Shown here one piece after another: positions 1-64,000 of a DNA stretch of 64,000 nt. Position 1 is the stretch's first letter. The number at the start of each line of letters is the position of its first letter. Both the position numbers and the translations under genes were made by a program. The notes below the pieces were generated by a model. The model was not told the DNA's origin. It saw only the letters and a program-made list of their open reading frames with translations, and made no database searches. Source of the DNA: Streptacidiphilus sp. ASG 303 (GTDB lineage Bacteria; Actinomycetota; Actinomycetes; Streptomycetales; Streptomycetaceae); assembly GCF_020991365.1 (NCBI RefSeq), contig NZ_JAJLRA010000023.1, positions 39,284-103,283 on the forward strand. Reading direction: 5' to 3'.

Positions 1-489
1 CGGGACGGCTGGTTCGCCACCGGCGACCTCGGCTCCCTCGACGACGAGGGATACCTGACGATCACCGGCCGCAAGAAGGACGTGATCATCACCAGCAGCG
101 GCAAGTCCGTCGCCCCGGCCGTGCTGGAGGAGCGGGTGCGCTCCCACCCGCTGATCTCGCAGTGCCTGGTGGTGGGGGACAACCGCCCCTACGTGGGGGC
201 GCTGATCACCCTGGACCCGGACGCCCTGCTCCACTGGCAGCGGGTGCACCAGAAGCAGCCGGCGGCGAACTGGGGTGCGGTCGCCGACCAGGACCTGCAG
301 GAGGAGATCCAGCGGGTGGTCGTGACGGCCAACACCGCGGTGTCCCGCTCCGAGTCGATCCGGGCCTTCCGCATCCTGCCGTTCGAGTTCAGCATCGGGC
401 AGGGGCTGCTGACGCCGTCGCTCAAGCTGCGGCGGCGGGCGATCGTCAAGGCGTTCGCGGCGGACATCGAGGAGCTCTACACCTCCTGA
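1..489 (+). CDS. Long-chain acyl-CoA synthetase (AMP-binding enzyme), C-terminal part
   Basis: This open frame enters from the left edge and ends at TGA 487-489, giving the last 162 residues of an adenylate-forming enzyme. It contains the hinge region with TGDLG near residue 7 and the GRKKD motif near residue 23, followed by the mobile C-terminal domain. Family members activate fatty acids to acyl-AMP and then acyl-CoA in the cytoplasm. KSVAPAVLEE and the closing LTPSLKLRRR segment are typical of the FadD15-like long-chain branch. The start and most of the adenylation domain lie outside the window. The family call is firm; the exact substrate is not visible. Confidence 0.9.
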   Translation, partial: RDGWFATGDLGSLDDEGYLTITGRKKDVIITSSGKSVAPAVLEERVRSHPLISQCLVVGDNRPYVGALITLDPDALLHWQRVHQKQPAANWGAVADQDLQEEIQRVVVTANTAVSRSESIRAFRILPFEFSIGQGLLTPSLKLRRRAIVKAFAADIEELYTS

Positions 490-550
490 GACCGCCGCCC
501 CGCCCGTGCGGGCCGCCGCTCCCGGCCCGGCCCGCCCGGCCCCACCCGGC

Positions 551-691
551 TCACTCGGTCTGGGGCACCGCCGTCGTCCAGCTCCAGCCGTCGTCGTCCT
601 CGGGGCCGGTCGGCGGGGTCTCCGGACCGGTCGCGCCGGGTCCGGCGAGCGTCTCGGTGGGTGCCTCGGTGGGTGCCTCAATGAGTGCCAT
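551..691 (-). CDS. Candidate small acidic protein (46 aa)
   Basis: A leftward reading frame runs from ATG at 691 to TGA at 551. It encodes a 46-residue, proline- and threonine-rich acidic protein. The N-terminal part repeats EAPT twice, and the C-terminal part has three Asp followed by GWSW. Third codon positions are mostly G or C, as expected for coding sequence here. There is no clear Shine-Dalgarno sequence, and an in-frame ATG four codons upstream (703) is an alternative start. No family is recognised. It could be a small secreted, RiPP-like or regulatory peptide, or chance. It points away from the acyl-CoA synthetase end-to-end. Confidence 0.35.
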   Translation of the reverse strand: MALIEAPTEAPTETLAGPGATGPETPPTGPEDDDGWSWTTAVPQTE

Positions 692-1148
692 GCAGGGATC
701 CATGCCCGGGCGGCGCCGGGGAACGCCCGCCGGCGGCCCAGGTGCGTCCGAACGGGTGTCCGTACCGGCCGGTAGGGCGGCCGGAACTTCCCGTACCCGG
801 TCGTATTGTCAACCGCCGCCGACTGTGTCAGGCTCCGGATGCGGGCGGGGGTCCCCCCGTCTCCCGCCCGCACCAGAGCCGGAGCGCCGTCAGCGGCTCG
901 CGCCCGCGATGCACGCCATCGCCGCCGCGGGCCGGTCGGCGCTCCCGTGCGTTCCGGCCATCCCGCCGTGCCGCTCACTGGGCCCGGGGCCCCGCCCGCG
1001 AACCCCGCGCCCTCGCGGTCCCCGCACACCGCGGACCCCGTCCGCCCGGGCTGCCGTCAGCCCCCGGGAGAGCCGTCAGCCCCCGGGAAAGCCGGCAGGG
1101 CGCGGCCCCCGCCGTGGAGCGGGTCCGCGCCCTGCCGCGCCGGGCCGG
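692..1148. other. No convincing gene
   Basis: Open frames exist on both strands, as is usual at this GC content, but none shows a recognisable protein or a good ribosome-binding site. The segment carries short duplicated phrases near 1067-1091. It probably holds the 3' flank of the EF-hand gene and upstream sequence of the small leftward frame. Confidence 0.5.
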
Positions 1149-1361
1149 TCAGCCCTGCTGGGTGGCCCAGAACTCGTCCCACGAGATCAGGCCGTCGCCG
1201 TCGGTGTCGGCCGCCTTGATCACGCTCTTGGCGACCTCCTCCGTCACGTAGGGGTCGCCGAGCGCCGCCATGGTGCTCTTGTACTCGGCAGCCGAGATCT
1301 GGCCGTCGCCGTTGGCGTCGTACCGCTCGAACGCCGCCCTGGCCGCCTCGATGTCCGCCAT
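1149..1361 (-). CDS. Small EF-hand calcium-binding protein
   Basis: A 70-residue protein made of two EF-hand loops. Loop 1 starts at D15 with the pattern D-N-D-G-I-E, and loop 2 starts at D52 as DTDGDGLISWDE, so both have the expected acidic ligands at loop positions 1, 3, 5 and 12. It resembles the CabB/CabC/CabD-type small calmodulin-like proteins of Streptomyces, which buffer or sense calcium in the cytoplasm during development. The ATG at 1361 is chosen because GAGGAGGGG lies a few bases upstream; the longer upstream frame has low-complexity sequence. It is monocistronic and divergent from the ATP-binding protein gene at 1642. Confidence 0.9.
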   Translation of the reverse strand: MADIEAARAAFERYDANGDGQISAAEYKSTMAALGDPYVTEEVAKSVIKAADTDGDGLISWDEFWATQQG

Positions 1362-1641
1362 GTGGGTGCCCCTCCTCATTCGGGTGTCTTTGGCAGCGGG
1401 CACGGTAGCAGCACGGCAGGTCGGGCCAGTAGCGGGTGTCCGTGCCGCGCCGCCCGCGGGCGCGCGGACGGCCGGACCGGGAGGCGGACGGGAGGGCCGC
1501 GGACCCGGCCCCTGCCCGGCCCGCGCCCGGTCCCCGGTACGGTGGACCGGGGCCGCGGCCGGACGCACGCGTCCGGCCCGCTCCGACGGGGGTGCAGGGA
1601 AGCGAGAAGGAGGCGCCGCGGGCGCTGGAGGTGCGGGAGCC

Positions 1642-2667
1642 GTGATCGAGGGCACGCAGCCGGACGCCGGACCGGTGTCCACGGGGCCGCCGGCCGGGGG
1701 GCGGGCCGCCGCCGTGCAGGTCGACGCGGCGCCGGAGCGGACGGGGTTCGCCCATCCCGCGCTGTTCTACCGGGACCAGGAGGACTTCCTGGCGGGCGTC
1801 GGCGGTTTCGTCCGCGAGGGGCTGGAGGCCGGTGAGCCGGTGCTGGTCGCCGTCCCCGGGCCGCGCCTGGGTCCGCTGCGCGAGCGGCTGGGCGACTGCG
1901 CGGCCGGGGTCTCCTTCGCGGACATGGCCGAGCTGGGCCGCAACCCGGGCCGCATCCTGGCGGCGCTGCGCGAGTTCGCCGACGCCGGCGGCGCGGGCCG
2001 CACCCGGATGGTCGGCGAGCCGATCTGGGCGTCCCGCTCCCCGGCCGAGGTGCGCGAGGCCACCCGCCACGAGGCGCTCATCAACCTGGCCTTCCGGGAC
2101 CGCCCGGTCAGCGTCCTGTGCCCGTACGACACGGACGGGCTGGAGCCGTACGTCATCGAGGACGCCCTGCGCACGCACCCGGAGGTCATCCGCGACGGGC
2201 TCCCGGCCCCCTCGGCGGAGTTCGCCGACCCGGCCGAGGTCTGCGCCGACTGCGACACCGTGCTGGCCGAGCCGGCCGCCGCCGAGGAGCTGTCCTACGC
2301 GTCCGGGGGCCTCGCCGAGGTCCGCCGCTGGCTCGACGAGCGACTGGCGGCGACCGGACTGGACCGGCAGCGGCGCGGCGACCTCGTCCTCGCCGTCGGT
2401 GAGGCCGCGGGCAACTCGGTCGTGCACGGCGGCGGCCGCGGCGTCCTGCGGGTGTGGCCGCAGGCGGGCTCCGTGGTGGCGGAGGTCCGCGACGCGGGCC
2501 GGCTGGCCGACCTGCTGGCCGGCCGGCGCCGGCCGGGGGTGGCGACGGCGGACGGCGGCCGCGGCCTGTGGATGATCCACCAGCTGTGCGACCTGGTCGA
2601 GGTGCGGTCCGACGACCGCGGCCTGACGCTCCGCCTCCACGTGGACGTGGGTCCCGGCGCGCCCTGA
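1642..2667 (+). CDS. MEDS-domain / HATPase_c anti-sigma-type sensor protein
   Basis: This 341-residue cytoplasmic protein joins two domains. Residues about 35-200 match the MEDS (methanogen/DcmR sensory) domain, beginning HPALFYRDQEDF. Residues about 230-341 match an RsbW/SpoIIAB-like ATPase, with the N box ELA-type segment LVLAVGEAAGNSVVHGG and the G box GGRGLWMIHQL. Proteins of this design in actinobacteria act as anti-sigma or stress-sensing switches. The GTG at 1642 is chosen because it precedes the conserved region and follows a GGAG; earlier in-frame codons lie in low-complexity sequence. It stands just upstream of a SpoIIE phosphatase gene, a plausible partner in a partner-switching pathway (inference). 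Confidence 0.85.
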   Translation: MIEGTQPDAGPVSTGPPAGGRAAAVQVDAAPERTGFAHPALFYRDQEDFLAGVGGFVREGLEAGEPVLVAVPGPRLGPLRERLGDCAAGVSFADMAELGRNPGRILAALREFADAGGAGRTRMVGEPIWASRSPAEVREATRHEALINLAFRDRPVSVLCPYDTDGLEPYVIEDALRTHPEVIRDGLPAPSAEFADPAEVCADCDTVLAEPAAAEELSYASGGLAEVRRWLDERLAATGLDRQRRGDLVLAVGEAAGNSVVHGGGRGVLRVWPQAGSVVAEVRDAGRLADLLAGRRRPGVATADGGRGLWMIHQLCDLVEVRSDDRGLTLRLHVDVGPGAP

Positions 2668-3165
2668 CGCGCTGTCCGGGATGCAGCCGCGCCGTCCGGG
2701 ACGCCGGTTCCGACCACCCCGTCCGGGGGAAGACCGTTGACTTGGGGCAAGGATTTCGGTCGGACGTGGCATCATCTCGGGAGGGTGCCGCGGAGACCCC
2801 CGCGGACCGTGCGAAGGCCCGTCCCGGAGCGGCCGGGCCCGGCGGGGCACAGTGAGGGCGGAGATGGACGATGCTTCCGGAACGGCCGTGCGGGAGCTCC
2901 GCGGCATGCCCGTCCCGCACGCCGGCGGCAGCCCGGCCGGGACGGGGGCGCGGTGCTGCCCTCCGGACGCCGGCCCCGCCCTCGTGGACGTGGTGACGGC
3001 ACCCGGCAGGGACGGCAGTGCCGAGGCCGCCGCCCGCGGCACGTCCGGCCCCGCCGGGCCGCCGGCCGCCGCCGCGGAGGCCGCGGCGGGTCGCCGGGGG
3101 AGGGGTCTCGCCGCGGCGGCCGCCGGCCCGCTCGCCGGTCCGGTGGGCACCCGCGGACGCGTGCG
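2668..3165. other. Upstream region of the SpoIIE gene; possible small ORF
   Basis: About 500 bp without a clear gene. A TTGACT sequence at 2738-2743 could be a -35 element. A frame from ATG 2864 (with GAGGGCGGAG just before it) to TGA 3193 could encode 109 Ala/Gly-rich residues, but its composition is not persuasive. The SpoIIE frame is also open through this segment, but there it reads as Arg/Pro-rich sequence. Confidence 0.4.
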
Positions 3166-5775
3166 GTGCGTGCAGCGGTGGCAGGACCGCTGACCGGCCG
3201 GGTCCCGGTCCCCGGGCCGCGGCCGGCCGGGGGAGGCCCGGCCGGGGAGTCCGCGGCCGACGGGCCGACGCCGGGCGAGCACCCTCCCGACGGCCGGACA
3301 CCCGCCGCGCGGACACCCGACGGGCAGCCGGACGCGCGGACCCCGGACACCGGGCGGCCGGACACGCGGACCCCGGACACGCGGACCCCGGGCCCGCGGA
3401 CCCCGGACGCGGCAGCGCCGGAGGCGGACGCGCCGCACCCCGGCGTGGACCTGCTCGCCCGGACCGTCGACCGCCTCCGCGCCGAGTCGGGCGCCGCGGC
3501 GCTGGTCGAACTGGCCAAGGGGGTTCTCGTCGAGCGCCTGCGGTGCAGCCCGGCCGAGGCCGCCCGCCACCTGCGCCGGCTCGCGGCCGACGCACGGCTG
3601 CCGCTGCCGGAGCTGGCCGCCGACGTCGTCGGCCGGGCCGCCGGCGACGCCGTCGCCCGGGCCTCCGCGCAGGACCGTGCCGCCGCGCGCGCCGCCGACC
3701 CGGCCGCGGACGGCGCCGCCGGGACGACCCCCGTACCGGGGCCGGCCGACTCGCCCGCGGTGCGGCTGCGGGCCGCCGAGTGCGCCGCCCTGGCCGCCGG
3801 CGACGCCGGTGCCGCCGCCCGCGCCCTGCTGGAGCAGGTCGCGGCGCCGCTCGGCGCCACCGCCGTCGCCGTGTGGGCCGCCTCGCCGGACGGGACCCTC
3901 GCGCTCGCCGGACAGGCCGGGTTCGGCGCGGCCGAGGCGGCCCGCTGGCGCCACGTCCCGCCCGGCGTGGGCACCCTCGCCCAGCGGGCCCTCGCCGAGC
4001 GCCGCACCCTGTGGGTCCCGGAGCTGCGCGTCCGCGCCGCCGACCCCGGCGCCGCCACCGTCGGCCGCACCGCCGCGGCCACCTCCGGCGCCCGCGCGGT
4101 CCTGCCCGCAGGCCCCGGCGGCGGCCCGCTGGGCGTGCTGGAGGTCGCCTGGCCCGACGCGCGCCCCCCGCTCCACCCCGGCCTGCAGCGCCAGCTGGAG
4201 GCCCTGGCGGACATCTGCGGGCACACCCTGGACGCCGTCGGGGACCAGGACGGGCCCGCCGCCGGGCCCGACCGCCGCCAGGACCTGCTCGACGGCCTGC
4301 TGGACCCGGCGGTCCTGCTCCGCCCGGTCCGCCGGGCCGACGGCCGGGTCGCCGACTTCCGCATCGAGGCGCTCAACGAGCACTACCGGGACCCGGCGGG
4401 CCGCCCCCCGGGCAGCCTCGTCGGCCGCGGCCTGCTGGAGGCGTACCCGCTGGCCGCCGCCGAGGGCGGGATCTTCCACCGGGCGGTCCGCACCCTCGCC
4501 ACCGGGGAGCCGCACCGCGTCGACGGCGTCCGGTTCCGCGTGCGCACGCCGGACGGCTCGGACACCGTGGAGTCCGCCATCGGGATGAGCCGCCTCGACG
4601 ACGCCGTCCTGCTCACCTGGCGCACCCCCACCGAGGAGGCCCGGCTCGCCCACCTGCTCCAGCACGCGCAGCGGCTCGGCCGGATCGGCGGCTTCGAGGA
4701 GGACCTCACCGCCGGCACGGTGACCTGGAACAGCCAGCTCCGCTCCCTGTACGGACTGGCGCCCGACGACCCCCCGGTGCCCCTGGCCCGGCTCGCCGCC
4801 CACGCCCACCCCGACGACGCCCTCGCCGTCGGCCGCTTCCTGCGCACCGTGCTGCACCGCGGCGCGGAGGGCTCCGCCACCTTCCGGCTGGTCCGCGCCG
4901 ACGGCCCGGTGCGGCACGTGCGGGTGGTCGCCGAGCCGGTCCGGGGCGACGACGGCCGCCCCACCGCCGTCCGCGGCGCCTACCAGGACGTCTCCACCCA
5001 GCACTGGACGGAGGTGGCCCTCGCCGCCACCCGCGACCGGCTCGCCGACTCCGAGCAGCGCTCCGCCGACCGCCACCGCCTCGCCCTCGACCTGCAGCAG
5101 GCGATCATGCCGCCCACCGCGCCGCCGGTCGACGCGGCCCGCCTGCTGGCCGCCGCCCGCTACCGGCCCGCCGAGAAGGGCCACCGGGTCGGCGGCGACT
5201 GGTACGACGCCGCGGTGCTGCCCGACGGGCGGGTGATGCTCGCCGTCGGCGACGTGGCCGGCCACGGCATCGCCGCCGCCACCGGCATGGTGGTGCTCCG
5301 CAACGCCCTGCGCGGACTCGCCGCCACCGGCGCCGGGCCCGGCCGGCTGCTCGGCTGGCTCAACACGGTCGCCCACCACCTCACCGAGCACGTCACCGCG
5401 ACCGCCGTCTGCGGCCTCTACGACCCGGCGACCCGCACCCTGCGCTGGGCGCGCGCCGGCCACCTGCCGCCGGTGCTGGTCCGGGGCGGTACGGCCGAGG
5501 CGCTGCCGCTGCCCGGCGGCGTCCTGCTCGGCGGGCTCTCGGACGCGTCGTACGAGGAGAGCAGCCTGGTGCTGGAACGCGGCGACACCCTGCTGATCTA
5601 CACCGACGGCCTCATCGAGCGGCGGGACTGCTCGGTGCAGGAGTCGATCGCCCGGCTGCTGCGGACCGCGGGCGACGCCGACGACGACCTGGAGCGGTAC
5701 CTCGACCGGCTGCTGACCCACAGCAACGCCGACACCGACGACGACACCTGCCTGATCGGGGTGCGCCCGCATTGA
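3166..5775 (+). CDS. Multisensor PP2C (SpoIIE-family) phosphatase with ANTAR-like, GAF and PAS domains
   Basis: About 869 residues. The order is: a Pro/Thr/Asp-rich linker with PDTRTPD repeats (20-90), an ANTAR-like helical segment around ELAKGVLVERL (93-165), GAF (about 198-358), two PAS domains (about 375-490 and 492-620), and a C-terminal SpoIIE/PP2C domain (640-869). The phosphatase domain has GGDWYD, VGDVAGHG and the late DDDTCLIG motif, which supply metal-binding acids. Such enzymes dephosphorylate anti-anti-sigma factors in stress and development signalling. The start is uncertain: GTG 3166 and GTG 3178 fit, and upstream sequence is low-complexity. It is convergent with the TetR gene. 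Confidence 0.85.
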   Translation: MRAAVAGPLTGRVPVPGPRPAGGGPAGESAADGPTPGEHPPDGRTPAARTPDGQPDARTPDTGRPDTRTPDTRTPGPRTPDAAAPEADAPHPGVDLLARTVDRLRAESGAAALVELAKGVLVERLRCSPAEAARHLRRLAADARLPLPELAADVVGRAAGDAVARASAQDRAAARAADPAADGAAGTTPVPGPADSPAVRLRAAECAALAAGDAGAAARALLEQVAAPLGATAVAVWAASPDGTLALAGQAGFGAAEAARWRHVPPGVGTLAQRALAERRTLWVPELRVRAADPGAATVGRTAAATSGARAVLPAGPGGGPLGVLEVAWPDARPPLHPGLQRQLEALADICGHTLDAVGDQDGPAAGPDRRQDLLDGLLDPAVLLRPVRRADGRVADFRIEALNEHYRDPAGRPPGSLVGRGLLEAYPLAAAEGGIFHRAVRTLATGEPHRVDGVRFRVRTPDGSDTVESAIGMSRLDDAVLLTWRTPTEEARLAHLLQHAQRLGRIGGFEEDLTAGTVTWNSQLRSLYGLAPDDPPVPLARLAAHAHPDDALAVGRFLRTVLHRGAEGSATFRLVRADGPVRHVRVVAEPVRGDDGRPTAVRGAYQDVSTQHWTEVALAATRDRLADSEQRSADRHRLALDLQQAIMPPTAPPVDAARLLAAARYRPAEKGHRVGGDWYDAAVLPDGRVMLAVGDVAGHGIAAATGMVVLRNALRGLAATGAGPGRLLGWLNTVAHHLTEHVTATAVCGLYDPATRTLRWARAGHLPPVLVRGGTAEALPLPGGVLLGGLSDASYEESSLVLERGDTLLIYTDGLIERRDCSVQESIARLLRTAGDADDDLERYLDRLLTHSNADTDDDTCLIGVRPH

Positions 5776-5776
5776 C

Positions 5777-5803
5777 GGGGCTCCCGGCCCCGCCGGGGAG
5801 GCC
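5777..5803. terminator. Possible bidirectional terminator
   Basis: A GC-rich imperfect inverted repeat, GGGCTCCCGG then CCGGGGAGGCCC, sits between the convergent SpoIIE and TetR stop codons. The stem is imperfect, with unpaired bases, so this is a weak call. Confidence 0.35.
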
Positions 5804-5811
5804 CGCGCGGG

Positions 5812-6399
5812 TCAGCGGGCCGCCAGACCGTTCAGGAGCAGCGCCCAGACGGCCTCCAGGTCGGCGTCCGTCCGCGGGTCCGTCCACTCCGCCGCGTGGC
5901 AGGGGTCGTGGAAGCGGGCGGTGGCCTGGAAGACCGCCCGCGCCGCGGCGCGGACGTCGCAGGCGGCGAACACGCCCTGCGCGACGCCGTCCGCGACGAT
6001 CGCCGCGAGCTGTCCGACCAGGGTCTCCAGGTGCCGTTCGACCACCGTGCTCGCGGTCTGCCCGATCAGTGCCGTGTAGGTGGCGAACAGCTCCGGGTCG
6101 TCCAGCGCCTTGCGCCGCTTGGCGGTGAAGAGCGCCAGCAGCCAGCGGTGCAGCCGGTCGGCGGCCGGGCCGTCCTCGGCGGTGATGCCCGCCAGCTCCC
6201 GGTGCGCCCGGTCCAGCCACCGCTCGGTGACGGCCTCGCGCAGCGCCGCCTTGCTGGCGAAGTGACGGTAGACGCTGCCGTGGCTGACCCCGAGCGCCCG
6301 CGCGACGTCGACGACGGTGGCCTTGGCGGGGCCGTACCGGCGCAGGACGTCCTCGGTCGCCCGCAGGATCTGCTCGGGGGTCAGTGCGCTCTCCGTCAC
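5812..6399 (-). CDS. TetR-family transcriptional regulator
   Basis: A 195-residue repressor. The helix-turn-helix lies in residues about 10-55 (KATVVDVARALGVSHGSVYRH), and the rest forms the ligand-binding helical domain (TetR_C_7-like). The GTG at 6399 is chosen because the family N terminus begins a few residues before the HTH; the longer upstream frame is Arg-rich filler. It follows the aldo/keto reductase gene by 14 bp on the same strand, so the two are probably co-transcribed. A perfect inverted repeat upstream of that reductase (7490-7517) is the likely operator, which would make the regulator autorepressing. Inducer unknown. Confidence 0.92.
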   Translation of the reverse strand: MTESALTPEQILRATEDVLRRYGPAKATVVDVARALGVSHGSVYRHFASKAALREAVTERWLDRAHRELAGITAEDGPAADRLHRWLLALFTAKRRKALDDPELFATYTALIGQTASTVVERHLETLVGQLAAIVADGVAQGVFAACDVRAAARAVFQATARFHDPCHAAEWTDPRTDADLEAVWALLLNGLAAR

Positions 6400-6413
6400 G
6401 GGGCGGGTCGTCC

Positions 6414-7442
6414 TCAGTGCTCGCGGTCGCGGGGGGCGGCGGTCCCGCCGGACTCGCTGTCCAGCATCGCCATCTGGTCCGCAGCGTACCGGTCGCCCGC
6501 GGCGGACCCGGCGGGCACCGCCTCCTCGATGCGGGCGAGGTCCTCGGCGGTCAGCCGCAGGTCCAGCGCGCCCAGCGCCTCCGCCAGCCGGTCCCGGCGG
6601 CGGGCGCCGACCAGCGGCACGACGTCCTCGCCGCGGGAGAGCACCCACGCGACCGCGGCCTGCGCCACGGTGGCCCCGCGCCCCTCGGCGACCGTGCGCA
6701 GCGCCTCGACCAGCGCCAGGTTGTGGGCGAGGTTGTCGCCCGCGAAGCGGGGGCTGTGGGAGCGGAAGTCGCCGGGGGCGGCCTCCCGGTCCTTGCTCCA
6801 GCGGCCGCTCAGCAGGCCCCGGGAGAGCACCCCGTACGCGGTGATCCCGACGCCCAGCTCCCGGGCCGCGGGCAGGATCTCCGCCTCGATGCCGCGGGAG
6901 AGCAGCGAGTACTCGATCTGCAGGTCGGCGACCGGGTGCACGGCGTGGGCGCGGCGCAGGGTCTCGGCGCCCACCTCGGAGAGGCCGACGTGGCGGACGT
7001 ACCCGGCCTGGACCAGCTCGGCGATCGCGCCGACGGTCTCCTCGACCGGGACGGCCGGGTCGAGCCGGGCCGGGCGGTACACGTCGACGTGGTCGGTGCC
7101 CAGGCGCTGCAGGGTGTAGGCGAGGGCGGTCTTCACGGCGGCGGGGCGGCAGTCCACGCCCAGCCAGCCGCCGTCCGGGCCGCGCTGAGCGCCGAACTTC
7201 ACGCTCAGCACGACCCGGTCGCGGTCGCGGCCGCGCAGCGCCTCGCGGATGAGCATCTCGTTGTGGCCCATGCCGTAGAAGTCGCCGGTGTCGAGCAGGG
7301 TGACCCCGGCGTCGAGGGCGGCGTGGACGGTGGCGATCGACTCGGTCTCGTCGGCGGGCCCGTAGAGCGCGGACATGCCCATGCAGCCGAGTCCGAGGGC
7401 GGAGACGGCGGGTCCGGCGGTGCCGAGGGTGCGGGTGGTCAT
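6414..7442 (-). CDS. Aldo/keto reductase
   Basis: A 342-residue NADPH-dependent oxidoreductase of the aldo/keto reductase superfamily (AKR13-like). It has the N-terminal strand [20 protein letters not shown], the catalytic Asp/Tyr region [14 protein letters not shown] (D and Y of the tetrad), the [11 protein letters not shown] strand and a C-terminal cofactor-binding segment [12 protein letters not shown]. The usual length is about 330 residues. The ATG at 7442 has AGGGAG upstream, whereas the 22 extra codons to 7508 run into the operator. It is the first gene of a two-gene operon with the TetR regulator, so its expression is probably relieved when the regulator binds its ligand. Confidence 0.93.
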
Positions 7443-7489
7443 CACGGGGGTACTCCCTGGGGTCGGTGGTGGGACCAGCATGGCATCAC

Positions 7490-7517
7490 GAATGACAGAT
7501 TTCAACATCTGTCATTC
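7490..7517. promoter_or_regulatory. Perfect 11-bp inverted repeat, probable TetR operator
   Basis: GAATGACAGAT at 7490-7500 and its exact reverse complement ATCTGTCATTC at 7507-7517 are separated by 6 bp. It lies 48 bp upstream of the aldo/keto reductase start. TGACAGAT half sites are common for TetR repressors, and the gene pair downstream encodes one. Confidence 0.8.
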
Positions 7518-7653
7518 ATGCATGCGTCCGGCGCCGTCCCCGCCCCCCCGGCGCCCCCTCCGCCGCCGCCCCGGTGCTCGCGGCAGCCGGGGCACCCGTG
7601 CCGGTCCTCCGGCCGGTGCGGCGGCGGGGCCCCCACGGGCGTACGGTGGCCCC

Positions 7654-8619
7654 GTGAGCAACCTCGATGTCCGGCCCGTGCCCACCGTCTGCGGCGGCCG
7701 CCGGTCCGTCCCCGGCGGCCCGGTGCGCGACGTGCTGCCCGGCCGCACCGTCCTGCTGGGCGAGTCCACGCAGGTCCGCAGGGTCCTGCCCACCCTCGGC
7801 CGCCGCATGGTCGGCGCCTGGTGCTTCGTCGACCACTACGGGCCCGACGACATCACCGCCGAGCCCGGCATGCAGGTGCCGCCGCACCCCCACATCGGGC
7901 TGCAGACCGTCAGCTGGCTGCTCGACGGCGAGATCCTGCACCGCGACAGCACCGGGAGCGTGCAGACGATCCGCCCCGGCGAGCTGGGCCTGATGACCGC
8001 CGGCCGGGCCATCGCCCACTCCGAGCAGTCGCCCGCCCCCCACCCCGCGCTGCTGCACGGCGCCCAGCTCTGGGTCGCCCTGCCCGAGGAGCACCGCCGC
8101 ACCGACCCCGGATTCGAGCACCACGCCGACCTGCCCGTCGTCACCGCCCCCGGACTGCGGGCCACGGTCGCCATGGGCGAACTCGACGGCGCCGCCTCCC
8201 CCGGCACCGCCTTCTCGCCCCTGGTCGGCGCCGAGGTCGTGCTCGCCGCCGGCGCCGAGGCCGCGCTGCCGCTGGAGCGCGACTTCGAGTACGCGGTGCT
8301 CACCCTCTCCGGCGCCCCCGAGGCCGACGGCGTCCGACTCGACCCGGGCGCCCTGCTCTACCTCGGCTCCGGCCGCGACGCCCTGCGCCTGCGCGGCGAC
8401 TCCGACGCCCGGCTCCTCCTCCTCGGCGGCGAGCCCTTCGACGAGGAGATCGTCATGTGGTGGAACTTCATCGCCAGGGACAGCGAGGAGATCGTACAGG
8501 CCAGGCAGGAGTGGGAGGAGGGCGTCCGCTTCGGCCAGGTCCACGGCTACGACGGCCTCCGGCTCCCGGCCCCGAACCTCCCTCCGGGCCCTCTCAAGCC
8601 GCGTGGACGGGCGCGCTGA
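7654..8619 (+). CDS. Pirin family protein
   Basis: A 321-residue bicupin. The N-terminal cupin has the metal-binding pattern of pirins, with PPHPHIGLQTVSWLLDGE (two His and later Glu) and the following GELGLMTAGRAIAHSE (third His). The Pirin_C half ends with LLLLGGEPFDEEIVMWWNF, a hallmark of the family. Pirins are Fe-binding proteins; some are quercetinases, others act as redox or metabolic modulators. The GTG at 7654 lies directly before the conserved N terminus. The gene is divergent from the aldo/keto reductase operon and separated from it by the operator, so the TetR protein might also control it (inference). Confidence 0.93.
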   Translation: MSNLDVRPVPTVCGGRRSVPGGPVRDVLPGRTVLLGESTQVRRVLPTLGRRMVGAWCFVDHYGPDDITAEPGMQVPPHPHIGLQTVSWLLDGEILHRDSTGSVQTIRPGELGLMTAGRAIAHSEQSPAPHPALLHGAQLWVALPEEHRRTDPGFEHHADLPVVTAPGLRATVAMGELDGAASPGTAFSPLVGAEVVLAAGAEAALPLERDFEYAVLTLSGAPEADGVRLDPGALLYLGSGRDALRLRGDSDARLLLLGGEPFDEEIVMWWNFIARDSEEIVQARQEWEEGVRFGQVHGYDGLRLPAPNLPPGPLKPRGRAR

Positions 8620-9072
8620 GCTGTGGTTTTCAAGGCTCCGTATCTCGACGGCTGGGCGCCCGAGTGTGTCACCGCGTCTTGTCGACTCTGTCGGTCGCTT
8701 GGTTGGCAGAGTCGCCGTACGACTGTCTAAGGCGTCGGCTGTCAGTCGTGTCTACGGCAGCTTATGACAAGGCGTGCCAAGGCTAATGCTGACTCAATGC
8801 TGACTTTTATGATTGGCTGTCAGGTTGCGTCGAAGGGTGAGGGCCATCCAGTTCTGGTGTCTGTCTAGTGTCTTGTGAAGGTCCGAACGGCCAGTCTCTT
8901 CGGAGGCGGACTCGGCCGACGGTGATAGGTCTCTGAGCCGGCGAATCACTCGCTGTTCCATTGGCGCGCGGCTGACAGCGCCTGTACGAAACTGACAAGT
9001 TGGTTCGAGATCGCCGATGTCGTCTGTGAGCACTCCGACGCATCTTCGTGGCATGCAGTCGATTGCCATTCC
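8620..9072. other. Gene-free flank at the old end of CRISPR array 1
   Basis: This stretch is less GC-rich than its surroundings. It contains a 9-bp tandem direct repeat AATGCTGAC (8785-8793 and 8796-8804). Frames here run into array repeats and are not credible. It lies at the leader-distal end of the array and shows no further repeats at the 61-bp phase. Confidence 0.6.
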
Positions 9073-9224
9073 GGGAACACCCCCCGCATCGGCGGGGAGG
9101 ACGAGCGCACCACACTCACGATGTCCCCGCCGTCCGGAACACCCCCGCATCGGCGGGGAGGACACCCATCAGGAGGACCCCATGTCCATGTCCCACGGAA
9201 CACCCCCGCATCGGCGGGGAGGAC

Positions 9225-9500
9225 GGGCAGCGTTTTGCTGCATCATGTGAAACGTCCGGAACACCCCCGCATCGGCGGGGAGGACGGGGTGCCGCCGGCC
9301 GCGTCGTTGACGTCGACCGGAACACCCCCGCATCGGCGGGGAGGACGGGGTGCCGCCGGCCGCGTCGTTGACGTCGACCGGAACACCCCCGCATCGGCGG
9401 GGAGGACAGCCATCCCCGGCCGGAGCACCGTAGGGGTCACGTAACACCCCCGCATCGGCGGGGAGGACGGGCAGCGTTTTGCTGCATCATGTGAAACGTC
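9225..9500 (-). repeat. Duplicated spacers in the old end of array 1 (pattern A-B-B-C-A)
   Basis: The spacer at 9225-9256 is identical to that at 9469-9500 (A), and those at 9286-9317 and 9347-9378 are identical (B). The spacer between them and the second A copy is unique (C). Such a pattern indicates recombination or replication slippage between repeats, not independent acquisition. Confidence 0.95.
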
Positions 9501-12397
9501 CGGAACACCCCCGCATCGGCGGGGAGGACATGGGCGGCGACACCTCCATGCGCGACAACGTCGGAACACCCCCGCATCGGCGGGGAGGACACCATGTCGT
9601 TCAGCCTGCAGAACATCCACGACGGAACACTCCCGCATCGGCGGGGAGGACCAGCAGGTGAGGGCCGGCAGGATCTTCCGGTTCGGAACACCCCCGCATC
9701 GGCGGGGAGGACTATGGGGCGGCAAGGTCGAGCCGTGGCAGCCGCGGAACACCCCCGCATCAGCGGGGAGGACGGCTCTAGGGGGTTGGACTGGCCCCGG
9801 TCGGGCGGAACACCCCCGCATCGGCGGGGAGGACGTCCGCCAGCTCCTGACCGAGGCCGGCGTCACCGGAACACCCCCGCATCGGCGGGGAGGACCTGAA
9901 CATCCAGGACTACGACGTCGAGGGCGCCGGAACACCCCCGCATCGGCAGGGAGGACTGGGGCGGGATCCGCGACAAGGCGACCCAGATCGGAACACCCCC
10001 GCATCGGCGGGGAGGACGGTAACGCCCTGGTCCCGGACGCCGTCTCCTCCGGAACACCCCCGCATCGGCGGGGAGGACCCGCTCTTCGGTCGCACCGCCG
10101 AGGGGCTGGACGGAACACCCCCGCATCGGCGGGGAGGACGGCCGCCGGGCGTCGGAGACGATCGCAAGCGACGGAACACCCACGCATCGGCGGGGAGGAC
10201 CCGGCTCCATGATCCCGGTCATGGCTCTCCGCCGAAACACCCCCGCATCGGCGGGGAGGACATCTGCCCGTCGCTACCGAGCGGGATCGAGTACGGAACA
10301 CCCCCGCATCGGCGGGGAGGACTCGCTGGTCACCGGCGACCCGACCGTCTTCACCGGAACACCCCCGCATCGGCGGGGAGGACCCCCGCGACCGCCCCGA
10401 GACCCCCGAGGTGCGCGGAACACCCCCGCATCGGCGGGGAGGACTCCGGCACCGTCGCGGCGACGTTCTCGTTCCAGGGAACACCCCCGCATCGGCGGGG
10501 AGGACTCGTCCTCCCACATGGGGGGAAGGGGGAGACGGGAACACCCCCGCATCGGCGGGGAGGACGGCTTCGCCGAGGAGGACTTCCGCACCGTCAGCGG
10601 AACACCCCCGCATCGGCGGGGAGGACATCGCCCACTACCTGACCATGACGCCGCGGGACGGAACACCCCCGCATCGGCGGGGAGGACGGGACCTGCGGGC
10701 CTGCCGCCTTGCTAGCTGGCGGAACACCCCCGCATCGGCGGGGAGGACGCAGCGAGCTGGTCCCGCTCGGCCTCGGCCTGCGGAACACCCCCGCATCGGC
10801 GGGGAGGACCGGGCCCGGGCCAGGATCGCGGGGCGCTGGGCCGGAACACCCCCGCATCGGCGGGGAGGACGACGAGCACCACCTGCAGGCCGGAGACCTC
10901 GTCGGAACACCCCCGCATCGGCGGGGAGGACTGCGTGGTCGCGCGGCCGTCCTGGGCCCCGGGCGGAACACCCCCGCATCGGCGGGGAGGACATTCCCGA
11001 CGACACCGGCGCCGGCCCGTACGTCGGAACACCCCCGCATCGGCGGGGAGGACGCCATGGCCTCGGCCCGCACCCGGCCGAGCACCGGAACACCCCCGCA
11101 TCGGCGGGGAGGACGTCACCCGGATCGCGAACTGCACCACGTCCAGCGGAACACCCCCGCATCGGCGGGGAGGACGCCCACGAATCTCTTGGAAGGAACC
11201 TCGTGGACGGAACACCCCCGCATCGGCGGGGAGGACAACCTGTGGCACCCCCACATCCACGCAATCGTCGGAACACCCCCGCATCGGCGGGGAGGACCTC
11301 CGCAACGGCGGGCGCATGGTGGTGCTCGACGGAACACCCCCGCATCGGCGGGGATGACCGCGGCCAAGGTGGCCCAGGTGTCCTCGCACGTCGGAACACC
11401 CCCGCATCGGCGGGGAGGACGCTTCCCAGCCCCCATCACCGCCGGATGTCCGCCGGAACACCCCCGCATCGGCGGGGAGGACCGCGTCTACCGCACCCCG
11501 GCCGGACCGAACACCGGAACACCCCCGCATCGGCGGGGAGGACGCGAGCTGGGCGCGGCGCGCGGCCAGGTCGGCCGGAACACCCCCGCATCGGCGGGGA
11601 GGACGCGCGCTCGGAAGTGGAGTCCCTGCGGGCGGACGGAACACCCCCGCATCGGCGGGGAGGACTCAGGCTCATCCGGATGACCAGAATGTGACCACGG
11701 AACACCCCCGCATCGGCGGGGAGGACCAGACCGGCTCGGCCTGGATCGAGGCCAAGAACGGAACACCCCCGCATCGGCGGGGAGGACCCCGTGGCCCTGC
11801 TCAACGGCCTGGTCGACGCCGGAACACCCCCGCATCGGCGGGGAGGACGTCGTCAGTGTCGGCGGCCTCCATGCGGCGGCCGGAACACCCCCGCATCGGC
11901 GGGGAGGACAACCAGCTGCGCTGGTTGCCGGTGGTGGCGAACGGAACACCCCCGCATCGGCGGGGAGGACGGCGCCAGCCCCTTCAACGACTCGGCGTAC
12001 TTCGGAACACCCCCGCATCGGCGGGGAGGACGGTCACCTCTCCACGGCCACCCTGCCCGTGTACGGAACACCCCCGCATCGGCGGGGAGGACTCCAACCT
12101 CACCGCGGCGAGCGCCCTCGGCGACGGAACACCCCCGCATCGGCGGGGAGGACCACTGGCGGGCGGCGGTCCAGGCGCTGTGGGTCGGAACACCCCCGCA
12201 TCGGCGGGGAGGACCGCCCGGCCGACGCGCCGGGAGAGCTGGGGCTCGGAACACCCCCGCATCGGCGGGGAGGACTACCAGCGCAGGTTGGTCGCCCACC
12301 GACCGGCCGGAACACCCCCGCATCGGCGGGGAGGACGGACCCTGCGGCCCCCTGCGGCCCTGTGCGGCCGGAACACCCCCGCATCGGCGGGGAGGAC

Positions 12398-12490
12398 GCG
12401 AAGACCAGGTCGTACTCCGCCGACATGATCGGAACACCCCCGCATCGGCGGGGAGGACGCGAAGACCAGGTCGTACTCCGCCGACATGAT
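12398..12490 (-). repeat. Tandem duplication of one spacer-repeat unit in array 1
   Basis: The 32-nt spacers at 12398-12429 and 12459-12490 are identical and lie next to each other, so one 61-bp unit was duplicated in place. Confidence 0.95.
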
Positions 12491-15400
12491 CGGAACACCC
12501 CCGCATCGGCGGGGAGGACATCAAGGAGATTCTCTCGCGGGCCGGCTTCGACGGAACACCCCCGCATCGGCGGGGAGGACATCACTGCACCGCGAGACCG
12601 GCCAGGCATCAACGGAACACCCCCGCATCGGCGGGGAGGACTGTTCGGCGGCCGGGCGAACCACGTGCGGGTCCGGAACACCCCCGCATCGGCGGGGAGG
12701 ACGCCCCCTCCCCGGAAACCGCCGCAACTTGCAACGGAACACCCCCGCATCGGCGGGGAGGACATCCTCCGGATGGAGACCGAGGACCAAGTGGTTGGAA
12801 CACCCCCGCATCGGCGGGGAGGACCAGGGCCTCGACGCCGGACAGGTCGAACTCGGCGGAACACCCCCGCATCGGCGGGGAGGACATGCTCGTCGGGGCC
12901 CTGCTCGTCCTGCTCGTCGGAACACCCCCGCATCGGCGGGGAGGACCATGCGGGTCGCACCTTCCTAGGGGCTTGCGACGGAACACCCCCGCATCGGCGG
13001 GGAGGACAAGCTGCGCGACGCCACCGAGGCCGCCGTGGTCGGAACACCCCCGCATCGGCGGGGAGGACCGCTCCACCCGACACGAGGAGATCCCTGATGC
13101 CGGAACACCCCCGCATCGGCGGGGAGGACGCCCCGAGGAAGCCGGCCGGGTCGTAGATGGGCGGAACACCCCCGCATCGGCGGGGAGGACGAGGCGTACT
13201 TCGACCGCCGCTACACCGGCACCGGAACACCCCCGCATCGGCGGGGAGGACCGGACCCGCAGCACGGACTGCTCGATGGTCCGCGGAACACCCCCGCATC
13301 GGCGGGGAGGACTGGCGAGTAATCGGAAGTATGCGGATCGTCCGCTGGAACACCCCCGCATCGGCGGGGAGGACTACCTGACCGGATGGGTCCGGTCCAT
13401 GGTCGGCGGAACACCCCCGCATCGGCGGGGAGGACATCACCGCACCGACCAGCAGCGTGCTCATGGGCGGAACACCCCCGCATCGGCGGGGAGGACCCAC
13501 GCCCACCCGCCGTCGGGGTCGGGGACGACGGAACACCCCCGCATCGGCGGGGAGGACAACTGGACGTCGGCGACACGCACCGTGAGCAGCGGAACACCCC
13601 CGCATCGGCGGGGAGGACATGGTCACCTGCCTCCGCGAACTCGACGACGCCGGAACACCCCCGCATCGGCGGGGAGGACCCGCGGATCCCCGCGATCTCC
13701 TCGCGCTTCGTCGGAACACCCCCGCATCGGCGGGGAGGACGCGGTGGAGTGGATGCGCCGCGGCGGCACGGTCGGAACACCCCCGCATCGGCGGGGAGGA
13801 CCAGTCTCCGCACCGCCGCTGGGCGACGGGGTCCGGAACACCCCCGCATCGGCGGGGAGGACGCCTGCGTCCTGGCCTTGCGGACGGTGATGAGCGGAAC
13901 ACCCCCGCATCGGCGGGGAGGACGGGGAGACCCGCAGCCGCCGCAGCAGACCGTCCGGAACACCCCCGCATCGGCGGGGAGGACTCCGCCGCGTCCTGCA
14001 CGGCCCGTTCCTGCTCCGGAACACCCCCGCATCGGCGGGGAGGACGGGTACCAGTACGACCGCGGCGCGAGGAAGTTCGGAACACCCCCGCATCGGCGGG
14101 GAGGACTCGGTCGGGCCCGGGCGCCGGCCGGTGCCCGTCGGAACACCCCCGCATCGGCGGGGAGGACAGCCCCTTCCAGTGGCGCCAGCGGGCGTCCAGC
14201 GGAACACCCCCGCATCGGCGGGGAGGACTCGGCCGCAGGAACGGCCGGCCCGGGCCTCGCAGGTGGTCGGAACACCCCCGCATCGGCGGGGAGGACACCG
14301 GCTCGTAGGTCGAGGCGAAGATGTCCGGCGGAACACCCCCGCATCGGCGGGGAGGACTAGCGCAGGGCGTCCAGGGAGTGGTCCTCGGCCGGAACACCCC
14401 CGCATCGGCGGGGAGGACCGGGGCGAGTTCTCGCAGTCGAGGACGAGGACCGGAACACCCCCGCATCGGCGGGGAGGACGTCTTCGACGGGGCGGAAGCC
14501 GAGGCCGAACTCGGAACACCCCCGCATCGGCGGGGAGGACGGGGAGGGCTTCGCGCTCGGCTTCGCGCTCGGCGGAACACCCCCGCATCGGCGGGGAGGA
14601 CCCGGGGGGGTGAAGGAGAACACGGGGGGCCTACGGAACACCCCCGCATCGGCGGGGAGGACAACCACTGCTCGACCTTGCGCTTCCACACGTCCGGAAC
14701 ACCCCCGCATCGGCGGGGAGGACCGTGCACGCGGGGGCGGCTCCGGAGGGGTCAGCGGAACACCCCCGCATCGGCGGGGAGGACGGCCGGCCCGCATCGC
14801 CGCCACCGGCGGATCCCGGAACACCCCCGCATCGGCGGGGAGGACAACCTCACTCCGCAGATTGCGGCGATCGACGGCGGAACACCCCCGCATCGGCGGG
14901 GAGGACAGCTCCTTCAAGCGGGCGTGTCGGGACAGCGACGGAACACCCCCGCATCGGCGGGGAGGACGAGTGGCTGGCGAGTTCGGACCTGACGACCGTC
15001 GGAACACCCCCGCATCGGCGGGGAGGACGGTCAGCTGACGCGGCTCAGTGCGCGCGCTGCCGGAACACCCCCGCATCGGCGGGGAGGACACGATCACGGT
15101 CTACGACCGGGGCGTGGGCGTCGGAACACCCCCGCATCGGCGGGGAGGACGCGCGCGACAGCGCGCCCAGTCCGCAACGGTCCGGAACACCCCCGCATCG
15201 GCGGGGAGGACGCGAGCCGGGCGGCGATGCGCTCGTTCCAGCACGGAACACCCCCGCATCGGCGGGGAGGACCGCAGGCGGGTCTCCTCGCGCACCAGAC
15301 GGGCCGGAACACCCCCGCATCGGCGGGGAGGACAGGAGCCTGGTCCGCTACCAGACGTCGATCTCCGGAACACCCCCGCATCGGCGGGGAGGACTCGCCA

Positions 15401-15518
15401 GCCACCTGCCGCGGCGCCCACCTGGGCGGAACACCCCCGCATCGGCGGGGAGGACCCACCCATGTGCCTCCCGGCCGACCGTGTCCGCTTGGAACACCCC
15501 CGCATCGGCGGGGAGGAC

Positions 15519-15700
15519 ACTTCCTGACCTGCGGCTCAAGAGGGCCTTTGCTCTTTCTTGACCCAAGAGGTCGCGGGTTCCCTCACGGCTCCACCGTAGC
15601 GGTTCAGGAAAGGCGGCACCGGGCTGATGTTGTCCATGGGGGCGTTGTCGGTGGGGCGTGATTACATCTTCCGTCATGCAGCGCGTAGGGGGCTTGGGCG
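15519..15700. promoter_or_regulatory. Leader of array 1 and promoter region of cas3
   Basis: The segment separates the newest repeat of array 1 from the divergent cas3 start. On the minus strand the 14 bases touching the first repeat read GCAGGTCAGGAAGT. The leader of array 2 has GCAGGTGAAGAAGT at the same place (12 of 14 identical). A GCAAAGG stretch lies about 20-30 bp further upstream, comparable to GCAAAGC in leader 2. These shared bases are probably the leader-anchoring sequence used for spacer integration and confirm the array direction. The array and cas3 promoters must both fit within 182 bp. Confidence 0.8.
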
Positions 15701-18559
15701 GTGGTTATGCGGGGCGGTAGTGACTGGAGTCCGTGGGGGAAAGCGAAGGGGCTGGATGAGCCGTATCCCTTGATCTTCCACATGTTGGACAGTGCCGCGG
15801 TCGCGCTATCGCTGTGGGATGTGTTCCTGGCTCCCAGCCAGCGCCAGGTCATTTCTGCGGGGCTGGGGCTTGCCGATGATCTTGATCGTGCTCGAGCCAC
15901 GGTGTCGTTGTGGACGGGTCTGCACGACATCGGCAAGCTGTCGCCTGGCTTCCAGTCCGCGGACCCACGCGGCTGGACCGGGTTGAGCAAGGCCCTGCAT
16001 GCCGACCTGGGGGTGTGGGGCGAGAAGTTGGGCCATGCGCAGGCTGGAATGCGTTGCGCGCCAGCACTGCTGGAGGGTCTCGGGTATCCGGACACCGGGG
16101 CGTGGGGGGTGCGGCTGCGAGCAGCTCAGATCGTGGGTGGCCATCATGGGCGTTTCCATGCCGCGGAGGAACACCTGCTCGACAGTCCCTGCCACCTGCA
16201 GGCATTGGGTGGAGTCAACTGGGCGGAATTGCGTCGCTCTTACACAGAAGTGCTGCACCGGCTGCTGGGCGCTCCTGCGGCTCCTGCTGAGGTGTCCACG
16301 CAGGTTGCCGTACTGGTGACGGGACTGGTGATCCTTGCTGACTGGCTGGTGAGCCAGGAGCACTACCTGCGTGCGCGCCAGAAGGCGCCGATCTCCTCGG
16401 TGGAGGAGCACTGGGAGGCGGCATCGGCGGCGTGCCTGCCGTTGCTGGAGGAAGCGGGCCTGGTGCCGGTGGATCTGGGGCGCACCGCGTTCGTGCAGGC
16501 CCATGGCATCCCGCAACCGAACGCATTACAGCGCTCGGTACTGGACGAGTTGCCGGCGGCTGTCCGCGGACCGGGGATCCTCTTGGTGACCGCAGCGACC
16601 GGTGACGGGAAGACGGAGACTGCGCTGGAGTCCGAACGCATCCTGGCTGAGTCCTGCGGCACGCGGGGCTTTGCTTTCCTGCTGCCGACCATGGCCACCA
16701 GTGATCAGATGTACGAGCGGGTCAATGCCTTCGTTCGCCGGCAGTGCACCGCTCCGCCCTCGGTGACGCTCACGCACAGTATGGCCTGGCTCAATCCCGC
16801 CTACAGCGAGGATCTCCTGCAGACAGGCCCGGCTGTGCTGACCGGGGAGATCGCCGACCAGAATGGCAGCGGATCCGGGTCGGCAGTGGCGAGCCGGTGG
16901 CTACGCGGCGGCAAGCGGCCTCTGCTGGCCCAGTTCGCTGTCGGCACGATCGATCAGGCCCTGATGGCGGTGTTGCCGGTCAAGCACAACGCACTGCGGA
17001 TGCTCGCACTGTCAGGCAAGACCTTCATCGTCGACGAGGCGCACGCCTACGACCCCTACATGCAGGTGCTGCTGGGTCGGCTGCTGCACTGGCTGGGCGC
17101 CTATCGCTGCCCGGTCGTGTTGCTGTCCGCGACCCTGCCCGTGTCGGTCAGCGACCGCCTGATCAAGGAGTACCTTCGCGGCGCCGGAGCCACCAAGAGA
17201 GAGCTGCGCGACGCCTCCTTCCGCTCTCCCTACCCTGGCTGGCTCTTCGTGGACGCCGCCACCCGTACGGCTACCTGCATGTCCGGGGCCGCCCGGACCC
17301 AGCAGACCGCAGACCGCCGCACCCGCCTGGCGCTGCGCCGCGAAGCTGTTCGGCACGTTCTTCCCGCCTCTGACCGCACTGCTGACCGGCTGCCTGACCA
17401 GGCCCGCCTCCAGCGTATTGAGGACCTTCTGCAGCCCCTGATGACCGACCAGGGCGGCTGCGCTCTGGTGGTGTGCACGACCGTTGCGGACGCCCAGCAG
17501 ACCTACAGTCGCTTGCGCACTCGCCTGTGCTCACGCCTTGGCCCCGGGGAGCTCGAGCTGCTCCACGCCCGCTTGCCAGGGGACGACCGCGCGGCCCGCA
17601 CCACGCGAATCACCTCTGACCTGGGGCGTACCGGTAACCGTCCGGTGCGCCGGATCGTGGTGGCCACCCAGGTCGTGGAGCAGTCCCTTGACCTGGACGC
17701 AGACCTGGTCATCAGTGACCTTGCGCCGCTGGCTCTGCTGTTGCAGCGTGCTGGGCGGTGCTGGAGGCATGAGGGGTGGTGGGCGCGGCACGGACGCCCG
17801 GGAGGCCGTGACCGTCCGGCCTGGGCGCAGGAGGCCGGCCCACAGCTCGTTGTCCTGGATCCCCTGGACGAGAACGGTGCCGTGCCGCCGCACTGGGGCG
17901 AGGTCTACGACACATACCTGCTGCAGGCGACCGCCCGCGTCATCGTGGAGCGGGACGGTACGCGGCTGAACATCCCAGAGGAGGTGCAGGACCTGGTTGA
18001 GCAGGTCCACGGCGACGGACGGACCAGGGAGGGGCAGCCTCTGTACCGATGGGATGAACCGGAGCTGGCGCCTGCCCGTCTGGCCTACGAGGGCGGGAAA
18101 GCCGCGATGGAGACGGCTGGGCGTTGTGTGGCGATCCCGCGAGTGAAAGACATCGCTGGACTGGAGGCGCTGCACCGCTTCGAGGCGAAGGACGAGGAAT
18201 GGGACGCGGCGACCCGCCTGGGCGCCGACTCGGTCCGAGTGCTCTGCTGCTACGTCCAGCCCGATGGTTGCACGACGCTGGATGTGTCGGGAGCACGGCC
18301 GCTGCCGCTCCCGGGCCAGGGGCGGCTGCCCACCTCCGCCGAGGTCCGCGCGGTGATGGAGCGCACCATCCCCGTACAGGCCGCCTGGATGGCCTTCCGG
18401 ACCCCTGACCAGGCACCCCCGCAGGAGTGGGCCCAGCACACGATGCTGTCTGACCTTGTTCTCCTACGACATGAAATCGGGCAGGCCGGCCCAGCTGGCG
18501 TCCAGGTGGGGAATCGGACGTACCACTTGGACACCGAGCTCGGGCTGGTACGGACGTGA
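15701..18559 (+). CDS. cas3: CRISPR-associated nuclease/helicase Cas3 (type I-E)
   Basis: A 952-residue fusion of HD nuclease and SF2 helicase, the effector that unwinds and shreds DNA marked by Cascade. The HD site is visible as H27, H75-D76, HH148-149 and D214. Helicase motifs follow: Walker A ATGDGKT at 299-305, DEAH at 445-448, LLSATLP, and motif VI QRAGRCWRH. The GTG at 15701 has AGGGGG a few bases upstream; ATG 15707 is a close alternative. It lies apart from the casA operon by 309 bp, so the two units can be regulated separately. Its codon use is somewhat less GC-rich than that of the later cas genes. Confidence 0.97.
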   Translation: MVMRGGSDWSPWGKAKGLDEPYPLIFHMLDSAAVALSLWDVFLAPSQRQVISAGLGLADDLDRARATVSLWTGLHDIGKLSPGFQSADPRGWTGLSKALHADLGVWGEKLGHAQAGMRCAPALLEGLGYPDTGAWGVRLRAAQIVGGHHGRFHAAEEHLLDSPCHLQALGGVNWAELRRSYTEVLHRLLGAPAAPAEVSTQVAVLVTGLVILADWLVSQEHYLRARQKAPISSVEEHWEAASAACLPLLEEAGLVPVDLGRTAFVQAHGIPQPNALQRSVLDELPAAVRGPGILLVTAATGDGKTETALESERILAESCGTRGFAFLLPTMATSDQMYERVNAFVRRQCTAPPSVTLTHSMAWLNPAYSEDLLQTGPAVLTGEIADQNGSGSGSAVASRWLRGGKRPLLAQFAVGTIDQALMAVLPVKHNALRMLALSGKTFIVDEAHAYDPYMQVLLGRLLHWLGAYRCPVVLLSATLPVSVSDRLIKEYLRGAGATKRELRDASFRSPYPGWLFVDAATRTATCMSGAARTQQTADRRTRLALRREAVRHVLPASDRTADRLPDQARLQRIEDLLQPLMTDQGGCALVVCTTVADAQQTYSRLRTRLCSRLGPGELELLHARLPGDDRAARTTRITSDLGRTGNRPVRRIVVATQVVEQSLDLDADLVISDLAPLALLLQRAGRCWRHEGWWARHGRPGGRDRPAWAQEAGPQLVVLDPLDENGAVPPHWGEVYDTYLLQATARVIVERDGTRLNIPEEVQDLVEQVHGDGRTREGQPLYRWDEPELAPARLAYEGGKAAMETAGRCVAIPRVKDIAGLEALHRFEAKDEEWDAATRLGADSVRVLCCYVQPDGCTTLDVSGARPLPLPGQGRLPTSAEVRAVMERTIPVQAAWMAFRTPDQAPPQEWAQHTMLSDLVLLRHEIGQAGPAGVQVGNRTYHLDTELGLVRT

Positions 18560-18583
18560 GCCCTGCTTGCGGTGTGCGTGCCG

Positions 18584-18672
18584 CGCACTGCCCCCACGTC
18601 GGTGGGGATGGCACGCCGCAGGCGTACTACGGCTGAGCACTCGCGGTGCACCCTCGCATGGGCGAGGACAGA
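18584..18672 (-). ncRNA. Degenerate two-repeat mini-CRISPR, probable crRNA-like cas regulator (CreR-type)
   Basis: Two decayed repeats occur at 18584-18612 and 18644-18672, 60 bp apart, in the same orientation as array 1. Each matches the consensus at 20 of 29 positions. Both keep the hairpin through paired changes: G-C to A-T in the first, C-G to T-A in the second. The upstream one ends in handle GTGCACCG (consensus GTGTTCCG). The 31-nt core between them reads CGAGTGCTCAGCCGTAG and onward on the minus strand. TTGCAC (18697-18702) and GTCGAT (18674-18679), 17 bp apart, could be its promoter. The core partly matches the casA promoter; see the next feature. Processing by Cas6e is an inference. 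Confidence 0.82.
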
Positions 18673-18761
18673 GATCGACCGCACTCGGGGGATGAAGTGC
18701 AAGGAGCTGCGACGCCGGCGGCTTCATCTCTACATCTTCGGCAGGGGGCGCCGCAGAGGAA

Positions 18762-18802
18762 TCGTAAAAGCCCCTCTACAACTGAGTACTCGCTTGTAGC
18801 GT
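18762..18802. promoter_or_regulatory. casA promoter overlapped by a Cascade target with AAG PAM
   Basis: On the minus strand, AAG (18795-18793) is followed by CGAGTACTCAGTTGTAG (18792-18776). The mini-CRISPR core reads CGAGTGCTCAGCCGTAG. Positions 1-5, 7-11 and 14-17 match; mismatches fall at 6, 12 and 13, and 6 and 12 are the flipped-out bases of type I-E guides. A plausible promoter, TCTACA (18775-18780), 16 bp, TAGCGT (18797-18802), lies in the same place, so Cascade binding would block transcription of the operon. The promoter boxes are predicted. Confidence 0.78.
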
Positions 18803-18868
18803 CAAGTAATGGCTGGTCAGCGCGATTCGACCTCGGGCAGCCGCAGCACGAAAGGGAAGGGAAAAGCT

Positions 18869-20506
18869 ATGTCGCCACCAGCATTTGATGTGCGTGAGCG
18901 ACCATGGATCCCGGTTCGGATCAACGGTCGTTCGTTGCGTGTCGGGCTGCGAGAGCTGTTCCTGCGCGCCCATGAGATCGAGGATCTGGAGCTGCCGGTC
19001 CCGCCGTCGGCCTCGGGGCTGCTGCGGGTCCTGTACGCGCTGACCGCCCGCATCGCCGCCGATGACGACGGGCAGCGTATGGGCGATGAGGACATCGAGG
19101 GCGTCCAGGAGTGGGCCGCGCTGCGGAACCGGATCCTGGCTGCAGGCCGTTTCCCCCCGGAGCGGGTGAACGGCTACTTCGATGCTCCGGCGCTGGCGGG
19201 CAGGTTCGACCTGTTCGGCGAGCGGCCGTTCCTGCAGGATCCGCGGTTGGCCGAGCAGTGCCCCAGCAGCTCGGGCGTGAACAAGCTGGTGCTGGGCCGG
19301 CCGACCGGAGTGAACGGCGCGGTGTGGTTCGGGCACTTCACCGATACCGCTCCGCTGCCGGTCCCGGCGGCCGAGGCGGCCTGGCACATGCTGGCCCAGC
19401 TGTACTACGGGCCCAGCGGACAGTGCACCCCCCGACGGATCACCACCGTCAAGCCGGGCAATGGCGACGCCGGACCGCTGCGAAAGACGGTGTCCTTCCA
19501 CCCGTGGGCGCCCGACCTGTTCACCTCCCTGATCCTGGGAGTGCCCTTTTCCGGTGAGGACAGTGCCGCCGAGGAGGAGGACCCCTGCCCGTGGGAGCAG
19601 GAGGAGCCAGGGGATCCGCTGGGCCCGCTGCCGCCGCTGACCAGCCCGGCGCGGCTGCTGACCGGCCGGGCCAAGCACGCCGTCCTGCTGGTGCCGGGGG
19701 AGCACGGGGCAACGGTCACCGACGCCTACATCACATGGTCCACCCATGAGCCGGCCCAGGAGGCCCACGACCCGTACGTGGTGCTCAACCGCAGCAAGGA
19801 CGGTCGGTTCTACGCCCGCCCGGCCGACTGCGGCCGCGCCGCCTGGCGGGACCTGGACGCCCTGCTGCTGAAGAGCGCAGAGGTCCACGACTTCCGTCGT
19901 CCGCGGATCTTCGAGCTGCTGTCCGCGCTGCCTGCGGCGGTCCGTGATGCTCTGCGGGTGCGGGTGTACGGGTTCCATCAGGACGGTCAGCAGCGTGACA
20001 CCGGCTGGTACACCGCCACCACCCCGCGGGTTCTGCGCTTCTTGGAGGAGCAGGACCCGCAGATGGCCTGGCGCATCTCCACCTGCCGCCGGGCCGCTGA
20101 GGAGCTGGGTGCTCAGCTGGACTACGCCGCCAAGCTCGCCTGGGCGGAGACGGTCTCCCCACCGAAGGAGGGGGAGAAGGTCCGCATCGACCCGAAGAAG
20201 CCTGGACCGTGGGCTGCTACCGCCACATCCGCATACTGGCCCGGGGCCGAGAAGCTGTTCTGGGAGCTGACCCAGCCGCAGTCCGACGCGACAACCATCT
20301 ACCGGCGCTTCGCCGACCTCGCCCGGGCAGCGCTCCGCGACGCCGTCGGCCTGGCCGCTCGCAACTTGCCTGTCGCCCGGGCGCTCAACCATGCCCTGGC
20401 GGTACTTCGCCGTGCCGCGCCCGCCCAGGCACCATCCGTCCCCGCCCAGACCTTGCGAGCCGACGACCCGCGCCTGCCCGCCGCAGCCCTGGAGACAACT
20501 CAGTGA
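18869..20506 (+). CDS. casA: Cascade large subunit CasA/Cse1 (Cas8e)
   Basis: A 545-residue Cse1-family protein, the subunit that reads the PAM and recruits Cas3. It starts FDVRERPWIPVRING, the usual Cse1 opening, and contains the GRFDLFGERPFLQD and QLYYGPSGQCTPRRI segments seen in actinobacterial CasA proteins. The ATG at 18869 is preferred over the GTG/ATG twenty codons earlier because AAAGGGAAGGG lies just upstream and the family homology begins there. It is the first gene of the casA-cas2 operon, whose promoter carries the mini-CRISPR target. Its stop overlaps the casB start by four bases. Confidence 0.97.
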   Translation: MSPPAFDVRERPWIPVRINGRSLRVGLRELFLRAHEIEDLELPVPPSASGLLRVLYALTARIAADDDGQRMGDEDIEGVQEWAALRNRILAAGRFPPERVNGYFDAPALAGRFDLFGERPFLQDPRLAEQCPSSSGVNKLVLGRPTGVNGAVWFGHFTDTAPLPVPAAEAAWHMLAQLYYGPSGQCTPRRITTVKPGNGDAGPLRKTVSFHPWAPDLFTSLILGVPFSGEDSAAEEEDPCPWEQEEPGDPLGPLPPLTSPARLLTGRAKHAVLLVPGEHGATVTDAYITWSTHEPAQEAHDPYVVLNRSKDGRFYARPADCGRAAWRDLDALLLKSAEVHDFRRPRIFELLSALPAAVRDALRVRVYGFHQDGQQRDTGWYTATTPRVLRFLEEQDPQMAWRISTCRRAAEELGAQLDYAAKLAWAETVSPPKEGEKVRIDPKKPGPWAATATSAYWPGAEKLFWELTQPQSDATTIYRRFADLARAALRDAVGLAARNLPVARALNHALAVLRRAAPAQAPSVPAQTLRADDPRLPAAALETTQ

Positions 20507-21207
20507 CGACACCTACCGTCCCCGCGGCCGCAACGACCACATCCGACACATCGGCGAAACCGAGGTATTCCGAGGAGTTCGTCGCCACCGTGATGCGTCT
20601 GTGCGGTGACAAGGGCACCCAGGCCGACCTGCGCAGTGGCATCGGCCGCACCGTCGAGCACTGCGCGCGCATGCACCGCCACCTGGTGCCCCTGACTGCG
20701 CCCGACCTTCACCCGGCCGCCCGTCAGGCCCGCTACACGGTCGCCGCCCTCATCGCTGCCCGTCCCCGCGCGACCCGCGACACCGATCAGGCAACCGCGC
20801 CGGATCCGGCCCAGGCCGCCGCGGATTCGGCGTCCTCCGACAGCGATCGTTCCGCCGGATCGGCCCAGACGTGGTCGCGCAGCACCAACCTGGGCACCAG
20901 CCTCGCCGAAGGTGTGCGCCACGGCGCCCTGAAGGACGACTCCGCCGAAGCCGAACTTCACCTCCTCACCCGGCAGAGCGCCAAGGCCGTGCTGCGCCGC
21001 CTGCCCGCGCTCACCCGGCACCTGCAGACCGCAGGCGTGACCATCTCCTGGGCCGTGCTGCTGGAGGACCTCACTTGGTGGGACCTCGACCGCGACCGAA
21101 TCGTCACCCGCTGGTTCGACAGCTACTTCCGCGCCCTGTATGCCCCCGCCGCAGACGGCGCCCCCACCAATTCCGCCCGCACCAACGAATCGGAGACGAA
21201 CCGATGA
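20503..21207 (+). CDS. casB: Cascade small subunit CasB/Cse2 (Cas11e)
   Basis: A 234-residue, mostly helical protein. The conserved Cse2 elements are FVATVMRLCGDKGTQADLRSG near residues 25-45 and the C-terminal WWDLDRDRIVTRWFDSYF. In Cascade two copies line the belly and stabilise the R-loop. Compared with about 160 residues in E. coli it is long; an Ala/Asp/Ser-rich insert around residues 85-125 accounts for much of this. The GTG at 20503 overlaps the casA stop (GTGA), and its own stop overlaps casC (ATGA), indicating tight translational coupling. Confidence 0.95.
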   Translation: MTTPTVPAAATTTSDTSAKPRYSEEFVATVMRLCGDKGTQADLRSGIGRTVEHCARMHRHLVPLTAPDLHPAARQARYTVAALIAARPRATRDTDQATAPDPAQAAADSASSDSDRSAGSAQTWSRSTNLGTSLAEGVRHGALKDDSAEAELHLLTRQSAKAVLRRLPALTRHLQTAGVTISWAVLLEDLTWWDLDRDRIVTRWFDSYFRALYAPAADGAPTNSARTNESETNR

Positions 21208-22337
21208 GCATGTTCCTTGACCTGCATGCCCTCCAGAGCGTTCCTGCGGCCAATCTCAACCGCGACGACCTGGGCTCCCCCAAGACTGTCCGTTACGGCA
21301 ACGCCGACCGCATCCGAGTCTCCAGCCAGTCCTGGAAGCGCGTCATGCGCCACGGCGTGGAGCGCGAACTGGGCGAGACCGCCGCCCGTACCCGCCTGGT
21401 TCCCGTCAAGGTCAAGGAGTCGCTGGCCCGCAAGGGATGGGACGCCGACGCCGCCGCATTCGCCGGTGCCCAAATCGCCGCCTGCGCGGGCGACAAGGGA
21501 CTGAAGACCGAGGATGCCGGCCACACCTCCGTCCTGCTGTTCCTCCCTGCGGTCGGCATCGACGAGCTCGTCGCCCTGTGCGAGGAACACCGCGCCGCCC
21601 TCGAACAGGCCGCCGTCAAGAAGCCCGCCAAGAACGCCAAGCCCGCCCAACTGCTGCCCACCGATCAGGTCGCCGCCGTCCTCAAGCGGCGCACCGCCTC
21701 CATCAGCCTCTTCGGCCGCATGCTCGCCGAACTGCCCGGAGCCAACGTCGACGGCGCCGCCCAGGTCGCCCACGCCATGACCACCCACGCCAGCGAACCG
21801 CAGCGCGACTACTTCACCGCCGTCGACGACTGGCTGGGCGAGGCCGAGACCGGCAGCGGCCACCTGAGCACCGCGGAGTTCGGCGCCGGCGTCTTCTACC
21901 GCTTCGCCTCCGTCAACCTCGACGACCTGCTGACCAACCTCGAAGGCGACCGCAAGACCGCCCGCGCCCTCGTCGGTGTCTTCGCCGACCAGTTCCTGAT
22001 GTCCCTGCCGCAGGCCAAGAAGAACAGCACCGCCCCCCACACCATCCCCGACCTGGCCTACCTCGCCGTCCGCGAACACCGGCCCGTCTCCATGGCCGCC
22101 GCCTTCGAGACCCCGGTCCGCCCGGACGCCGCCGGCGGCTTCTCCGCCCCCTCCCGCAAGGCCCTGGCCGACTACGCCGCCACCGTCGACCGCCTCACCG
22201 GCGGCCGCCACCGCTCCTTCCACGCCCACGCCGGCGTCCAGACCCTCGACGGCCTCGGCACGCCGTACGACTCCTTCCCCGAGCTCATCACCGCCGCGGT
22301 GGACGCCGCCCTGCCGTCCGCCGAGGCCCAGGCGTGA
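21204..22337 (+). CDS. casC: Cascade backbone subunit CasC/Cse4 (Cas7e)
   Basis: A 377-residue RAMP protein, six copies of which form the crRNA-binding backbone. The opening MSMFLDLHALQSVPAANLNR and the NADRIRVSSQSWKRVMR segment are diagnostic of Cas7e. The thumb-type segment and the late GRHRSFHAHAGVQTLDG block also fit. The flipped-out bases at every sixth crRNA position are caused by the thumbs of this subunit, relevant to the mismatch pattern at the casA promoter. The start ATG overlaps the casB stop (ATGA), and the stop overlaps casD (GTGA). Confidence 0.97.
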   Translation: MSMFLDLHALQSVPAANLNRDDLGSPKTVRYGNADRIRVSSQSWKRVMRHGVERELGETAARTRLVPVKVKESLARKGWDADAAAFAGAQIAACAGDKGLKTEDAGHTSVLLFLPAVGIDELVALCEEHRAALEQAAVKKPAKNAKPAQLLPTDQVAAVLKRRTASISLFGRMLAELPGANVDGAAQVAHAMTTHASEPQRDYFTAVDDWLGEAETGSGHLSTAEFGAGVFYRFASVNLDDLLTNLEGDRKTARALVGVFADQFLMSLPQAKKNSTAPHTIPDLAYLAVREHRPVSMAAAFETPVRPDAAGGFSAPSRKALADYAATVDRLTGGRHRSFHAHAGVQTLDGLGTPYDSFPELITAAVDAALPSAEAQA

Positions 22338-23092
22338 CCGGCATCCTGCTCCGGCTCGCCGGTCCCCTGCAGTCCTGGGGCGAACGCTCCGCCTTCGGCG
22401 TCCGCGACACCGCCCCGTTCCCCACCCGCTCCGCCCTGACCGGCATGTTCGCGGCCGCCGAAGGCCGCAGCCGCGACCAGGCACCCGACGCCTATGCCGA
22501 CCTCGGCTTCACCGTCCGCATCGACCGTCCAGGCCTGCGCATGGTCGACTTCCACACCATCGGCGGCGGCCTCCCCCCGAACCTGACCGCAGCCACCAGC
22601 GCCGGCGGCCACAAGAAGACCGCCGTGCTTTCCTACCGCCACTACCTGGCCGACGCCGTCTTCACCGTCGCCGTCACCGGCCCGCCCGAGTGCCTGGAAC
22701 GCATCACCGAGGCGCTGCGCCGCCCGCATTGGGCTCCCTATCTGGGCCGCCGTTCCTGCCCGCCCGACGAGCCACTCGTGCTGCGCGGTCCCCACCACGA
22801 CCCCCTCACCGAACTCACTACCCGCGCGCCCCTTTCCGTTCCCCCACCGGCCGACCCCGGCCGTGCGACCGTCCCGGTGGAGTTCCTCTGGGACACCGCC
22901 CCCGCGCACCTGCCCGAGGACGCCCCCGTCCTGGACGTCACCGACATGCCCGAGAGCTTCGCCCCCGCCGACCGCCGCTACCGCACCCGGCGGCTCTACC
23001 GCACAGTCGAGCAACTCCCGGCCCGCCTCTGCATCGAGCCCTGCGATCTCGCCCGGACCCTCATCGACTACGCCCTGGAAGTGCCCGCATGA
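22334..23092 (+). CDS. casD: Cascade subunit CasD (Cas5e)
   Basis: A 252-residue Cas5 protein, which caps the 5' handle of the crRNA in Cascade. The N terminus MTGILLRLAGPLQSWGERSAFGVRDTAPFPTRSALTG is the classic Cas5e opening (RAMP strand, then QSWG and TxxxPTKS-like motif); quoted here by its key residues QSWGE at about 13-17. The GTG start overlaps the casC stop and the TGA overlaps the casE start. Length is normal for the family. No insertions or lost motifs are seen. Confidence 0.96.
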   Translation: MTGILLRLAGPLQSWGERSAFGVRDTAPFPTRSALTGMFAAAEGRSRDQAPDAYADLGFTVRIDRPGLRMVDFHTIGGGLPPNLTAATSAGGHKKTAVLSYRHYLADAVFTVAVTGPPECLERITEALRRPHWAPYLGRRSCPPDEPLVLRGPHHDPLTELTTRAPLSVPPPADPGRATVPVEFLWDTAPAHLPEDAPVLDVTDMPESFAPADRRYRTRRLYRTVEQLPARLCIEPCDLARTLIDYALEVPA

Positions 23093-23739
23093 CCCGCGCC
23101 CACCTGGCCAGGATCCGGCTCAACCCCATGAGCCGACACGTCCAGCGCGACCTGCGCGACGCCACCGAACTGCACCGCACGGTCATGCGCCTGGTGCCCG
23201 ACCACCTCGGCGACCACGCCCGACAGCAGACCGGACTCCTCTTCCGGCTCGACGAGACCGACGACACCAGCACCCTCCTCGTCCAGGCGCACAACACCGG
23301 CCTGGATCCAACCCGCCTGCCCCATGACTACGGCCATGCCGAAGTCAAGGACCTCGCTCCCATGTTCACCGCCCTGGCGGCCGGCCTGCGTGTGCGCTAC
23401 CGCATCGCCGCCAACCCCTCCAAGCGCCAACGCCTCCCACTGGACCACCGCGGAGCCCGGGGCCCCGTCACCCCCCTCAGCGGCCCGGAAGCCGACCAGT
23501 GGTGGATGGGCAGGGCCGCCAGTGCTGGTCTCGCCGTCCACACCCTCACCGCCACCCCGCTGCGCCCCGCGCAGCAGCACGGTCACGGTCCCCGCCTGCG
23601 GCACAGCCTCACCCGCTTCGACGGCACTGCCACCGTCACCGACCCCAAAGTCCTCACCGAAGCTCTCCTCGCCGGAATCGGCAAAGGCAAGGCATACGGC
23701 GCCGGCCTGCTCAGCCTCGCTCCCGCCACCACCGCATGA
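23089..23739 (+). CDS. casE: crRNA endonuclease CasE (Cas6e)
   Basis: A 216-residue RAMP endoribonuclease that cuts the repeat hairpin to leave the 8-nt handle and the 3' stem-loop. Visible features are LARIRLNPMSR at residue 5 onward, the GLLFRLDE strand and the Gly-rich loop GIGKGKAYGAGLLSLAP at the C terminus. A His in the N-terminal part (H29 of ELHRTVMRLVP) is positioned like the catalytic His of E. coli Cas6e. It must recognise two array repeats that differ at positions 1 and 15 and probably the degenerate mini-array. Overlaps: ATGA with casD, ATGA with cas1. Confidence 0.96.
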   Translation: MTRAHLARIRLNPMSRHVQRDLRDATELHRTVMRLVPDHLGDHARQQTGLLFRLDETDDTSTLLVQAHNTGLDPTRLPHDYGHAEVKDLAPMFTALAAGLRVRYRIAANPSKRQRLPLDHRGARGPVTPLSGPEADQWWMGRAASAGLAVHTLTATPLRPAQQHGHGPRLRHSLTRFDGTATVTDPKVLTEALLAGIGKGKAYGAGLLSLAPATTA

Positions 23740-24710
23740 CACCGCCACCGGCCCGCGACGCGAGGGCGCGCCTGGCCGCGCCCTCGCTCGCCATGCTCCC
23801 CAAGATCGGCGACGCCCTGTCCTTCCTCTACCTGGACATGGTCCGCATCGTCCAGGACGACACCGGCGTCTGCGCCCAGATCGAGACCCGCACCGGCCTG
23901 GACACCGTCTACATCCCCACTGCCGCCCTCTCCTGCGTGCTGCTGGGCCCGGGCACCTCCATCACTGCCCGCGCCCTGTCCACCTTCGCCCGCCACGGCA
24001 CCACGGTCGTCTGCACCGGCTCCGGAGCCGTCCGGGCCTACGCCGGTATCCAACCGGCCTCGCTGACCACTGAATGGCTCGAAAAGCAGGTCCGCGCCTG
24101 GGCCGACGAGACCCCCCGCCTGCAGGTAGCCGTCCGGATGTACGAGCGTCGCTTCGACGACACCGTGCCGCCCGGAATCACCCTCGCGCAGCTCAGGGGC
24201 ATGGAAGGCCAGCGCATGAAGGCCCTCTACCGCATCCTCGCCCAGCAGCACGGCATCGGCCGCTTCCGCCGCGCCTACGACCCCGCCCAATGGGACACCC
24301 AGGACCCCGTCAACCTGGCCCTGTCCTCGGCCAACACCTGCCTGTACGGCGTTGTCCATGCCGCTCTTCTGGCCATGGGCTGCTCACCGGCGCTGGGCTT
24401 CGTCCACACAGGCACCCAGCACTCCTTTGTCTACGACATCGCCGATCTCTACAAGGCCGACACCACCATCCCCCTCGCCTTCTCCCTGCACGATTCGTCG
24501 AACCCCGAACAAGAAGCACGGCGCAGGCTCCGCGACGGTTTCCGCCTCATCAAGCTCCTCCCACGTATCGTCCGTGACATCCAGACCATGCTCAGCCCCA
24601 ACAACGACACCGACGACGAACCCGACCAACGGGAAGTCCGACTCGTCCACCTGTGGGATCCGACGGCAGGCGTCCTCCCCGCCGGCGTCAACTACGCAAC
24701 GGAACCCTGA
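23736..24710 (+). CDS. cas1: CRISPR integrase Cas1 (type I-E)
   Basis: A 324-residue Cas1e. The catalytic metal ligands are visible: E157 in LRGMEGQRMK, H224 in GFVHTGTQHS and D234/D237 in FVYDIADLYK. Cas1 with Cas2 captures pre-spacers and inserts them at the leader-proximal repeat. The ATG at 23736 overlaps the casE stop by four bases. The acidic C-terminal tail (NNDTDDEPDQ) is a species-specific extension. One base separates its stop from cas2. All key residues are intact, so acquisition should be possible. Confidence 0.97.
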   Translation: MTPPPARDARARLAAPSLAMLPKIGDALSFLYLDMVRIVQDDTGVCAQIETRTGLDTVYIPTAALSCVLLGPGTSITARALSTFARHGTTVVCTGSGAVRAYAGIQPASLTTEWLEKQVRAWADETPRLQVAVRMYERRFDDTVPPGITLAQLRGMEGQRMKALYRILAQQHGIGRFRRAYDPAQWDTQDPVNLALSSANTCLYGVVHAALLAMGCSPALGFVHTGTQHSFVYDIADLYKADTTIPLAFSLHDSSNPEQEARRRLRDGFRLIKLLPRIVRDIQTMLSPNNDTDDEPDQREVRLVHLWDPTAGVLPAGVNYATEP

Positions 24711-24711
24711 C

Positions 24712-25023
24712 ATGCCGTCCATGGTCGTCATCGCCACTACCGCCGTCCCTGACACCCTTCGCGGCGCCCTCAGCCGTTGGACCATCGAAGTCGTCCCTGG
24801 CATCTTCGTCGGTACCGTTTCCGCCCGAGTCCGAGACCAGCTGTGGGATGCCGCATCTCAAGTGGTCGGAGACGGCGCTGCCGTCCTCATCCACCCCGCT
24901 GCCAACGAACAAGGCTTCGCCCTACGCACTGCCGGCGCACGACGCCGACAGCCAGTTGACTTCGACGGCCTTACTCTCATCCGTATGGCCGCCTCGCTTC
25001 ATGCAAAGAATTTGCAAAGCTGA
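24712..25023 (+). CDS. cas2: CRISPR-associated protein Cas2 (type I-E)
   Basis: A 103-residue Cas2e of the CRISPR-associated Cas2 CT1978 type. It starts MPSMVVIATTAVPDTLRGAL and includes the RWTIEVVPGIFVGTVSARVRD block typical of I-E Cas2. It forms the structural core of the Cas1-Cas2 complex. A second ATG at 24721 is possible. The gene ends only 23 bp before the first repeat of array 2, so the array leader lies within the 3' end of this coding sequence. Fused nuclease domains (DnaQ) found in some I-E Cas2 proteins are absent. Confidence 0.96.
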   Translation: MPSMVVIATTAVPDTLRGALSRWTIEVVPGIFVGTVSARVRDQLWDAASQVVGDGAAVLIHPAANEQGFALRTAGARRRQPVDFDGLTLIRMAASLHAKNLQS

Positions 25024-25046
25024 TGTAGCGCTGCAGGTGAAGAAGT
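24950..25046 (+). promoter_or_regulatory. Leader of CRISPR array 2, overlapping the end of cas2
   Basis: The last bases before the first repeat, GCAGGTGAAGAAGT (25033-25046), match the equivalent bases of leader 1 at 12 of 14 positions. An inverted repeat TGCAAA-GAA-TTTGCA lies at 25001-25017 inside the last cas2 codons, and TTGACT at 24957-24962 could be a -35 box. Only 23 bp are outside cas2. Confidence 0.7.
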
Positions 25047-26721
25047 CTCCTCCCCGCCGACGCGGGGGTGTTCCGAATCCGCACGCGCCCCTCTGCCGCC
25101 CGTAGGGCTCCTCCCCGCCGACGCGGGGGTGTTCCGGACCCGGACGCCGATGTCGTGCCGGTTCTCCTCTCCTCCCCGCCGACGCGGGGGTGTTCCGGCG
25201 CTGAACAGCTTGACGGCGACGGCGACGAACTCCTCCCCGCCGACGCGGGGGTGTTCCGTCGGACCTGCGTGAGGCGGAGGCCGAGAAGGGCTCCTCCCCG
25301 CCGACGCGGGGGTGTTCCGTTCTTCCGCAATGGCACCGAGATGGAGGGCCTCTCCTCCCCGCCGACGCGGGGGTGTTCCGTTGCTGCCGCCGTCCTGCCC
25401 GGCCCTGTTCCACTCCTCCCCGCCGACGCGGGGGTGTTCCGAAGAACAAGGTCTGGCACTACTGGGTCGAGCGCTCCTCCCCGCCGACGCGGGGGTGTTC
25501 CGATCGCGGACAACGCCCACAACAGCCACCCCGACTCCTCCCCGCCGACGCGGGGGTGTTCCGCCGTCGGGGGTGCGGTCGCTGTCAGCTGCGGTCTCCT
25601 CCCCGCCGACGCGGGGGTGTTCCGCGGCAGTCCTCCGAGACGCAGGCCGCGCTGCTCTCCTCCCCGCCGACGCGGGGGTGTTCCGTCCTACCGCAAGGCC
25701 ATCACGGACCTGAACGTCTCCTCCCCGCCGACGCGGGGGTGTTCCGGCGTAGAGGGTCTCGTCCTCGGCGTTGGTGTCCTCCTCCCCGCCGACGCGGGGG
25801 TGTTCCGCTCCTGCGTGCGCACCGGGCCGTCGACCGCGACTCCTCCCCGCCGACGCGGGGGTGTTCCGGCCTCCTGATGTTCCGCATCCCCACCGACCGC
25901 CTCCTCCCCGCCGACGCGGGGGTGTTCCGCTCTTCGGCCGCGTCAAGGGCCTCGACGCCCGCTCCTCCCCGCCGACGCGGGGGTGTTCCGGACACGGCCA
26001 CCCCGAACCCGCCGAGCGCGGCCTCCTCCCCGCCGACGCGGGGGTGTTCCGCCCGCGGCGTCCTGATGTCCTCGCCGGTCGTCCTCCTCCCCGCCGACGC
26101 GGGGTGTTCCGTTGGAGAACCCCTGCAGGTCGGCCGCCATCCCCTCCTCCCCGCCGACGCGGGGGTGTTCCGATCCCACGGGGGATTTTTCGTCCCCCAC
26201 TTCTCTCCTCCCCGCCGACGCGGGGGTGTTCCGGTCCGATGGGCGACCCGGCCCGCCGGATCTTCCTCCTCCCCGCCGACGCGGGGGTGTTCCGTCGGGG
26301 TTCGCCACGACCGTGCCGCCGATGCCCTCCTCTCCGCCGACGCGGGGGTGTTCCGACCACCATGGCCGTGAACGCCGGGTTCGACACCTCCTCCCCGCCG
26401 ACGCGGGGGTGTTCCGGCCGGGCTCCTCCCGGCGGCGGACAAGGCCGGCTCCTCCCCGCCGACGCGGGGGTGTTCCGTGGCCCACCCGGATCGTGACCGC
26501 CCCGTACAACTCCTCCCCGCCGACGCGGGGGTGTTCCGACACCCCAGGAGTAGCCGGTGGCCGCCGACGACTCCTCCCCGCCGACGCGGGGGTGTTCCGT
26601 GGTGGATGTTGCCCATGGAGAACGCCATGGTCTCCTCCCCGCCGACGCGGGGGTGTTCCGCGGCCACGCTCCCGTGCATCGGCGTACCGCTGCTCCTCCC
26701 CGCCGACGCGGGGGTGTTCCG
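25047..26721 (+). CRISPR. Type I-E CRISPR array 2: 28 repeats, 27 spacers
   Basis: 29-bp repeats every 61 bp, read on the plus strand, with stem CCCCGC / GCGGGG, loop CGAC and handle GTGTTCCG. The repeat differs from array 1 at position 1 (C for G) and position 15 (C for T). Spacers are 32 nt. One repeat near 26085-26112 lacks a G and is 28 bp; the repeat near 26328 has one substitution in the stem. The last, oldest repeat at 26693-26721 is intact. Leader and direction are set by the conserved bases at 25033-25046. No spacer is repeated within this array or obviously shared with array 1. Confidence 0.98.
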
Positions 26722-27122
26722 TCGTACTTCACCGCCACCGTGCTTGCGGACCGCTGCAGGCGCAATCGGGCAATTGTGCGATCAAAACGTCGTCCGGGCC
26801 TCCACACGGTCCGACCGGCTTGCGGGTGCCGCGTTCTGGCGGTCTTCCTCGAGCTCACCACCGCTCTGGCTCGCGGAGTCGGCGCCCCTGGCCGGGGCAG
26901 CGGCCACACCGCCCGCGGGTGGCGGAGGAGCGGGGACGGCCGGGCGCCCGACTTCTAGGACGGCGAAGCGAACGCCCCCTGGCACGGCAGGCGCCCGGGC
27001 GGGGCCGCGCGCCGGACGGGGACGTCCGCCGCCCGCCTCCGGTGCGCTCCGGTGGGGTGGGCGGCATGCGCCGTCCGCGGGGCCCCGCCCGGGGGCCGGG
27101 CGGGGCAGCGGCTCGTACGGGC
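26722..27122. other. No gene seen downstream of array 2
   Basis: The first 80 bp are less GC-rich and include ATCAAAACG; the rest is GC-rich and open in several frames without a recognisable protein. No degenerate repeat is found at the expected phase. Confidence 0.55.
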
Positions 27123-27830
27123 TCAGCGGGCGGCAGTGTCCTCCCGGAGCGGCTGCTCGTTGGGTGCGGTGCCGGCCGGGGGGTGTGGCGGCGGGGTCTG
27201 GGAGCGGAAGCTGTGGCCGAGTTGTGGGCCGAGGCCGAAGTAGTGGCGGAAGTTGTAGATCAGCGGGCTCCACGCGGCCGGGTCGATGTGCTGGGTGCCG
27301 GGGACGACGATCCGCGGATCGGCGTGGACCTTGAGCACGTGGGCCTCGACGATGAGGAACGCCCCCGAGGCGTCGGGCCGCACCTGGGCGGCGCGGGCCT
27401 CCAACTGGATGGGGCATGCGGCCACCCGGGGCGGCCGGACCAGCTCGGACGGCTCGGGGCGCAGGCCGGCGGCGGTGAACTTGTCCGGCTCGAACCGGAA
27501 GGCGCCGCGCTTGGCGGCGGGGACCGGGGTGCGGCCGGTCAGCGGCGCCAGCTGCTCCACCGCCGGCCACTGGGCGGGTGCGGGGAGGTTGACCACGAGG
27601 TCGGGGCGGGCGCGCAGGTTGTGCGCGCTCTGTCCCTCCAGGCCCAGGCCGAGGACGACCACCTGGCCGAGCGCCCAGGCCGAGGACATCGGCGCCAGGT
27701 TGCAGGAGCCGTCCTCGTTCTGCGTCGAGAGCAGCACGACCGGCGTGCCGAAGTACAGGATGCTCGGCTCGACCGCCACATGGGCGGGCGGCGCGTCGTG
27801 GGCGGTGGCGGGGGGTGTCGCGGTGTCCAT
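27123..27830 (-). CDS. Flavin reductase-like (FMN-binding split barrel) protein
   Basis: A 235-residue protein of the flavoredoxin/flavin reductase family. Visible are ILYFGTPVVLLSTQNEDGSCNLAP (the strand-turn that begins the split barrel), SSAWALG and the GAFLIVEAHVLKVHADPRI segment that closes it. Such proteins bind FMN and reduce flavins or act as NAD(P)H-dependent oxidoreductases. The N-terminal 20 residues and C-terminal 30 are low-complexity. It is divergent from an ArsR-type regulator 68 bp away; the shared gap has an inverted repeat, so the regulator probably controls it. Confidence 0.88.
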   Translation of the reverse strand: MDTATPPATAHDAPPAHVAVEPSILYFGTPVVLLSTQNEDGSCNLAPMSSAWALGQVVVLGLGLEGQSAHNLRARPDLVVNLPAPAQWPAVEQLAPLTGRTPVPAAKRGAFRFEPDKFTAAGLRPEPSELVRPPRVAACPIQLEARAAQVRPDASGAFLIVEAHVLKVHADPRIVVPGTQHIDPAAWSPLIYNFRHYFGLGPQLGHSFRSQTPPPHPPAGTAPNEQPLREDTAAR

Positions 27831-27855
27831 GGGGACCGACCGTAGGGCGCGGACC

Positions 27856-27873
27856 CTTCGGCGCCCGCCGAAG
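27856..27873. promoter_or_regulatory. 8-bp inverted repeat in a divergent promoter, candidate ArsR operator
   Basis: CTTCGGCG and its reverse complement CGCCGAAG are separated by 2 bp, midway between the flavin reductase and ArsR-type gene starts. Position and symmetry fit an autoregulatory site. Confidence 0.55.
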
Positions 27874-27898
27874 CGTCGCCGGGGGAGGATGGACGGCG

Positions 27899-28621
27899 AT
27901 GAGCAACCTCGACGCGCACCCGCAGGCCCCGGACCTGGCCGCCCTGGCCGCCCTTCTGGCCGACCGCACCCGCGCGGCCTTCTGCCTGGCCCTCCTGGAC
28001 GGCCGGGCGTGGACCGCCACCGAACTGGCCCACCACGCCGCGGTGGCCGCCTCCACCGCCACCGGGCACCTGAACCTCCTGGTCGACGCGGGACTGCTCG
28101 CCCAGGAGCGCCAGGGACGCCACCGCTACGTCCGCCTCGCCGGCCCCGAGACGGCCCACCTGGTCGAGACCCTCGCCTCCCTGGCCCCCCGCAGGGCCGC
28201 CGCGCCCCGCTCGCTGCCCGCCGTCACCCGCAGCCGGGCGCTGGCCCGCGCCCGCACGTGCTACGACCACCTCGCCGGCGCCCTGGGCGTCGCGGTCACC
28301 GATGCGATGACCGGCCGCGGGCTGCTGGACTGGGACCAGGGACCGGCCCTCACCGGCGCCGGGGCCCACTGGCTGGCCCACCTCGGCATCACCCTCCCGC
28401 CCGTCGCGCGGCGTCCGCTGGTCCGCTCGTGCCTGGACTGGACCGAGCGCCGTCCCCACCTGGCCGGCGCCGTCGGCGCCGCCCTGTGCCGCCACGCCCT
28501 CGACCACGGGTGGATCACCCGCATCGGCACCGGCCGCGCCGTCGCGCTCACCCCGACCGGCCGGAGCGCGCTCCACGACAGCCTCGGCCTGCCCGACGAG
28601 ACACACACTCCAACCGCGTGA
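27899..28621 (+). CDS. ArsR-family winged-helix regulator
   Basis: A 240-residue regulator. The winged helix-turn-helix lies at about residues 15-80 (ALLADRTRAAFCLALLDGR, then ELAHHAAVAASTATGHLNLLVDAGLL and a basic wing). The C-terminal 150 residues form a helical region with LDWTERRPHLAGAVGAALC, common in large ArsR-like regulators of actinobacteria. The ATG at 27899 has GGGGGAGG nine bases upstream. No metal-binding Cys pair typical of classical ArsR is obvious, so the signal may be an organic compound or redox state. It is divergent from the flavin reductase gene. Confidence 0.87.
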   Translation: MSNLDAHPQAPDLAALAALLADRTRAAFCLALLDGRAWTATELAHHAAVAASTATGHLNLLVDAGLLAQERQGRHRYVRLAGPETAHLVETLASLAPRRAAAPRSLPAVTRSRALARARTCYDHLAGALGVAVTDAMTGRGLLDWDQGPALTGAGAHWLAHLGITLPPVARRPLVRSCLDWTERRPHLAGAVGAALCRHALDHGWITRIGTGRAVALTPTGRSALHDSLGLPDETHTPTA

Positions 28622-28633
28622 GCACCCGTTCTA

Positions 28634-28659
28634 CCCGGCCGGCCGACCGACCGGCCGGG
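28634..28659 (+). terminator. Hairpin downstream of the ArsR-type gene
   Basis: CCCGGCCGG (28634-28642) and its complement CCGGCCGGG (28651-28659) form a perfect 9-bp stem with an 8-nt loop. It follows the stop codon by 12 bp, with no T-run, as is common in Streptomyces. Confidence 0.6.
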
Positions 28660-28956
28660 CGAGCGTGGACCACGGCCCATGAGGGCTGAACCCAGGCCGA
28701 GCCTCCCGACACCGGCTACGACTCGTTCCTCCAGTCGGAGTTCTCGATGCGAGGATCCCGCCATCCGGCGCGGCCACTGCCTGAAGGGCAACCTGGCTTC
28801 TTCTGTGCCCGGCGAAATCCGCCCCGAGGTGGTCGGCTATGCGCCGGTCAGCCAGGACACATCGGTGGAATGGAAGAGCCTGGCGCGGTTCTGGAGGCCC
28901 TTGGCAAGATCCGACATCGCGTGAGTCGGTCTGTGCTGCTGTCCACCCGAGGCCAT
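28660..28956. other. No gene seen
   Basis: Short frames occur on both strands, but none has a good start or recognisable content. The segment separates the ArsR-type gene from the end of the leftward four-gene operon. Confidence 0.5.
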
Positions 28957-29736
28957 TCAGCGATGAACGGCAGTACTGCCGGCAGCGCTCGCCAGCAGCT
29001 CCGCAAGGTGGGTCGCAGTCCTGGTGCCTGGTATGGGCGCCACGTGGCTGCCGCGGTCCAGGAGCCAGCGCAGGGCGTCGCCCGGTCCGGTGCCGGTGGC
29101 GAGCCTGCCCGCGGCCAGCGGCCGGTACGGCACGAAGGGGATGCGGTGGGTGCGGCACCAGTCCACGGTGGGGTCGTCGGGTTCGGAGCGGTTGAGCACG
29201 TTCTGTACGGCGGCGACCGGCACGATCGTCATGGCCTCCTCGGCCTGGGCCACCGTCACCTTCGACAGTCCCACGGCTGCGATCTTCCCCTCCTGGCGGA
29301 GTGCGGCGAGCTCTGCCACCTGGTCGGTCAGCGGCGTCTCCGGGTCGACCCGGTGCAGGTAGCACAGGGCCAGGCGCTCCACGCCCAGGCGCCGCAGGCT
29401 GGCTTCCACCGCGTGCCGCAGGTAGTCGGGCCTGCCGAGTGGCCGCCACCGGTTCGGGCCGGGCCGGATCATGCCGACCTTGGTGGCGACCAGGAGCTCT
29501 GGCGGATAGGGATGCAGGGCCTCGCAGATCAATTCCTCGACGGTGTGGGGGCCGTAGGCGTCGGCGGTGTCCAGGTGCGTGACGCCCGCGTCCACGGCCA
29601 GCCGCAGCAGCCGCACGGCGCCCACCCGGTCCGGGGGCGGGCCCCAGTGGCCGGGGCCGGTCAGACCCATGGTGCCCAGGCCGATCCGGGAGACGGCCTT
29701 GCCCGCGATGGTGATGCTGCCGCCCGGGGCGCTCAT
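28957..29736 (-). CDS. Aldo/keto reductase (last gene of four-gene operon)
   Basis: A 259-residue, somewhat short member of the aldo/keto reductase superfamily. It begins with the GLGTMGLTGPGHWG strand and has the catalytic Asp/Tyr region HLDTADAYGPHTVEE, LLVATKVG with the catalytic Lys, the LCYLHRVD strand with His, and the late cofactor-binding IPGTRTATHLAEL. The ATG at 29736 overlaps the upstream ATPase stop (ATGA). Its place at the end of an operon with a radical SAM enzyme suggests a specific small-molecule substrate; which one is unknown. Confidence 0.9.
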   Translation of the reverse strand: MSAPGGSITIAGKAVSRIGLGTMGLTGPGHWGPPPDRVGAVRLLRLAVDAGVTHLDTADAYGPHTVEELICEALHPYPPELLVATKVGMIRPGPNRWRPLGRPDYLRHAVEASLRRLGVERLALCYLHRVDPETPLTDQVAELAALRQEGKIAAVGLSKVTVAQAEEAMTIVPVAAVQNVLNRSEPDDPTVDWCRTHRIPFVPYRPLAAGRLATGTGPGDALRWLLDRGSHVAPIPGTRTATHLAELLASAAGSTAVHR

Positions 29737-30332
29737 ACCGCACCTACCCGGGCGTCCGCGGTGTCCAGGGCGGCGTCCAGTGCCGCGTCCCGGGATGCGT
29801 CGTGGTTGGTGACCTGCAGGTGCGGAAGGCCTGTACCGGCGAGCAGGGCGTGCAGGTGCCGGTCCACGCGGGCCCGGTAGCCCAGGTCCCGGTCGCGGTG
29901 CTCGCCCAGCGGCACCGCGGGGTCGAGGACGGTGGCGAGCAGCAGGGTGTAACCGGCGGCGTGCGCGGCCGCGAACGCGGTGAGCCGGTCGGCGGCCTCC
30001 TGGCCGCTGTCCTCGGCGCGGTGCTCCAGACCGGCCGTGTAATAGGCGATCGGGTCCAGGGCGGAGCGGTCGATGAGGACGACGTCGGCACGCAGCGCGG
30101 CCTCCGCCTCGGCACACACCCCGGCCGCGACGATCCACTGCGTGGTGGTGGCGCTCTGCGCGCGCATCTTGGGGAAGCCCATGTCGGCGGCCTTCTGCGC
30201 CAGGCTTCCGGCGGTGCGGGCCACGATGAGCCCCTGGGCGCGGAACTCCATCGCCAGACGCTGCAGCAAGGTGGTCTTGCCGGTGGAGTGCGTGCCGCAG
30301 ACGGCTATGCGGATCGGGTCGGTGGTCACCAC
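29733..30332 (-). CDS. Small P-loop ATPase/kinase (NadR-kinase-like)
   Basis: A 199-residue AAA_28-type protein. It has Walker A GTHSTGKTTL near residue 14 and the DVVLIDRSALDPIAYY segment, the equivalent of Walker B with the lid preceding residues. It resembles the ribosylnicotinamide-kinase half of NadR and related nucleotide kinases. GTG 30332 is chosen because GAGGAG is eight bases upstream; GTG 30329 is next to it. The gene overlaps the exonuclease stop by seven bases and the aldo/keto reductase start by four, so the operon is translationally coupled. A nucleoside or cofactor substrate is likely but unproven. Confidence 0.85.
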   Translation of the reverse strand: MVTTDPIRIAVCGTHSTGKTTLLQRLAMEFRAQGLIVARTAGSLAQKAADMGFPKMRAQSATTTQWIVAAGVCAEAEAALRADVVLIDRSALDPIAYYTAGLEHRAEDSGQEAADRLTAFAAAHAAGYTLLLATVLDPAVPLGEHRDRDLGYRARVDRHLHALLAGTGLPHLQVTNHDASRDAALDAALDTADARVGAV

Positions 30333-30928
30333 AGGGTGGGCTCCTCGCTGGGAGAGGGATGCCCGGGGAGTCCGGGCGGGACGGCGGACGCCGCCAGCGC
30401 GTCCCAGGTGGCATAGGAGCGGGCGAGGGCCTGGAGAAGCAGCGCGGTCGCGCCGGCGTCGAAGGAGGCCCGGTGCCGCTGCCCAGGCAGGCCGGAGGTG
30501 TCCAGGTGCGCGTGGGTGACCAGCGCGTCCAGGCCGTGTCCGGGGGCGTCGGGCCAGGTGGCGCGGGCCAGGCGCAGGGTGTCGATGACGCCGACGGGCT
30601 TCCAGCCGGGCAGGTGCCGGGTGAGTGCGTCGTAGTCGACCTTGGCGCTGTGCGCGACCAGCCACGCCCCGTCCAGTGCCGCGCGGACCTGGTCGGCGAC
30701 CTCGGGCCAGGCCGGGCAGGTGGCGACCTGCGTGTCAGTGATGCCGTGGATGCGCGTGACCCGCTGCCGGATCGGTGTCGGGGGCCGGACCAGCCACTGC
30801 CGGGCCTGCTCGTGCAGCACGGCGTCCGCGGTGACCGGCACGGTGGCGACCTCGATCAGGTCCGGCGGGGATGCGCCGTTGCCCTCGACGTCCGCGACGA
30901 CGACGTGCGGCCAGGTGGAGGGGGTCAT
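30326..30928 (-). CDS. DnaQ-like 3'-5' exonuclease
   Basis: A 200-residue DEDDh exonuclease. The acidic motif I appears as D13-V-E15 in VVVADVEGNG; motif II is HSAKVDYDAL with its Asp; motif III is HRASFDAGATALL with His and Asp. Proteins of this size are stand-alone proofreading or RNA/DNA 3' trimming enzymes. The ATG at 30928 overlaps the radical SAM stop (ATGA) and has AAGGAC upstream. Among its operon partners it is the only nucleic-acid enzyme, which makes the operon function intriguing. Confidence 0.9.
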   Translation of the reverse strand: MTPSTWPHVVVADVEGNGASPPDLIEVATVPVTADAVLHEQARQWLVRPPTPIRQRVTRIHGITDTQVATCPAWPEVADQVRAALDGAWLVAHSAKVDYDALTRHLPGWKPVGVIDTLRLARATWPDAPGHGLDALVTHAHLDTSGLPGQRHRASFDAGATALLLQALARSYATWDALAASAVPPGLPGHPSPSEEPTLW

Positions 30929-32106
30929 ACGGGACGTCCTTCCCAGCCGGCCTCGGCGCGGCCGTGCCGGCGGTGGTGGTGGGGATGTTCGCGGGCGTGG
31001 ACCTGGTAGCCATACCCGTGCTGCAGGAAGTAGCGGGGGTGTTCGGGCAGGCCCTCGACGATGATGGCCCGATCGCTGATCTCCACCGGGCCCACCGCGC
31101 CGAGGGACCGTGCCCGCTTCTCCACCTCCGCCGCGTCGGGCTTCGCGAAGGCGCCCGCGCACCGTTTGAGCTGCTTGACGGGGCAGATGTCGCACAGCTC
31201 CGGGATGCCGTAGTGGCCGTTGTAGTCCGGCAGGCCGTGGGCGTAGGCGACGGCGCAGGAGGTCTTGCGGAACAGCGGCCCCCACGGCTCGTCGGACTCG
31301 CCGGGCCGGCGGAAGCGGCGCAGGATCCGCCGCTCGGCCTCCTCCGGCATGATCTTGCGCCGGGCGGTGCCTTCGTAGGGCTCGGGCAGGCCCTGTTCCC
31401 GGTAGTAGGCGGCGATCTCGTCCCGGTAGAACAGGCCGGTAAACACCGTGGCGTGCGCGTATCGGGACAGCTCCACGGCGCGGTCCAGATCGGCGGACGA
31501 GTCGTTCAGCCCCGGCACGATCGGCCGCCAGTACAGCACCACCCGGTACCGCATCGCGTGGTCGTGCAGGGTGCGCAGGCTTGCGGCAGCGATGCGCGAG
31601 TCCACCGGCTCGATGCGGCTCTCGGTGATGCCGGAGTGCGTGACCAGCACGGTCAGCTTGATGTTCGTGAAGGAGTTCAGGACGGCGCAGTCCTCGGGCT
31701 CGACGCGCCAGCGCGTGATGACCAGGACGTGGTTGGTCAGGCACTGCTCGTCCAGCAGGCGCAGCGTGTTGAAGGTGTGCGGCTTGACCACTGGCAGGAA
31801 CGGGTCGGTGGCCTTGTTGAACAGCTGGACCGGGGTGACGTGAGGCCGGAAGTAGGGGTGTCCGGTGAGGGCGGCCACGGCCTCCTCGTCGCCCATCACC
31901 AGTCGCGGCGTCTTCATGCCGAAGTTGCCGTACAGGTGGCGTACGCAGTAGCCGCACTCCAACGGGCAGCCGATGACGTGGTTCAGCGACAGGCCGGACT
32001 TGCGGTACTCGATCACGTCGGCCAGGTCGGTCCGGAGCTCCGCGACCTGTCCGGGTGTCAGTAGGGGCAGAGCGCGCCTGTGCGGTGCGAAGGGGATCTG
32101 CGTCAT
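30925..32106 (-). CDS. Radical SAM protein (first gene of four-gene operon)
   Basis: A 393-residue radical S-adenosylmethionine protein. The 4Fe-4S cluster motif CPLECGYC gives C47, C51 and C54. A C-terminal Cys group, LCDICPVKQLKRC near residue 330, may bind a second cluster or metal. The fold has the usual VQLFNKATDPFLP and TVLVTHSGITESRIEP strands. The architecture recalls spore-photoproduct-lyase-like and nucleic-acid-acting radical SAM proteins, but no precise subfamily is claimed. The ATG at 32106 is selected over a longer low-complexity extension to 32217. It leads an operon with an exonuclease, small ATPase and aldo/keto reductase. Confidence 0.88.
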   Translation of the reverse strand: MTQIPFAPHRRALPLLTPGQVAELRTDLADVIEYRKSGLSLNHVIGCPLECGYCVRHLYGNFGMKTPRLVMGDEEAVAALTGHPYFRPHVTPVQLFNKATDPFLPVVKPHTFNTLRLLDEQCLTNHVLVITRWRVEPEDCAVLNSFTNIKLTVLVTHSGITESRIEPVDSRIAAASLRTLHDHAMRYRVVLYWRPIVPGLNDSSADLDRAVELSRYAHATVFTGLFYRDEIAAYYREQGLPEPYEGTARRKIMPEEAERRILRRFRRPGESDEPWGPLFRKTSCAVAYAHGLPDYNGHYGIPELCDICPVKQLKRCAGAFAKPDAAEVEKRARSLGAVGPVEISDRAIIVEGLPEHPRYFLQHGYGYQVHAREHPHHHRRHGRAEAGWEGRPV

Positions 32107-32435
32107 GGAGGCCGGGTTCCTTCGGTGATCGGCTGCCGCGCAGGCAGCGGGCATGAACGGGGGACGGTGCGCGGATCGCGCGGTGTCTGGGCACAGCTGC
32201 CGGTGTGAGGCGGCCACTGCCGCAGATGTGCGAACTGGGTGAGCTGGACGAGCGCCGAGTGGTTCGTCCGCGCCAGGTCCGCATGCCTGGCATGGACGAT
32301 GTCAGCGCTCAGGACCGGGGCGGCGCCCGTGTCGCCGGTGTCTGTCCAGCGACGGACGGCCGGACGCCATCTGAACCGCCTCCGGTGTGAGGGGGCCTGT
32401 CCGCCACCTGCAGGGACCGCCGGGCGAAGGTCCGG
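32107..32435. other. Promoter region of the radical SAM operon; no gene
   Basis: The segment separates the start of the leftward radical SAM operon from the stop of the next leftward gene. No convincing reading frame or strong hairpin is seen. The operon promoter must lie here. Confidence 0.55.
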
Positions 32436-32996
32436 TCAGCGGGGAGGCTGCTGCATCAGTAGGGCGGCCAGTGCCGCCGCGATCAGCAGAAAGGGGATGA
32501 AGAGGCAGTTCGCGAGGAACCGCCACACCTCCCGTGTTCCCTCCTCCTGGGCGAGCAGTCGGGCATCGGGGCAAGGCGATCCGGTTGACTCCGGGTGCGA
32601 GTGAGGCTCAGGGACAGGACGCTCTGCGTGGGCAGCCACGGGGTGGGCGGACACCTCGTAGTGGACCTCGTCATCCACCAGGACCAAGGACACCTGCCGT
32701 CCCGTCTCCAGGTCGGCCAGGGCCGCCCGCTGGGCCATGGCGTCCTCCAGCCATCTCCCCGCGACGTCCGCCGCCTGATCGCTGAGGTGCGCAGCGGTCA
32801 CCCACACCCGGTGCCGCATCCATGCCAAGGCCGGCATGGGCGCCGGCGCAACACAGTGGCCGAGCCAGAAGCCCCGACGCTCGCCATCGTGAACGTGGGC
32901 CACGTGCGCGCAGGCGAAAGCGGACTGCCACGGCACAGCCGGCCTGTCGGACGCAGATGATGATGAGGGGCTGGTCAGGTCGAAGACGCTGCTCAA
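32436..32996 (-). CDS. Hypothetical protein with C-terminal membrane anchor
   Basis: About 186 residues, not recognised. It contains conserved-looking stretches (WLGHCVAPAPMPALAWMRHR, then WVTAAHLSDQAADVAGRWLED) and one C-terminal transmembrane helix, FLANCLFIPFLLIAAALAAL. A TTG start at 32996 is preferred because it overlaps the upstream stop as TTGA and has GAGGGAG five bases before it; GTG codons at 33041 and 33077 would force a long overlap. It is translationally coupled to the upstream ATP-binding protein, so a membrane-side role for that regulator is possible. Confidence 0.65.
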   Translation of the reverse strand: MSSVFDLTSPSSSSASDRPAVPWQSAFACAHVAHVHDGERRGFWLGHCVAPAPMPALAWMRHRVWVTAAHLSDQAADVAGRWLEDAMAQRAALADLETGRQVSLVLVDDEVHYEVSAHPVAAHAERPVPEPHSHPESTGSPCPDARLLAQEEGTREVWRFLANCLFIPFLLIAAALAALLMQQPPR

Positions 32997-33487
32997 CAGG
33001 ACTCCCTCACCCGTGAGCCGGAAGCGGACATGATCGCCCACACGGTCTTGCCCGGACCCGTCTCGCGCACTCCCCACGCTTCAGCCAAGGCATGGACCAG
33101 CAGCAGGCCGCGGCCGCCGTCCTGCTCCACTTCGGCGTATCCGCCAGGCTGGGTGCCTGACATCGCCGGCTGCTTCGGGCAGGAGTCCGTGACCTCCACC
33201 AGGACGTCCCCGCCACGGCAGGTGAGCGCCACATCCACAAGCAGCTGCCCCGGACCAGCGTGCAGGACTGCATTGGTCACCAGCTCCGAGGCCACCAGGA
33301 TGACGTCAGCCGTGATCTCTGCGCTGACTCCACGTCTCGCCAATTCCCGACGGACCTGAGCGCGAACCAGCCCGACCGACTCCGCAAGCGGAGTGAAGCC
33401 CATCTGCCAGGTCACACCTGCATGCCGCGGAGCATCACCGGAATGCGGAACTTCTCCCGCCGGTGGATGCCTTGTCCCGATGTACAT
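32993..33487 (-). CDS. ATP-binding anti-sigma-like protein (HATPase_c_2)
   Basis: A 164-residue RsbW-like ATPase domain alone. The N box is ILVASELVTNAVLHAG and the G box is GGRGLLLVHALAEAWG. Proteins of this kind bind ATP and act as anti-sigma factors or switch kinases; Streptomyces has dozens. The ATG at 33487 has AGGGGGG upstream. It is divergent from the HTH/TPR-type regulator gene at 33754 across 266 bp. This pairing is frequent in the genus and suggests shared control. Confidence 0.88.
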   Translation of the reverse strand: MYIGTRHPPAGEVPHSGDAPRHAGVTWQMGFTPLAESVGLVRAQVRRELARRGVSAEITADVILVASELVTNAVLHAGPGQLLVDVALTCRGGDVLVEVTDSCPKQPAMSGTQPGGYAEVEQDGGRGLLLVHALAEAWGVRETGPGKTVWAIMSASGSRVRESC

Positions 33488-33753
33488 CGTCCCCCCTGCA
33501 TGAGGGCTTCCAGCCCCGTAGAGGTGTCCAGGAGTTGAGTCCTCACGAAGGAGGAGTGAAACAAGCCTTCCGCCGCTCCGTAGGCGTATCTACCGTCAGA
33601 TCTGCGGCACACACAGCACCTTCGAGGAGCATCGGCGTCATCCTGGCGACAGAGTCACGTCGAAATGCCTGATGCGCTCTGTACCACGGGACTTCGGGCA
33701 CATCACAGTCGTACGGTCGGAACGACGCGCTGAGTGCAGTCGAAGGGGGAACA

Positions 33754-35112
33754 GTGGTCACGCTTCTCCGGATCCTGATCGACCGGCGAGGACTGAAGTC
33801 GTACGACGACTTCATCCGGGAGTACGAGCAGGCCGCCGTTGCCCTGGCAGGGATCACGGGCAATGCGGCCCTGCGCAGCCACACCGTCTCGAAGCGCACC
33901 TTCGAACGGTGGTACAGCAGCAGTGCGGTGCCGCAGAACGACGCCCGCCGTGTCCTGGCGCACATGTTCCAGCAGCCCATCACCCAGCTGCTGGCGCCGG
34001 CGCCCCTCGCCACCGCCACACCACCGCACGTCCGGCTCGCCACCGACGACGACCAGCGCATCGACCCCCGCGCCGACTCCGACGCGGACCTGCACGAGAT
34101 GGGAAGGCACGCAGCTATGGCCGCACGACGGGCAATGGAATTCGCCATGGGAGCAGAGCGAGGCGAGGTCGGACAGGAGACGATGGCCTACCTGCAGGAC
34201 GAGGTGAGACGCATCGCCGGCTCCTACATCCGTGTCCCTCTCAACCACATCCTCGACGACCTGATCAGCCTGCAGGACGAAGCCTTCCGGCTCCTGGAGA
34301 GCGGCCGCACCAAGCCGAGCCAGAGCCGGGACCTGTACCTCCTCGCGGCACTCAGCTCCGGCATGCTCGCCAAGGCAGGCCACGACCTGGGCGACCCGCA
34401 CTCGGCCATGATGCAGGCCCGCACGGCAGCGGTCTGCGCCGACAAGGCAGAGCACCAGCCGCTCAGCGCCTGGGTCCGCGGCCTGCAGTCGCTCATCGCC
34501 TACTGGGCCGGACGCCCCGAGGACGCCCTGCACTACGCCGCCCACGGCGCCAGCCTCGCCCAGGGACTGCGCGGCAGCATCAGTGTGTGGCTGCCCAGCC
34601 TGCAGAGCCGGGCTGCGGCACTCCTCGGCGACGAGGAGACCGTCACCTCCTCCGCTCGGCTCGCGACAGACCTGCGTGACCGTGTCGAACCCGACGACCT
34701 CGACCAGCTCGGCGGCCTCCTGCTCTTCCCGCAGATCCGCCAGAACTACTACCAAGTCGAGGCGCTGGCGCTGCTCGGCCACGGCGACCGGCGACTCGTC
34801 CACCAGGCGGAGAACGCCGCCCAGGCCTTCGCGGACACCACCGACCCCAACTGGTCCTTCGGTGACGCGGCAGGCGCACAGAGCAACCTCGCCCTCGCCC
34901 GCCTGTACGTCGACGACCTCGAAGGTGCCGCCGAAGCCATCCGGCCCGTCCTCGACCTGCCCTCGGAGCAGCGCAACGCCGGAATCATCTACTCCGCGCA
35001 CCGCGTGCGCTCCGCGCTGTCCAAGGGACGCAGCCACGACGCCCTCGTGGCCCGCCGGCTCTCCGAGGAGATCGCCACGTTCAACCGCCCGCCGCTCGCT
35101 CTACCCCGCTGA
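33754..35112 (+). CDS. HTH/TPR-type transcriptional regulator
   Basis: A 452-residue protein. Residues 1-85 form a DNA-binding-like domain (LKSYDDFIREYEQAA, then SKRTFERWYSSSAVPQNDARRVLAHMF). The remainder is a repeating helical region typical of TPR-like regulators in streptomycetes, with AAALLGDEETVTSSARLA and ALARLYVDDLEGAAEAI. It fits the XRE/NsdA-like class that often accompanies HATPase genes. The GTG at 33754 has AAGGGGG five bases upstream. It may sense a signal through the TPR domain and control the divergent ATPase gene; the target is inferred from position only. Confidence 0.8.
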   Translation: MVTLLRILIDRRGLKSYDDFIREYEQAAVALAGITGNAALRSHTVSKRTFERWYSSSAVPQNDARRVLAHMFQQPITQLLAPAPLATATPPHVRLATDDDQRIDPRADSDADLHEMGRHAAMAARRAMEFAMGAERGEVGQETMAYLQDEVRRIAGSYIRVPLNHILDDLISLQDEAFRLLESGRTKPSQSRDLYLLAALSSGMLAKAGHDLGDPHSAMMQARTAAVCADKAEHQPLSAWVRGLQSLIAYWAGRPEDALHYAAHGASLAQGLRGSISVWLPSLQSRAAALLGDEETVTSSARLATDLRDRVEPDDLDQLGGLLLFPQIRQNYYQVEALALLGHGDRRLVHQAENAAQAFADTTDPNWSFGDAAGAQSNLALARLYVDDLEGAAEAIRPVLDLPSEQRNAGIIYSAHRVRSALSKGRSHDALVARRLSEEIATFNRPPLALPR

Positions 35113-35136
35113 GGCAGCGGAGTAGAGTCCGGCGGC

Positions 35137-35700
35137 ATGTACCCGATCACCCGCCGCAGTCCTCGCCTCCTTCTTCGAGAGCTGACCGTGGATGACGTCA
35201 ACCCCGTCCACGCCATCTACGGCAGCCCTGAGGCCACCGCTCACCTGTCGTTCGAGCCCCGCTCGCGCGACCAGGTGAGCGCGATCGTGGCCCGGTCCGT
35301 CGAGTCGGCCGGCGCGGACCCCCGCACCGAGTACGCCCTCGCCGTCACCCGACACGACAGCGGCCAGCTCATCGGCTTCGCCCGCCTCGCCCTCGACCCT
35401 CACCAGCAGCAGGCGGCCACCATCGGCTTCGCGCTGCGCCCAGACGTATGGGGTATCGGCTACGGGCGTGAGACCGTGGGCCTCCTGCTGGCGCTCGCCT
35501 TCGAGGATCTCGGCCTGCACCGAGTATGGGCGGCCCGTGCTCCTCTCAACGAGGCTTCCGCGAAGACTCTTCTTGCAGCGGGGATGACCGAGGAGGGCCG
35601 CATCCGCGGGCACGTCTTCGTCCGCGGATCATGGCGCGACTCCATCACCTACGGCGTGCTCCGTGAGGAGTGGCAGGCCGCGGTCGCCGCCCGGTCGTGA
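35137..35700 (+). CDS. GNAT-family N-acetyltransferase (RimJ/RimL-like)
   Basis: A 187-residue acetyltransferase. It begins RSPRLLLRELTVDDV, the usual RimJ/RimL start, and has the acetyl-CoA-binding segment WGIGYGRETVGLLLALAFEDLGLHRVWA, with Q/RxxGxG/A in the form GIGYGRE, followed by NEASAKTLLAAGMTEEG. Family members acetylate ribosomal protein N termini, amino groups of small molecules or antibiotics. It starts 25 bp after the HTH/TPR-type gene and is probably co-transcribed. The substrate cannot be read from sequence. Confidence 0.9.
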   Translation: MYPITRRSPRLLLRELTVDDVNPVHAIYGSPEATAHLSFEPRSRDQVSAIVARSVESAGADPRTEYALAVTRHDSGQLIGFARLALDPHQQQAATIGFALRPDVWGIGYGRETVGLLLALAFEDLGLHRVWAARAPLNEASAKTLLAAGMTEEGRIRGHVFVRGSWRDSITYGVLREEWQAAVAARS

Positions 35701-36105
35701 AGGTCAGGAGCCCGAAGCTGCGGATCCACCGGCAGCGGGAGACCGGCCCTGGGACGGCGCCTCCTGCTGTGCGTGCCGTCCCAGCCGTCTCGTCCGTGTG
35801 CTGCTGAGAGAGCCCATCGCGGCAGCTGCCGGCAGACACTTCCCGTGCCATCGCCCTGATCCTCCGACGACTGCTCGGCCTATCCACCGTGTACGTCGCC
35901 GCGCGCCCGGAGAAACGGAACCGCTGCTCACTGGCTCGCTTTGCAGTGCACCATCTATTGGGTCTCGTGCCTGACGATGAGATGGCAGGCAAGCTCCTGA
36001 TCGATCGAGCGATCTGCGGTCAGCCCACGCGGAGGCTCCTGCATGGATGCGATCTGTTTGGGCCGGCACCTGCCCGCGCGCAGGTGGGGGAGGAGCTGCC
36101 CGTCG
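35701..36105. other. No convincing gene
   Basis: About 400 bp between convergent genes. A rightward frame from 35889 and a leftward one from 35992 are open but lack recognisable domains or ribosome-binding sites. Confidence 0.5.
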
Positions 36106-36708
36106 TCAACGCAGGAGAGCGAAGGTGGAGGCGGCGATCAGACTGCCGAGGCAGGTGCCGGCGACCACCTGGGCGCGAGTGTGGTCACGCAGCTCGATAC
36201 GGGACCAGCCCACCAGGGCCACGAGCACGTAGCCGAGGAGCATCCATGGACCGTAGGCCTGCGTGAGCATGATGACGCTCCCGGCGGACACGGCGCCGTG
36301 CACGCTGATCTTCCAGCCCGTGGTGATCGCCAGGATGGCCACCAGGGTGGCTAGCATCGCCGCCACCAGGGCGACCATCTCCTGCGGGGCGCCGAAGAGC
36401 AGCATCAGCGCCATGCCGGCGACGACCGACGCCATGATGCCGGGGATGACAAGCAGGCGGTCCTGTCGCCGGCGCACGTGCCGGTCCCCCCAGTAGCCGC
36501 GGCGTTCGCCGAACTTGATGAACAGGATCGGGATGACACCCGAGAACAGGGCGCCAAGCAGTCCCCAAGCAATGCCGCCGAAGCGGCCCGAGTGCCACCC
36601 GATGAGGACGGTGACCGCGATGATCCAGTTCTTGGGCTCGAGGCCGTCGGTGACCGCGCGGGCGATCCGGAATTCATCACGGGTGGGGGAGACGGCGGTG
36701 CTGGTCAT
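36106..36708 (-). CDS. PAP2-like membrane protein
   Basis: A 200-residue integral membrane protein with about six helices. The C-terminal part reads SRIELRDHTRAQVVAGTCLGSL, the usual third motif of PAP2-type phosphatases (H then D/E-like). An earlier HGAVSAGSV resembles the second motif. It could be a lipid phosphate phosphatase or a degenerate relative. ATG 36708 overlaps the upstream membrane gene stop (ATGA) and has CAGGAAG upstream. It is the last gene of the ImmA/IrrE-like operon. Confidence 0.75.
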   Translation of the reverse strand: MTSTAVSPTRDEFRIARAVTDGLEPKNWIIAVTVLIGWHSGRFGGIAWGLLGALFSGVIPILFIKFGERRGYWGDRHVRRRQDRLLVIPGIMASVVAGMALMLLFGAPQEMVALVAAMLATLVAILAITTGWKISVHGAVSAGSVIMLTQAYGPWMLLGYVLVALVGWSRIELRDHTRAQVVAGTCLGSLIAASTFALLR

Positions 36709-37892
36709 GCTGCTTCCTGCTGAGGTGGTAGTGCGGCGTGGGTGCGGACGAAGGAGCGCACCAGGGGACAGTCCCGGTAGGCGGTGTTGACCAGGGAGAG
36801 CCAGCGCAGCTCCCTGTCCGTGTCCATGTCGGTCCCGCTCGGGATCGGGTACGGCACGCCTTGCAGGGGACGGCATCCTGCAAGGGCCCGTTCGGAGGCT
36901 GCGGCGAGCCAGCAGGCCTCGGCCGCGGCGTCCCGCTGCTCTCCGGTCAGCCCGGCTGCTTCAGCTGTTTCCAGGGCCGTCTGCTGCAGCGAGGCGGGGA
37001 CGTACTCGCGAAGCGTGAGCGAGGCGTCTCCGATCTCGATGATCCGGCGGTGCAGGCGAAGGCTGAAACGTCGCCGGTGGATCGGAGCCTTGAGGACGAC
37101 GTGGGGGACCGCGGAGGTGAGTCCGCGCCACAGGGGCTCCAGGCGGCGGAGTGAGCGCCAGTCGCGCGCTGCCCGCACCAGCACGGAGATCGGAGGAAGG
37201 CAGCTGCCGAGGAGGATCAGCAGGATGGACACCGTCTTCAGCAGCACGGAGAGGCTGTCCTCGGAGCCCTTGGTGTCCAGCTGGTCGTGTCCGAGGGTGA
37301 GCATGACCAGGAACACGGCCCGCTGGACGGCGTAGGCGATGCCGACGGCGGTTCCGGCGCCCAGGAGCCGCAGGCCGCTGCGCAGCCAGGCGCCGCGCGC
37401 TGCGCGGCTCGACCCGAGGAAGAGCCAGGTGGCCACGGTCATCGCCATGCCGATGTACAGGGTGAAGACGGTCATGTAGAGAGCGGGGAAGGCGGAGCCG
37501 TCGTAGTCCTCGAAGAAGGCGTCCGTCTCCTGAAGGCGCGGTGAGAGCGCGAAGAAGGTGGTCAGCGCTGCCAGGGCACTAACTGTCAGCGTGTGCCGGA
37601 CGCGTCTGGACAGGAATCCCTCAGGACGGACCACCGCGATGACGAACTCCAGGACGGCTCCGGCCGCCACGACCCCGAACAGGTGCTTGACGAGATTCGC
37701 CAGGCTGTTCACTCCTGTGGTGCCGTCCACGGCGCGTACCGTTGAAGGAATTTCGAACGTCATGGCCACGGCCAGGGCTGCGAAGGCCGCCCACAGCATC
37801 CGTTGCTTGCGCGAGTTGGTGGCGGAGGGCAGCCGCCACAGGGCGACCGCCCAGAGCAGTCCGGCGACCACGACCTGGTGGGACGGGTTCAC
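36705..37892 (-). CDS. MAB_1171c-like (DUF6545-type) membrane protein
   Basis: A 395-residue protein. The first 230 residues form about seven transmembrane helices, including VVVAGLLWAVALWRLP and ISILLILLGSCLPPI-type segments. The C-terminal 160 residues are cytoplasmic and helical, with PLWRGLTSAVPHVVL and RLHRRIIEIGDASLTLREY, the segment typical of this family. Such proteins often neighbour ImmA/IrrE and XRE genes in Streptomyces; their function is unknown, although they are sometimes called putative transporters. The GTG at 37892 overlaps the protease stop (GTGA). Confidence 0.78.
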   Translation of the reverse strand: MNPSHQVVVAGLLWAVALWRLPSATNSRKQRMLWAAFAALAVAMTFEIPSTVRAVDGTTGVNSLANLVKHLFGVVAAGAVLEFVIAVVRPEGFLSRRVRHTLTVSALAALTTFFALSPRLQETDAFFEDYDGSAFPALYMTVFTLYIGMAMTVATWLFLGSSRAARGAWLRSGLRLLGAGTAVGIAYAVQRAVFLVMLTLGHDQLDTKGSEDSLSVLLKTVSILLILLGSCLPPISVLVRAARDWRSLRRLEPLWRGLTSAVPHVVLKAPIHRRRFSLRLHRRIIEIGDASLTLREYVPASLQQTALETAEAAGLTGEQRDAAAEACWLAAASERALAGCRPLQGVPYPIPSGTDMDTDRELRWLSLVNTAYRDCPLVRSFVRTHAALPPQQEAA

Positions 37893-38437
37893 GAGCGGCG
37901 GTCCTTCACCGGGTGGCCGAGGGCGTCGTCGAGGCGGGCGAGGACGTCGTCCTGGCCGGCGGCGTACGGGTCGGCGGACAGTTCCTCGATGAGCTCGTCG
38001 AGGAAGGACGCCGCAAGCTCGGCGTCGCGCTCCTGGTCGGTCTCGTAGCTGGTGCGTCCAAATGCCTGCTCCGCCGCTACGGGGTCGATGCCGTCGGGGA
38101 GGAGGTCGACGAACGCCTTGATGTCCATGCTCGTGCGGTGGCCGAGGAGGATGTGGGTCGCCTCGTGCTTGAGCACCTGTGCGCGGTGTCGGCGGCTGAG
38201 GCCCCTGGGGTGGAAGAGGTGGTCCTCGTGGTCGAAGGCCAGCCACAACCCGCAAGGAGCGCCGGCGCCTCCCAGGTCCGGCAGCTCGTGCACGTGGAGA
38301 GGGCGTCCGCGGTGGGCCGAGAGGCGCTGCAGGAACACGTCGATGTCGAACGGTTTCGGAAAGTCCATCCCTTGCAGCTGTGTGGCGCATATCGCGCGAA
38401 GCCTCTTCTCGTGCCGGGCTCGGCGCCTTGTGAGCAT
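37889..38437 (-). CDS. ImmA/IrrE-family metalloprotease-like protein
   Basis: A 182-residue protein with the zinc motif HEATH at residues 91-95 (HExxH) inside QVLKHEATHILLGH. In ICEBs1 ImmA cleaves the ImmR repressor, and IrrE/DdrO works likewise in Deinococcus. Here the gene follows an XRE regulator on the same strand, after a 208-bp gap. The ATG at 38437 has GAGGAA six bases upstream; the longer frame to 38557 is not needed. Its stop overlaps the membrane protein start. The likely role, inferred from context, is to inactivate the XRE repressor upon a signal. Confidence 0.85.
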   Translation of the reverse strand: MLTRRRARHEKRLRAICATQLQGMDFPKPFDIDVFLQRLSAHRGRPLHVHELPDLGGAGAPCGLWLAFDHEDHLFHPRGLSRRHRAQVLKHEATHILLGHRTSMDIKAFVDLLPDGIDPVAAEQAFGRTSYETDQERDAELAASFLDELIEELSADPYAAGQDDVLARLDDALGHPVKDRRS

Positions 38438-38645
38438 GGGTCGTTCCTCGTTCCGCCGCCGTTGGCCTTGAAATTGATCAAGGCGTCGGCTTCGACTCTC
38501 TGGTTCGCACACGAAGCTGAAGGGATCAGGCTGCCTTTCGGCTTCGTGGCGAGTCAAGCTGACTTCTTCGTCTACGTGCTCGGCGCCCCTCGATGGGGTG
38601 CCTCGCAGGAGCGGCGACTCTCTGTCGCGTCCGCCGCCTTCCTGG

Positions 38646-39143
38646 CTACTCGCTGTCCAAGCCCTCGAGTTTCCTTGCCTGTTCGATGACGGTTTTGATC
38701 ATTCTCAAGCTGTCCGTCGACAGGCCGTTCGCCCGGAAAGCGATGCCCCTCACATCGTTGTCCTTGATCGCGACCAGAAGCTCCTCGGCGGCCTTGACGC
38801 GTTCCGTCTCGGCCGGAATAGGGGAGGGGGGCGTCTCTGCCGTGCCGTCCTCAACGGCTGTGCCCTCGGCGTCGTCCAGGAAGTAGGAGGGGTGGACCTG
38901 GAAGAAGCGTGCGAGCGCCTTCAGGGTGTTGATCGTCGGATTGGGCTTGGCGCCGGACCGCAGCTGCGCGATGGCGCTGAGAGACACCGTCGTGCCGTCC
39001 GGTCCGGCTGCGTCTGCGATCCCCTGGACGATCTGCGGGTTGGTGTAGGGCCTGCCGCTCTGTGAGGGCCTGGTCGCGATGAGGTGGTTCAGTTTCGCCG
39101 CCACCGAGGGGCGTTCGGCGTCGCTGCTGCGGCTACTCGCCAT
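38646..39143 (-). CDS. XRE-like HTH regulator
   Basis: A 165-residue regulator. The helix-turn-helix lies near residues 30-80 (VSLSAIAQLRSGAKPNPTINTLKALARFFQVHPSYFL), similar to the EspR/BldD-like XRE proteins. The C-terminal 80 residues are helical and probably support dimerisation. The ATG at 39143 follows AGGGGTGAT. Two nearly identical 12-bp palindromic sites lie upstream at 39184-39195 and 39282-39293, the first overlapping its own -10-like sequence TACACT, so it is probably autorepressing and represses the divergent promoter. Confidence 0.85.
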   Translation of the reverse strand: MASSRSSDAERPSVAAKLNHLIATRPSQSGRPYTNPQIVQGIADAAGPDGTTVSLSAIAQLRSGAKPNPTINTLKALARFFQVHPSYFLDDAEGTAVEDGTAETPPSPIPAETERVKAAEELLVAIKDNDVRGIAFRANGLSTDSLRMIKTVIEQARKLEGLDSE

Positions 39144-39183
39144 GCCTGTGGATCACCCCTGTGGCTTCGGTGCGGACGACGTG

Positions 39184-39293
39184 ACACTGAAGTGTAGCGC
39201 CTGGCCTTGAAGGGGCACCTCGTCTAGCACCGTAGTAGTTGACAGCGGCCGATCACCAAAGTGTATGTTCCTTGCGTCGCAACACTTCAGTGA
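39184..39293. promoter_or_regulatory. Divergent control region with two operators and a rightward promoter
   Basis: ACACTGAAGTGT (39184-39195) and ACACTTCAGTGA (39282-39293) are the same site in opposite orientation (11 of 12). A rightward promoter TTGACA (39239-39244) with TGTATG or TATGTT (39262-39269) lies between them, with an AAGTGTA half site at 39260. This fits a repressor switch between the XRE gene and the element genes. Confidence 0.75.
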
Positions 39294-39556
39294 TGGATCG
39301 AGGGTGGCGTTGTGCGAGGAGACTCCGCGGTGGTCTCCATTGCGGCCACCCCCTGAAGCGCGGAATCTCCAGGCTTCCGCGGCACCGAGCCCGGGCAGGT
39401 CGACCGCGACGCCGACCCATCCGACAGACCGGCGTCCAGGAGCTACCCACTCCTGGACGCCGGGCCGACCCTCCAGGGGCCGATTCACCTCCTGCGGGCG
39501 GCGGGGCTTTGCACGAGAACCGCCGCACCGCACTCCTGCGAACAACGGAGTATCAC

Positions 39557-39883
39557 ATGCCCGTCCCGCCAGGCGTAACGCCGGCCTGCCCGGACACTGA
39601 CGGCCCGCACCGCCTCGCCGGCCAGCTCACCGACATGGTCTCCGGGGCCGCGACCTGCAGCGCCAGCCTCAACGACCCGACCCAGGAATGGCCTCACACG
39701 CGCGTCATCGCGAAAGACGCGGCCCGGGAGGCGACCGACCTGAGCCGGACAGCCTCCAGGGTCGCGGCCTGTCGGATCCTGCGGGTCTCGCCGTACCCGG
39801 ACCGGCGCGGGACCTATCCCTTCGCCCCTGTCTCCACGCCCCTCACCCGCAGTGACCTTGCCGCTGCCAGTCGGGGCCGCTGA
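39557..39883 (+). CDS. Hypothetical small protein
   Basis: A 108-residue protein, not recognised. Its central part, HRLAGQLTDMVSGAATC and then IAKDAAREATDLSRTASRV, looks helical and gene-like. The ATG at 39557 has ACGGAG upstream. It is the first gene after the rightward promoter at 39239 and stops one base before the replication-initiator start, so it probably belongs to that operon. A role as an early regulator or replication accessory is possible from position only. Confidence 0.55.
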   Translation: MPVPPGVTPACPDTDGPHRLAGQLTDMVSGAATCSASLNDPTQEWPHTRVIAKDAAREATDLSRTASRVAACRILRVSPYPDRRGTYPFAPVSTPLTRSDLAAASRGR

Positions 39884-39884
39884 C

Positions 39885-40904
39885 ATGGCCCGGATCCGAT
39901 CCATCAAGCCGGAGGCCTTCTTCTCCGAGTCGCTCGCCGAGGTGAGTGTCGAGGCCGAGCGGACCTTCTTCGGCCTCCTCACTCAGTCCGACGACCACGG
40001 CCGCCACCGGGACAACGCCGCGATCATCGCCGGCCTGCTCTGGCCGCTCCGCGCCGAGCACACCTCGGTCCACGTCGAGGACGACCTCCAGCAGCTCGCG
40101 AATGCCGGCCTGATCTGCCGGTACACAGGCTGCGACGGCCGCCGCTACCTCCACGTCGTGACCTGGTTCGACCATCAGAAGATCGACAAGCCCAGCCAGT
40201 CCCGACTCCCCTCCTGCCCGCAGCACCGCGCGGCGGACCGGTGCGGCGCCTGCAAGGGGACCTGCACCAAACAGTCCGACACGTCACTCGCACCTCCCCG
40301 AGGACTCGCCGAGCCTTCCCCGAGCACGCACCGAACTCTCGATCTGCCCGCGCAGCCCGCTCCGATGACTTCCGACCGTCGAAGCGACGCCCAGCCCGCC
40401 CTGCAGGTCGTCTTCGACGGCCTGCCCGACACCCCTGACCAGAACGAGGGGAAAGCCGCAGATCAGGGGGCACACTCCGAGGCCCGCTCGAGGCATCCCC
40501 GAAACCTCGCAGAGGGCTCGGCGCCTGGATCCAGGATCTTGGATCCTGGATCTCTCCCCCCTACGGGGCGCACAGCGCCCGCAGCCCCCGCCTCGGCCAA
40601 CCAGCTCATCGGCGAGTACATCGCCGCCTGCGACGAGCGCCCGCCCAGCGACGTGATCGGCCACCTCGGGCGCATCGCCAAGAAGCTCCTGGACGAGGGG
40701 ATCGCCCCCAAGCACATCCGGACCGGGCTGCAGACCTTCGCTGCCAACCCCAAGCACCCGAGCGTGCTGACCAGCATGGTCAACGAGGCCATGAACGCAC
40801 GCTCCGGCGGCTTGGCGCGGCCGGGCATCCGGCCTACCGTTCCCGCTCGCCAGGCGTGGACCAACCCGGTCAACGCTGCCGCCGCCTACGCCGAGGAGCT
40901 GTGA
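39885..40904 (+). CDS. DnaD-like/phage-type replication protein
   Basis: A 339-residue protein beginning MARIRSIKPEAFFSESLAE, the start of a widespread actinophage and plasmid replication protein family with an N-terminal winged helix (residues 1-90, ending RRYLHVVTWFDHQKID). A Cys cluster (CPQHRAADRCGACKGTC) follows near residue 110 and may bind zinc. A long Pro/Ser-rich linker leads to a C-terminal helical domain (LIGEYIAACDERPPSDVIGH). It is followed at once by a DnaC-like loader (TGATG overlap), as in phage and ICE replication modules. Confidence 0.8.
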   Translation: MARIRSIKPEAFFSESLAEVSVEAERTFFGLLTQSDDHGRHRDNAAIIAGLLWPLRAEHTSVHVEDDLQQLANAGLICRYTGCDGRRYLHVVTWFDHQKIDKPSQSRLPSCPQHRAADRCGACKGTCTKQSDTSLAPPRGLAEPSPSTHRTLDLPAQPAPMTSDRRSDAQPALQVVFDGLPDTPDQNEGKAADQGAHSEARSRHPRNLAEGSAPGSRILDPGSLPPTGRTAPAAPASANQLIGEYIAACDERPPSDVIGHLGRIAKKLLDEGIAPKHIRTGLQTFAANPKHPSVLTSMVNEAMNARSGGLARPGIRPTVPARQAWTNPVNAAAAYAEEL

Positions 40905-41605
40905 TGCGCACCCGCAACCGCGAACCGCAACTCCTCGGCGAGGGCGCCCTGGACCGGATGGCGCGGATCCTGGCCGCTCGCAACATCGACCCGGCCGCCG
41001 CCGGACCGGTCGACGAGCCCGAGCCCTTCTCCCCGCTGGAAGCACTCTCGGCTGGGATGCCCCCGCGCTACCAGGCCGCGGTCGCCGACCACCCCCAGGT
41101 CCTCGCCTGGGCCCGCGACGTCGCCGAGGCTGCCGCTGCCCCCACCCCGGGAGCCCGACGGCAGGTCACCACCGGTCCCAGCCTGCTGATGGCCGGGGTC
41201 GTCGGCTCGGGCAAGACGCACCAGGCATTCGGCGCGGTCCGGCTGCTGGTGCAGAGCGGTGTCGGTGTGCGCTGGCACGCGACCACCGCCGCCGACCTGT
41301 ACGCCGACCTGCGCCCCCGGCCCGGCGCTGACAGCGAACGGGCCCTGGCGGCCGTCAACCGCTGTCCGCTGCTGATCATCGACGACCTCGGCGCGGCCAA
41401 GGCATCCGAGTGGGTCGAGGAAGTGACCTACCGGCTCATCAACCACCGGTACAACCACATGCTCCCGACCCTGATCACCACCAACCTGGCGATCAAGGAC
41501 CTCCGGACCTACCTCGGCGACCGTGTCACCAGCAGGCTCGCTCAGATGACCACCCGAGTCGCGTTCGAACCGGTCGACCGCAGACGCCACCGCACCGCGG
41601 CCTGA
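40904..41605 (+). CDS. DnaC/IstB-like helicase loader ATPase
   Basis: A 233-residue AAA+ ATPase. Walker A GVVGSGKT lies at 98-105 and Walker B LLIIDDLGAA near 155, followed by sensor region TLITTNLAIKDL and the arginine-finger-type DRVTSRL. This is the DnaC family arrangement used to load a replicative helicase. The ATG at 40904 overlaps the initiator stop by one base; GTG 40901 is adjacent. Together with the upstream protein it makes the replication module of the element. Confidence 0.9.
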   Translation: MRTRNREPQLLGEGALDRMARILAARNIDPAAAGPVDEPEPFSPLEALSAGMPPRYQAAVADHPQVLAWARDVAEAAAAPTPGARRQVTTGPSLLMAGVVGSGKTHQAFGAVRLLVQSGVGVRWHATTAADLYADLRPRPGADSERALAAVNRCPLLIIDDLGAAKASEWVEEVTYRLINHRYNHMLPTLITTNLAIKDLRTYLGDRVTSRLAQMTTRVAFEPVDRRRHRTAA

Positions 41606-41722
41606 CCCACCGCAGGCCGCCACGCCGGGCCGTGCCCTCAGCCGGCCGGCCCATGCACCTCCCGAACCAGCACGCCCCTCCGCTGACGCGCCCGCGCGCG
41701 GAGAGCAACCGGAGCTATCAGC

Positions 41723-42289
41723 ATGACCACCACGACGATCAACCCTGCCCTCCACCGATCGCTCGGCGACCACACCTGGCAGGACCAGGCCGTCTGCCAG
41801 AGCACCGAGTACAACCCGGTGGACCCCGACCTCTTCTTTCCCGACCCCGACGAGACCGACAAGATCACCGCAGCGAAATCGCTGTGCGGCCAGTGCCCGG
41901 TCCGCCGCACGTGCCTGGACGCCGCCCTGGAGGGCGGCGACACCCACGGCATCCGGGGCGGGCTCACCGAGGAGGAGCGCAGCCCGCTGCACGTGGAACT
42001 CGCCCACCGCCTCGACTACAGCCGCGTCAACGCCACCATCGCCGGGCGCGACGTCCACCTCACCAAAGCCGAGCGCCGCGCAGTCGTCCACGCCGCCTAC
42101 CGCCAGGGGCTGACCGAGCAGCGTCTGGCCTGGCTCCTGAAGATCACCGAAGAGCACGCCCAGAAGCTGTACCGCGAGACCCGCCGCGCCCTCCGCAACC
42201 GAGACCTGGAGCAGACCACCAGGCCCACCCGGCCCCCCAAGACTGGCGGCGGGCGCCTGGGCCGCGACAACTTCGGGACGGCGGCGTGA
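41723..42289 (+). CDS. WhiB-family protein with C-terminal HTH-like extension
   Basis: A 188-residue WhiB-like iron-sulfur protein. Cluster ligands are C25, C55, C58 and C64, followed by GIRGGLT in place of the usual G-V-W-G-G turn. The C-terminal 90 residues (LTKAERRAVVHAAYRQGLTEQRLAWLLKI) look like an added helix-turn-helix. WhiB proteins bind sigma factors and regulate transcription. Related WhiB-like genes are common on Streptomyces plasmids and phages. ATG 41723 has a GGAG upstream, and the stop overlaps the DUF2637 start. Confidence 0.9.
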   Translation: MTTTTINPALHRSLGDHTWQDQAVCQSTEYNPVDPDLFFPDPDETDKITAAKSLCGQCPVRRTCLDAALEGGDTHGIRGGLTEEERSPLHVELAHRLDYSRVNATIAGRDVHLTKAERRAVVHAAYRQGLTEQRLAWLLKITEEHAQKLYRETRRALRNRDLEQTTRPTRPPKTGGGRLGRDNFGTAA

Positions 42290-43314
42290 GCAGCGCCGGC
42301 GCGCCGAGGACGGCGCACATCACCAGAGGGGACCGCGCAGTCGTCATCGCCCTGGGCGGCGCGGGATGCGCGTTGTCGTACGACGCCCTCCAGCAGATGG
42401 CCGTCGCCATCCATGTCCGCGGGCTCCTCACCTACCTCTTCCCCCTGGTGATCGACGGGTTCATCGCCTACGGCATCCGAGCCCTCCTGGTCCTGCGCGA
42501 CGCACCCTTGCGCGCCCGGCTCTACGTCTGGACGCTGTTCGGCACGGCCACCGCCGCCAGCATCTGGGCCAATGCGCTCCACGCGGTGCGGATCAACGAG
42601 GAAGCGACCGCGGTCACCGGCCTCCGGCTCGGGGACACGGTGGTTGCCGCGCTGTCCACCATCGCCCCGCTCGCGCTGGCCGGAGCGGTCCACCTCTACA
42701 TCCTCATCGCCCGGGGCCCGGTCAAGGGCGGTGACCGCGGGAGTCCCGGTCAGGCCGACCGACCCGAGGGCACCGCGGTCACCCGGACTCACCGGGTCGG
42801 TCAGGTCAGCGCCGGACAGCCGGCCAGTGCCCTGAGCGACCGACCGCGACTGTCCCCGGACAAGCTGACCCGAGCGGCCTGGTCGCCGGCCGGGGACAGC
42901 ACCCCAATGGACAGCAGCAATCCGCTCACCGGTCCTAACGGGCAGCCGCTCGAGGTAGCTGACCTGCCCGGACAGTCGGGCATGGCGCTGCCGGCCACTG
43001 ACCGCCCGGTCGGCCCCGAGTCGGCCACCGGCAGCCGGGACAGCCTCACGACGGTCACCCGCCGGCCGGCCACTCCGCCGTCGGTCCGTGACCGGGGCAC
43101 CCGGACACCCGGTGACCGACGGTCCGACCCGGACACCGAGGAGTTGCTGAAGATCGCCCGGGAAGCGGTCAGGGCCGAGGACAAGCTGACCCGCAAGGTG
43201 GTCGCCCAGGCGATCCGCGGTCAGCGGATCCCGCTGTCCAGCGACACTCTGACCGCCCTGATGGTCCAGCTTCGCCAGCAGCGCGGACAGTCGGCCACCT
43301 CCGCGCGCAGCTGA
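42286..43314 (+). CDS. DUF2637 (SpdB-like) membrane protein
   Basis: A 342-residue protein. The first 150 residues contain four transmembrane helices (VVIALGGAGCALSYDAL, YLFPLVIDGFIAYGIRALLV and two more) typical of DUF2637. The rest is hydrophilic, Pro/Arg-rich and ends with a helical segment (LLKIAREAVRAEDKLTRKVV). DUF2637 and Spd proteins occur on conjugative elements and are linked to intramycelial spread. The GTG overlaps the WhiB stop (GTGA). Confidence 0.82.
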   Translation: MSSAGAPRTAHITRGDRAVVIALGGAGCALSYDALQQMAVAIHVRGLLTYLFPLVIDGFIAYGIRALLVLRDAPLRARLYVWTLFGTATAASIWANALHAVRINEEATAVTGLRLGDTVVAALSTIAPLALAGAVHLYILIARGPVKGGDRGSPGQADRPEGTAVTRTHRVGQVSAGQPASALSDRPRLSPDKLTRAAWSPAGDSTPMDSSNPLTGPNGQPLEVADLPGQSGMALPATDRPVGPESATGSRDSLTTVTRRPATPPSVRDRGTRTPGDRRSDPDTEELLKIAREAVRAEDKLTRKVVAQAIRGQRIPLSSDTLTALMVQLRQQRGQSATSARS

Positions 43315-43415
43315 CCCAAGAGTGCGGCGCGGGTGACCGATCGGACACCCGCGCCGGTCACCCGCCCACGGTCATCCACCCCACATCCCTCCGAAGCCAA
43401 ATGGAGAGCATCCTC

Positions 43416-43640
43416 ATGCGCACGCACCCGGCCACACCCACCGAGGTCGATTCCTGGCTCACTGCCCTGCGCCGGCGCGGCCACCTTCACCGCGTCGACT
43501 CTGGTCCCGAGGGAATCTGGACTGTGCAGCGAACCCGGCACAGCCGCCCATGGACCCTCCACCACCCGGTCCTAGCGATGGACTGGATCGAGGACCTCGT
43601 CCGCGACGTCCGCCGGCAGCACTCGGAGGCGAGCCGGTGA
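43416..43640 (+). CDS. Small hypothetical protein upstream of MobC
   Basis: A 74-residue protein, not recognised, beginning MRTHPATPTEVDSWLTALRR and ending in a helical, charged tail. ATG 43416 has GGAGAG seven bases upstream and is preferred over ATG 43401. Its stop overlaps the mobC start as GTGA, so it belongs to the mobilisation operon and may be a DNA-transfer accessory protein. It has no cysteine or membrane segment. Confidence 0.7.
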   Translation: MRTHPATPTEVDSWLTALRRRGHLHRVDSGPEGIWTVQRTRHSRPWTLHHPVLAMDWIEDLVRDVRRQHSEASR

Positions 43641-44305
43641 CCGCCCTCGACCCGAGGGTCACCACGGCAGGACAGCAGCGGGATTCCACGACGGCTCCTG
43701 GCGGAGCAAGTTGTCGCGTACGACGGTCCTACGGCCCGGCGTACGCACTTGCCCCCGCCCAGGAGGTCGGGAAGGGTCCGGCCGGTCCCCGAGCGAGTGC
43801 GCTCGGGGACCGGCCGGACCCCCGACAGCAGGGGGCGTCGGCCACAGGGGGAGAAGTCGGCCGCCACGACCACCGCGAGCAGCCGAGTCCGAACACGCCA
43901 GCCTTCCCCGACCGCACACCGCGCCGCCGCAGCCGCAACCCGAGCGAACGCACCCACAAGACGACCATCCGTCTGTCCGACACCGAGAAAGCCGAGATCG
44001 CCGCCGCCGCCGCACAGCGCCACGTCACCGTCGCCCGATTCCTCGCCGCTGCCGGCCTCACCGCCGCCCGCGGTACCACCGGCGTACGCACCAACGAGCA
44101 ACTCGACACCGCCATCGACGAGCTGGCCGCCCTCCGCACCGCCCTCTCCCGCATCGGCAACAACATCAACCAGATTGCTCACGTCCACAACGCGGGAGGG
44201 CAGCCCCGCCCTGGCGAACTCGACCACGCCCTCATGACCCTGACCCGCCTCCTGGACCGCATCGACGACGCAGCCGACGCCATGGTGAAGAAGCGACTTC
44301 GATGA
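43637..44305 (+). CDS. MobC-like relaxosome protein
   Basis: A 222-residue protein. The C-terminal half, with THKTTIRLSDTEKAEIAAAA and LRTALSRIGNNINQIAHVHN, is the MobC domain that helps the relaxase melt oriT. The N-terminal 100 residues are low-complexity and have no other in-frame ATG/GTG/TTG start, so GTG 43637, overlapping the upstream stop, is used. A perfect 22-bp inverted repeat falls within this N-terminal coding region and may be a transfer-origin structure. The stop overlaps the relaxase start. Confidence 0.82.
   Translation: MTALDPRVTTAGQQRDSTTAPGGASCRVRRSYGPAYALAPAQEVGKGPAGPRASALGDRPDPRQQGASATGGEVGRHDHREQPSPNTPAFPDRTPRRRSRNPSERTHKTTIRLSDTEKAEIAAAAAQRHVTVARFLAAAGLTAARGTTGVRTNEQLDTAIDELAALRTALSRIGNNINQIAHVHNAGGQPRPGELDHALMTLTRLLDRIDDAADAMVKKRLR
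43716..43821. repeat. Candidate oriT: two inverted repeats inside the 5' part of mobC
   Basis: GCGTACG (43716-43722) pairs with CGTACGC (43740-43746), followed directly by ACTTGCCCCC. A longer perfect inverted repeat has 22-bp arms at 43774-43795 and 43800-43821 with a 4-base loop. Inverted repeats next to a nick site just upstream of the relaxase are usual for MobC/relaxase systems. The nick site itself is not proven. Confidence 0.55.
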
Positions 44306-46071
44306 TCCCCAAGATCCGACGCGGATCACGCACCCACGGCCTGCTCGTCTACCTGTACGGCCCCGGCACACGCGACGAGCACACCGATGCCCACCTCGTC
44401 GGGAGCTGGGACGGCTTCGCCCCCGACCCCGGACGCGACACCAGTCGCGACGCCGACCCCAAGATCACCCTCGCCCGCCTCGCTGCCGCGCTGGACCTGC
44501 GCGTCAAGCAGGCCGGAACCAAGGCGCCGGCCGAGCACGTCTGGCACTGCTCGGTCCGCACCGACCCCGGCGACCGTCATCTGACCGACGCCGAATGGAA
44601 CACCGTCGCCCGCCGTCTCGTACAAGCCACCGGCCTCGCCCCCGAAGGAGACCCTGACGGCTGCCGCTGGGTCGCGGTACGGCACGCGGACGACCACATC
44701 CACATCCTGGCCACCATGGTCCGAGGCGACCTGCGCCGCCCCAGGATGAACTACGACTTCAAGAAGGCCCAGGCCGAATGCCGCCGCATCGAAGAGCAGA
44801 TGGGCCTGCGTCGGCTCAAGCCCGGCGACGGCACGGCAGCCAAGGCCCCCACCAGCGCCGAACGTTTCAAGGCCGAGCGCACCGGCCGACCCGAGACTCC
44901 CCGAGAGTCGCTCCGCGAAGCGGTTCGCCAAGCCCTCGCCGGAGCCGCCACCGAGCAGGAGTTCTTCACCCGTCTGCGAGAAGCCGGCCTACGCGTGAAA
45001 CTGCGCCACGCCCCCTCCGGCGACGCCCTCGGCTACAACGTCGCCCTGCCCGGCGACCGCAATCGCGACCGCGAGCCGATCTGGTTCGCCGGCTCCACCC
45101 TCGCCCCCGACCTCTCCCTGCCGAAGATCCGCCGTCGCCTCGCAGACGGACCTACCGACGACAAGCAGCCTCCCACCATTGACCGACCGGACTGGTCGCT
45201 GCCCGCCCGAGGACGACGCACCGCCACTGCCATCGTCGAGCAAGCTGTCGCCGTCCTCGACCAGGACGACAACGAGGCCGCTGGCCAACTTGTCGGATTC
45301 GGTGAACTCCTGGACGCGGTCGCCCAGACCTCCCCGGCCGCCACCCGCGCCGAACTGCGAGACGCAGCCCAAGCCTTCGAACGCGCCACCCGCAGCCACG
45401 TCCGCGCCGAGCGCGCTGACACTCGCGCCTTGCGCTCGTCGGCCCGCGGCATCATCCACGCCGGAAGTGCGCTCGGACGAGGAGAGGACGGCGGCACCAC
45501 CGCCATGCTCCTCTCCACCCTCGTCCTGGCCGCGCTTGCCGCCGCCCGCTGGCACTCCGCCCGCGGCCACGCGCAGCAGGCCGAAGCCTCCCGCCGGACC
45601 GCCCAACACCTGCGCACCGTCTACCACCAAGCCGCCGCCACACCCCTGCAGGCCCTGCGCGACCACGGTCGCGCCCTCCCCGAATCGCAGCGGCACACCT
45701 ATGAGAGCACCATCCGAGCAGCCCTATCCGAGATCGGCCCGACTGCCGGCACCGAGACGAACACCGACGCTCTCGCCGCCACCCTCGCTCACACCGAAGA
45801 GGCGGGCCACGACCCCAAGGCCCTGCTGCAGGAGGCCGTCGACCTGCGCGAACTCGACACCGCCGACGACGTCAACGACGTCCTGGTCTGGCGACTGCGC
45901 CGACTCGCCCTGCTCCCCGCCCACCCGGGTGACACCACCCGCCGCCCGCAGGCCCGCACCGGCCAGCCCGAGCTCAAGCCCGCGCCCAATCGGGCCGGAG
46001 CACGGACCCGACCTCTGACAACGCCCCGCCCCGCCGCCGCAGACTCGCGCAACCGACCGCCACACCGCTGA
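44302..46071 (+). CDS. Relaxase/mobilisation nuclease
   Basis: A 589-residue relaxase. The His motif is visible as H128, H132 and H134 in RHADDHIHILATM, the metal-binding third motif of MOB relaxases. The N terminus KIRRGSRTHGLLVYLYGPG is typical of actinobacterial relaxases. The C-terminal 350 residues are helical, with one hydrophobic segment (TAMLLSTLVLAALAAARW). It nicks oriT and leads the strand into the recipient. The start overlaps mobC (ATGA). Confidence 0.92.
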   Translation: MIPKIRRGSRTHGLLVYLYGPGTRDEHTDAHLVGSWDGFAPDPGRDTSRDADPKITLARLAAALDLRVKQAGTKAPAEHVWHCSVRTDPGDRHLTDAEWNTVARRLVQATGLAPEGDPDGCRWVAVRHADDHIHILATMVRGDLRRPRMNYDFKKAQAECRRIEEQMGLRRLKPGDGTAAKAPTSAERFKAERTGRPETPRESLREAVRQALAGAATEQEFFTRLREAGLRVKLRHAPSGDALGYNVALPGDRNRDREPIWFAGSTLAPDLSLPKIRRRLADGPTDDKQPPTIDRPDWSLPARGRRTATAIVEQAVAVLDQDDNEAAGQLVGFGELLDAVAQTSPAATRAELRDAAQAFERATRSHVRAERADTRALRSSARGIIHAGSALGRGEDGGTTAMLLSTLVLAALAAARWHSARGHAQQAEASRRTAQHLRTVYHQAAATPLQALRDHGRALPESQRHTYESTIRAALSEIGPTAGTETNTDALAATLAHTEEAGHDPKALLQEAVDLRELDTADDVNDVLVWRLRRLALLPAHPGDTTRRPQARTGQPELKPAPNRAGARTRPLTTPRPAAADSRNRPPHR

Positions 46072-46089
46072 CCGAAAGCCCTGGGCAGT

Positions 46090-46170
46090 GGGTCTGTACA
46101 GCCCACCCTAACGTGGGACTACAATCCGTTATCGCCAATTACGAAAAGGAGTTGCTGGCTGTACAGACCC
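46090..46170. repeat. 14-bp perfect inverted repeat flanking 53 bp
   Basis: GGGTCTGTACAGCC (46090-46103) and its reverse complement (46157-46170) lie between the relaxase gene and the IS256 remnant. They may be ends of a tiny inserted element or of the broken IS. No target-site duplication is visible. Confidence 0.7.
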
Positions 46171-46790
46171 CGGCACGACCGGCCTGTCGCCCGTCTCTGT
46201 CACCCGGCTGACCAAGCAGTGGAGCGACGACCGCGCCGCCTTCCAGACCCGGGACCTGTCCGACCGCGACTACGTCTACGTCTGGGCCGACGGAGTCCAT
46301 CCCAAGGTCCGCCTCGGCCAGGCCCACTCGTGCGTCCTGGTCCTGCTCGGAGTCCGACTCGACGACACCAAGGATCTCATTGCGATCGCCGAAGGCCATG
46401 CAGGAGATCTACAACGCCGAGGACCGCGGCCACGCCGAGAAGGCGATCGAGGCCTTCGCGCGCGCCTACGGCGCCAAGTTCCCCAAGGCCGTCACGAAGA
46501 TCACCGACGACCGGGACGAACTGCTCGCGTTCTACGACTTCCCGGCCAAGCACTGGATCCACCTGCGGACCACGAACCCCATCGAGTCGACCTTCTCCAC
46601 GGTCAAACTCCGCACCAAGGTCACCCGCGCCGGCAGCCCGGCCGCAGCCCTCGCGATGGTGTTCAAGCTCGTCGAGTCCGCCCAGACCCGATGGCGCGCG
46701 ATCACCGGCGCCCACCTGGTGCCGCTGGTCCGTGCTGGCGCGCGCTTCGAAAACGGCGTCCTGGTCGAGCGGTCCGAGGTGGCAGCATGA
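46171..46790 (+). pseudogene. IS256-family (Mutator-type) transposase remnant
   Basis: Two pieces of one transposase are in different frames. The first (about 46181-46400) encodes GLSPVSVTRLTKQW and DYVYVWADGVHPKVRLG, the region around the first catalytic Asp. The second (46380-46790) encodes MQEIYNAEDRGHAEKAIEAF and TTNPIESTFSTVKLRTKVT, with the final catalytic Glu. The N terminus and roughly 90 residues in the middle are missing, so the transposase is dead. The stop at 46788 overlaps the start of the next gene. Confidence 0.88.
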
Positions 46791-47236
46791 ACGACATGTT
46801 CGAGGCACTTGAAGCACTGACCGACCGCGATCCGGACCGCAGGGACGTCGCCGCCGACGTCCTCGGGGACCGCCTGCGCGGCGCCGCAATCGACGCTGAC
46901 TCCGCTCGCCTGGTCGTCGGACGCCTGGTCAGCGTGGCCGTAAACGAGCCGGTGACCAAGGTGCGCGAGTCAGCCCTGAACTCGATCAGCGAGGCGTTCA
47001 ACCACTACCGCCTGCCTCTGACCCTCGTCGAACCGGCGGCAGTAGCCATGCCGACGATGGAACGCCAACTCCTCGTCCACACGCTCTACATCCTCGGGGC
47101 CACCCACGACCCGCAGGCCCGGCCCCTGATCGAGCCATTCCTCCGTCACCCCACCCCAGAGGTGCGCGAGGAGGCTCGGCTCGCAGCAGCCGAGATCACC
47201 GCCGTCGAGTCGGAGAGTCTCACCCACAACTCTTGA
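46787..47236 (+). CDS. HEAT-repeat-like small protein
   Basis: A 149-residue helical protein. Successive helix pairs (VGRLVSVAVNEPVTKVRESALNSI, then ARPLIEPFLRHPTPEVREEARLAAA) resemble HEAT repeats. The ATG overlaps the transposase stop (ATGA), and GAGGTGG lies upstream. It may be a passenger gene of the IS or a host gene that was joined to it. HEAT-type small proteins often serve as immunity or scaffold proteins; function unknown. Confidence 0.7.
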   Translation: MNDMFEALEALTDRDPDRRDVAADVLGDRLRGAAIDADSARLVVGRLVSVAVNEPVTKVRESALNSISEAFNHYRLPLTLVEPAAVAMPTMERQLLVHTLYILGATHDPQARPLIEPFLRHPTPEVREEARLAAAEITAVESESLTHNS

Positions 47237-47255
47237 CTATTGCTCGTGGCGGTCA

Positions 47256-47753
47256 TCATCGGGCCTTTCGGCAGGCGGCGGTTGCAGGGACGAAGCCGGG
47301 CGAGGCAGTGGTGTACGTGGCGGCCGCCGAGCCGCGTGGCTGGGCGGGACGTGCGGAGCGGGTGCGTGCTGCCTGGACGCGGGCCTCCTGGGCCGTGTCG
47401 GGGTCGCCGGGCGGATTGAGGCCGGTGCGGCCCATTCGCTGCTGGGCCGAGCGGTAGACCGCGTAGTCGAGCCGGGGCCCGGCGGCGACGAGATAGACCT
47501 CGCGGGCGTGGCTGGAGGTGGGTGGCCCGTCGCGGAACTGCACCACCAGGCGGTGGCTGGCCAACCTGTCCGCGACGCCGAGGTAGATCTTGTGGCAGTC
47601 CTCCAAACGGCCTTCGAGGCGGGTGGCGACGCGTTCGCCGTGGATGAGGTCCTGCAGGTGCAGCAGGGCCTGGTCGCGAATGGCGTCTGGGAGCTGACGC
47701 AGATCGGCGATGGCGTCTGGGTGCGCGGCGAACGCGAAGCGGGCGCGGCTCAC
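47256..47753 (-). CDS. RelE/ParE-like toxin-fold protein
   Basis: A 165-residue protein whose first 110 residues look like the RelE/ParE fold: FAAHPDAIADLRQLPDAIRDQAL, a middle strand region CHKIYLGVADRLASHRLVVQF and VYLVAAGPRLDYAVYRSAQQRM. The C-terminal 55 residues are an Ala/Arg-rich tail. The GTG start overlaps the stop of the preceding gene (GTGA). It is the last gene of a leftward set, and no adjacent small antitoxin gene is seen, so a toxin role is uncertain. Confidence 0.65.
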   Translation of the reverse strand: MSRARFAFAAHPDAIADLRQLPDAIRDQALLHLQDLIHGERVATRLEGRLEDCHKIYLGVADRLASHRLVVQFRDGPPTSSHAREVYLVAAGPRLDYAVYRSAQQRMGRTGLNPPGDPDTAQEARVQAARTRSARPAQPRGSAAATYTTASPGFVPATAACRKAR

Positions 47754-48517
47754 ATCGACCTCCGCAAGCCCTGCTGGGCGACGGCGGCTGGGACAGCAAG
47801 AGGCGTCGGCCCGGTTGCAGAGGCGGTTGCGGTGGCGATGGCGGGGGTTGCGGCTGCGGAGTGGGCCAGTGCTGCGCTGATGCGCTCGGCTGCCGCGTCC
47901 GCGTCCGCATCCCCGGGCGCCGGCGGCAGAGGGCCCGGATACTCCTCCAGCCACTCCCGCGCCACTTCGGGGCTGGGGAAGGCGCCCTCGCCCAGGGTGT
48001 ACGTGCCATGGTTCGGCTGGATCTCTTCGAGGAAGAGCCGAACCGGCAGCTCGGCGGCGCGGCTGTCGACGGCCATGGTCCAGCCCTGGGTTGCTTCGCC
48101 GTCGATGGCCATGCGGGCGAGCACCTGGTGGCGATCACCGGAGCAGTGGATCCGGTTCTCCACACGGACGGTCAGCTCGTCGGCGGCTTCGTGGCCGGGA
48201 ATGTTGAGCGCCTGCCAGGGACAGCCCCGCTCGATGAGCCACTTCTGCGCGAAGGCCGGAGTGGCGTGCTCGGTGGCCCATGGGGTGTAGATGCCCTGCT
48301 GCCAGTGACGGATGACGTCGAAGGCGGTGATGTTCGGCTCGCCGACCGGGTGGCCCCAGATAGCCGTGGTGTCGAAGGCGAGAATGAAGCTGCGCTCTGC
48401 GTCGCCGTGCTGGGCGAGGAGCTCGAAGTCGTTCGGCCAGATGGTGCTGCCCAGACGCGTGGTGGCTTCGTCGGCCGGGGACAGGTCGTCGAGCCGGAAG
48501 TCGATCTTGGACATCAT
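47750..48517 (-). CDS. Hypothetical conjugative-element protein
   Basis: A 255-residue protein, not recognised. Residues 1-190 look folded, with WPNDFELLAQHGDAERSF and ITAFDVIRHWQQGIYTPW, and the last 60 are an Ala/Pro-rich tail. The first of two adjacent Met codons (48517) overlaps the DUF4913 stop (ATGA). It sits between DUF4913 and RelE-like genes in one coupled group and may be a cargo or accessory protein. No catalytic motif is apparent. Confidence 0.7.
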   Translation of the reverse strand: MMSKIDFRLDDLSPADEATTRLGSTIWPNDFELLAQHGDAERSFILAFDTTAIWGHPVGEPNITAFDVIRHWQQGIYTPWATEHATPAFAQKWLIERGCPWQALNIPGHEAADELTVRVENRIHCSGDRHQVLARMAIDGEATQGWTMAVDSRAAELPVRLFLEEIQPNHGTYTLGEGAFPSPEVAREWLEEYPGPLPPAPGDADADAAAERISAALAHSAAATPAIATATASATGPTPLAVPAAVAQQGLRRSM

Positions 48518-49098
48518 GTGGCAAGTCCGAGCTGGTCGGGGGTGGCCAGGACGCGGTGGCCCGGCCGGGCGGGGCTGGTGGAGCACGCGGCGAACGGTCC
48601 GTCCGGGGCGCGGAGCTGGAGCAGCGTGTGGTCAAGGTGGTCGCGGTGCCAGGTGGCCGGCCCGCTGAGACCGGCCTCGGCGTCGGTCAACTGCTGCCAG
48701 GCGAGCCACAGGGCGTGGAGGCGGGCGACGGCCTCGGGGTGCTCGTACCACTGCGCGCACCACGGGCGGGTCGAGCTGATCTCCCGTCCGTAGGCCGGCA
48801 GGAGCACGTGGGTGACCCAGTTGTCGAGGGCGGCCAGTTCGGTGGTGTATGCCTCGCCGCCCAGGGCGAGGATGAACACCGACGCGGGACCGTCGGATTC
48901 GGCCTCGGGGTTCTCCGTACCCGGCTCCTCAGCAGTGTGTGCGGTGTGCGCGGTGGGTTCAGAGCCGAGGCGGTCGAGGATGACGCCGTGCTGGCGGACC
49001 TCTGCCATGGTCTTTGCGAGGGTGCTCGCGAGATCGTCGAGATCTCCGTCGGGGATGCGGAACGGCTCGGGGGCCGGAGTGGTACTGGGGTTGGACAT
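48514..49098 (-). CDS. DUF4913 protein
   Basis: A 194-residue protein. The DUF4913 domain spans about residues 80-165, with LDNWVTHVLLPAYGREI and WCAQWYEHPEAVARLHALW and a final GPATWHRDHLD. The family is common on actinobacterial conjugative elements and of unknown role. ATG 49098 is chosen because a typical MSNPSTTPAPEPF start follows; the longer frame to 49215 is unlikely. It leads the three-gene group that ends with the RelE-like gene. Confidence 0.85.
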   Translation of the reverse strand: MSNPSTTPAPEPFRIPDGDLDDLASTLAKTMAEVRQHGVILDRLGSEPTAHTAHTAEEPGTENPEAESDGPASVFILALGGEAYTTELAALDNWVTHVLLPAYGREISSTRPWCAQWYEHPEAVARLHALWLAWQQLTDAEAGLSGPATWHRDHLDHTLLQLRAPDGPFAACSTSPARPGHRVLATPDQLGLAT

Positions 49099-49317
49099 GG
49101 CGGATCCAGGGGGGTGACGGCACGGTGGTGGCGTGGTGTGGCGCGTTCGTCTGGAGGTCATGGCGGTGTTCCCCACGCAGGTCGGTAGGGGTAAGAGGAT
49201 GCGGGGAATCCGCAATTTGGCCTGGCCGGAGAAGCCGGGTATGAGCGCCTACCGGGCCCGGCAGTGCGGGCAGCGGGGAAGGGGCGGCGCCAGCAACTGC
49301 AAGGCGCAGAATGCCTG

Positions 49318-49599
49318 TTAGGGGACGACGCCGTTGCCGAGGGCGGTGGGCTGGGTGGGATGGCCGAGCCCAAGGGTGGCGGTCATCCAGCCCGTCGGCG
49401 GCCCTTGCATCCATTCCACGAACTCGGCCTGCAGCCGCCCGCACTTGCCAGCGGCCGACGGCGCCGGGCGGGTGAGCGCCTCCCATCGGGCAACGGCGAC
49501 GCCGTCGGTCAGTGGGTGCGGGGAGTGCGCAGCCCTCAGCGTCGAAGGCCGAGGTCGCTGCCTGCAGGGACAGGCCGTCGGAAAAGAGATTTCGTTCAC
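49318..49599 (-). pseudogene. C5-cytosine DNA methyltransferase, C-terminal remnant
   Basis: The frame reads WEALTRPAPSAAGKCG, then QAEFVEWMQGPPTGWM and ends PTALGNGVVP, the C-terminal end of phage- and plasmid-type C5-cytosine methyltransferases. The catalytic PCQ and earlier motifs are absent. It is a leftover of a once-complete gene whose upstream part was lost next to the helicase-like gene. The exact 5' limit of the homologous part is unclear. Confidence 0.72.
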
Positions 49600-49644
49600 A
49601 GCGAGGTTCCAAGGAATGGGACGAGTGAGGGGCCTGGAAGGGGT

Positions 49645-50808
49645 TCAGCTGTGGCCGCGCGAGGGTGCTCGTACGGGAGCTGCTGCGGGCGCAGGATCGG
49701 TCCCGGCCGAGGGCAGCGGGACGGCGCGCGGTGTGCTGCGGGCGAGGGCGGCGTGCATTCGTGCGGTGGGTTGCCTGTTCGGCGAAGCCGCAGGGGCCTG
49801 CGTTGCCGCGGGGCGGCCGTGTGCGGTCTGCCAGCGGGAGCGCACCTCGTCGAGCGGCCCGAGCGCGTGCAGGGCGTGGTTGATCAGTCGCCCAGGGGCC
49901 AGCGCCTCGTCCTCGGCCAAGGCGCGGACTGCGCGGGCGGAGGTGGCTGCGGTGCGGGTGACCGAAGAGCGCAGGACCTGCTCGCCGAGCCATTCGGCAC
50001 TGCCGGCGCCGCCCTCGTCGCAGATCCCGGCGATCTGGTCGCCGGACAGGGTGCCGTCGGCCAGCAACCCGCGCCGCTGCGCTTCCCAGAGCACGGTGAT
50101 CCGGTCGATGGGCTCACCTCGATGGTGCAGCGCCCCCAGGCAGCGGTAGAGCTGGCTGTAGGCCGGGTCGGAGAAGTCGCTCGGCTGCAGCCAACCGGCG
50201 ACCTCGTTCATCGCCCTCGGCCGCTCCACCAGGACCCCCAACAGGAACCGCTCGTCCTCGGCAACCTGGTCAGCCCGAACCGGCGGAGAGGGGGCAGGGG
50301 TCAGCGGGGTGGTGGTCGGGACGGGGCGAGGGCCGGATCCCCAACGCCGTGCTAGGTCGCCGAGTACCCCGGTCAGGACGTCTGCCTGGTACAGGGTGCC
50401 CTTGGTCTCGCCCTGGAGCGCATCGGCACGGGCGGCCTGGTGGAGGCGGATCGCGTACTCGGTAATGGTGCGGTGGATTGCGCCTTCCAGCACCATGCGC
50501 CCGTAGACCGGCGCGTGCATGGGGCGCGGGCAGGCCGCGATCAGGGTGTGGGCGTAGGCGGCGGTGAGCCCCCGGACATGGTGGCTGGCCTCGTCGACCG
50601 CATCGGTGACCCACGACAGCGGCACCGACCCCTGGACCGTCAGCGCGGGATGGCCGCCGGTCCGGAGCTTGCGCAGCGCGGCGAACAGCGCCTGGTGGAT
50701 CGGCCGGTAGAAGTGATCCGGCGCCAGCCAGTCGAGGTGGGAGAGCTGGCCCGGGTCGAGCAGTACCGAGCCGAGCGTCGCCTGCTCGGCCTGCAGCAGT
50801 GGGTTCAT
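49645..50808 (-). CDS. Protein with two DnaB N-terminal-like domains
   Basis: A 387-residue protein. Two DnaB_N-like modules are visible: EQATLGSVLLDPGQLSHLDW with DHFYRPIHQALFAAL near residues 8-50, and DERFLLGVLVERPRAMNEVA with DPAYSQLYRCLGAL near residues 210-260. The RecA-like helicase motor is missing. It might be an adaptor that contacts primase or replicative helicase. ATG 50808 overlaps the previous stop (ATGA). The last 60 residues are low-complexity. Confidence 0.75.
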   Translation of the reverse strand: MNPLLQAEQATLGSVLLDPGQLSHLDWLAPDHFYRPIHQALFAALRKLRTGGHPALTVQGSVPLSWVTDAVDEASHHVRGLTAAYAHTLIAACPRPMHAPVYGRMVLEGAIHRTITEYAIRLHQAARADALQGETKGTLYQADVLTGVLGDLARRWGSGPRPVPTTTPLTPAPSPPVRADQVAEDERFLLGVLVERPRAMNEVAGWLQPSDFSDPAYSQLYRCLGALHHRGEPIDRITVLWEAQRRGLLADGTLSGDQIAGICDEGGAGSAEWLGEQVLRSSVTRTAATSARAVRALAEDEALAPGRLINHALHALGPLDEVRSRWQTAHGRPAATQAPAASPNRQPTARMHAALARSTPRAVPLPSAGTDPAPAAAPVRAPSRGHS

Positions 50809-51035
50809 CGCTGACCCCTTGCTTCGGGAGCCGAGTGCTTGTCCTGACGGGCGCGGAGGTCGGTGACTGCTTGGTCGGCGGCGGCCATCGCCTGGGCGAA
50901 GCCGTCCAGCGCGCCGGTGAACACCGGGTCCGTGCTCGGGATGGAGCCGGCGCGGCCGACCAGCCACCATTGGCCGTCGTGCAGGACGACTGGTGCACCG
51001 ACGAGACGCCGCGAGCGCGGCGCGGGCGCGTTCAT
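50805..51035 (-). CDS. Small hypothetical conjugation-operon protein
   Basis: A 76-residue protein with VGAPVVLHDGQWWLVGRAGS at residues 12-31 and a helical second half. It is not recognised. It overlaps the coupling-protein stop (ATGA) and the DnaB_N-like gene start (ATGA), so it is translated within the transfer operon. A role as accessory to the coupling protein is possible from position. Confidence 0.7.
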   Translation of the reverse strand: MNAPAPRSRRLVGAPVVLHDGQWWLVGRAGSIPSTDPVFTGALDGFAQAMAAADQAVTDLRARQDKHSAPEARGQR

Positions 51036-52819
51036 GCCGACAGCCCGACGTCGCCGAGATCGATGCTCTTGGCGAGAGCGCGTTCGGTGATGGCCCGGGT
51101 GGCGCGGGTGGAGGCGGGGCCGACGGTCTTGGCGGAGGGCTCCTGGTACCAGGGGCGCAGGTCGAGCATCGCGACCCGCATGCCGGTGGCGAACAGCAGG
51201 ATCTTCCCCTTGGGGAGGGCGCGGATGGCGTCCGGGGGCAGGATCCGCTCGGTGCGCATGGAGATGCTGGTGGACTTGCCGCTCCCGGAGGTCGAGACGG
51301 AGGTGGTCTGTACGTCGTGCTCGCCGATCTGCCGGGACAGCTTGTCCGCGAAGTCGGCGTCGTCGATGCCGCTGCCGATGACCTTGACGGTGGCCGCGGA
51401 CCACAGGGCGTCCATGCCCGCCTCGCCCCAGCAGCGCTGGCCCTGCCGGTAGGACTGCAGGATCGTCATCGGGATGACGCCCCGACTGCCCAGGTGGCTG
51501 TAGAGGTCGGGGAGATCGCCTATCTTGCACACGTTGGCGGCCTCGTCCAGCACACACAGGGCGGGTGGGTCGAGCCGGCCGCCGGAGCGCTCGGCGACGG
51601 CAACGGCGGCACGCATCACCGCGTCGGCCGCGGCTGCGATGATCGCCGACGCACTACCGCCGCCGTCCTTGCTCAGCAGGTACAGGGTGTCCCGCGAGGT
51701 GGCGAAGTCGTACGGCTTGAACTCCGGCAGGCGCCTGCTGGGGGTGACCCAGGCGGCGATCTCCGGGTCCAGCAGGCAGCTCGCGTACTGCCGCGCCGTC
51801 TCGTAGATGCCGTCCCGCGTCTCGGTCGCACCGCTGACGGTGCCCTGGAGCTGGGCGGCGACCGCATCGTGGCCGGCGTCGGTGAGCAGGTCGACCGGGG
51901 TGCGGTCGGAGGGGGAGGAGAGCCAGGCCAGGACGTCGGTGATCGGGCGCCGGTGGCTGGCGGCGGCCAGGAACAGCGCGCCGAGCGTGTTGCTCGCGGC
52001 CGTGGACCAGAAGTCGGAGCCGCTGGACTCGTCCACGGACGCGGTCACGAAATGACCGGCCAGGCGTTTGGCCCCGGCCAGGTCGCGTGCGTCGGCCAGG
52101 ATGTCCCACCACATGTGCTGCGGGTGGTGCGCGATTTGCTGCGGGTCCAGAGTCCAGGTCGTCCCGACCCGCGCGCGGGCGTCCACCGTGGCGGTGTAGG
52201 CGTCGTTCGCGGCCTTGTTGCTGGTCAGGAGCACTGGGCCGGGGGCGGCGAGGATCGCGGGGATCGCCAGCCCGGAGGTCTTTCCGGAGCGCGGCGCCAT
52301 GATCGCGACGATCACGTCCTCCCAGGAGGCGTGGACCTCGGACCGGCCCGGGGGAAGCGTGCCGATGAGGATCCCGCGGTCAGCCGGAGCTATGGCGTCA
52401 GGCCTGAGGCCGGACAGGCTCGGCCGCAGGCTGCGAGCCTTCGCGGTCACCTCCTTGTTCAGCAGTGGGGCGAGGTCGGCCTTGCGGGCAAGGCCGGTCC
52501 TCCTACCGCTGCGCCACCGCGTCCACGTCACCAGGCCGGTGGCGGTCAGGGCGACGGTGAGCAGGCCGGGGACCAGGCGGGAGCCGACGAGGAGGGCGGT
52601 GGTGCTCAGCTGCGGCCACAGTGCCTCGGGGTGCAGCAAGGAGTCGGCGGCCCGGAACGGGGCCCATGGTCCGCTGCCGACGAGGATGTTGGTGAGGTTG
52701 CCGGTCAGCCAGGCCAGGGAGCCGAAGGCGAGAGCGGCGCCGAGGGCGCCGAAGAGGAGGGACAGGAGCGCGTCGGAGCCGGTGGTGGTCGACGGCGCGC
52801 TGGTGCGCGGGGAGGGCAC
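51032..52819 (-). CDS. Type IV coupling protein (TraG/TraD-like ATPase)
   Basis: A 595-residue protein. Two N-terminal transmembrane helices (about 18-38 and 72-98) precede a VirD4/TraG ATPase with Walker A APRSGKTSG at 175 onward and Walker B ALCVLDEAANVCKI near 430. It delivers the relaxase-DNA complex to the secretion channel. The start is uncertain: GTG 52819 has AGGACC seven bases upstream and lies shortly before the first helix; the frame remains open but low-complexity to 53158. This design differs from the FtsK-like TraB used by classic Streptomyces plasmids. Confidence 0.9.
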   Translation of the reverse strand: MPSPRTSAPSTTTGSDALLSLLFGALGAALAFGSLAWLTGNLTNILVGSGPWAPFRAADSLLHPEALWPQLSTTALLVGSRLVPGLLTVALTATGLVTWTRWRSGRRTGLARKADLAPLLNKEVTAKARSLRPSLSGLRPDAIAPADRGILIGTLPPGRSEVHASWEDVIVAIMAPRSGKTSGLAIPAILAAPGPVLLTSNKAANDAYTATVDARARVGTTWTLDPQQIAHHPQHMWWDILADARDLAGAKRLAGHFVTASVDESSGSDFWSTAASNTLGALFLAAASHRRPITDVLAWLSSPSDRTPVDLLTDAGHDAVAAQLQGTVSGATETRDGIYETARQYASCLLDPEIAAWVTPSRRLPEFKPYDFATSRDTLYLLSKDGGGSASAIIAAAADAVMRAAVAVAERSGGRLDPPALCVLDEAANVCKIGDLPDLYSHLGSRGVIPMTILQSYRQGQRCWGEAGMDALWSAATVKVIGSGIDDADFADKLSRQIGEHDVQTTSVSTSGSGKSTSISMRTERILPPDAIRALPKGKILLFATGMRVAMLDLRPWYQEPSAKTVGPASTRATRAITERALAKSIDLGDVGLSA

Positions 52820-53253
52820 AAGAGGGTCCTGGGGTTGGGAACGGGCCGGGGTGGGGCGTACTCGGCTCTGCTGCGGATCACGGACGTCCTCCTGCCGGAT
52901 CTCGGGGAAGCGCTTCAGAGGGTGCGGCCGGCGGGTCGGCCAGGGCCGGGAGTGGCGCTGCCACCGCCGTGGTGGCGGCGGTGTCTCCGGCGGTCGGAGA
53001 GGTCCGGCGCGTGGCGGCGATGCGCTCCTCGGCTGGGGCGTCCATGCGGGGGAGGTGCAGGCCTGCGGGGGAGAGGATCCGCACAATCCGCGATTTGGGT
53101 CGGCTACGGACAGCTGGTAGACGCCGCCCGGATCCGGGCCGCGATGTTCCAGGTGCACAGCCAGGACAGCGTGGCGTCGAATCCGGCTGTCAGCTCCTGC
53201 TGCCAGCAGACGGGGAGGGTGCCGGTGCCCCGCCAGGGCGGGGCACCGGGTGG
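52820..53253. other. Gap upstream of the coupling-protein gene
   Basis: A GTG at 52881 (minus strand) is preceded by a strong AGGAGGA-type sequence and opens a 59-codon frame that overlaps the coupling protein in another frame; it may be a leader ORF. The rest shows no convincing gene. Confidence 0.4.
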
Positions 53254-53751
53254 TCAGACGTGCGGGTTCTCAGTGGGCCGGTCGGCATCGGTGGCGGCCT
53301 GGAGCAGCTCGATGAGGTCCTCGGGGGCGGAGGAGCGCTGGTCGATCCACCACCCGGCGCGGGTGATGGTGCGAGCCGTCCCCTCGATCGTCTCCCACTC
53401 TGCGTCGCTGATGTCGCCTTCGAGGACCAGAGCGGTGTAGGCGGCGGCGAGGATCTGGTGACGGCAGCGCACAGCCCAGGCGACGGCACGCTCGGTCCCC
53501 TCCAGGGGCGGCATGCGGTACTGCTGGGACCAGGCTTCGGACTCGGCCTGCTCTTCGGCGCGCTTGGCCTCCAGCCAGGCGGCCCTGTCCCGACCGTCAC
53601 CGTCCTTGGCATCCCGCCAGCAGTCGGTGCACTCCTGCCTGGCGAGCCACTCGGCGAAGCCGACGCGACGGTCGGCAGCTCGATCGGACAGGTCGCGCTC
53701 AGCCTCGTGCCCGCAAGAATGGATGATCTGCCAGGTGGTCTTCACGGCCAT
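53254..53751 (-). CDS. Hypothetical protein with zinc-ribbon-like Cys
   Basis: A 165-residue protein. The N-terminal region has IIHSCGHEAERDL and QECTDCWRDA, giving CGH and CxxC, suggestive of a small zinc-binding fold. The middle is a charged helix, and the C-terminal half (LVLEGDISDAEWETIEGTAR) is helical. ATG 53751 has AAGGAG upstream. Similar proteins occur in Streptomyces conjugation clusters, function unknown. Confidence 0.72.
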   Translation of the reverse strand: MAVKTTWQIIHSCGHEAERDLSDRAADRRVGFAEWLARQECTDCWRDAKDGDGRDRAAWLEAKRAEEQAESEAWSQQYRMPPLEGTERAVAWAVRCRHQILAAAYTALVLEGDISDAEWETIEGTARTITRAGWWIDQRSSAPEDLIELLQAATDADRPTENPHV

Positions 53752-53777
53752 GGGAAATGCTCCTTACCGGAGTGGGG

Positions 53778-54554
53778 TCAACGGTTGCGGGAGAATGCGA
53801 AACGCGGATCGACCGGATGTGCGGCCTGAGCGGATGCGGTCGGCGCGGGATGCGGCGCCTTGCCGCCCGGGAGGCCGCTCCGGGCTGGGCCGGCAGCGAG
53901 CGCTGCTGTCGCGATGGGGAACGTGCGGGTGGTGAGGCCCGGACTGTGCTCGCGGGCCGTTGCGATCCGGGGGCCGGGCAGGCGGTCCTTGGCTACGCCC
54001 TGGGCGAGGCGGGGCTGGACGGCCACCTGGAGGTCGAACCGGTGCATCGACCGCGTGGCGGCGGCTACCTTCGTGAGGGCCTGGTCCCGGCCCGTGGTGA
54101 TGGGCAGGGTGTAGATGTCCAGGTGCGGGTTGTGACGCCAGCCGTGCTCCTCCAGGATCTGGCGACCGCCGAGCGCGAAGGAGTGGTCAGCAGTGGCGGC
54201 GACGATGCCGAGCTGCGGGTGCTCGGCGAACGCCACGTCCGGCTCCCCGCGGCGGGTCCGGTCGCGGCCAGCAGCCGGTTCGGGATCCAGGACGGGGTCG
54301 AACGCGGCGTCCGCGTCGACCCGATAGCCGGCCCCGCGCAGCAGCATGACGGCCCGCCTCGCGCGGTCCTGCCCGTCGCGCTGCTGGTCGGCCAGCGCGT
54401 ACAGCGTCGGGTGGCCGGGGACCGGGTGGAAGTCGAGCCCTTTGAGCATCCAGGTGCTGGCGGTGAGTTGTTTGGGGTTGGCGGCGACGATGCCGTGGTC
54501 GGGATGGTGGCCGATGGCGACGTCGGGCAGCGCATCGTGTTCGAGAGAAGGCAT
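53778..54554 (-). CDS. Hypothetical conjugation-cluster protein
   Basis: A 258-residue protein. It carries two similar halves, DVAIGHHPDHGIVAANPKQL and DVAFAEHPQLGIVAATADHS, each followed by a segment ending in a Leu-rich strand (DFHPVPGHPTLYAL and NPHLDIYTLPIT), indicating an internal duplication. The last 70 residues are low-complexity. It lies between the VirB4-like and coupling-protein-side genes and has no membrane segment, so it may act as a cytoplasmic partner of the transfer ATPases. Confidence 0.72.
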   Translation of the reverse strand: MPSLEHDALPDVAIGHHPDHGIVAANPKQLTASTWMLKGLDFHPVPGHPTLYALADQQRDGQDRARRAVMLLRGAGYRVDADAAFDPVLDPEPAAGRDRTRRGEPDVAFAEHPQLGIVAATADHSFALGGRQILEEHGWRHNPHLDIYTLPITTGRDQALTKVAAATRSMHRFDLQVAVQPRLAQGVAKDRLPGPRIATAREHSPGLTTRTFPIATAALAAGPARSGLPGGKAPHPAPTASAQAAHPVDPRFAFSRNR

Positions 54555-54659
54555 CGCAGGTCCATCCGGTGCAGGGCGTAGGGGCGGGTGAGAGCGGGGA
54601 GAGGTCTGCTGGCGCGGGGCATGGAGGCCTCCGATGCGGAGGCTGTGCGGGCGAGAGGA

Positions 54660-56243
54660 TCAGGAAGCTGGCGCCGCACCTCCGGACGCGGCGGCGGAAT
54701 GGAGGGCGGATGCTTCAGCCGGAGCGAGCTCGCGGACCGATGGGGCCATGCGCGCATCGGTGTCAAACAGCCGCCGTTCGGCCGGGTGCAGGACGTGCTG
54801 GGTGATGAAGCTGCGGCCTGCGACCTTCCACAGGCCCCGGCCCTTGGTGAGCGCGGAGACGGCCCGGGTCTCGACACCGGTCAGGCCCAGCAGGGAGGCC
54901 GCGGCGGCGAGCTGGTCGGGTTCCTGGCGGTAGATGATGCGGGTGGAGCAGTCGGCGAGCAGGCCTTCGGCCAGGACCCGGCCGCGCGAGCCGGCGTCGC
55001 CGGCAGAGAGCAGGTCGGACAGGCGGTGGATGACCATGAGGTTGGCGATGCCCAGGCCGCGCGAGAGCTTCCACTGAGACTGCATGCGCTCCAGCAGGCC
55101 GACGTGCCGCATCACCCGCCACGCCTCGTCGTAGATGACCCAGCGCCTGCCGCCGTCCGGGTCGGCGAGTGCAGACTCCATCCACGCCGAGGCGCAGGTC
55201 ATGGCGAGGACCAGGGCGGTGTCGTCGCTGGAGCCGCCGAGGCCGGACAGGTCGATGGACAGCATCGGGGCGCTCGGGTCGAAGGCCACGGTGGAGGGGG
55301 CGTCGAACATGCCGCCGAGATCGCCGTGGACCAGGCGGCGCAGGGCGTGGGCCAGGTCCTCGGCGGCGGGCCCCATCCGCCCGGCCCGGTCGCCGAGCGC
55401 CCGCTCCAGGCGCTCGGGTGAGCCGAGGGTGTGCGCGATCCCGCCGAGCAGCGGCACCGAGCCCCTCGCCTCGGCGTCCGCGACGACCAGGTCCAGGGCG
55501 AGGTCCAGAGCGGTGTGCTCCATCGGCAGCAGGTCCCGCTTGAGCACGGTGCGGGCGAGACCGGCCGTCAGCAGGAGGCGGCGCTTGCGGACCTCGCCCG
55601 CCCAGTCGTCCTCGCTCACCGCTGCGGGCCGGGCAGGCGCGTCGAGCGGGTTGAGCCGGCCGGGCAGGCCGGGGCCGAGCGCGATGGCCTGGCCGCCGAG
55701 TGCCCGGGTGACGCCGGTCCACTCGCCCTTGGGATCGCAGGGGACGTAGACCCGGTAGCCGTGGGCGATGGCCCGGGTGGCGATGGACTTGGCGAGCGCG
55801 GACTTGCCCATGCCGATGATCCCGGCGAGCACCGCGTTGGGGTTGGTGAAGCCCTCGACGCGGCCGCTGGCGTAGAGCGAGAACGGGTCGTAGCAGAACG
55901 CGGCTTCGGCGTGGACGTCTCGGCCGATGAAGATGCCCTCCGCGCCCAGACCGCCCTCGGCGAGGAACGGATAGGCGCCGGACGCGGTGGCGGTGGTCAT
56001 CCGATGGGCGGGCAGATGCATCCTGCCGCCGCGCGCCGAGGCCGGGCCGGGACGACCCGAGGGCGGATAACTGGCCCGCAGCTCCGGATCGGCGCGCTCC
56101 TCGCCGCTCCGCTTCGGCGGATCCGCCGCCAGGCGCGCTTGCCGGCGGGCCTCGGCGAGGCCGGCGCGAGCCGTGCGCTGCTGGGCGCGGGATGCCTTGC
56201 GGGGGACGAACAGCTGTGAGGCGCTGGCGCGGGTCCTGGGCAT
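54660..56243 (-). CDS. VirB4/TraC-like conjugal-transfer ATPase
   Basis: A 527-residue ATPase. Walker A GIIGMGKSAL lies at 141-150, Walker B RRWVIYDEAWRVM near 360, followed by LMVIHRLSDLLSAGDAGS and IIYRQEPDQL, typical of the VirB4 family C-terminal motor. It powers assembly and function of the mating channel. ATG 56243 begins a basic N terminus; earlier frame is low-complexity. The VirB4 N-terminal domain is probably supplied by the separate SCO6880-like protein. Confidence 0.9.
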   Translation of the reverse strand: MPRTRASASQLFVPRKASRAQQRTARAGLAEARRQARLAADPPKRSGEERADPELRASYPPSGRPGPASARGGRMHLPAHRMTTATASGAYPFLAEGGLGAEGIFIGRDVHAEAAFCYDPFSLYASGRVEGFTNPNAVLAGIIGMGKSALAKSIATRAIAHGYRVYVPCDPKGEWTGVTRALGGQAIALGPGLPGRLNPLDAPARPAAVSEDDWAGEVRKRRLLLTAGLARTVLKRDLLPMEHTALDLALDLVVADAEARGSVPLLGGIAHTLGSPERLERALGDRAGRMGPAAEDLAHALRRLVHGDLGGMFDAPSTVAFDPSAPMLSIDLSGLGGSSDDTALVLAMTCASAWMESALADPDGGRRWVIYDEAWRVMRHVGLLERMQSQWKLSRGLGIANLMVIHRLSDLLSAGDAGSRGRVLAEGLLADCSTRIIYRQEPDQLAAAASLLGLTGVETRAVSALTKGRGLWKVAGRSFITQHVLHPAERRLFDTDARMAPSVRELAPAEASALHSAAASGGAAPAS

Positions 56244-56263
56244 GGGCGGTGCCTCCGATGGGG

Positions 56264-56713
56264 TCAGTGGCGGACGAGGCCGGTGAAGGGGGAGTGCAGG
56301 CCGACGGCGGTGGTGCGGTGGCGGACCAGGCGGGCGGTCCGCTGGTGGCGGCGGCAGATGGTCAGCTCCGGGGCGCCCTCGGGCACACGGGCCCGGCGGG
56401 CTTCGCGGTCGGGGACCTCTCCCGTGCGGGGCCGGGGCGCTGCGTGGTAGGCGGTGTGGAGGTGGTCGGCGGCCTGCCACAGGCGGGTCCGCGCGGCGTC
56501 GAGGTGGTCTCCCTCGCCCGGGAGCAGGGGAGAGGTGCGCTGGGCGTGGGCGTCGAGCAGCCCGTGCAACGCGACGAGGTGGGCGTGGAGGGAGTCCAGC
56601 TCGGCGCGGGAGGCGACGAGGGGCCCCGCGGGGATGTTCAGTGCGCGGTGAAAGTCGAGGGCGGCGGTCGCATACGGGACGAAGTCCTGCGCGGTGGCGG
56701 GGGTGGCCGGCAT
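56264..56713 (-). CDS. Hypothetical conjugation-cluster protein
   Basis: A 149-residue protein, largely helical at the start (FVPYATAALDFHRALNIPAG, then LVALHGLLDAHAQRT) with a basic C terminus containing ICRRHQRTARLVRH. It looks like a conserved streptomycete protein that accompanies SCO6880/VirB4 genes (possibly the DUF6238 type). It lies between these two genes, 20 bp before VirB4 and 34 bp after the SCO6880-like gene, so it is in the same operon. Confidence 0.7.
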   Translation of the reverse strand: MPATPATAQDFVPYATAALDFHRALNIPAGPLVASRAELDSLHAHLVALHGLLDAHAQRTSPLLPGEGDHLDAARTRLWQAADHLHTAYHAAPRPRTGEVPDREARRARVPEGAPELTICRRHQRTARLVRHRTTAVGLHSPFTGLVRH

Positions 56714-56747
56714 GGCGGTGCTCTTTCGGCAGAAATGGTGGCCGGCT

Positions 56748-58220
56748 TCAGACGGCGAGAGCGAGCGGCAGCGCGGCGGCGGTGAACGCCTCGGCCTGCT
56801 GCCAGGTCAGCGGGCGCAGGTCGATCTGGGCGCTGACCGCTGCGGTCTCCACCGCCGCGCACGCGGAGCGGAGCTCCTCCTCAGAGTCGGCCGAGACCGT
56901 CAGCAGCCCGGTCAGGGCGACGTCCGCGTGGCCCGCGATGAGCTGGCGCTCCCGGGACTTGATGTCCTGGTACTCGACGGAGTCGGCCTCGGAGTCGACC
57001 TGGCCTCGCCGCGCCCGCTCGGCGGCGTCGGCGATCACGCTGGCCTTCCGGCGCTGGACATCGCGCAGGGCTACGTCCAGGCCCCTCGGCTCGTAGGACA
57101 GCGACAGCGTCCGGCGAACCCCGGCGGTGAACAGCAACTGGTGCAGGAACCCGGCCGAGGCCTCGGTGCGCGGCCAGTTCTCCACCCAGTACGTGGCGTG
57201 GACAGCGGAGTCGGTGGCGATGTGGTCCGCCTTCTCCACGACCACCACCGGACCGGCCGCGGCGGGCTCCGCCTCGGGACGTCCCGAGGCGGACCAGCGG
57301 TCAAGCGCGGCGAGGGCCTTGGGGTCGTAGGCGGTGCGGACGACGGCGGCGATCTCCTGGGCGGTCAGCCATCCGGCGGGGTTGAGCCCGGCGGTGCGGG
57401 CGGCCTGATCGAAGGTCGCGGTCAGCTGGGCCAGGACGGAGAAGGCTCCGGCGGGGCCGCCGCCGGCCTGGTTGATCAGGCGCCGCGCGGCCTTCGCGTC
57501 CAGTGACACCGCCACGTAGGCCTCGTGCGGAGCTGCGGCCGGTCCCGCGCTCTGGATCAGCTCGCCGTAGACCGCCCCCGCAAGGTGGGCATCGGGTCGG
57601 CCGTGCTCCTCCCAGTAGCGGCGCAGGGCGTCGCCGGAGTCGGGGACGGTGCGTTCGATGACCTGGATCCGGGCCACCTGCCCGGTGCGGGCGAGCGCGG
57701 CCAGGGCCCGTCCCCATCCGCTGACGTTGGCATGCTGGGTGCCGGGGTCGAGCAGGGCATAGGCGCGACTGCTGACCTTGACGACCGCCGTGAGGGTGCC
57801 GGTGTGCGGGTTGTGGACCGCGCCGTAGCGGCGGTCGGGGGCGGTGACCACACGCAGGCTGGCGGCGGTGCCGGGCAGGTGGAGAAGCCCCTCGCGCACC
57901 GGGCGCCGGGAGGGCCGGGCGAGCCAGAGCAGCTGGCCCCGCATCCGGCGCAGTGCGTAGCGGACGGTGATGGGAGCCCAGTCGGCCAGGGCCCGACCCC
58001 GGTGGCGGACGAGGACGACGGCGGCGACGGCGGCCCACAGCGGTATGAGTTCGAGTGCGCCGATGATGCCGCGAGTGAGAATCACCGCGAGCAGGAGCAG
58101 GCCGGTGAGGCTCGCGACGACCAGCTGCGGGGCGGTGAGGCCCAGCAGGATGCCGCGCCTGCTGCGATGGGGGAACTTCACGGTGGCCGTGGTCGTGTCG
58201 GCCTGGGAGCTGTCAGTCAT
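56748..58220 (-). CDS. SCO6880-like conjugation protein
   Basis: A 490-residue protein. Two close hydrophobic helices at about 35-80 (PQLVVASLTGLLLLAVILT, then LIPLWAAVAAVVLVRH) resemble PrgI, and the remainder resembles the N-terminal domain of VirB4-type proteins, with VKVSSRAYALLDPGTQHANV and the repeated LTAQEIAAVVRTAYDP. S. coelicolor SCO6880 has the same organisation. It probably links the channel to the VirB4 motor encoded next. ATG 58220 is preferred over the long low-complexity upstream extension. Confidence 0.85.
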   Translation of the reverse strand: MTDSSQADTTTATVKFPHRSRRGILLGLTAPQLVVASLTGLLLLAVILTRGIIGALELIPLWAAVAAVVLVRHRGRALADWAPITVRYALRRMRGQLLWLARPSRRPVREGLLHLPGTAASLRVVTAPDRRYGAVHNPHTGTLTAVVKVSSRAYALLDPGTQHANVSGWGRALAALARTGQVARIQVIERTVPDSGDALRRYWEEHGRPDAHLAGAVYGELIQSAGPAAAPHEAYVAVSLDAKAARRLINQAGGGPAGAFSVLAQLTATFDQAARTAGLNPAGWLTAQEIAAVVRTAYDPKALAALDRWSASGRPEAEPAAAGPVVVVEKADHIATDSAVHATYWVENWPRTEASAGFLHQLLFTAGVRRTLSLSYEPRGLDVALRDVQRRKASVIADAAERARRGQVDSEADSVEYQDIKSRERQLIAGHADVALTGLLTVSADSEEELRSACAAVETAAVSAQIDLRPLTWQQAEAFTAAALPLALAV

Positions 58221-58363
58221 GGCGGTTCCATACAGGAGGATCGGGCGGAGAACAGGTCGCTCGGCGCTCTTCCGGAGTGCACGGCAGGACTCCCTCGGTG
58301 GTGGAGGCAGCGGCGGGCCCGGGGCGGGCTGCTGACAGCGGTCCGCCCTGCGTGGTGGTCCGG

Positions 58364-59800
58364 TCAGGAACCGGACGTAGGCGGCTGGGGCGGGTAGATC
58401 CAAGCGGTAGGCGCGGGGGAGCCAGTTCCCGACAGGCCTGCTGCGTGCGCCCGCGCTGCGGAGTTGCTTGGGCCTGAGGGGGCGCCTTCAGCAGGTGGTG
58501 CGGAGACCTCGCGAATCAAGCTGCCAAACGGAGCTGACGCACCTGCGGGCTGGTCGGCCGAGCCGCCGCCGGCATTCGGGGTGACCCCTTCGGAGCGTCC
58601 GGCTCCGGTGTCGTTGGGGCGGGTGATGAGCGGTGGGGTTCCGGGGCGCCGGATCACGGCCCGGTCGCGGTCGCCTTCCGCGTTCGGGTCTTCGCCGTAC
58701 CGGAAGCCGGTCCGTCGTGGTGCAGGCAGCCCGGCGTCGATGCCCTCTTTGCCGAGGGTGCCGCCGGCCGGGTTGATGCCGGTGACGACACCGCCGCCGT
58801 CCATCCCCGGCACCTGGCTGGGGCCCTGTGGGGCGGGGGCGCCGGTGCCGGCCTGCAGGGCGAGGCTGCCCGCGGTCTTCGCCGCCCCGGCGGCGACCGC
58901 CACGCCGGCAATGCCCGTGCGGTGCAGGTCGTCGTGGCCGCCGCCGTCGGACGCCCAGCGGACGAACCTGTACGTGGCGTACGGGCACAGCAGCACCAGC
59001 ACCATCACGACGAGCCCGGCCAGGGCGTCGGACAGGGCGCCCAGGCCGTCCTTGGGGTCGGACTTGCCCAGGGCGGAGACGCCGATCAGGAAGACGACGG
59101 TCATCAGGAGCTTGGAGACGACCAGGGTGGCGGTGGCCTCGATCCAGCCCCTACGCCAGCGTTTGGCGGCATCCCAGCCGCCGCCGGCCCCCGCGAACAC
59201 CGCGAGGGTGACCAGAACCAGGATGCCGACCTTGCGGGCGACCATCACCCCCCAGTACACGAACGCGCCGATCGCGCAGCCGAGGGCCACCAGGGCGGGG
59301 ACGGCCCAGCCGAGCTGGAACATCGCGCCGAGCTCGGAGACCTTCACCAGCCGCCGGACCGCGTCGTCGACCGACGTGCCGGCGGCTTGGAAGAGCCCGG
59401 CGGACAGCGCGTCCACCACGGTGAGGGCGACGGTGGTGAAGGAGACGGCGCAGAAGGAGAACAGGACACCGGTCATGGTGCCGACCGCGGCCCGGGCCAG
59501 GGCGCGTTCGTCCCGGCGCCAGGCGGCCGTCATCAGCTGCAGGCAGAACGTGCCGACGGTCAGGACCAGGCCGATCGGCAGGATCAGTGCGTAGTTGTCC
59601 CGGAACCAGCCGGCGTTCAGGTCGACCGCGGTGGTGGAGTCCACGGCCCTGGCCGCGAGGTCGGCGGCGCCGGCAGCCAGCTCGCCCATGCTCTTGGCGA
59701 TCCATGCGCCGATGCCGTCGGTCACGGCCCCGCCGGGGTTGGCGGCGAAGTCGACGGCTCCGCAGACCTTGTCCATCAGGGGGATGTCGCAGACACCCAT
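58364..59800 (-). CDS. VirB6/TrbL-like polytopic membrane protein
   Basis: A 478-residue protein. An N-terminal Cys-containing segment (MGVCDIPLMDKVCGAVDF) leads to about six transmembrane helices (LILPIGLVLTVGTFCLQL, LVALGCAIGAFVYWGVMV and others) to residue 300, then a long Gly/Pro-rich cytoplasmic tail. This is the VirB6/TrbL layout for the inner-membrane pore. ATG 59800 has GAGGAGG upstream. It lies next to SCO6880-like and pilin-like genes, as in other Streptomyces T4SS clusters. Confidence 0.87.
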   Translation of the reverse strand: MGVCDIPLMDKVCGAVDFAANPGGAVTDGIGAWIAKSMGELAAGAADLAARAVDSTTAVDLNAGWFRDNYALILPIGLVLTVGTFCLQLMTAAWRRDERALARAAVGTMTGVLFSFCAVSFTTVALTVVDALSAGLFQAAGTSVDDAVRRLVKVSELGAMFQLGWAVPALVALGCAIGAFVYWGVMVARKVGILVLVTLAVFAGAGGGWDAAKRWRRGWIEATATLVVSKLLMTVVFLIGVSALGKSDPKDGLGALSDALAGLVVMVLVLLCPYATYRFVRWASDGGGHDDLHRTGIAGVAVAAGAAKTAGSLALQAGTGAPAPQGPSQVPGMDGGGVVTGINPAGGTLGKEGIDAGLPAPRRTGFRYGEDPNAEGDRDRAVIRRPGTPPLITRPNDTGAGRSEGVTPNAGGGSADQPAGASAPFGSLIREVSAPPAEGAPSGPSNSAARAHAAGLSGTGSPAPTAWIYPPQPPTSGS

Positions 59801-59832
59801 CAGGGAAACCTCCTCTCTGTCGTGGAGCGGAC

Positions 59833-60519
59833 TCAGGGGGCGACGGTCGGCATGACACCGGCCAGGGCGCAGTCCTTCGAGGGGCGGCACTGGACCGCGA
59901 GCGTGACCGTGCGCTCCTCGCCACCGCCGTGCGGCGAGGTCCGCCAGCCGATGGACTGCCGGCCGGTGACCGTGACGGCGTAGATGTACGCCTCGGTGAT
60001 CGCCTCGGGGTCCGCCTGAACGGCCCGGGTGAACGAGTCGGGGAAGTGCGCCTCGGCTCCGGTGGCGGTGGCGAACTGGCCGCTGTCGGCCATCCGCCCC
60101 CACAACACCGGCGACGGCACCTGGGCCTCCACCGAGTCACGGTCGGCGTACTTGGATTCGCGCGTCAGCCACCCCCGAAGGGCGGCCAGCAGCTCCGGCT
60201 GTGAGAAGGAGCGGGTGTCGTAAGACCACAGCGCCACGGCCGCCGCCTTCCCGAATGTGATCGGGTCTCGCGTGCCCGGAGGAGCGGGAAGGGTGTCGTG
60301 GGGCCCGCGAGGGAGCGGCGAGCCAGGCATCGGCGCAGCGGGAGGCGGCGGCGAGGCCCAAGGTGGCCGCGCAGCCGGAGAGCCCGGGTTCCTGATGTCC
60401 CGGGTTAGGTAGGCGGCCAGTCCGGCGAGGGCGACGAGCACTGCAAGAGCGGCAGTGCCGAGCAGTACCCGGCGGCGCACACGCGACGTGTCGCGAGGGT
60501 TCGGAGAGCGGACAGGCAT
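59833..60519 (-). CDS. Membrane-anchored conjugation protein (VirB8-like position)
   Basis: A 228-residue protein with one N-terminal transmembrane helix (VLLGTAALAVLVALAGLAAYL, residues about 19-39) after a basic stretch, a Pro-rich linker, and a C-terminal folded part with FGKAAAVALWSYDTRSFSQP and AYIYAVTVTGRQ. This layout resembles VirB8-like or TcpC-like proteins. ATG 60519 overlaps the pilin-like gene stop by one base. The assignment rests on layout and context. Confidence 0.75.
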   Translation of the reverse strand: MPVRSPNPRDTSRVRRRVLLGTAALAVLVALAGLAAYLTRDIRNPGSPAARPPWASPPPPAAPMPGSPLPRGPHDTLPAPPGTRDPITFGKAAAVALWSYDTRSFSQPELLAALRGWLTRESKYADRDSVEAQVPSPVLWGRMADSGQFATATGAEAHFPDSFTRAVQADPEAITEAYIYAVTVTGRQSIGWRTSPHGGGEERTVTLAVQCRPSKDCALAGVMPTVAP

Positions 60520-60827
60520 CAGTGGACCTGCGTCCCCAATGTGCTGAAGAACGCAACCACACCGTTTGCCGCACCCAGCAGCAGGGCGGCGCCGGCGGAG
60601 ACCAGCACGCCCTTCTTGCCGTTGGCCTCGGCCTGGTGGCCGCCCGAGTGATGGCCCCAGGCCCACACACCGGCGCTGACCGCTAGCGCGCCCACCACGG
60701 CAATGATCCCGAACAGGTTGATGGAACCCATCACCTCCTTGAGGACCGCAAGGCCGGGCAGGCCGCCCTCGTTCGGCTTGATCCCCGGGTCGTAGGCCAG
60801 CTGTACGGCCTTGTCAGCGAGAAACAT
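60519..60827 (-). CDS. Pilin-like (VirB2/TrbC-type) small membrane protein
   Basis: A 102-residue protein with two transmembrane helices, LFGIIAVVGALAVSAGVWAW and VLVSAGAALLLGAANGVVAF, separated by a short hydrophilic loop with GKKG. This is the layout of VirB2/TrbC pilins and of DUF6112-type proteins in Streptomyces clusters. ATG 60827 has GGAG upstream. It precedes the VirB8-like gene with a one-base overlap. Confidence 0.82.
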   Translation of the reverse strand: MFLADKAVQLAYDPGIKPNEGGLPGLAVLKEVMGSINLFGIIAVVGALAVSAGVWAWGHHSGGHQAEANGKKGVLVSAGAALLLGAANGVVAFFSTLGTQVH

Positions 60828-60910
60828 AAGGGAACTCCAGTTCGGTTGAGTGCATGCCGGGGCCTGAGCGGCCCAAGCGGTGGCATGAGGAGAGAAAGAA
60901 GGGAGGGCTG

Positions 60911-62056
60911 TCAGGTGACGCGGCGTGCCGCGAGGATTCGAGGCTTCCAGGACGCCAGGGTCGAGATGCGGACCACGTCGCCGGTGTGCGGGGCGTGCAC
61001 GATCAGGCCCCGGCCTATCACCATGCCGACATGCTCAGGGACTGCGGCCGTCCCCTCGGTGAAGACCAGGTCGCCAGGCCGGAGAGCATCTACCGGCACC
61101 GGCGTTCCCTCCTTGACCTGCGTGTACGTTGTCCGGGACAGGGCGACCCCGGTGGCCTTGTAGGACTGCTGCATCAGTGAGGAGCAGTCGCAGTGGCCCA
61201 TCGGGTCCTGCCCGTGCGCGTCCGTGCAACTCCCGCCCCATTGATACGGGGTGCCGAGCTGGCCCAGTGCCCATCGGATCGCCGTCCGCACCCTGGGCGG
61301 AGCGTCCGACGGGATCTCATATCCGGTCGGCAGCGTGCCGGGCGGTATAGTCCCGAAGCTGGTCCCGTCTCCGCCGCTCTCGCAGCCGCCCGTAGGACTC
61401 GGCGGAGCGCTCCCCGTGGTGCCCGGCCCGGATGGGGAAGGCATCGGTGAGGCTCCGCTGTCCTTGGGTATCAGTGGCTCGATGGCCTGCTGCAGGGCGG
61501 TGGCCAGCGGCTCCCACTTGGCGTACGCCTGGGGGAAGCCGGACCTCTGCACCGCCTGGGCGGCCTGGGCGACGGAGAGGGACTGCCAGCCCGGCACCTT
61601 CTGCAGCATGGCGTAGAACATGGTCGAAGCGTGTACGGGGTCGAGGATCTCGGCTGCGGTGCCCCAGCCCTGCGATGGGCGCTGCTGGAACAGGCCCAGG
61701 CTGTCGCGGTCGCCGTAGGTGAGATTCCGCAGGCCGCTCTCCTGCAGCGCGGTCGTCAGCGCCACGACCTGCCCTCGGGCCGGGATGTGCAAAGCCCCCC
61801 CGGTGGCCTGGACGGTCTTGGCATTATGTACCTGATCGGCCGGATCGTTGAGACCCCCCACCGATACTGTCCCCGTGCCGCTACCGTCCAGAATCGCCTT
61901 CACCTGCGCTGCCACAGCCGAGCCGTCCACCGCCGTTGTGCCGTTGGTGAAGCAGGAGGCCGAAGCGCTCCCGGCTGCGACGGCGAGGACCGGCACGGCC
62001 AGGAGCAGCGGACCGGCCGCGAACAGACCCGCCACTGCTCCGGCTGCCTTCTTCAC
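60911..62056 (-). CDS. Secreted peptidoglycan hydrolase (transglycosylase-like plus NlpC/P60)
   Basis: A 381-residue protein. A signal peptide with LFAAGPLLLAVPVLAVAAG lies at 10-30. A lytic-transglycosylase-like region follows (TALQESGLRNLTYGDRDSLG with Glu, near 105-125), then a Pro/Ser linker, then NlpC/P60 with catalytic Cys in GHCDCSSLMQ and His in PEHVGMVIGRG. It would open the cell wall for the mating channel, like VirB1/TcpG proteins. The start is GTG at 62056, without a strong SD. It heads the T4SS operon. Confidence 0.9.
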   Translation of the reverse strand: MKKAAGAVAGLFAAGPLLLAVPVLAVAAGSASASCFTNGTTAVDGSAVAAQVKAILDGSGTGTVSVGGLNDPADQVHNAKTVQATGGALHIPARGQVVALTTALQESGLRNLTYGDRDSLGLFQQRPSQGWGTAAEILDPVHASTMFYAMLQKVPGWQSLSVAQAAQAVQRSGFPQAYAKWEPLATALQQAIEPLIPKDSGASPMPSPSGPGTTGSAPPSPTGGCESGGDGTSFGTIPPGTLPTGYEIPSDAPPRVRTAIRWALGQLGTPYQWGGSCTDAHGQDPMGHCDCSSLMQQSYKATGVALSRTTYTQVKEGTPVPVDALRPGDLVFTEGTAAVPEHVGMVIGRGLIVHAPHTGDVVRISTLASWKPRILAARRVT

Positions 62057-62608
62057 CGCCGCCGCCGTCCACTGAGACGCCGCGCCCGGCCACTAGGCGG
62101 GTCGGGGTGTGGGTGTATCAGGGCGTGCTGCATCGCAGCGGCTCCTTGAGGTTCGTAGGAGGCGTGGTGCCGACTCTCGTGCAAAGTCGTCGGCACCGCG
62201 CCGATGTGCATCCGCCGCTCGGACGGACCCGGGCCAGAGGGGAGTTGATAGCTCCCGGACGCCGGTCATGGATTATGCGCGGCAGCCGGTCGCGCTCGTA
62301 ATCTCAGCCCGAACACACAGCTCTCCAAAAAGGCAGGGAAAGGCACGGAGGTGGGTCCGCCTGCTGTGCCGTTGGACAGGGCAGTACGGATCAACACAGT
62401 TCAGCCAGGGTGGAGTTGGCCTCTTGCCCGGTTGGCATGGCGAGACAGTAGAGCGGTATTCCGGCCGTACCAAACGACCTTCCACAAGGCCTGATGCCGC
62501 CCGTTGGTGCGGCCGGGAATCGCGGCTACCGTCCCGGACATCCCCCTCCCGACGGCTGCCTCCGTGTACGTCCCGGAGCGGGTTCACCCTGCCCTGAGAG
62601 AGGCCCCC
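62057..62608. other. Divergent control region between the T4SS operon and the methyltransferase
   Basis: No gene is seen. GGTGCCGAC (62166-62174) and GTCGGCACC (62189-62197) form a perfect 9-bp inverted repeat with a 14-base loop, a possible operator. Promoters for both directions must lie here. Composition is less GC-rich than the flanks. Confidence 0.55.
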
Positions 62609-63355
62609 ATGAGCTACACGCTCCACCGAGGCGACGCCCTCACCGTCCTCAAATCCCTGCCCGACGAGAGCGTGAATGCGGTCATTACCGACCCCCCATA
62701 CAACTCCGGCGGGCGGACCAGCTCGGAGCGCACCAGCCGCGACGCCCGCACCAAGTACGTCAACTCAGGCTCCGCGCACGACCTCCAGACCTTCCCCGGA
62801 GAGAACCGCGACCAGCGCTCCTACCGCTCTTGGCTGACCGCCCTGCTCACCGAGGCGTACCGGGCGTCGACCGAGCACGCGGTCGCCATGGTCTTTGGCG
62901 ACTGGCGCCAGGAACCCACCACCAGCGACGCCCTGCAGATGGCGGGGTGGACCTGGTCCGGCACCATCCCCTGGATCAAGCCCGCCAGCCGGCCCCGCAA
63001 GGGCGGCTTCAAGCAGTCCGCCGAGTTCATCACCTGGGGCGTCAAAGGCACCCTCGACAAGAGCCGGGCCCTCTACCTGCCCGGCCATTTCATCGCTTCC
63101 CAGCCCCGCAAGAACCGCGTCCACATTACCCAGAAGCCCGTCGAGATCATGCAACAGCTCGTCCGGATCTGCCCCGAAGGCGGCACCGTCCTCGACCCTT
63201 TCACCGGATCCGGCTCCACCGGCGTCGCCGCCCTACGCGAAGGCCGGCAGTTCATCGGAGTCGAACTCTCCCCGCACTACGCCGAGGTAGCCGAGCGACG
63301 GCTCCGAGCCGAACTCACCCAGGACGACGTCGTTCTGGCAGGACCGGAGGCGTGA
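62609..63355 (+). CDS. Orphan DNA methyltransferase (DPPY type)
   Basis: A 248-residue enzyme of the N6-adenine/N4-cytosine class. The catalytic motif DPPY lies at residues 28-31, and the SAM-binding motif VLDPFTGSGSTGVAAL comes near residue 205, so the order (catalytic first) is the beta class. A HITQKPVEIMQQL segment precedes it, as usual. No restriction endonuclease gene is adjacent, so it may protect the element from host restriction or mark DNA. The ATG at 62609 follows GAGAGAGG. Confidence 0.92.
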   Translation: MSYTLHRGDALTVLKSLPDESVNAVITDPPYNSGGRTSSERTSRDARTKYVNSGSAHDLQTFPGENRDQRSYRSWLTALLTEAYRASTEHAVAMVFGDWRQEPTTSDALQMAGWTWSGTIPWIKPASRPRKGGFKQSAEFITWGVKGTLDKSRALYLPGHFIASQPRKNRVHITQKPVEIMQQLVRICPEGGTVLDPFTGSGSTGVAALREGRQFIGVELSPHYAEVAERRLRAELTQDDVVLAGPEA

Positions 63356-63394
63356 GCATGGCACTGAACATGCTGGGGCGACCGGGCCCCAGAC

Positions 63395-63440
63395 GCGCCA
63401 GGGTGGCTGGAGCATGTCAACGCTCCAGCCGCCCTGGCGC
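63395..63440 (+). terminator. Strong hairpin downstream of the methyltransferase
   Basis: 19-base arms at 63395-63413 and 63422-63440 (one mismatch) flank an 8-base loop. It begins 40 bp after the stop codon. No T-run follows, as is frequent in Streptomyces. Confidence 0.75.
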
Positions 63441-63906
63441 CGTCGTCAGGCAGCCTGAACCGCCCGGCGGATTAGCCTCGGGCTTTCACCAGCAGGGCCA
63501 TCCGGAGCCTGAGCACAGCCGCGAGAAGTACTCCTGGCCTGCAAGATTCGGGCTCGTCGAGGGTCCTGTTGGGTGCGGGGAAGGAAGCACTTCTCAGGTG
63601 AGGCGGCGCGCCACCCCCGACCCGGGCGCTTCCCTGCTGGTCTCCGTAGCGGTCTATGCTCGTAGCGATGAGGTCGCCCGCACGGTAAAGAACGGGACCC
63701 GGGGTGCGGACAGGGTCGTTTGCCTCATCACCTTCACGTGATCGAATCCTCGCTGGCCCTCGCGGCGTCACCGCAGCAGGCTGTCCGACGGTTGGTCAGA
63801 TAAGTGGAAAGTGCCTCTGGCCAGCGAGAATAAGGATTGTCGAGGTCCTTGTTCCCGCGCCATTTGGAGGCACTGAGCGACTCTGTCGGGGATCTTCGAT
63901 GGTCGG
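63441..63906. other. No convincing gene
   Basis: A rightward frame from 63358 to 63741 is open but starts inside the terminator region and looks non-coding. Short frames elsewhere have no support. The segment may hold the border of the element, but no direct repeats or tRNA were seen. Confidence 0.45.
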
Positions 63907-64000
63907 TTACTTGCCCTGCCGCCACCAGCATTCCCAGCGCAGCCCGTGGGAGTCGAGGTAGTGCTGGAAGGCCGTGGGGTAGCGGGGGCGGTGGGCGCGT
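63907..64000 (-). CDS. Partial C terminus of a hypothetical protein
   Basis: A leftward frame enters from the right edge and ends at TAA 63907. The last residues are PTAFQHYLDSHGLRWECWW followed by RQGK, a gene-like sequence rich in aromatic residues. Too little is present to name the protein. Confidence 0.5.
   Translation of the reverse strand, partial: RAHRPRYPTAFQHYLDSHGLRWECWWRQGK

Follow-up and report, generated by a model that had tools for sequence, protein, structure and literature searches.

The 64-kb stretch of DNA analyzed here (the window) contains a complete type I-E set, cas3, casA, casB, cas7, cas5, cas6e, cas1 and cas2, recognized with profile models and encoded on the plus strand. 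The cas3 gene (15701..18559) scores above the cut-offs of the cas3_core and cas3_HD models and ends with a stop codon at 18559. Downstream lie casA (cse1; 18869..20506; TIGR02547, E 5e-52) and open reading frames containing casB (cse2; 20209..21207; TIGR02548), cas7 (20871..22337; TIGR01869), cas5e (21437..23092; TIGR01868), cas6e (22690..23739; TIGR01907), cas1e (23499..24710; TIGR03638) and cas2e (24352..25023; TIGR01873). Two CRISPR arrays flank the cas genes on opposite strands. Array 1 is upstream on the minus strand (9135..15518) and holds 105 repeats within 4 mismatches, 93 of them exact; array 2 is downstream on the plus strand (25047..26721) and holds 27 such repeats, 26 of them exact. 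The repeats of the two arrays are slightly unlike (GTCC..GATG versus CTCC..GACG).

A degenerate repeat pair and a matching site upstream of casA

The initial annotation placed a degenerate mini-CRISPR between cas3 and casA, consisting of two 20/29 repeats with compensated stems, 60 bp apart, around a 31-nt core on the minus strand. All of these features were found again. The unit is 89 bp long (18584-18672, minus strand), lies within the cas3-casA gap and has a repeat start-to-start distance of 60. The first repeat, R1 (18644..18672, minus strand; stem CCTCGC/GCGAGG), and the second, R2 (18584..18612, minus strand; stem CCCCAC/GTGGGG), each match the array repeat at 20/29 positions, and R2 has a degenerate 3' end. 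All six stem pairs are kept in both repeats, and one pair in each carries a two-sided change (C-G to T-A in R1, G-C to A-T in R2). Both repeats fold as complete hairpins with unexceptional folding energies (z = -1.7 for R1 and -1.3 for R2), and the folding energy of the whole unit is not exceptional either (z = -1.4). R1 ends in the 8-nt handle GTGCACCG, which adjoins the 31-nt guide core (18613..18643, minus strand; beginning CGAGTGCTCAGCCGTAG) so that the core stands in exact register behind the handle. R1 and R2 are the only pair in the 64-kb window, outside both arrays, with identities of at least 16/29, 6/6 stems and a spacing of 58-64. An ordinary array has near-identical repeats, such as the 93 exact copies in array 1, versus 20/29 for each of R1 and R2. 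A crRNA-like unit with degenerate repeats beside cas genes is instead the arrangement of a CreR, a cas-regulating RNA. The product of the cas6e-containing reading frame is the presumed processor of the two-repeat unit. A search of the window for the unit's own promoter gave none that was recognizable.

The guide core matches a site upstream of casA, and matched pairs of this kind recur in relatives. The 17-nt target, the putative operator CGAGTACTCAGTTGTAG (18776..18792, minus strand), is directly preceded by an AAG PAM (18793..18795, minus strand) and matches the core at 14/17 positions. Matches fall at positions 1-5, 7-11 and 14-17; the mismatched positions are 6, 12 and 13, in full agreement with the initial annotation. 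Leaving aside the flipped positions, the match is 14/15; when the cas3-casA gap was dinucleotide-shuffled 20,000 times, the best AAG-preceded site reached 12. The PAM plus seed, AAGCGAGTNCTCAG, searched with at most 1 mismatch, occurs once in the 6.99-Mb assembly, exactly, at the casA target; a single loose match in the assembly is unremarkable by itself because a reversed control pattern also matched once.

The first gene downstream of the target is casA, which starts at 18869, 77 nt downstream of target position 1. The guide is partly complementary to a presumed cas promoter region beside a PAM, as in a CreR, with the placement of the promoter depending on a weak -10-like element. The overlap of the target with a predicted promoter, also claimed at the outset, is the one softer point. 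A sigma-70 consensus scan of 18500-18900 returned no promoter. A weak pair is present, in which TCTACA (18775..18780, plus strand; 4/6 to TTGACA), a possible -35 element overlapping the target, stands 16 nt before TAGCGT (18797..18802, plus strand), which lies 1 nt beyond the PAM and resembles a -10 element of the presumed casA promoter, and a TAnnnT past the PAM recurs in relatives.

Guide-site pairs in related casA loci

Searches for casA covered sets of 3, 394, 392 and 293 genomes, which overlap (1082 by the database's count). The 123 type I-E casA loci compared are the window, 120 stretches chosen among the listed matches (not every match was taken) and 2 named loci, from Crossiella and Actinomadura, neither of which has a unit. 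L041 and L048 duplicate L040 and L047, exactly or nearly so, each pair occupying the opposite ends of one chromosome. An array is present in the examined stretch of 81/123 loci.

In the first test, repeat pairs were chosen blind to the target (summed identity of at least 36) and the best target was chosen blind to the PAM. The identity threshold was fixed on the first 62 relatives plus the window, and the allowed spacing, at first 58-64, was extended to 58-65 ahead of the final run, which admitted only L054 and L065, both from that first set. The threshold was reached by 39 pairs, and 37 remained after L054 (a homopolymer run) and L142 (true array repeats) were dropped. AAG preceded the best target in 25/37 of these degenerate pairs (in L108 by a tie), compared with 23/1332 when cores were swapped between loci and 15/1850 for shuffled cores. 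Seven of the 23 AAG-giving swaps score at least 12, all between loci with similar cores. The 60 loci fetched after the threshold was set gave AAG in 14/21 pairs. Another triplet precedes the best target in 12/37 pairs; in L036 and L086 that target ties with an AAG site, and the triplet is AAT in L065 and AAC in L094. Eight of the 37 repeat pairs have no convincing target (L059, L068, L085, L106, L132, L137, L150 and L151). The L085 pair lies beside casA (minus strand, near -49 relative to the casA hit); its R2 is identical to a 29-mer that occurs at least 3 times in the locus, and no AAG target was found for it.

The second test accepted a single repeat-like site (186 sites) and required an AAG target scoring at least 12/15. 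An AAG-preceded match was found upstream of casA in 31/123 loci versus at most 5 for any other triplet (the next-best reached 5), and swapped cores predict 0.23. In all 31, casA is on one strand and both the repeat-like site and the target are on the other. Besides the window's genome they represent 30 further genomes, each of a separate species by database description. Guides are unlike between most lineages, yet each stays matched to its own site. A lack of core-target co-conservation had been named beforehand as refuting; such co-conservation was found in 30/122 relatives' casA loci, mostly with different guides. Single-linkage clustering of the cores gave 13 clusters at 10/17 identity, one of which holds 16 loci; no count of independent origins is given because this procedure merged unrelated guides. 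Changed core cells are compensated in 204/267 cases at guide positions versus 2/79 at flipped positions and 25/361 in the tail, tallies that are partly built in because of selection for matching and repeated pairs. In L053, two tandem AAG-preceded matches to one guide lie upstream of casA (at -308 and -336 relative to the casA hit; 14 and 13 of 15), as if the operator had been doubled.

Matching along the guide is periodic. Across the 31 loci the match frequencies are 1.00,.94, 1.00, 1.00 and 1.00 at positions 1-5, 1.00,.97,.77,.84 and.97 at positions 7-11, and.84,.90,.77,.74 and.45 at positions 13-17; these figures are inflated by selection on matching positions, which leaves the PAM count unaffected. 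The frequencies fall to.19,.23 and.10 at positions 6, 12 and 18 and to about.26 past 18, so that matching at 6, 12, 18 and everywhere past 17 is about chance or below. The mask did not create these dips, which persist in its absence: scoring candidate targets over all 17 positions, or over all of the first 11, still shows them and gives 22 and 21 AAG targets, respectively, for the 37 pairs. Masks in the wrong phase recover 13-17 AAG targets versus 25 in the right phase (37 pairs). Cascade reads its guide in a six-base rhythm. AAG is the measured PAM of the S. avermitilis type I-E system (PMC4762764). Skipping every sixth base behind an AAG PAM would be the expected signature of a site read by Cascade.

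In 12/31 loci a -10-like TAnnnT starts 0-8 nt from the PAM in the direction of casA, compared with a mean of 2.0 and a maximum of 8 in 5000 local shuffles. In 9 of those 12 it stands 3-4 nt past the PAM (shuffled mean 0.44, maximum 4), and it is absent from that place in 19/31 loci. A first estimate of this enrichment, based on control windows taken at other places in the loci (mean 0.26, maximum 4), was set aside, local shuffles being the stricter control. The position of TAnnnT next to the PAM is moderate evidence that Cascade bound at the target would cover the upstream portion of the casA promoter.

The 31 loci have two gene orders. The order is unit, site, casA in 9 loci including the window (layout A) and site, unit, casA in 22 (layout B); the target is upstream of casA in both. 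In a quick CasA tree (120 rows), all nine layout-A loci fall in one supported clade of 14 proteins, and layout B is found in two other parts of the tree. On the strand of the unit, ACAAT starts 9-14 nt before R1 in 12/22 layout-B loci and 0/9 layout-A loci, and 17 control windows gave 0 or 1 of 31. We infer that ACAAT may be the unit's own -10 element in layout B, with transcription starting near R1, and that the layout-B cas leader would include the whole unit in antisense. A second member of the window's genus (L056, G001) has a layout-B unit; the cas loci of the two congeners seem to be of different lineages because their CasA proteins are only ~42% identical.

The gene orders bear on what the unit would repress. 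In the window's order the target is also upstream of the unit in the unit's reading direction, which would suit a unit acting on its own promoter or, as in CreTA, on a small toxic RNA. The 22 layout-B loci, in which the target is downstream of the unit in that direction and is therefore not the unit's promoter, speak against action on the unit's own promoter. The constant feature is the site upstream of casA, with a casA-side -10-like element in 12/31 loci, and a target other than casA is very unlikely.

Distribution of the unit

The unit is common and not universal, because 52/81 array-bearing loci and a clade of array-less loci are without the pair. At the second-test threshold no AAG pair was seen in these 52 loci, two of which (L037 and L038) are close relatives of the window. 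Six of them (L065, L079, L086, L094, L108 and L141) have sub-threshold or variant-PAM pairs, and absence is still common. Thirteen negative loci were re-examined. L065 has a convincing pair (AAT PAM, 14/15), and L079, L086 and L141 score 10-11 with AAG; L122 has a weak GCT match only, and L037, L038, L055, L094, L101, L104, L108 and L144 have none at that filter. At the settings of the first test, L094 shows an AAC pair (12) and L108 an AAG pair (10, a tie). When units were sought anywhere in loci lacking a casA-proximal match, only L078, L079 and L081 gained convincing AAG pairs. Gain or loss has been repeated, since these labels need several changes on the CasA tree.

No pair occurs in a clade of 22 CasA proteins whose examined stretches lack arrays. 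Members include L039, L040, L042-L045, L051, L052, L060, L064, L103, L106, L112 and L139. The 13 loci of this clade that were inspected contain cas3, casA, casB, cas7 and mostly cas5 and cas6e relatives, with no cas1 or cas2 match. In genomes G102 and G134 of the clade, whose chromosomes are single contigs, copies lie close to each chromosome end, and casA copies are placed likewise in G445, G464 and G695. The array-less clade is perhaps an adaptation-less I-E module located in terminal repeats.

The absence of the unit from many related loci, together with its degenerate repeats, is what a dead remnant of an old array would leave, the match to the casA site being then a coincidence or a fossil self-spacer. 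A remnant would not be expected to preserve its stems through compensated changes, or to keep guide and site matched while their sequences change, as they do in 31 loci versus 0.23 expected. This explanation is even less probable than a target other than casA. The least credible reading is that core and target are two copies of an ordinary protein regulator's binding site with Cascade uninvolved, for although a motif shared within one intergenic gap is a common operator arrangement, here the motif differs between most lineages while both copies stay matched, one copy starts right behind a repeat handle and the other right behind AAG, and every sixth base is skipped in the matching.

Predicted control of casA by a CreR

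Taken together, the data make it very probable that the window's unit produces a CreR directed at casA. Sequence evidence strongly supports Cascade-guided feedback on this gene because guide-site pairs are co-conserved and because both the pattern of five matched bases and one skipped and the AAG emerge from searches that did not restrict the PAM. The built-in feedback on casA-cas2 proposed in the initial annotation gains support at the sequence level from the 31 matched guide-site pairs. In the predicted mechanism, the unit would be transcribed from the minus strand and its transcript cut by Cas6e to give an RNA of ~60 nt that begins with the handle GUGCACCG. Cascade loaded with this RNA would bind the casA promoter and repress casA-cas2, and pairing over only ~17 nt would not license Cas3. 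This would cap the output of the cas genes, with an increase expected whenever ordinary crRNAs compete for Cascade, an anti-CRISPR blocks it, or it is lost.

CreR cas-regulating RNAs were reportedly described by Liu et al. in 2023 in Cell Host Microbe. The mechanism predicted for the window's unit is not new, because CreR is already known, type I-E included, and by its sequence features the unit is best placed in a widespread branch of CreR. According to the review PMC13131331, CreRs repress their own cas systems in types I-B, I-E and V-A by pairing incompletely with the promoter, and crRNA and anti-CRISPR sensing is described in PMC12737573 and PMC12948488. The predicted product of the window's unit resembles these in being a crRNA-like regulatory RNA from a mini-CRISPR with a guide partly complementary to a cas promoter region. 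For published CreRs the relief by crRNA competition and anti-CRISPRs is on record; for the window's unit it is predicted from sequence. Compared with CreR as described in these papers, the present branch differs in having two gene orders and strongly diverged guides that are nevertheless matched to their sites.

Two other natural guides are related in design. In CreA of CreTA (PMC8501985, PMC9458426), two degenerate repeats likewise give a handle and a hairpin, and Cascade represses a promoter through partial complementarity, as is predicted for the window's unit; CreA represses a toxic RNA, whereas the window's target precedes casA. The tracr-L of S. pyogenes Cas9 (PMC8616872) is likewise a natural guide of short complementarity that makes an effector repress its own cas promoter, the role predicted here; unlike the window's unit, it is type II, derives from a long tracrRNA, has an 11-nt match and lacks a repeat pair. 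The literature searched on CreR, mini-CRISPR, cas autorepression and Streptomyces type I-E, a scope that left out most subscription papers, contained no description of the unit in this lineage, and the actinomycete CRISPR review PMC12231136 has no mention of CreR, autoregulat-, mini-CRISPR or promoter.

A more speculative and rather doubtful extension is that these loci form a natural library of bind-but-do-not-cut guides, in which guide and operator invent their sequences together, so that the loop is private to each strain's cas operon, with an antisense two-way switch in 22/31. In layout B (22/31) the leader of the repressed operon would enclose the unit, encoded on the other strand, and the cas mRNA would include a perfect antisense to the CreR. 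Two promoters firing at each other could then form a switch between quiet and alert CRISPR states. Layout A, the window's order, would be the version without the antisense arm.

The 31 genomes show by evolution alone which guide positions and which PAM persist when a Cascade guide is directed at a promoter of its own cell, and self-aimed Cascade guides seemingly do not kill the cell. The matched guide-operator pairs are a ready test set for this question, and the unit offers a direct way to test how type I-E immunity is controlled in this group. If the unit works as predicted, phage anti-CRISPRs against Cascade would raise cas expression in these bacteria.
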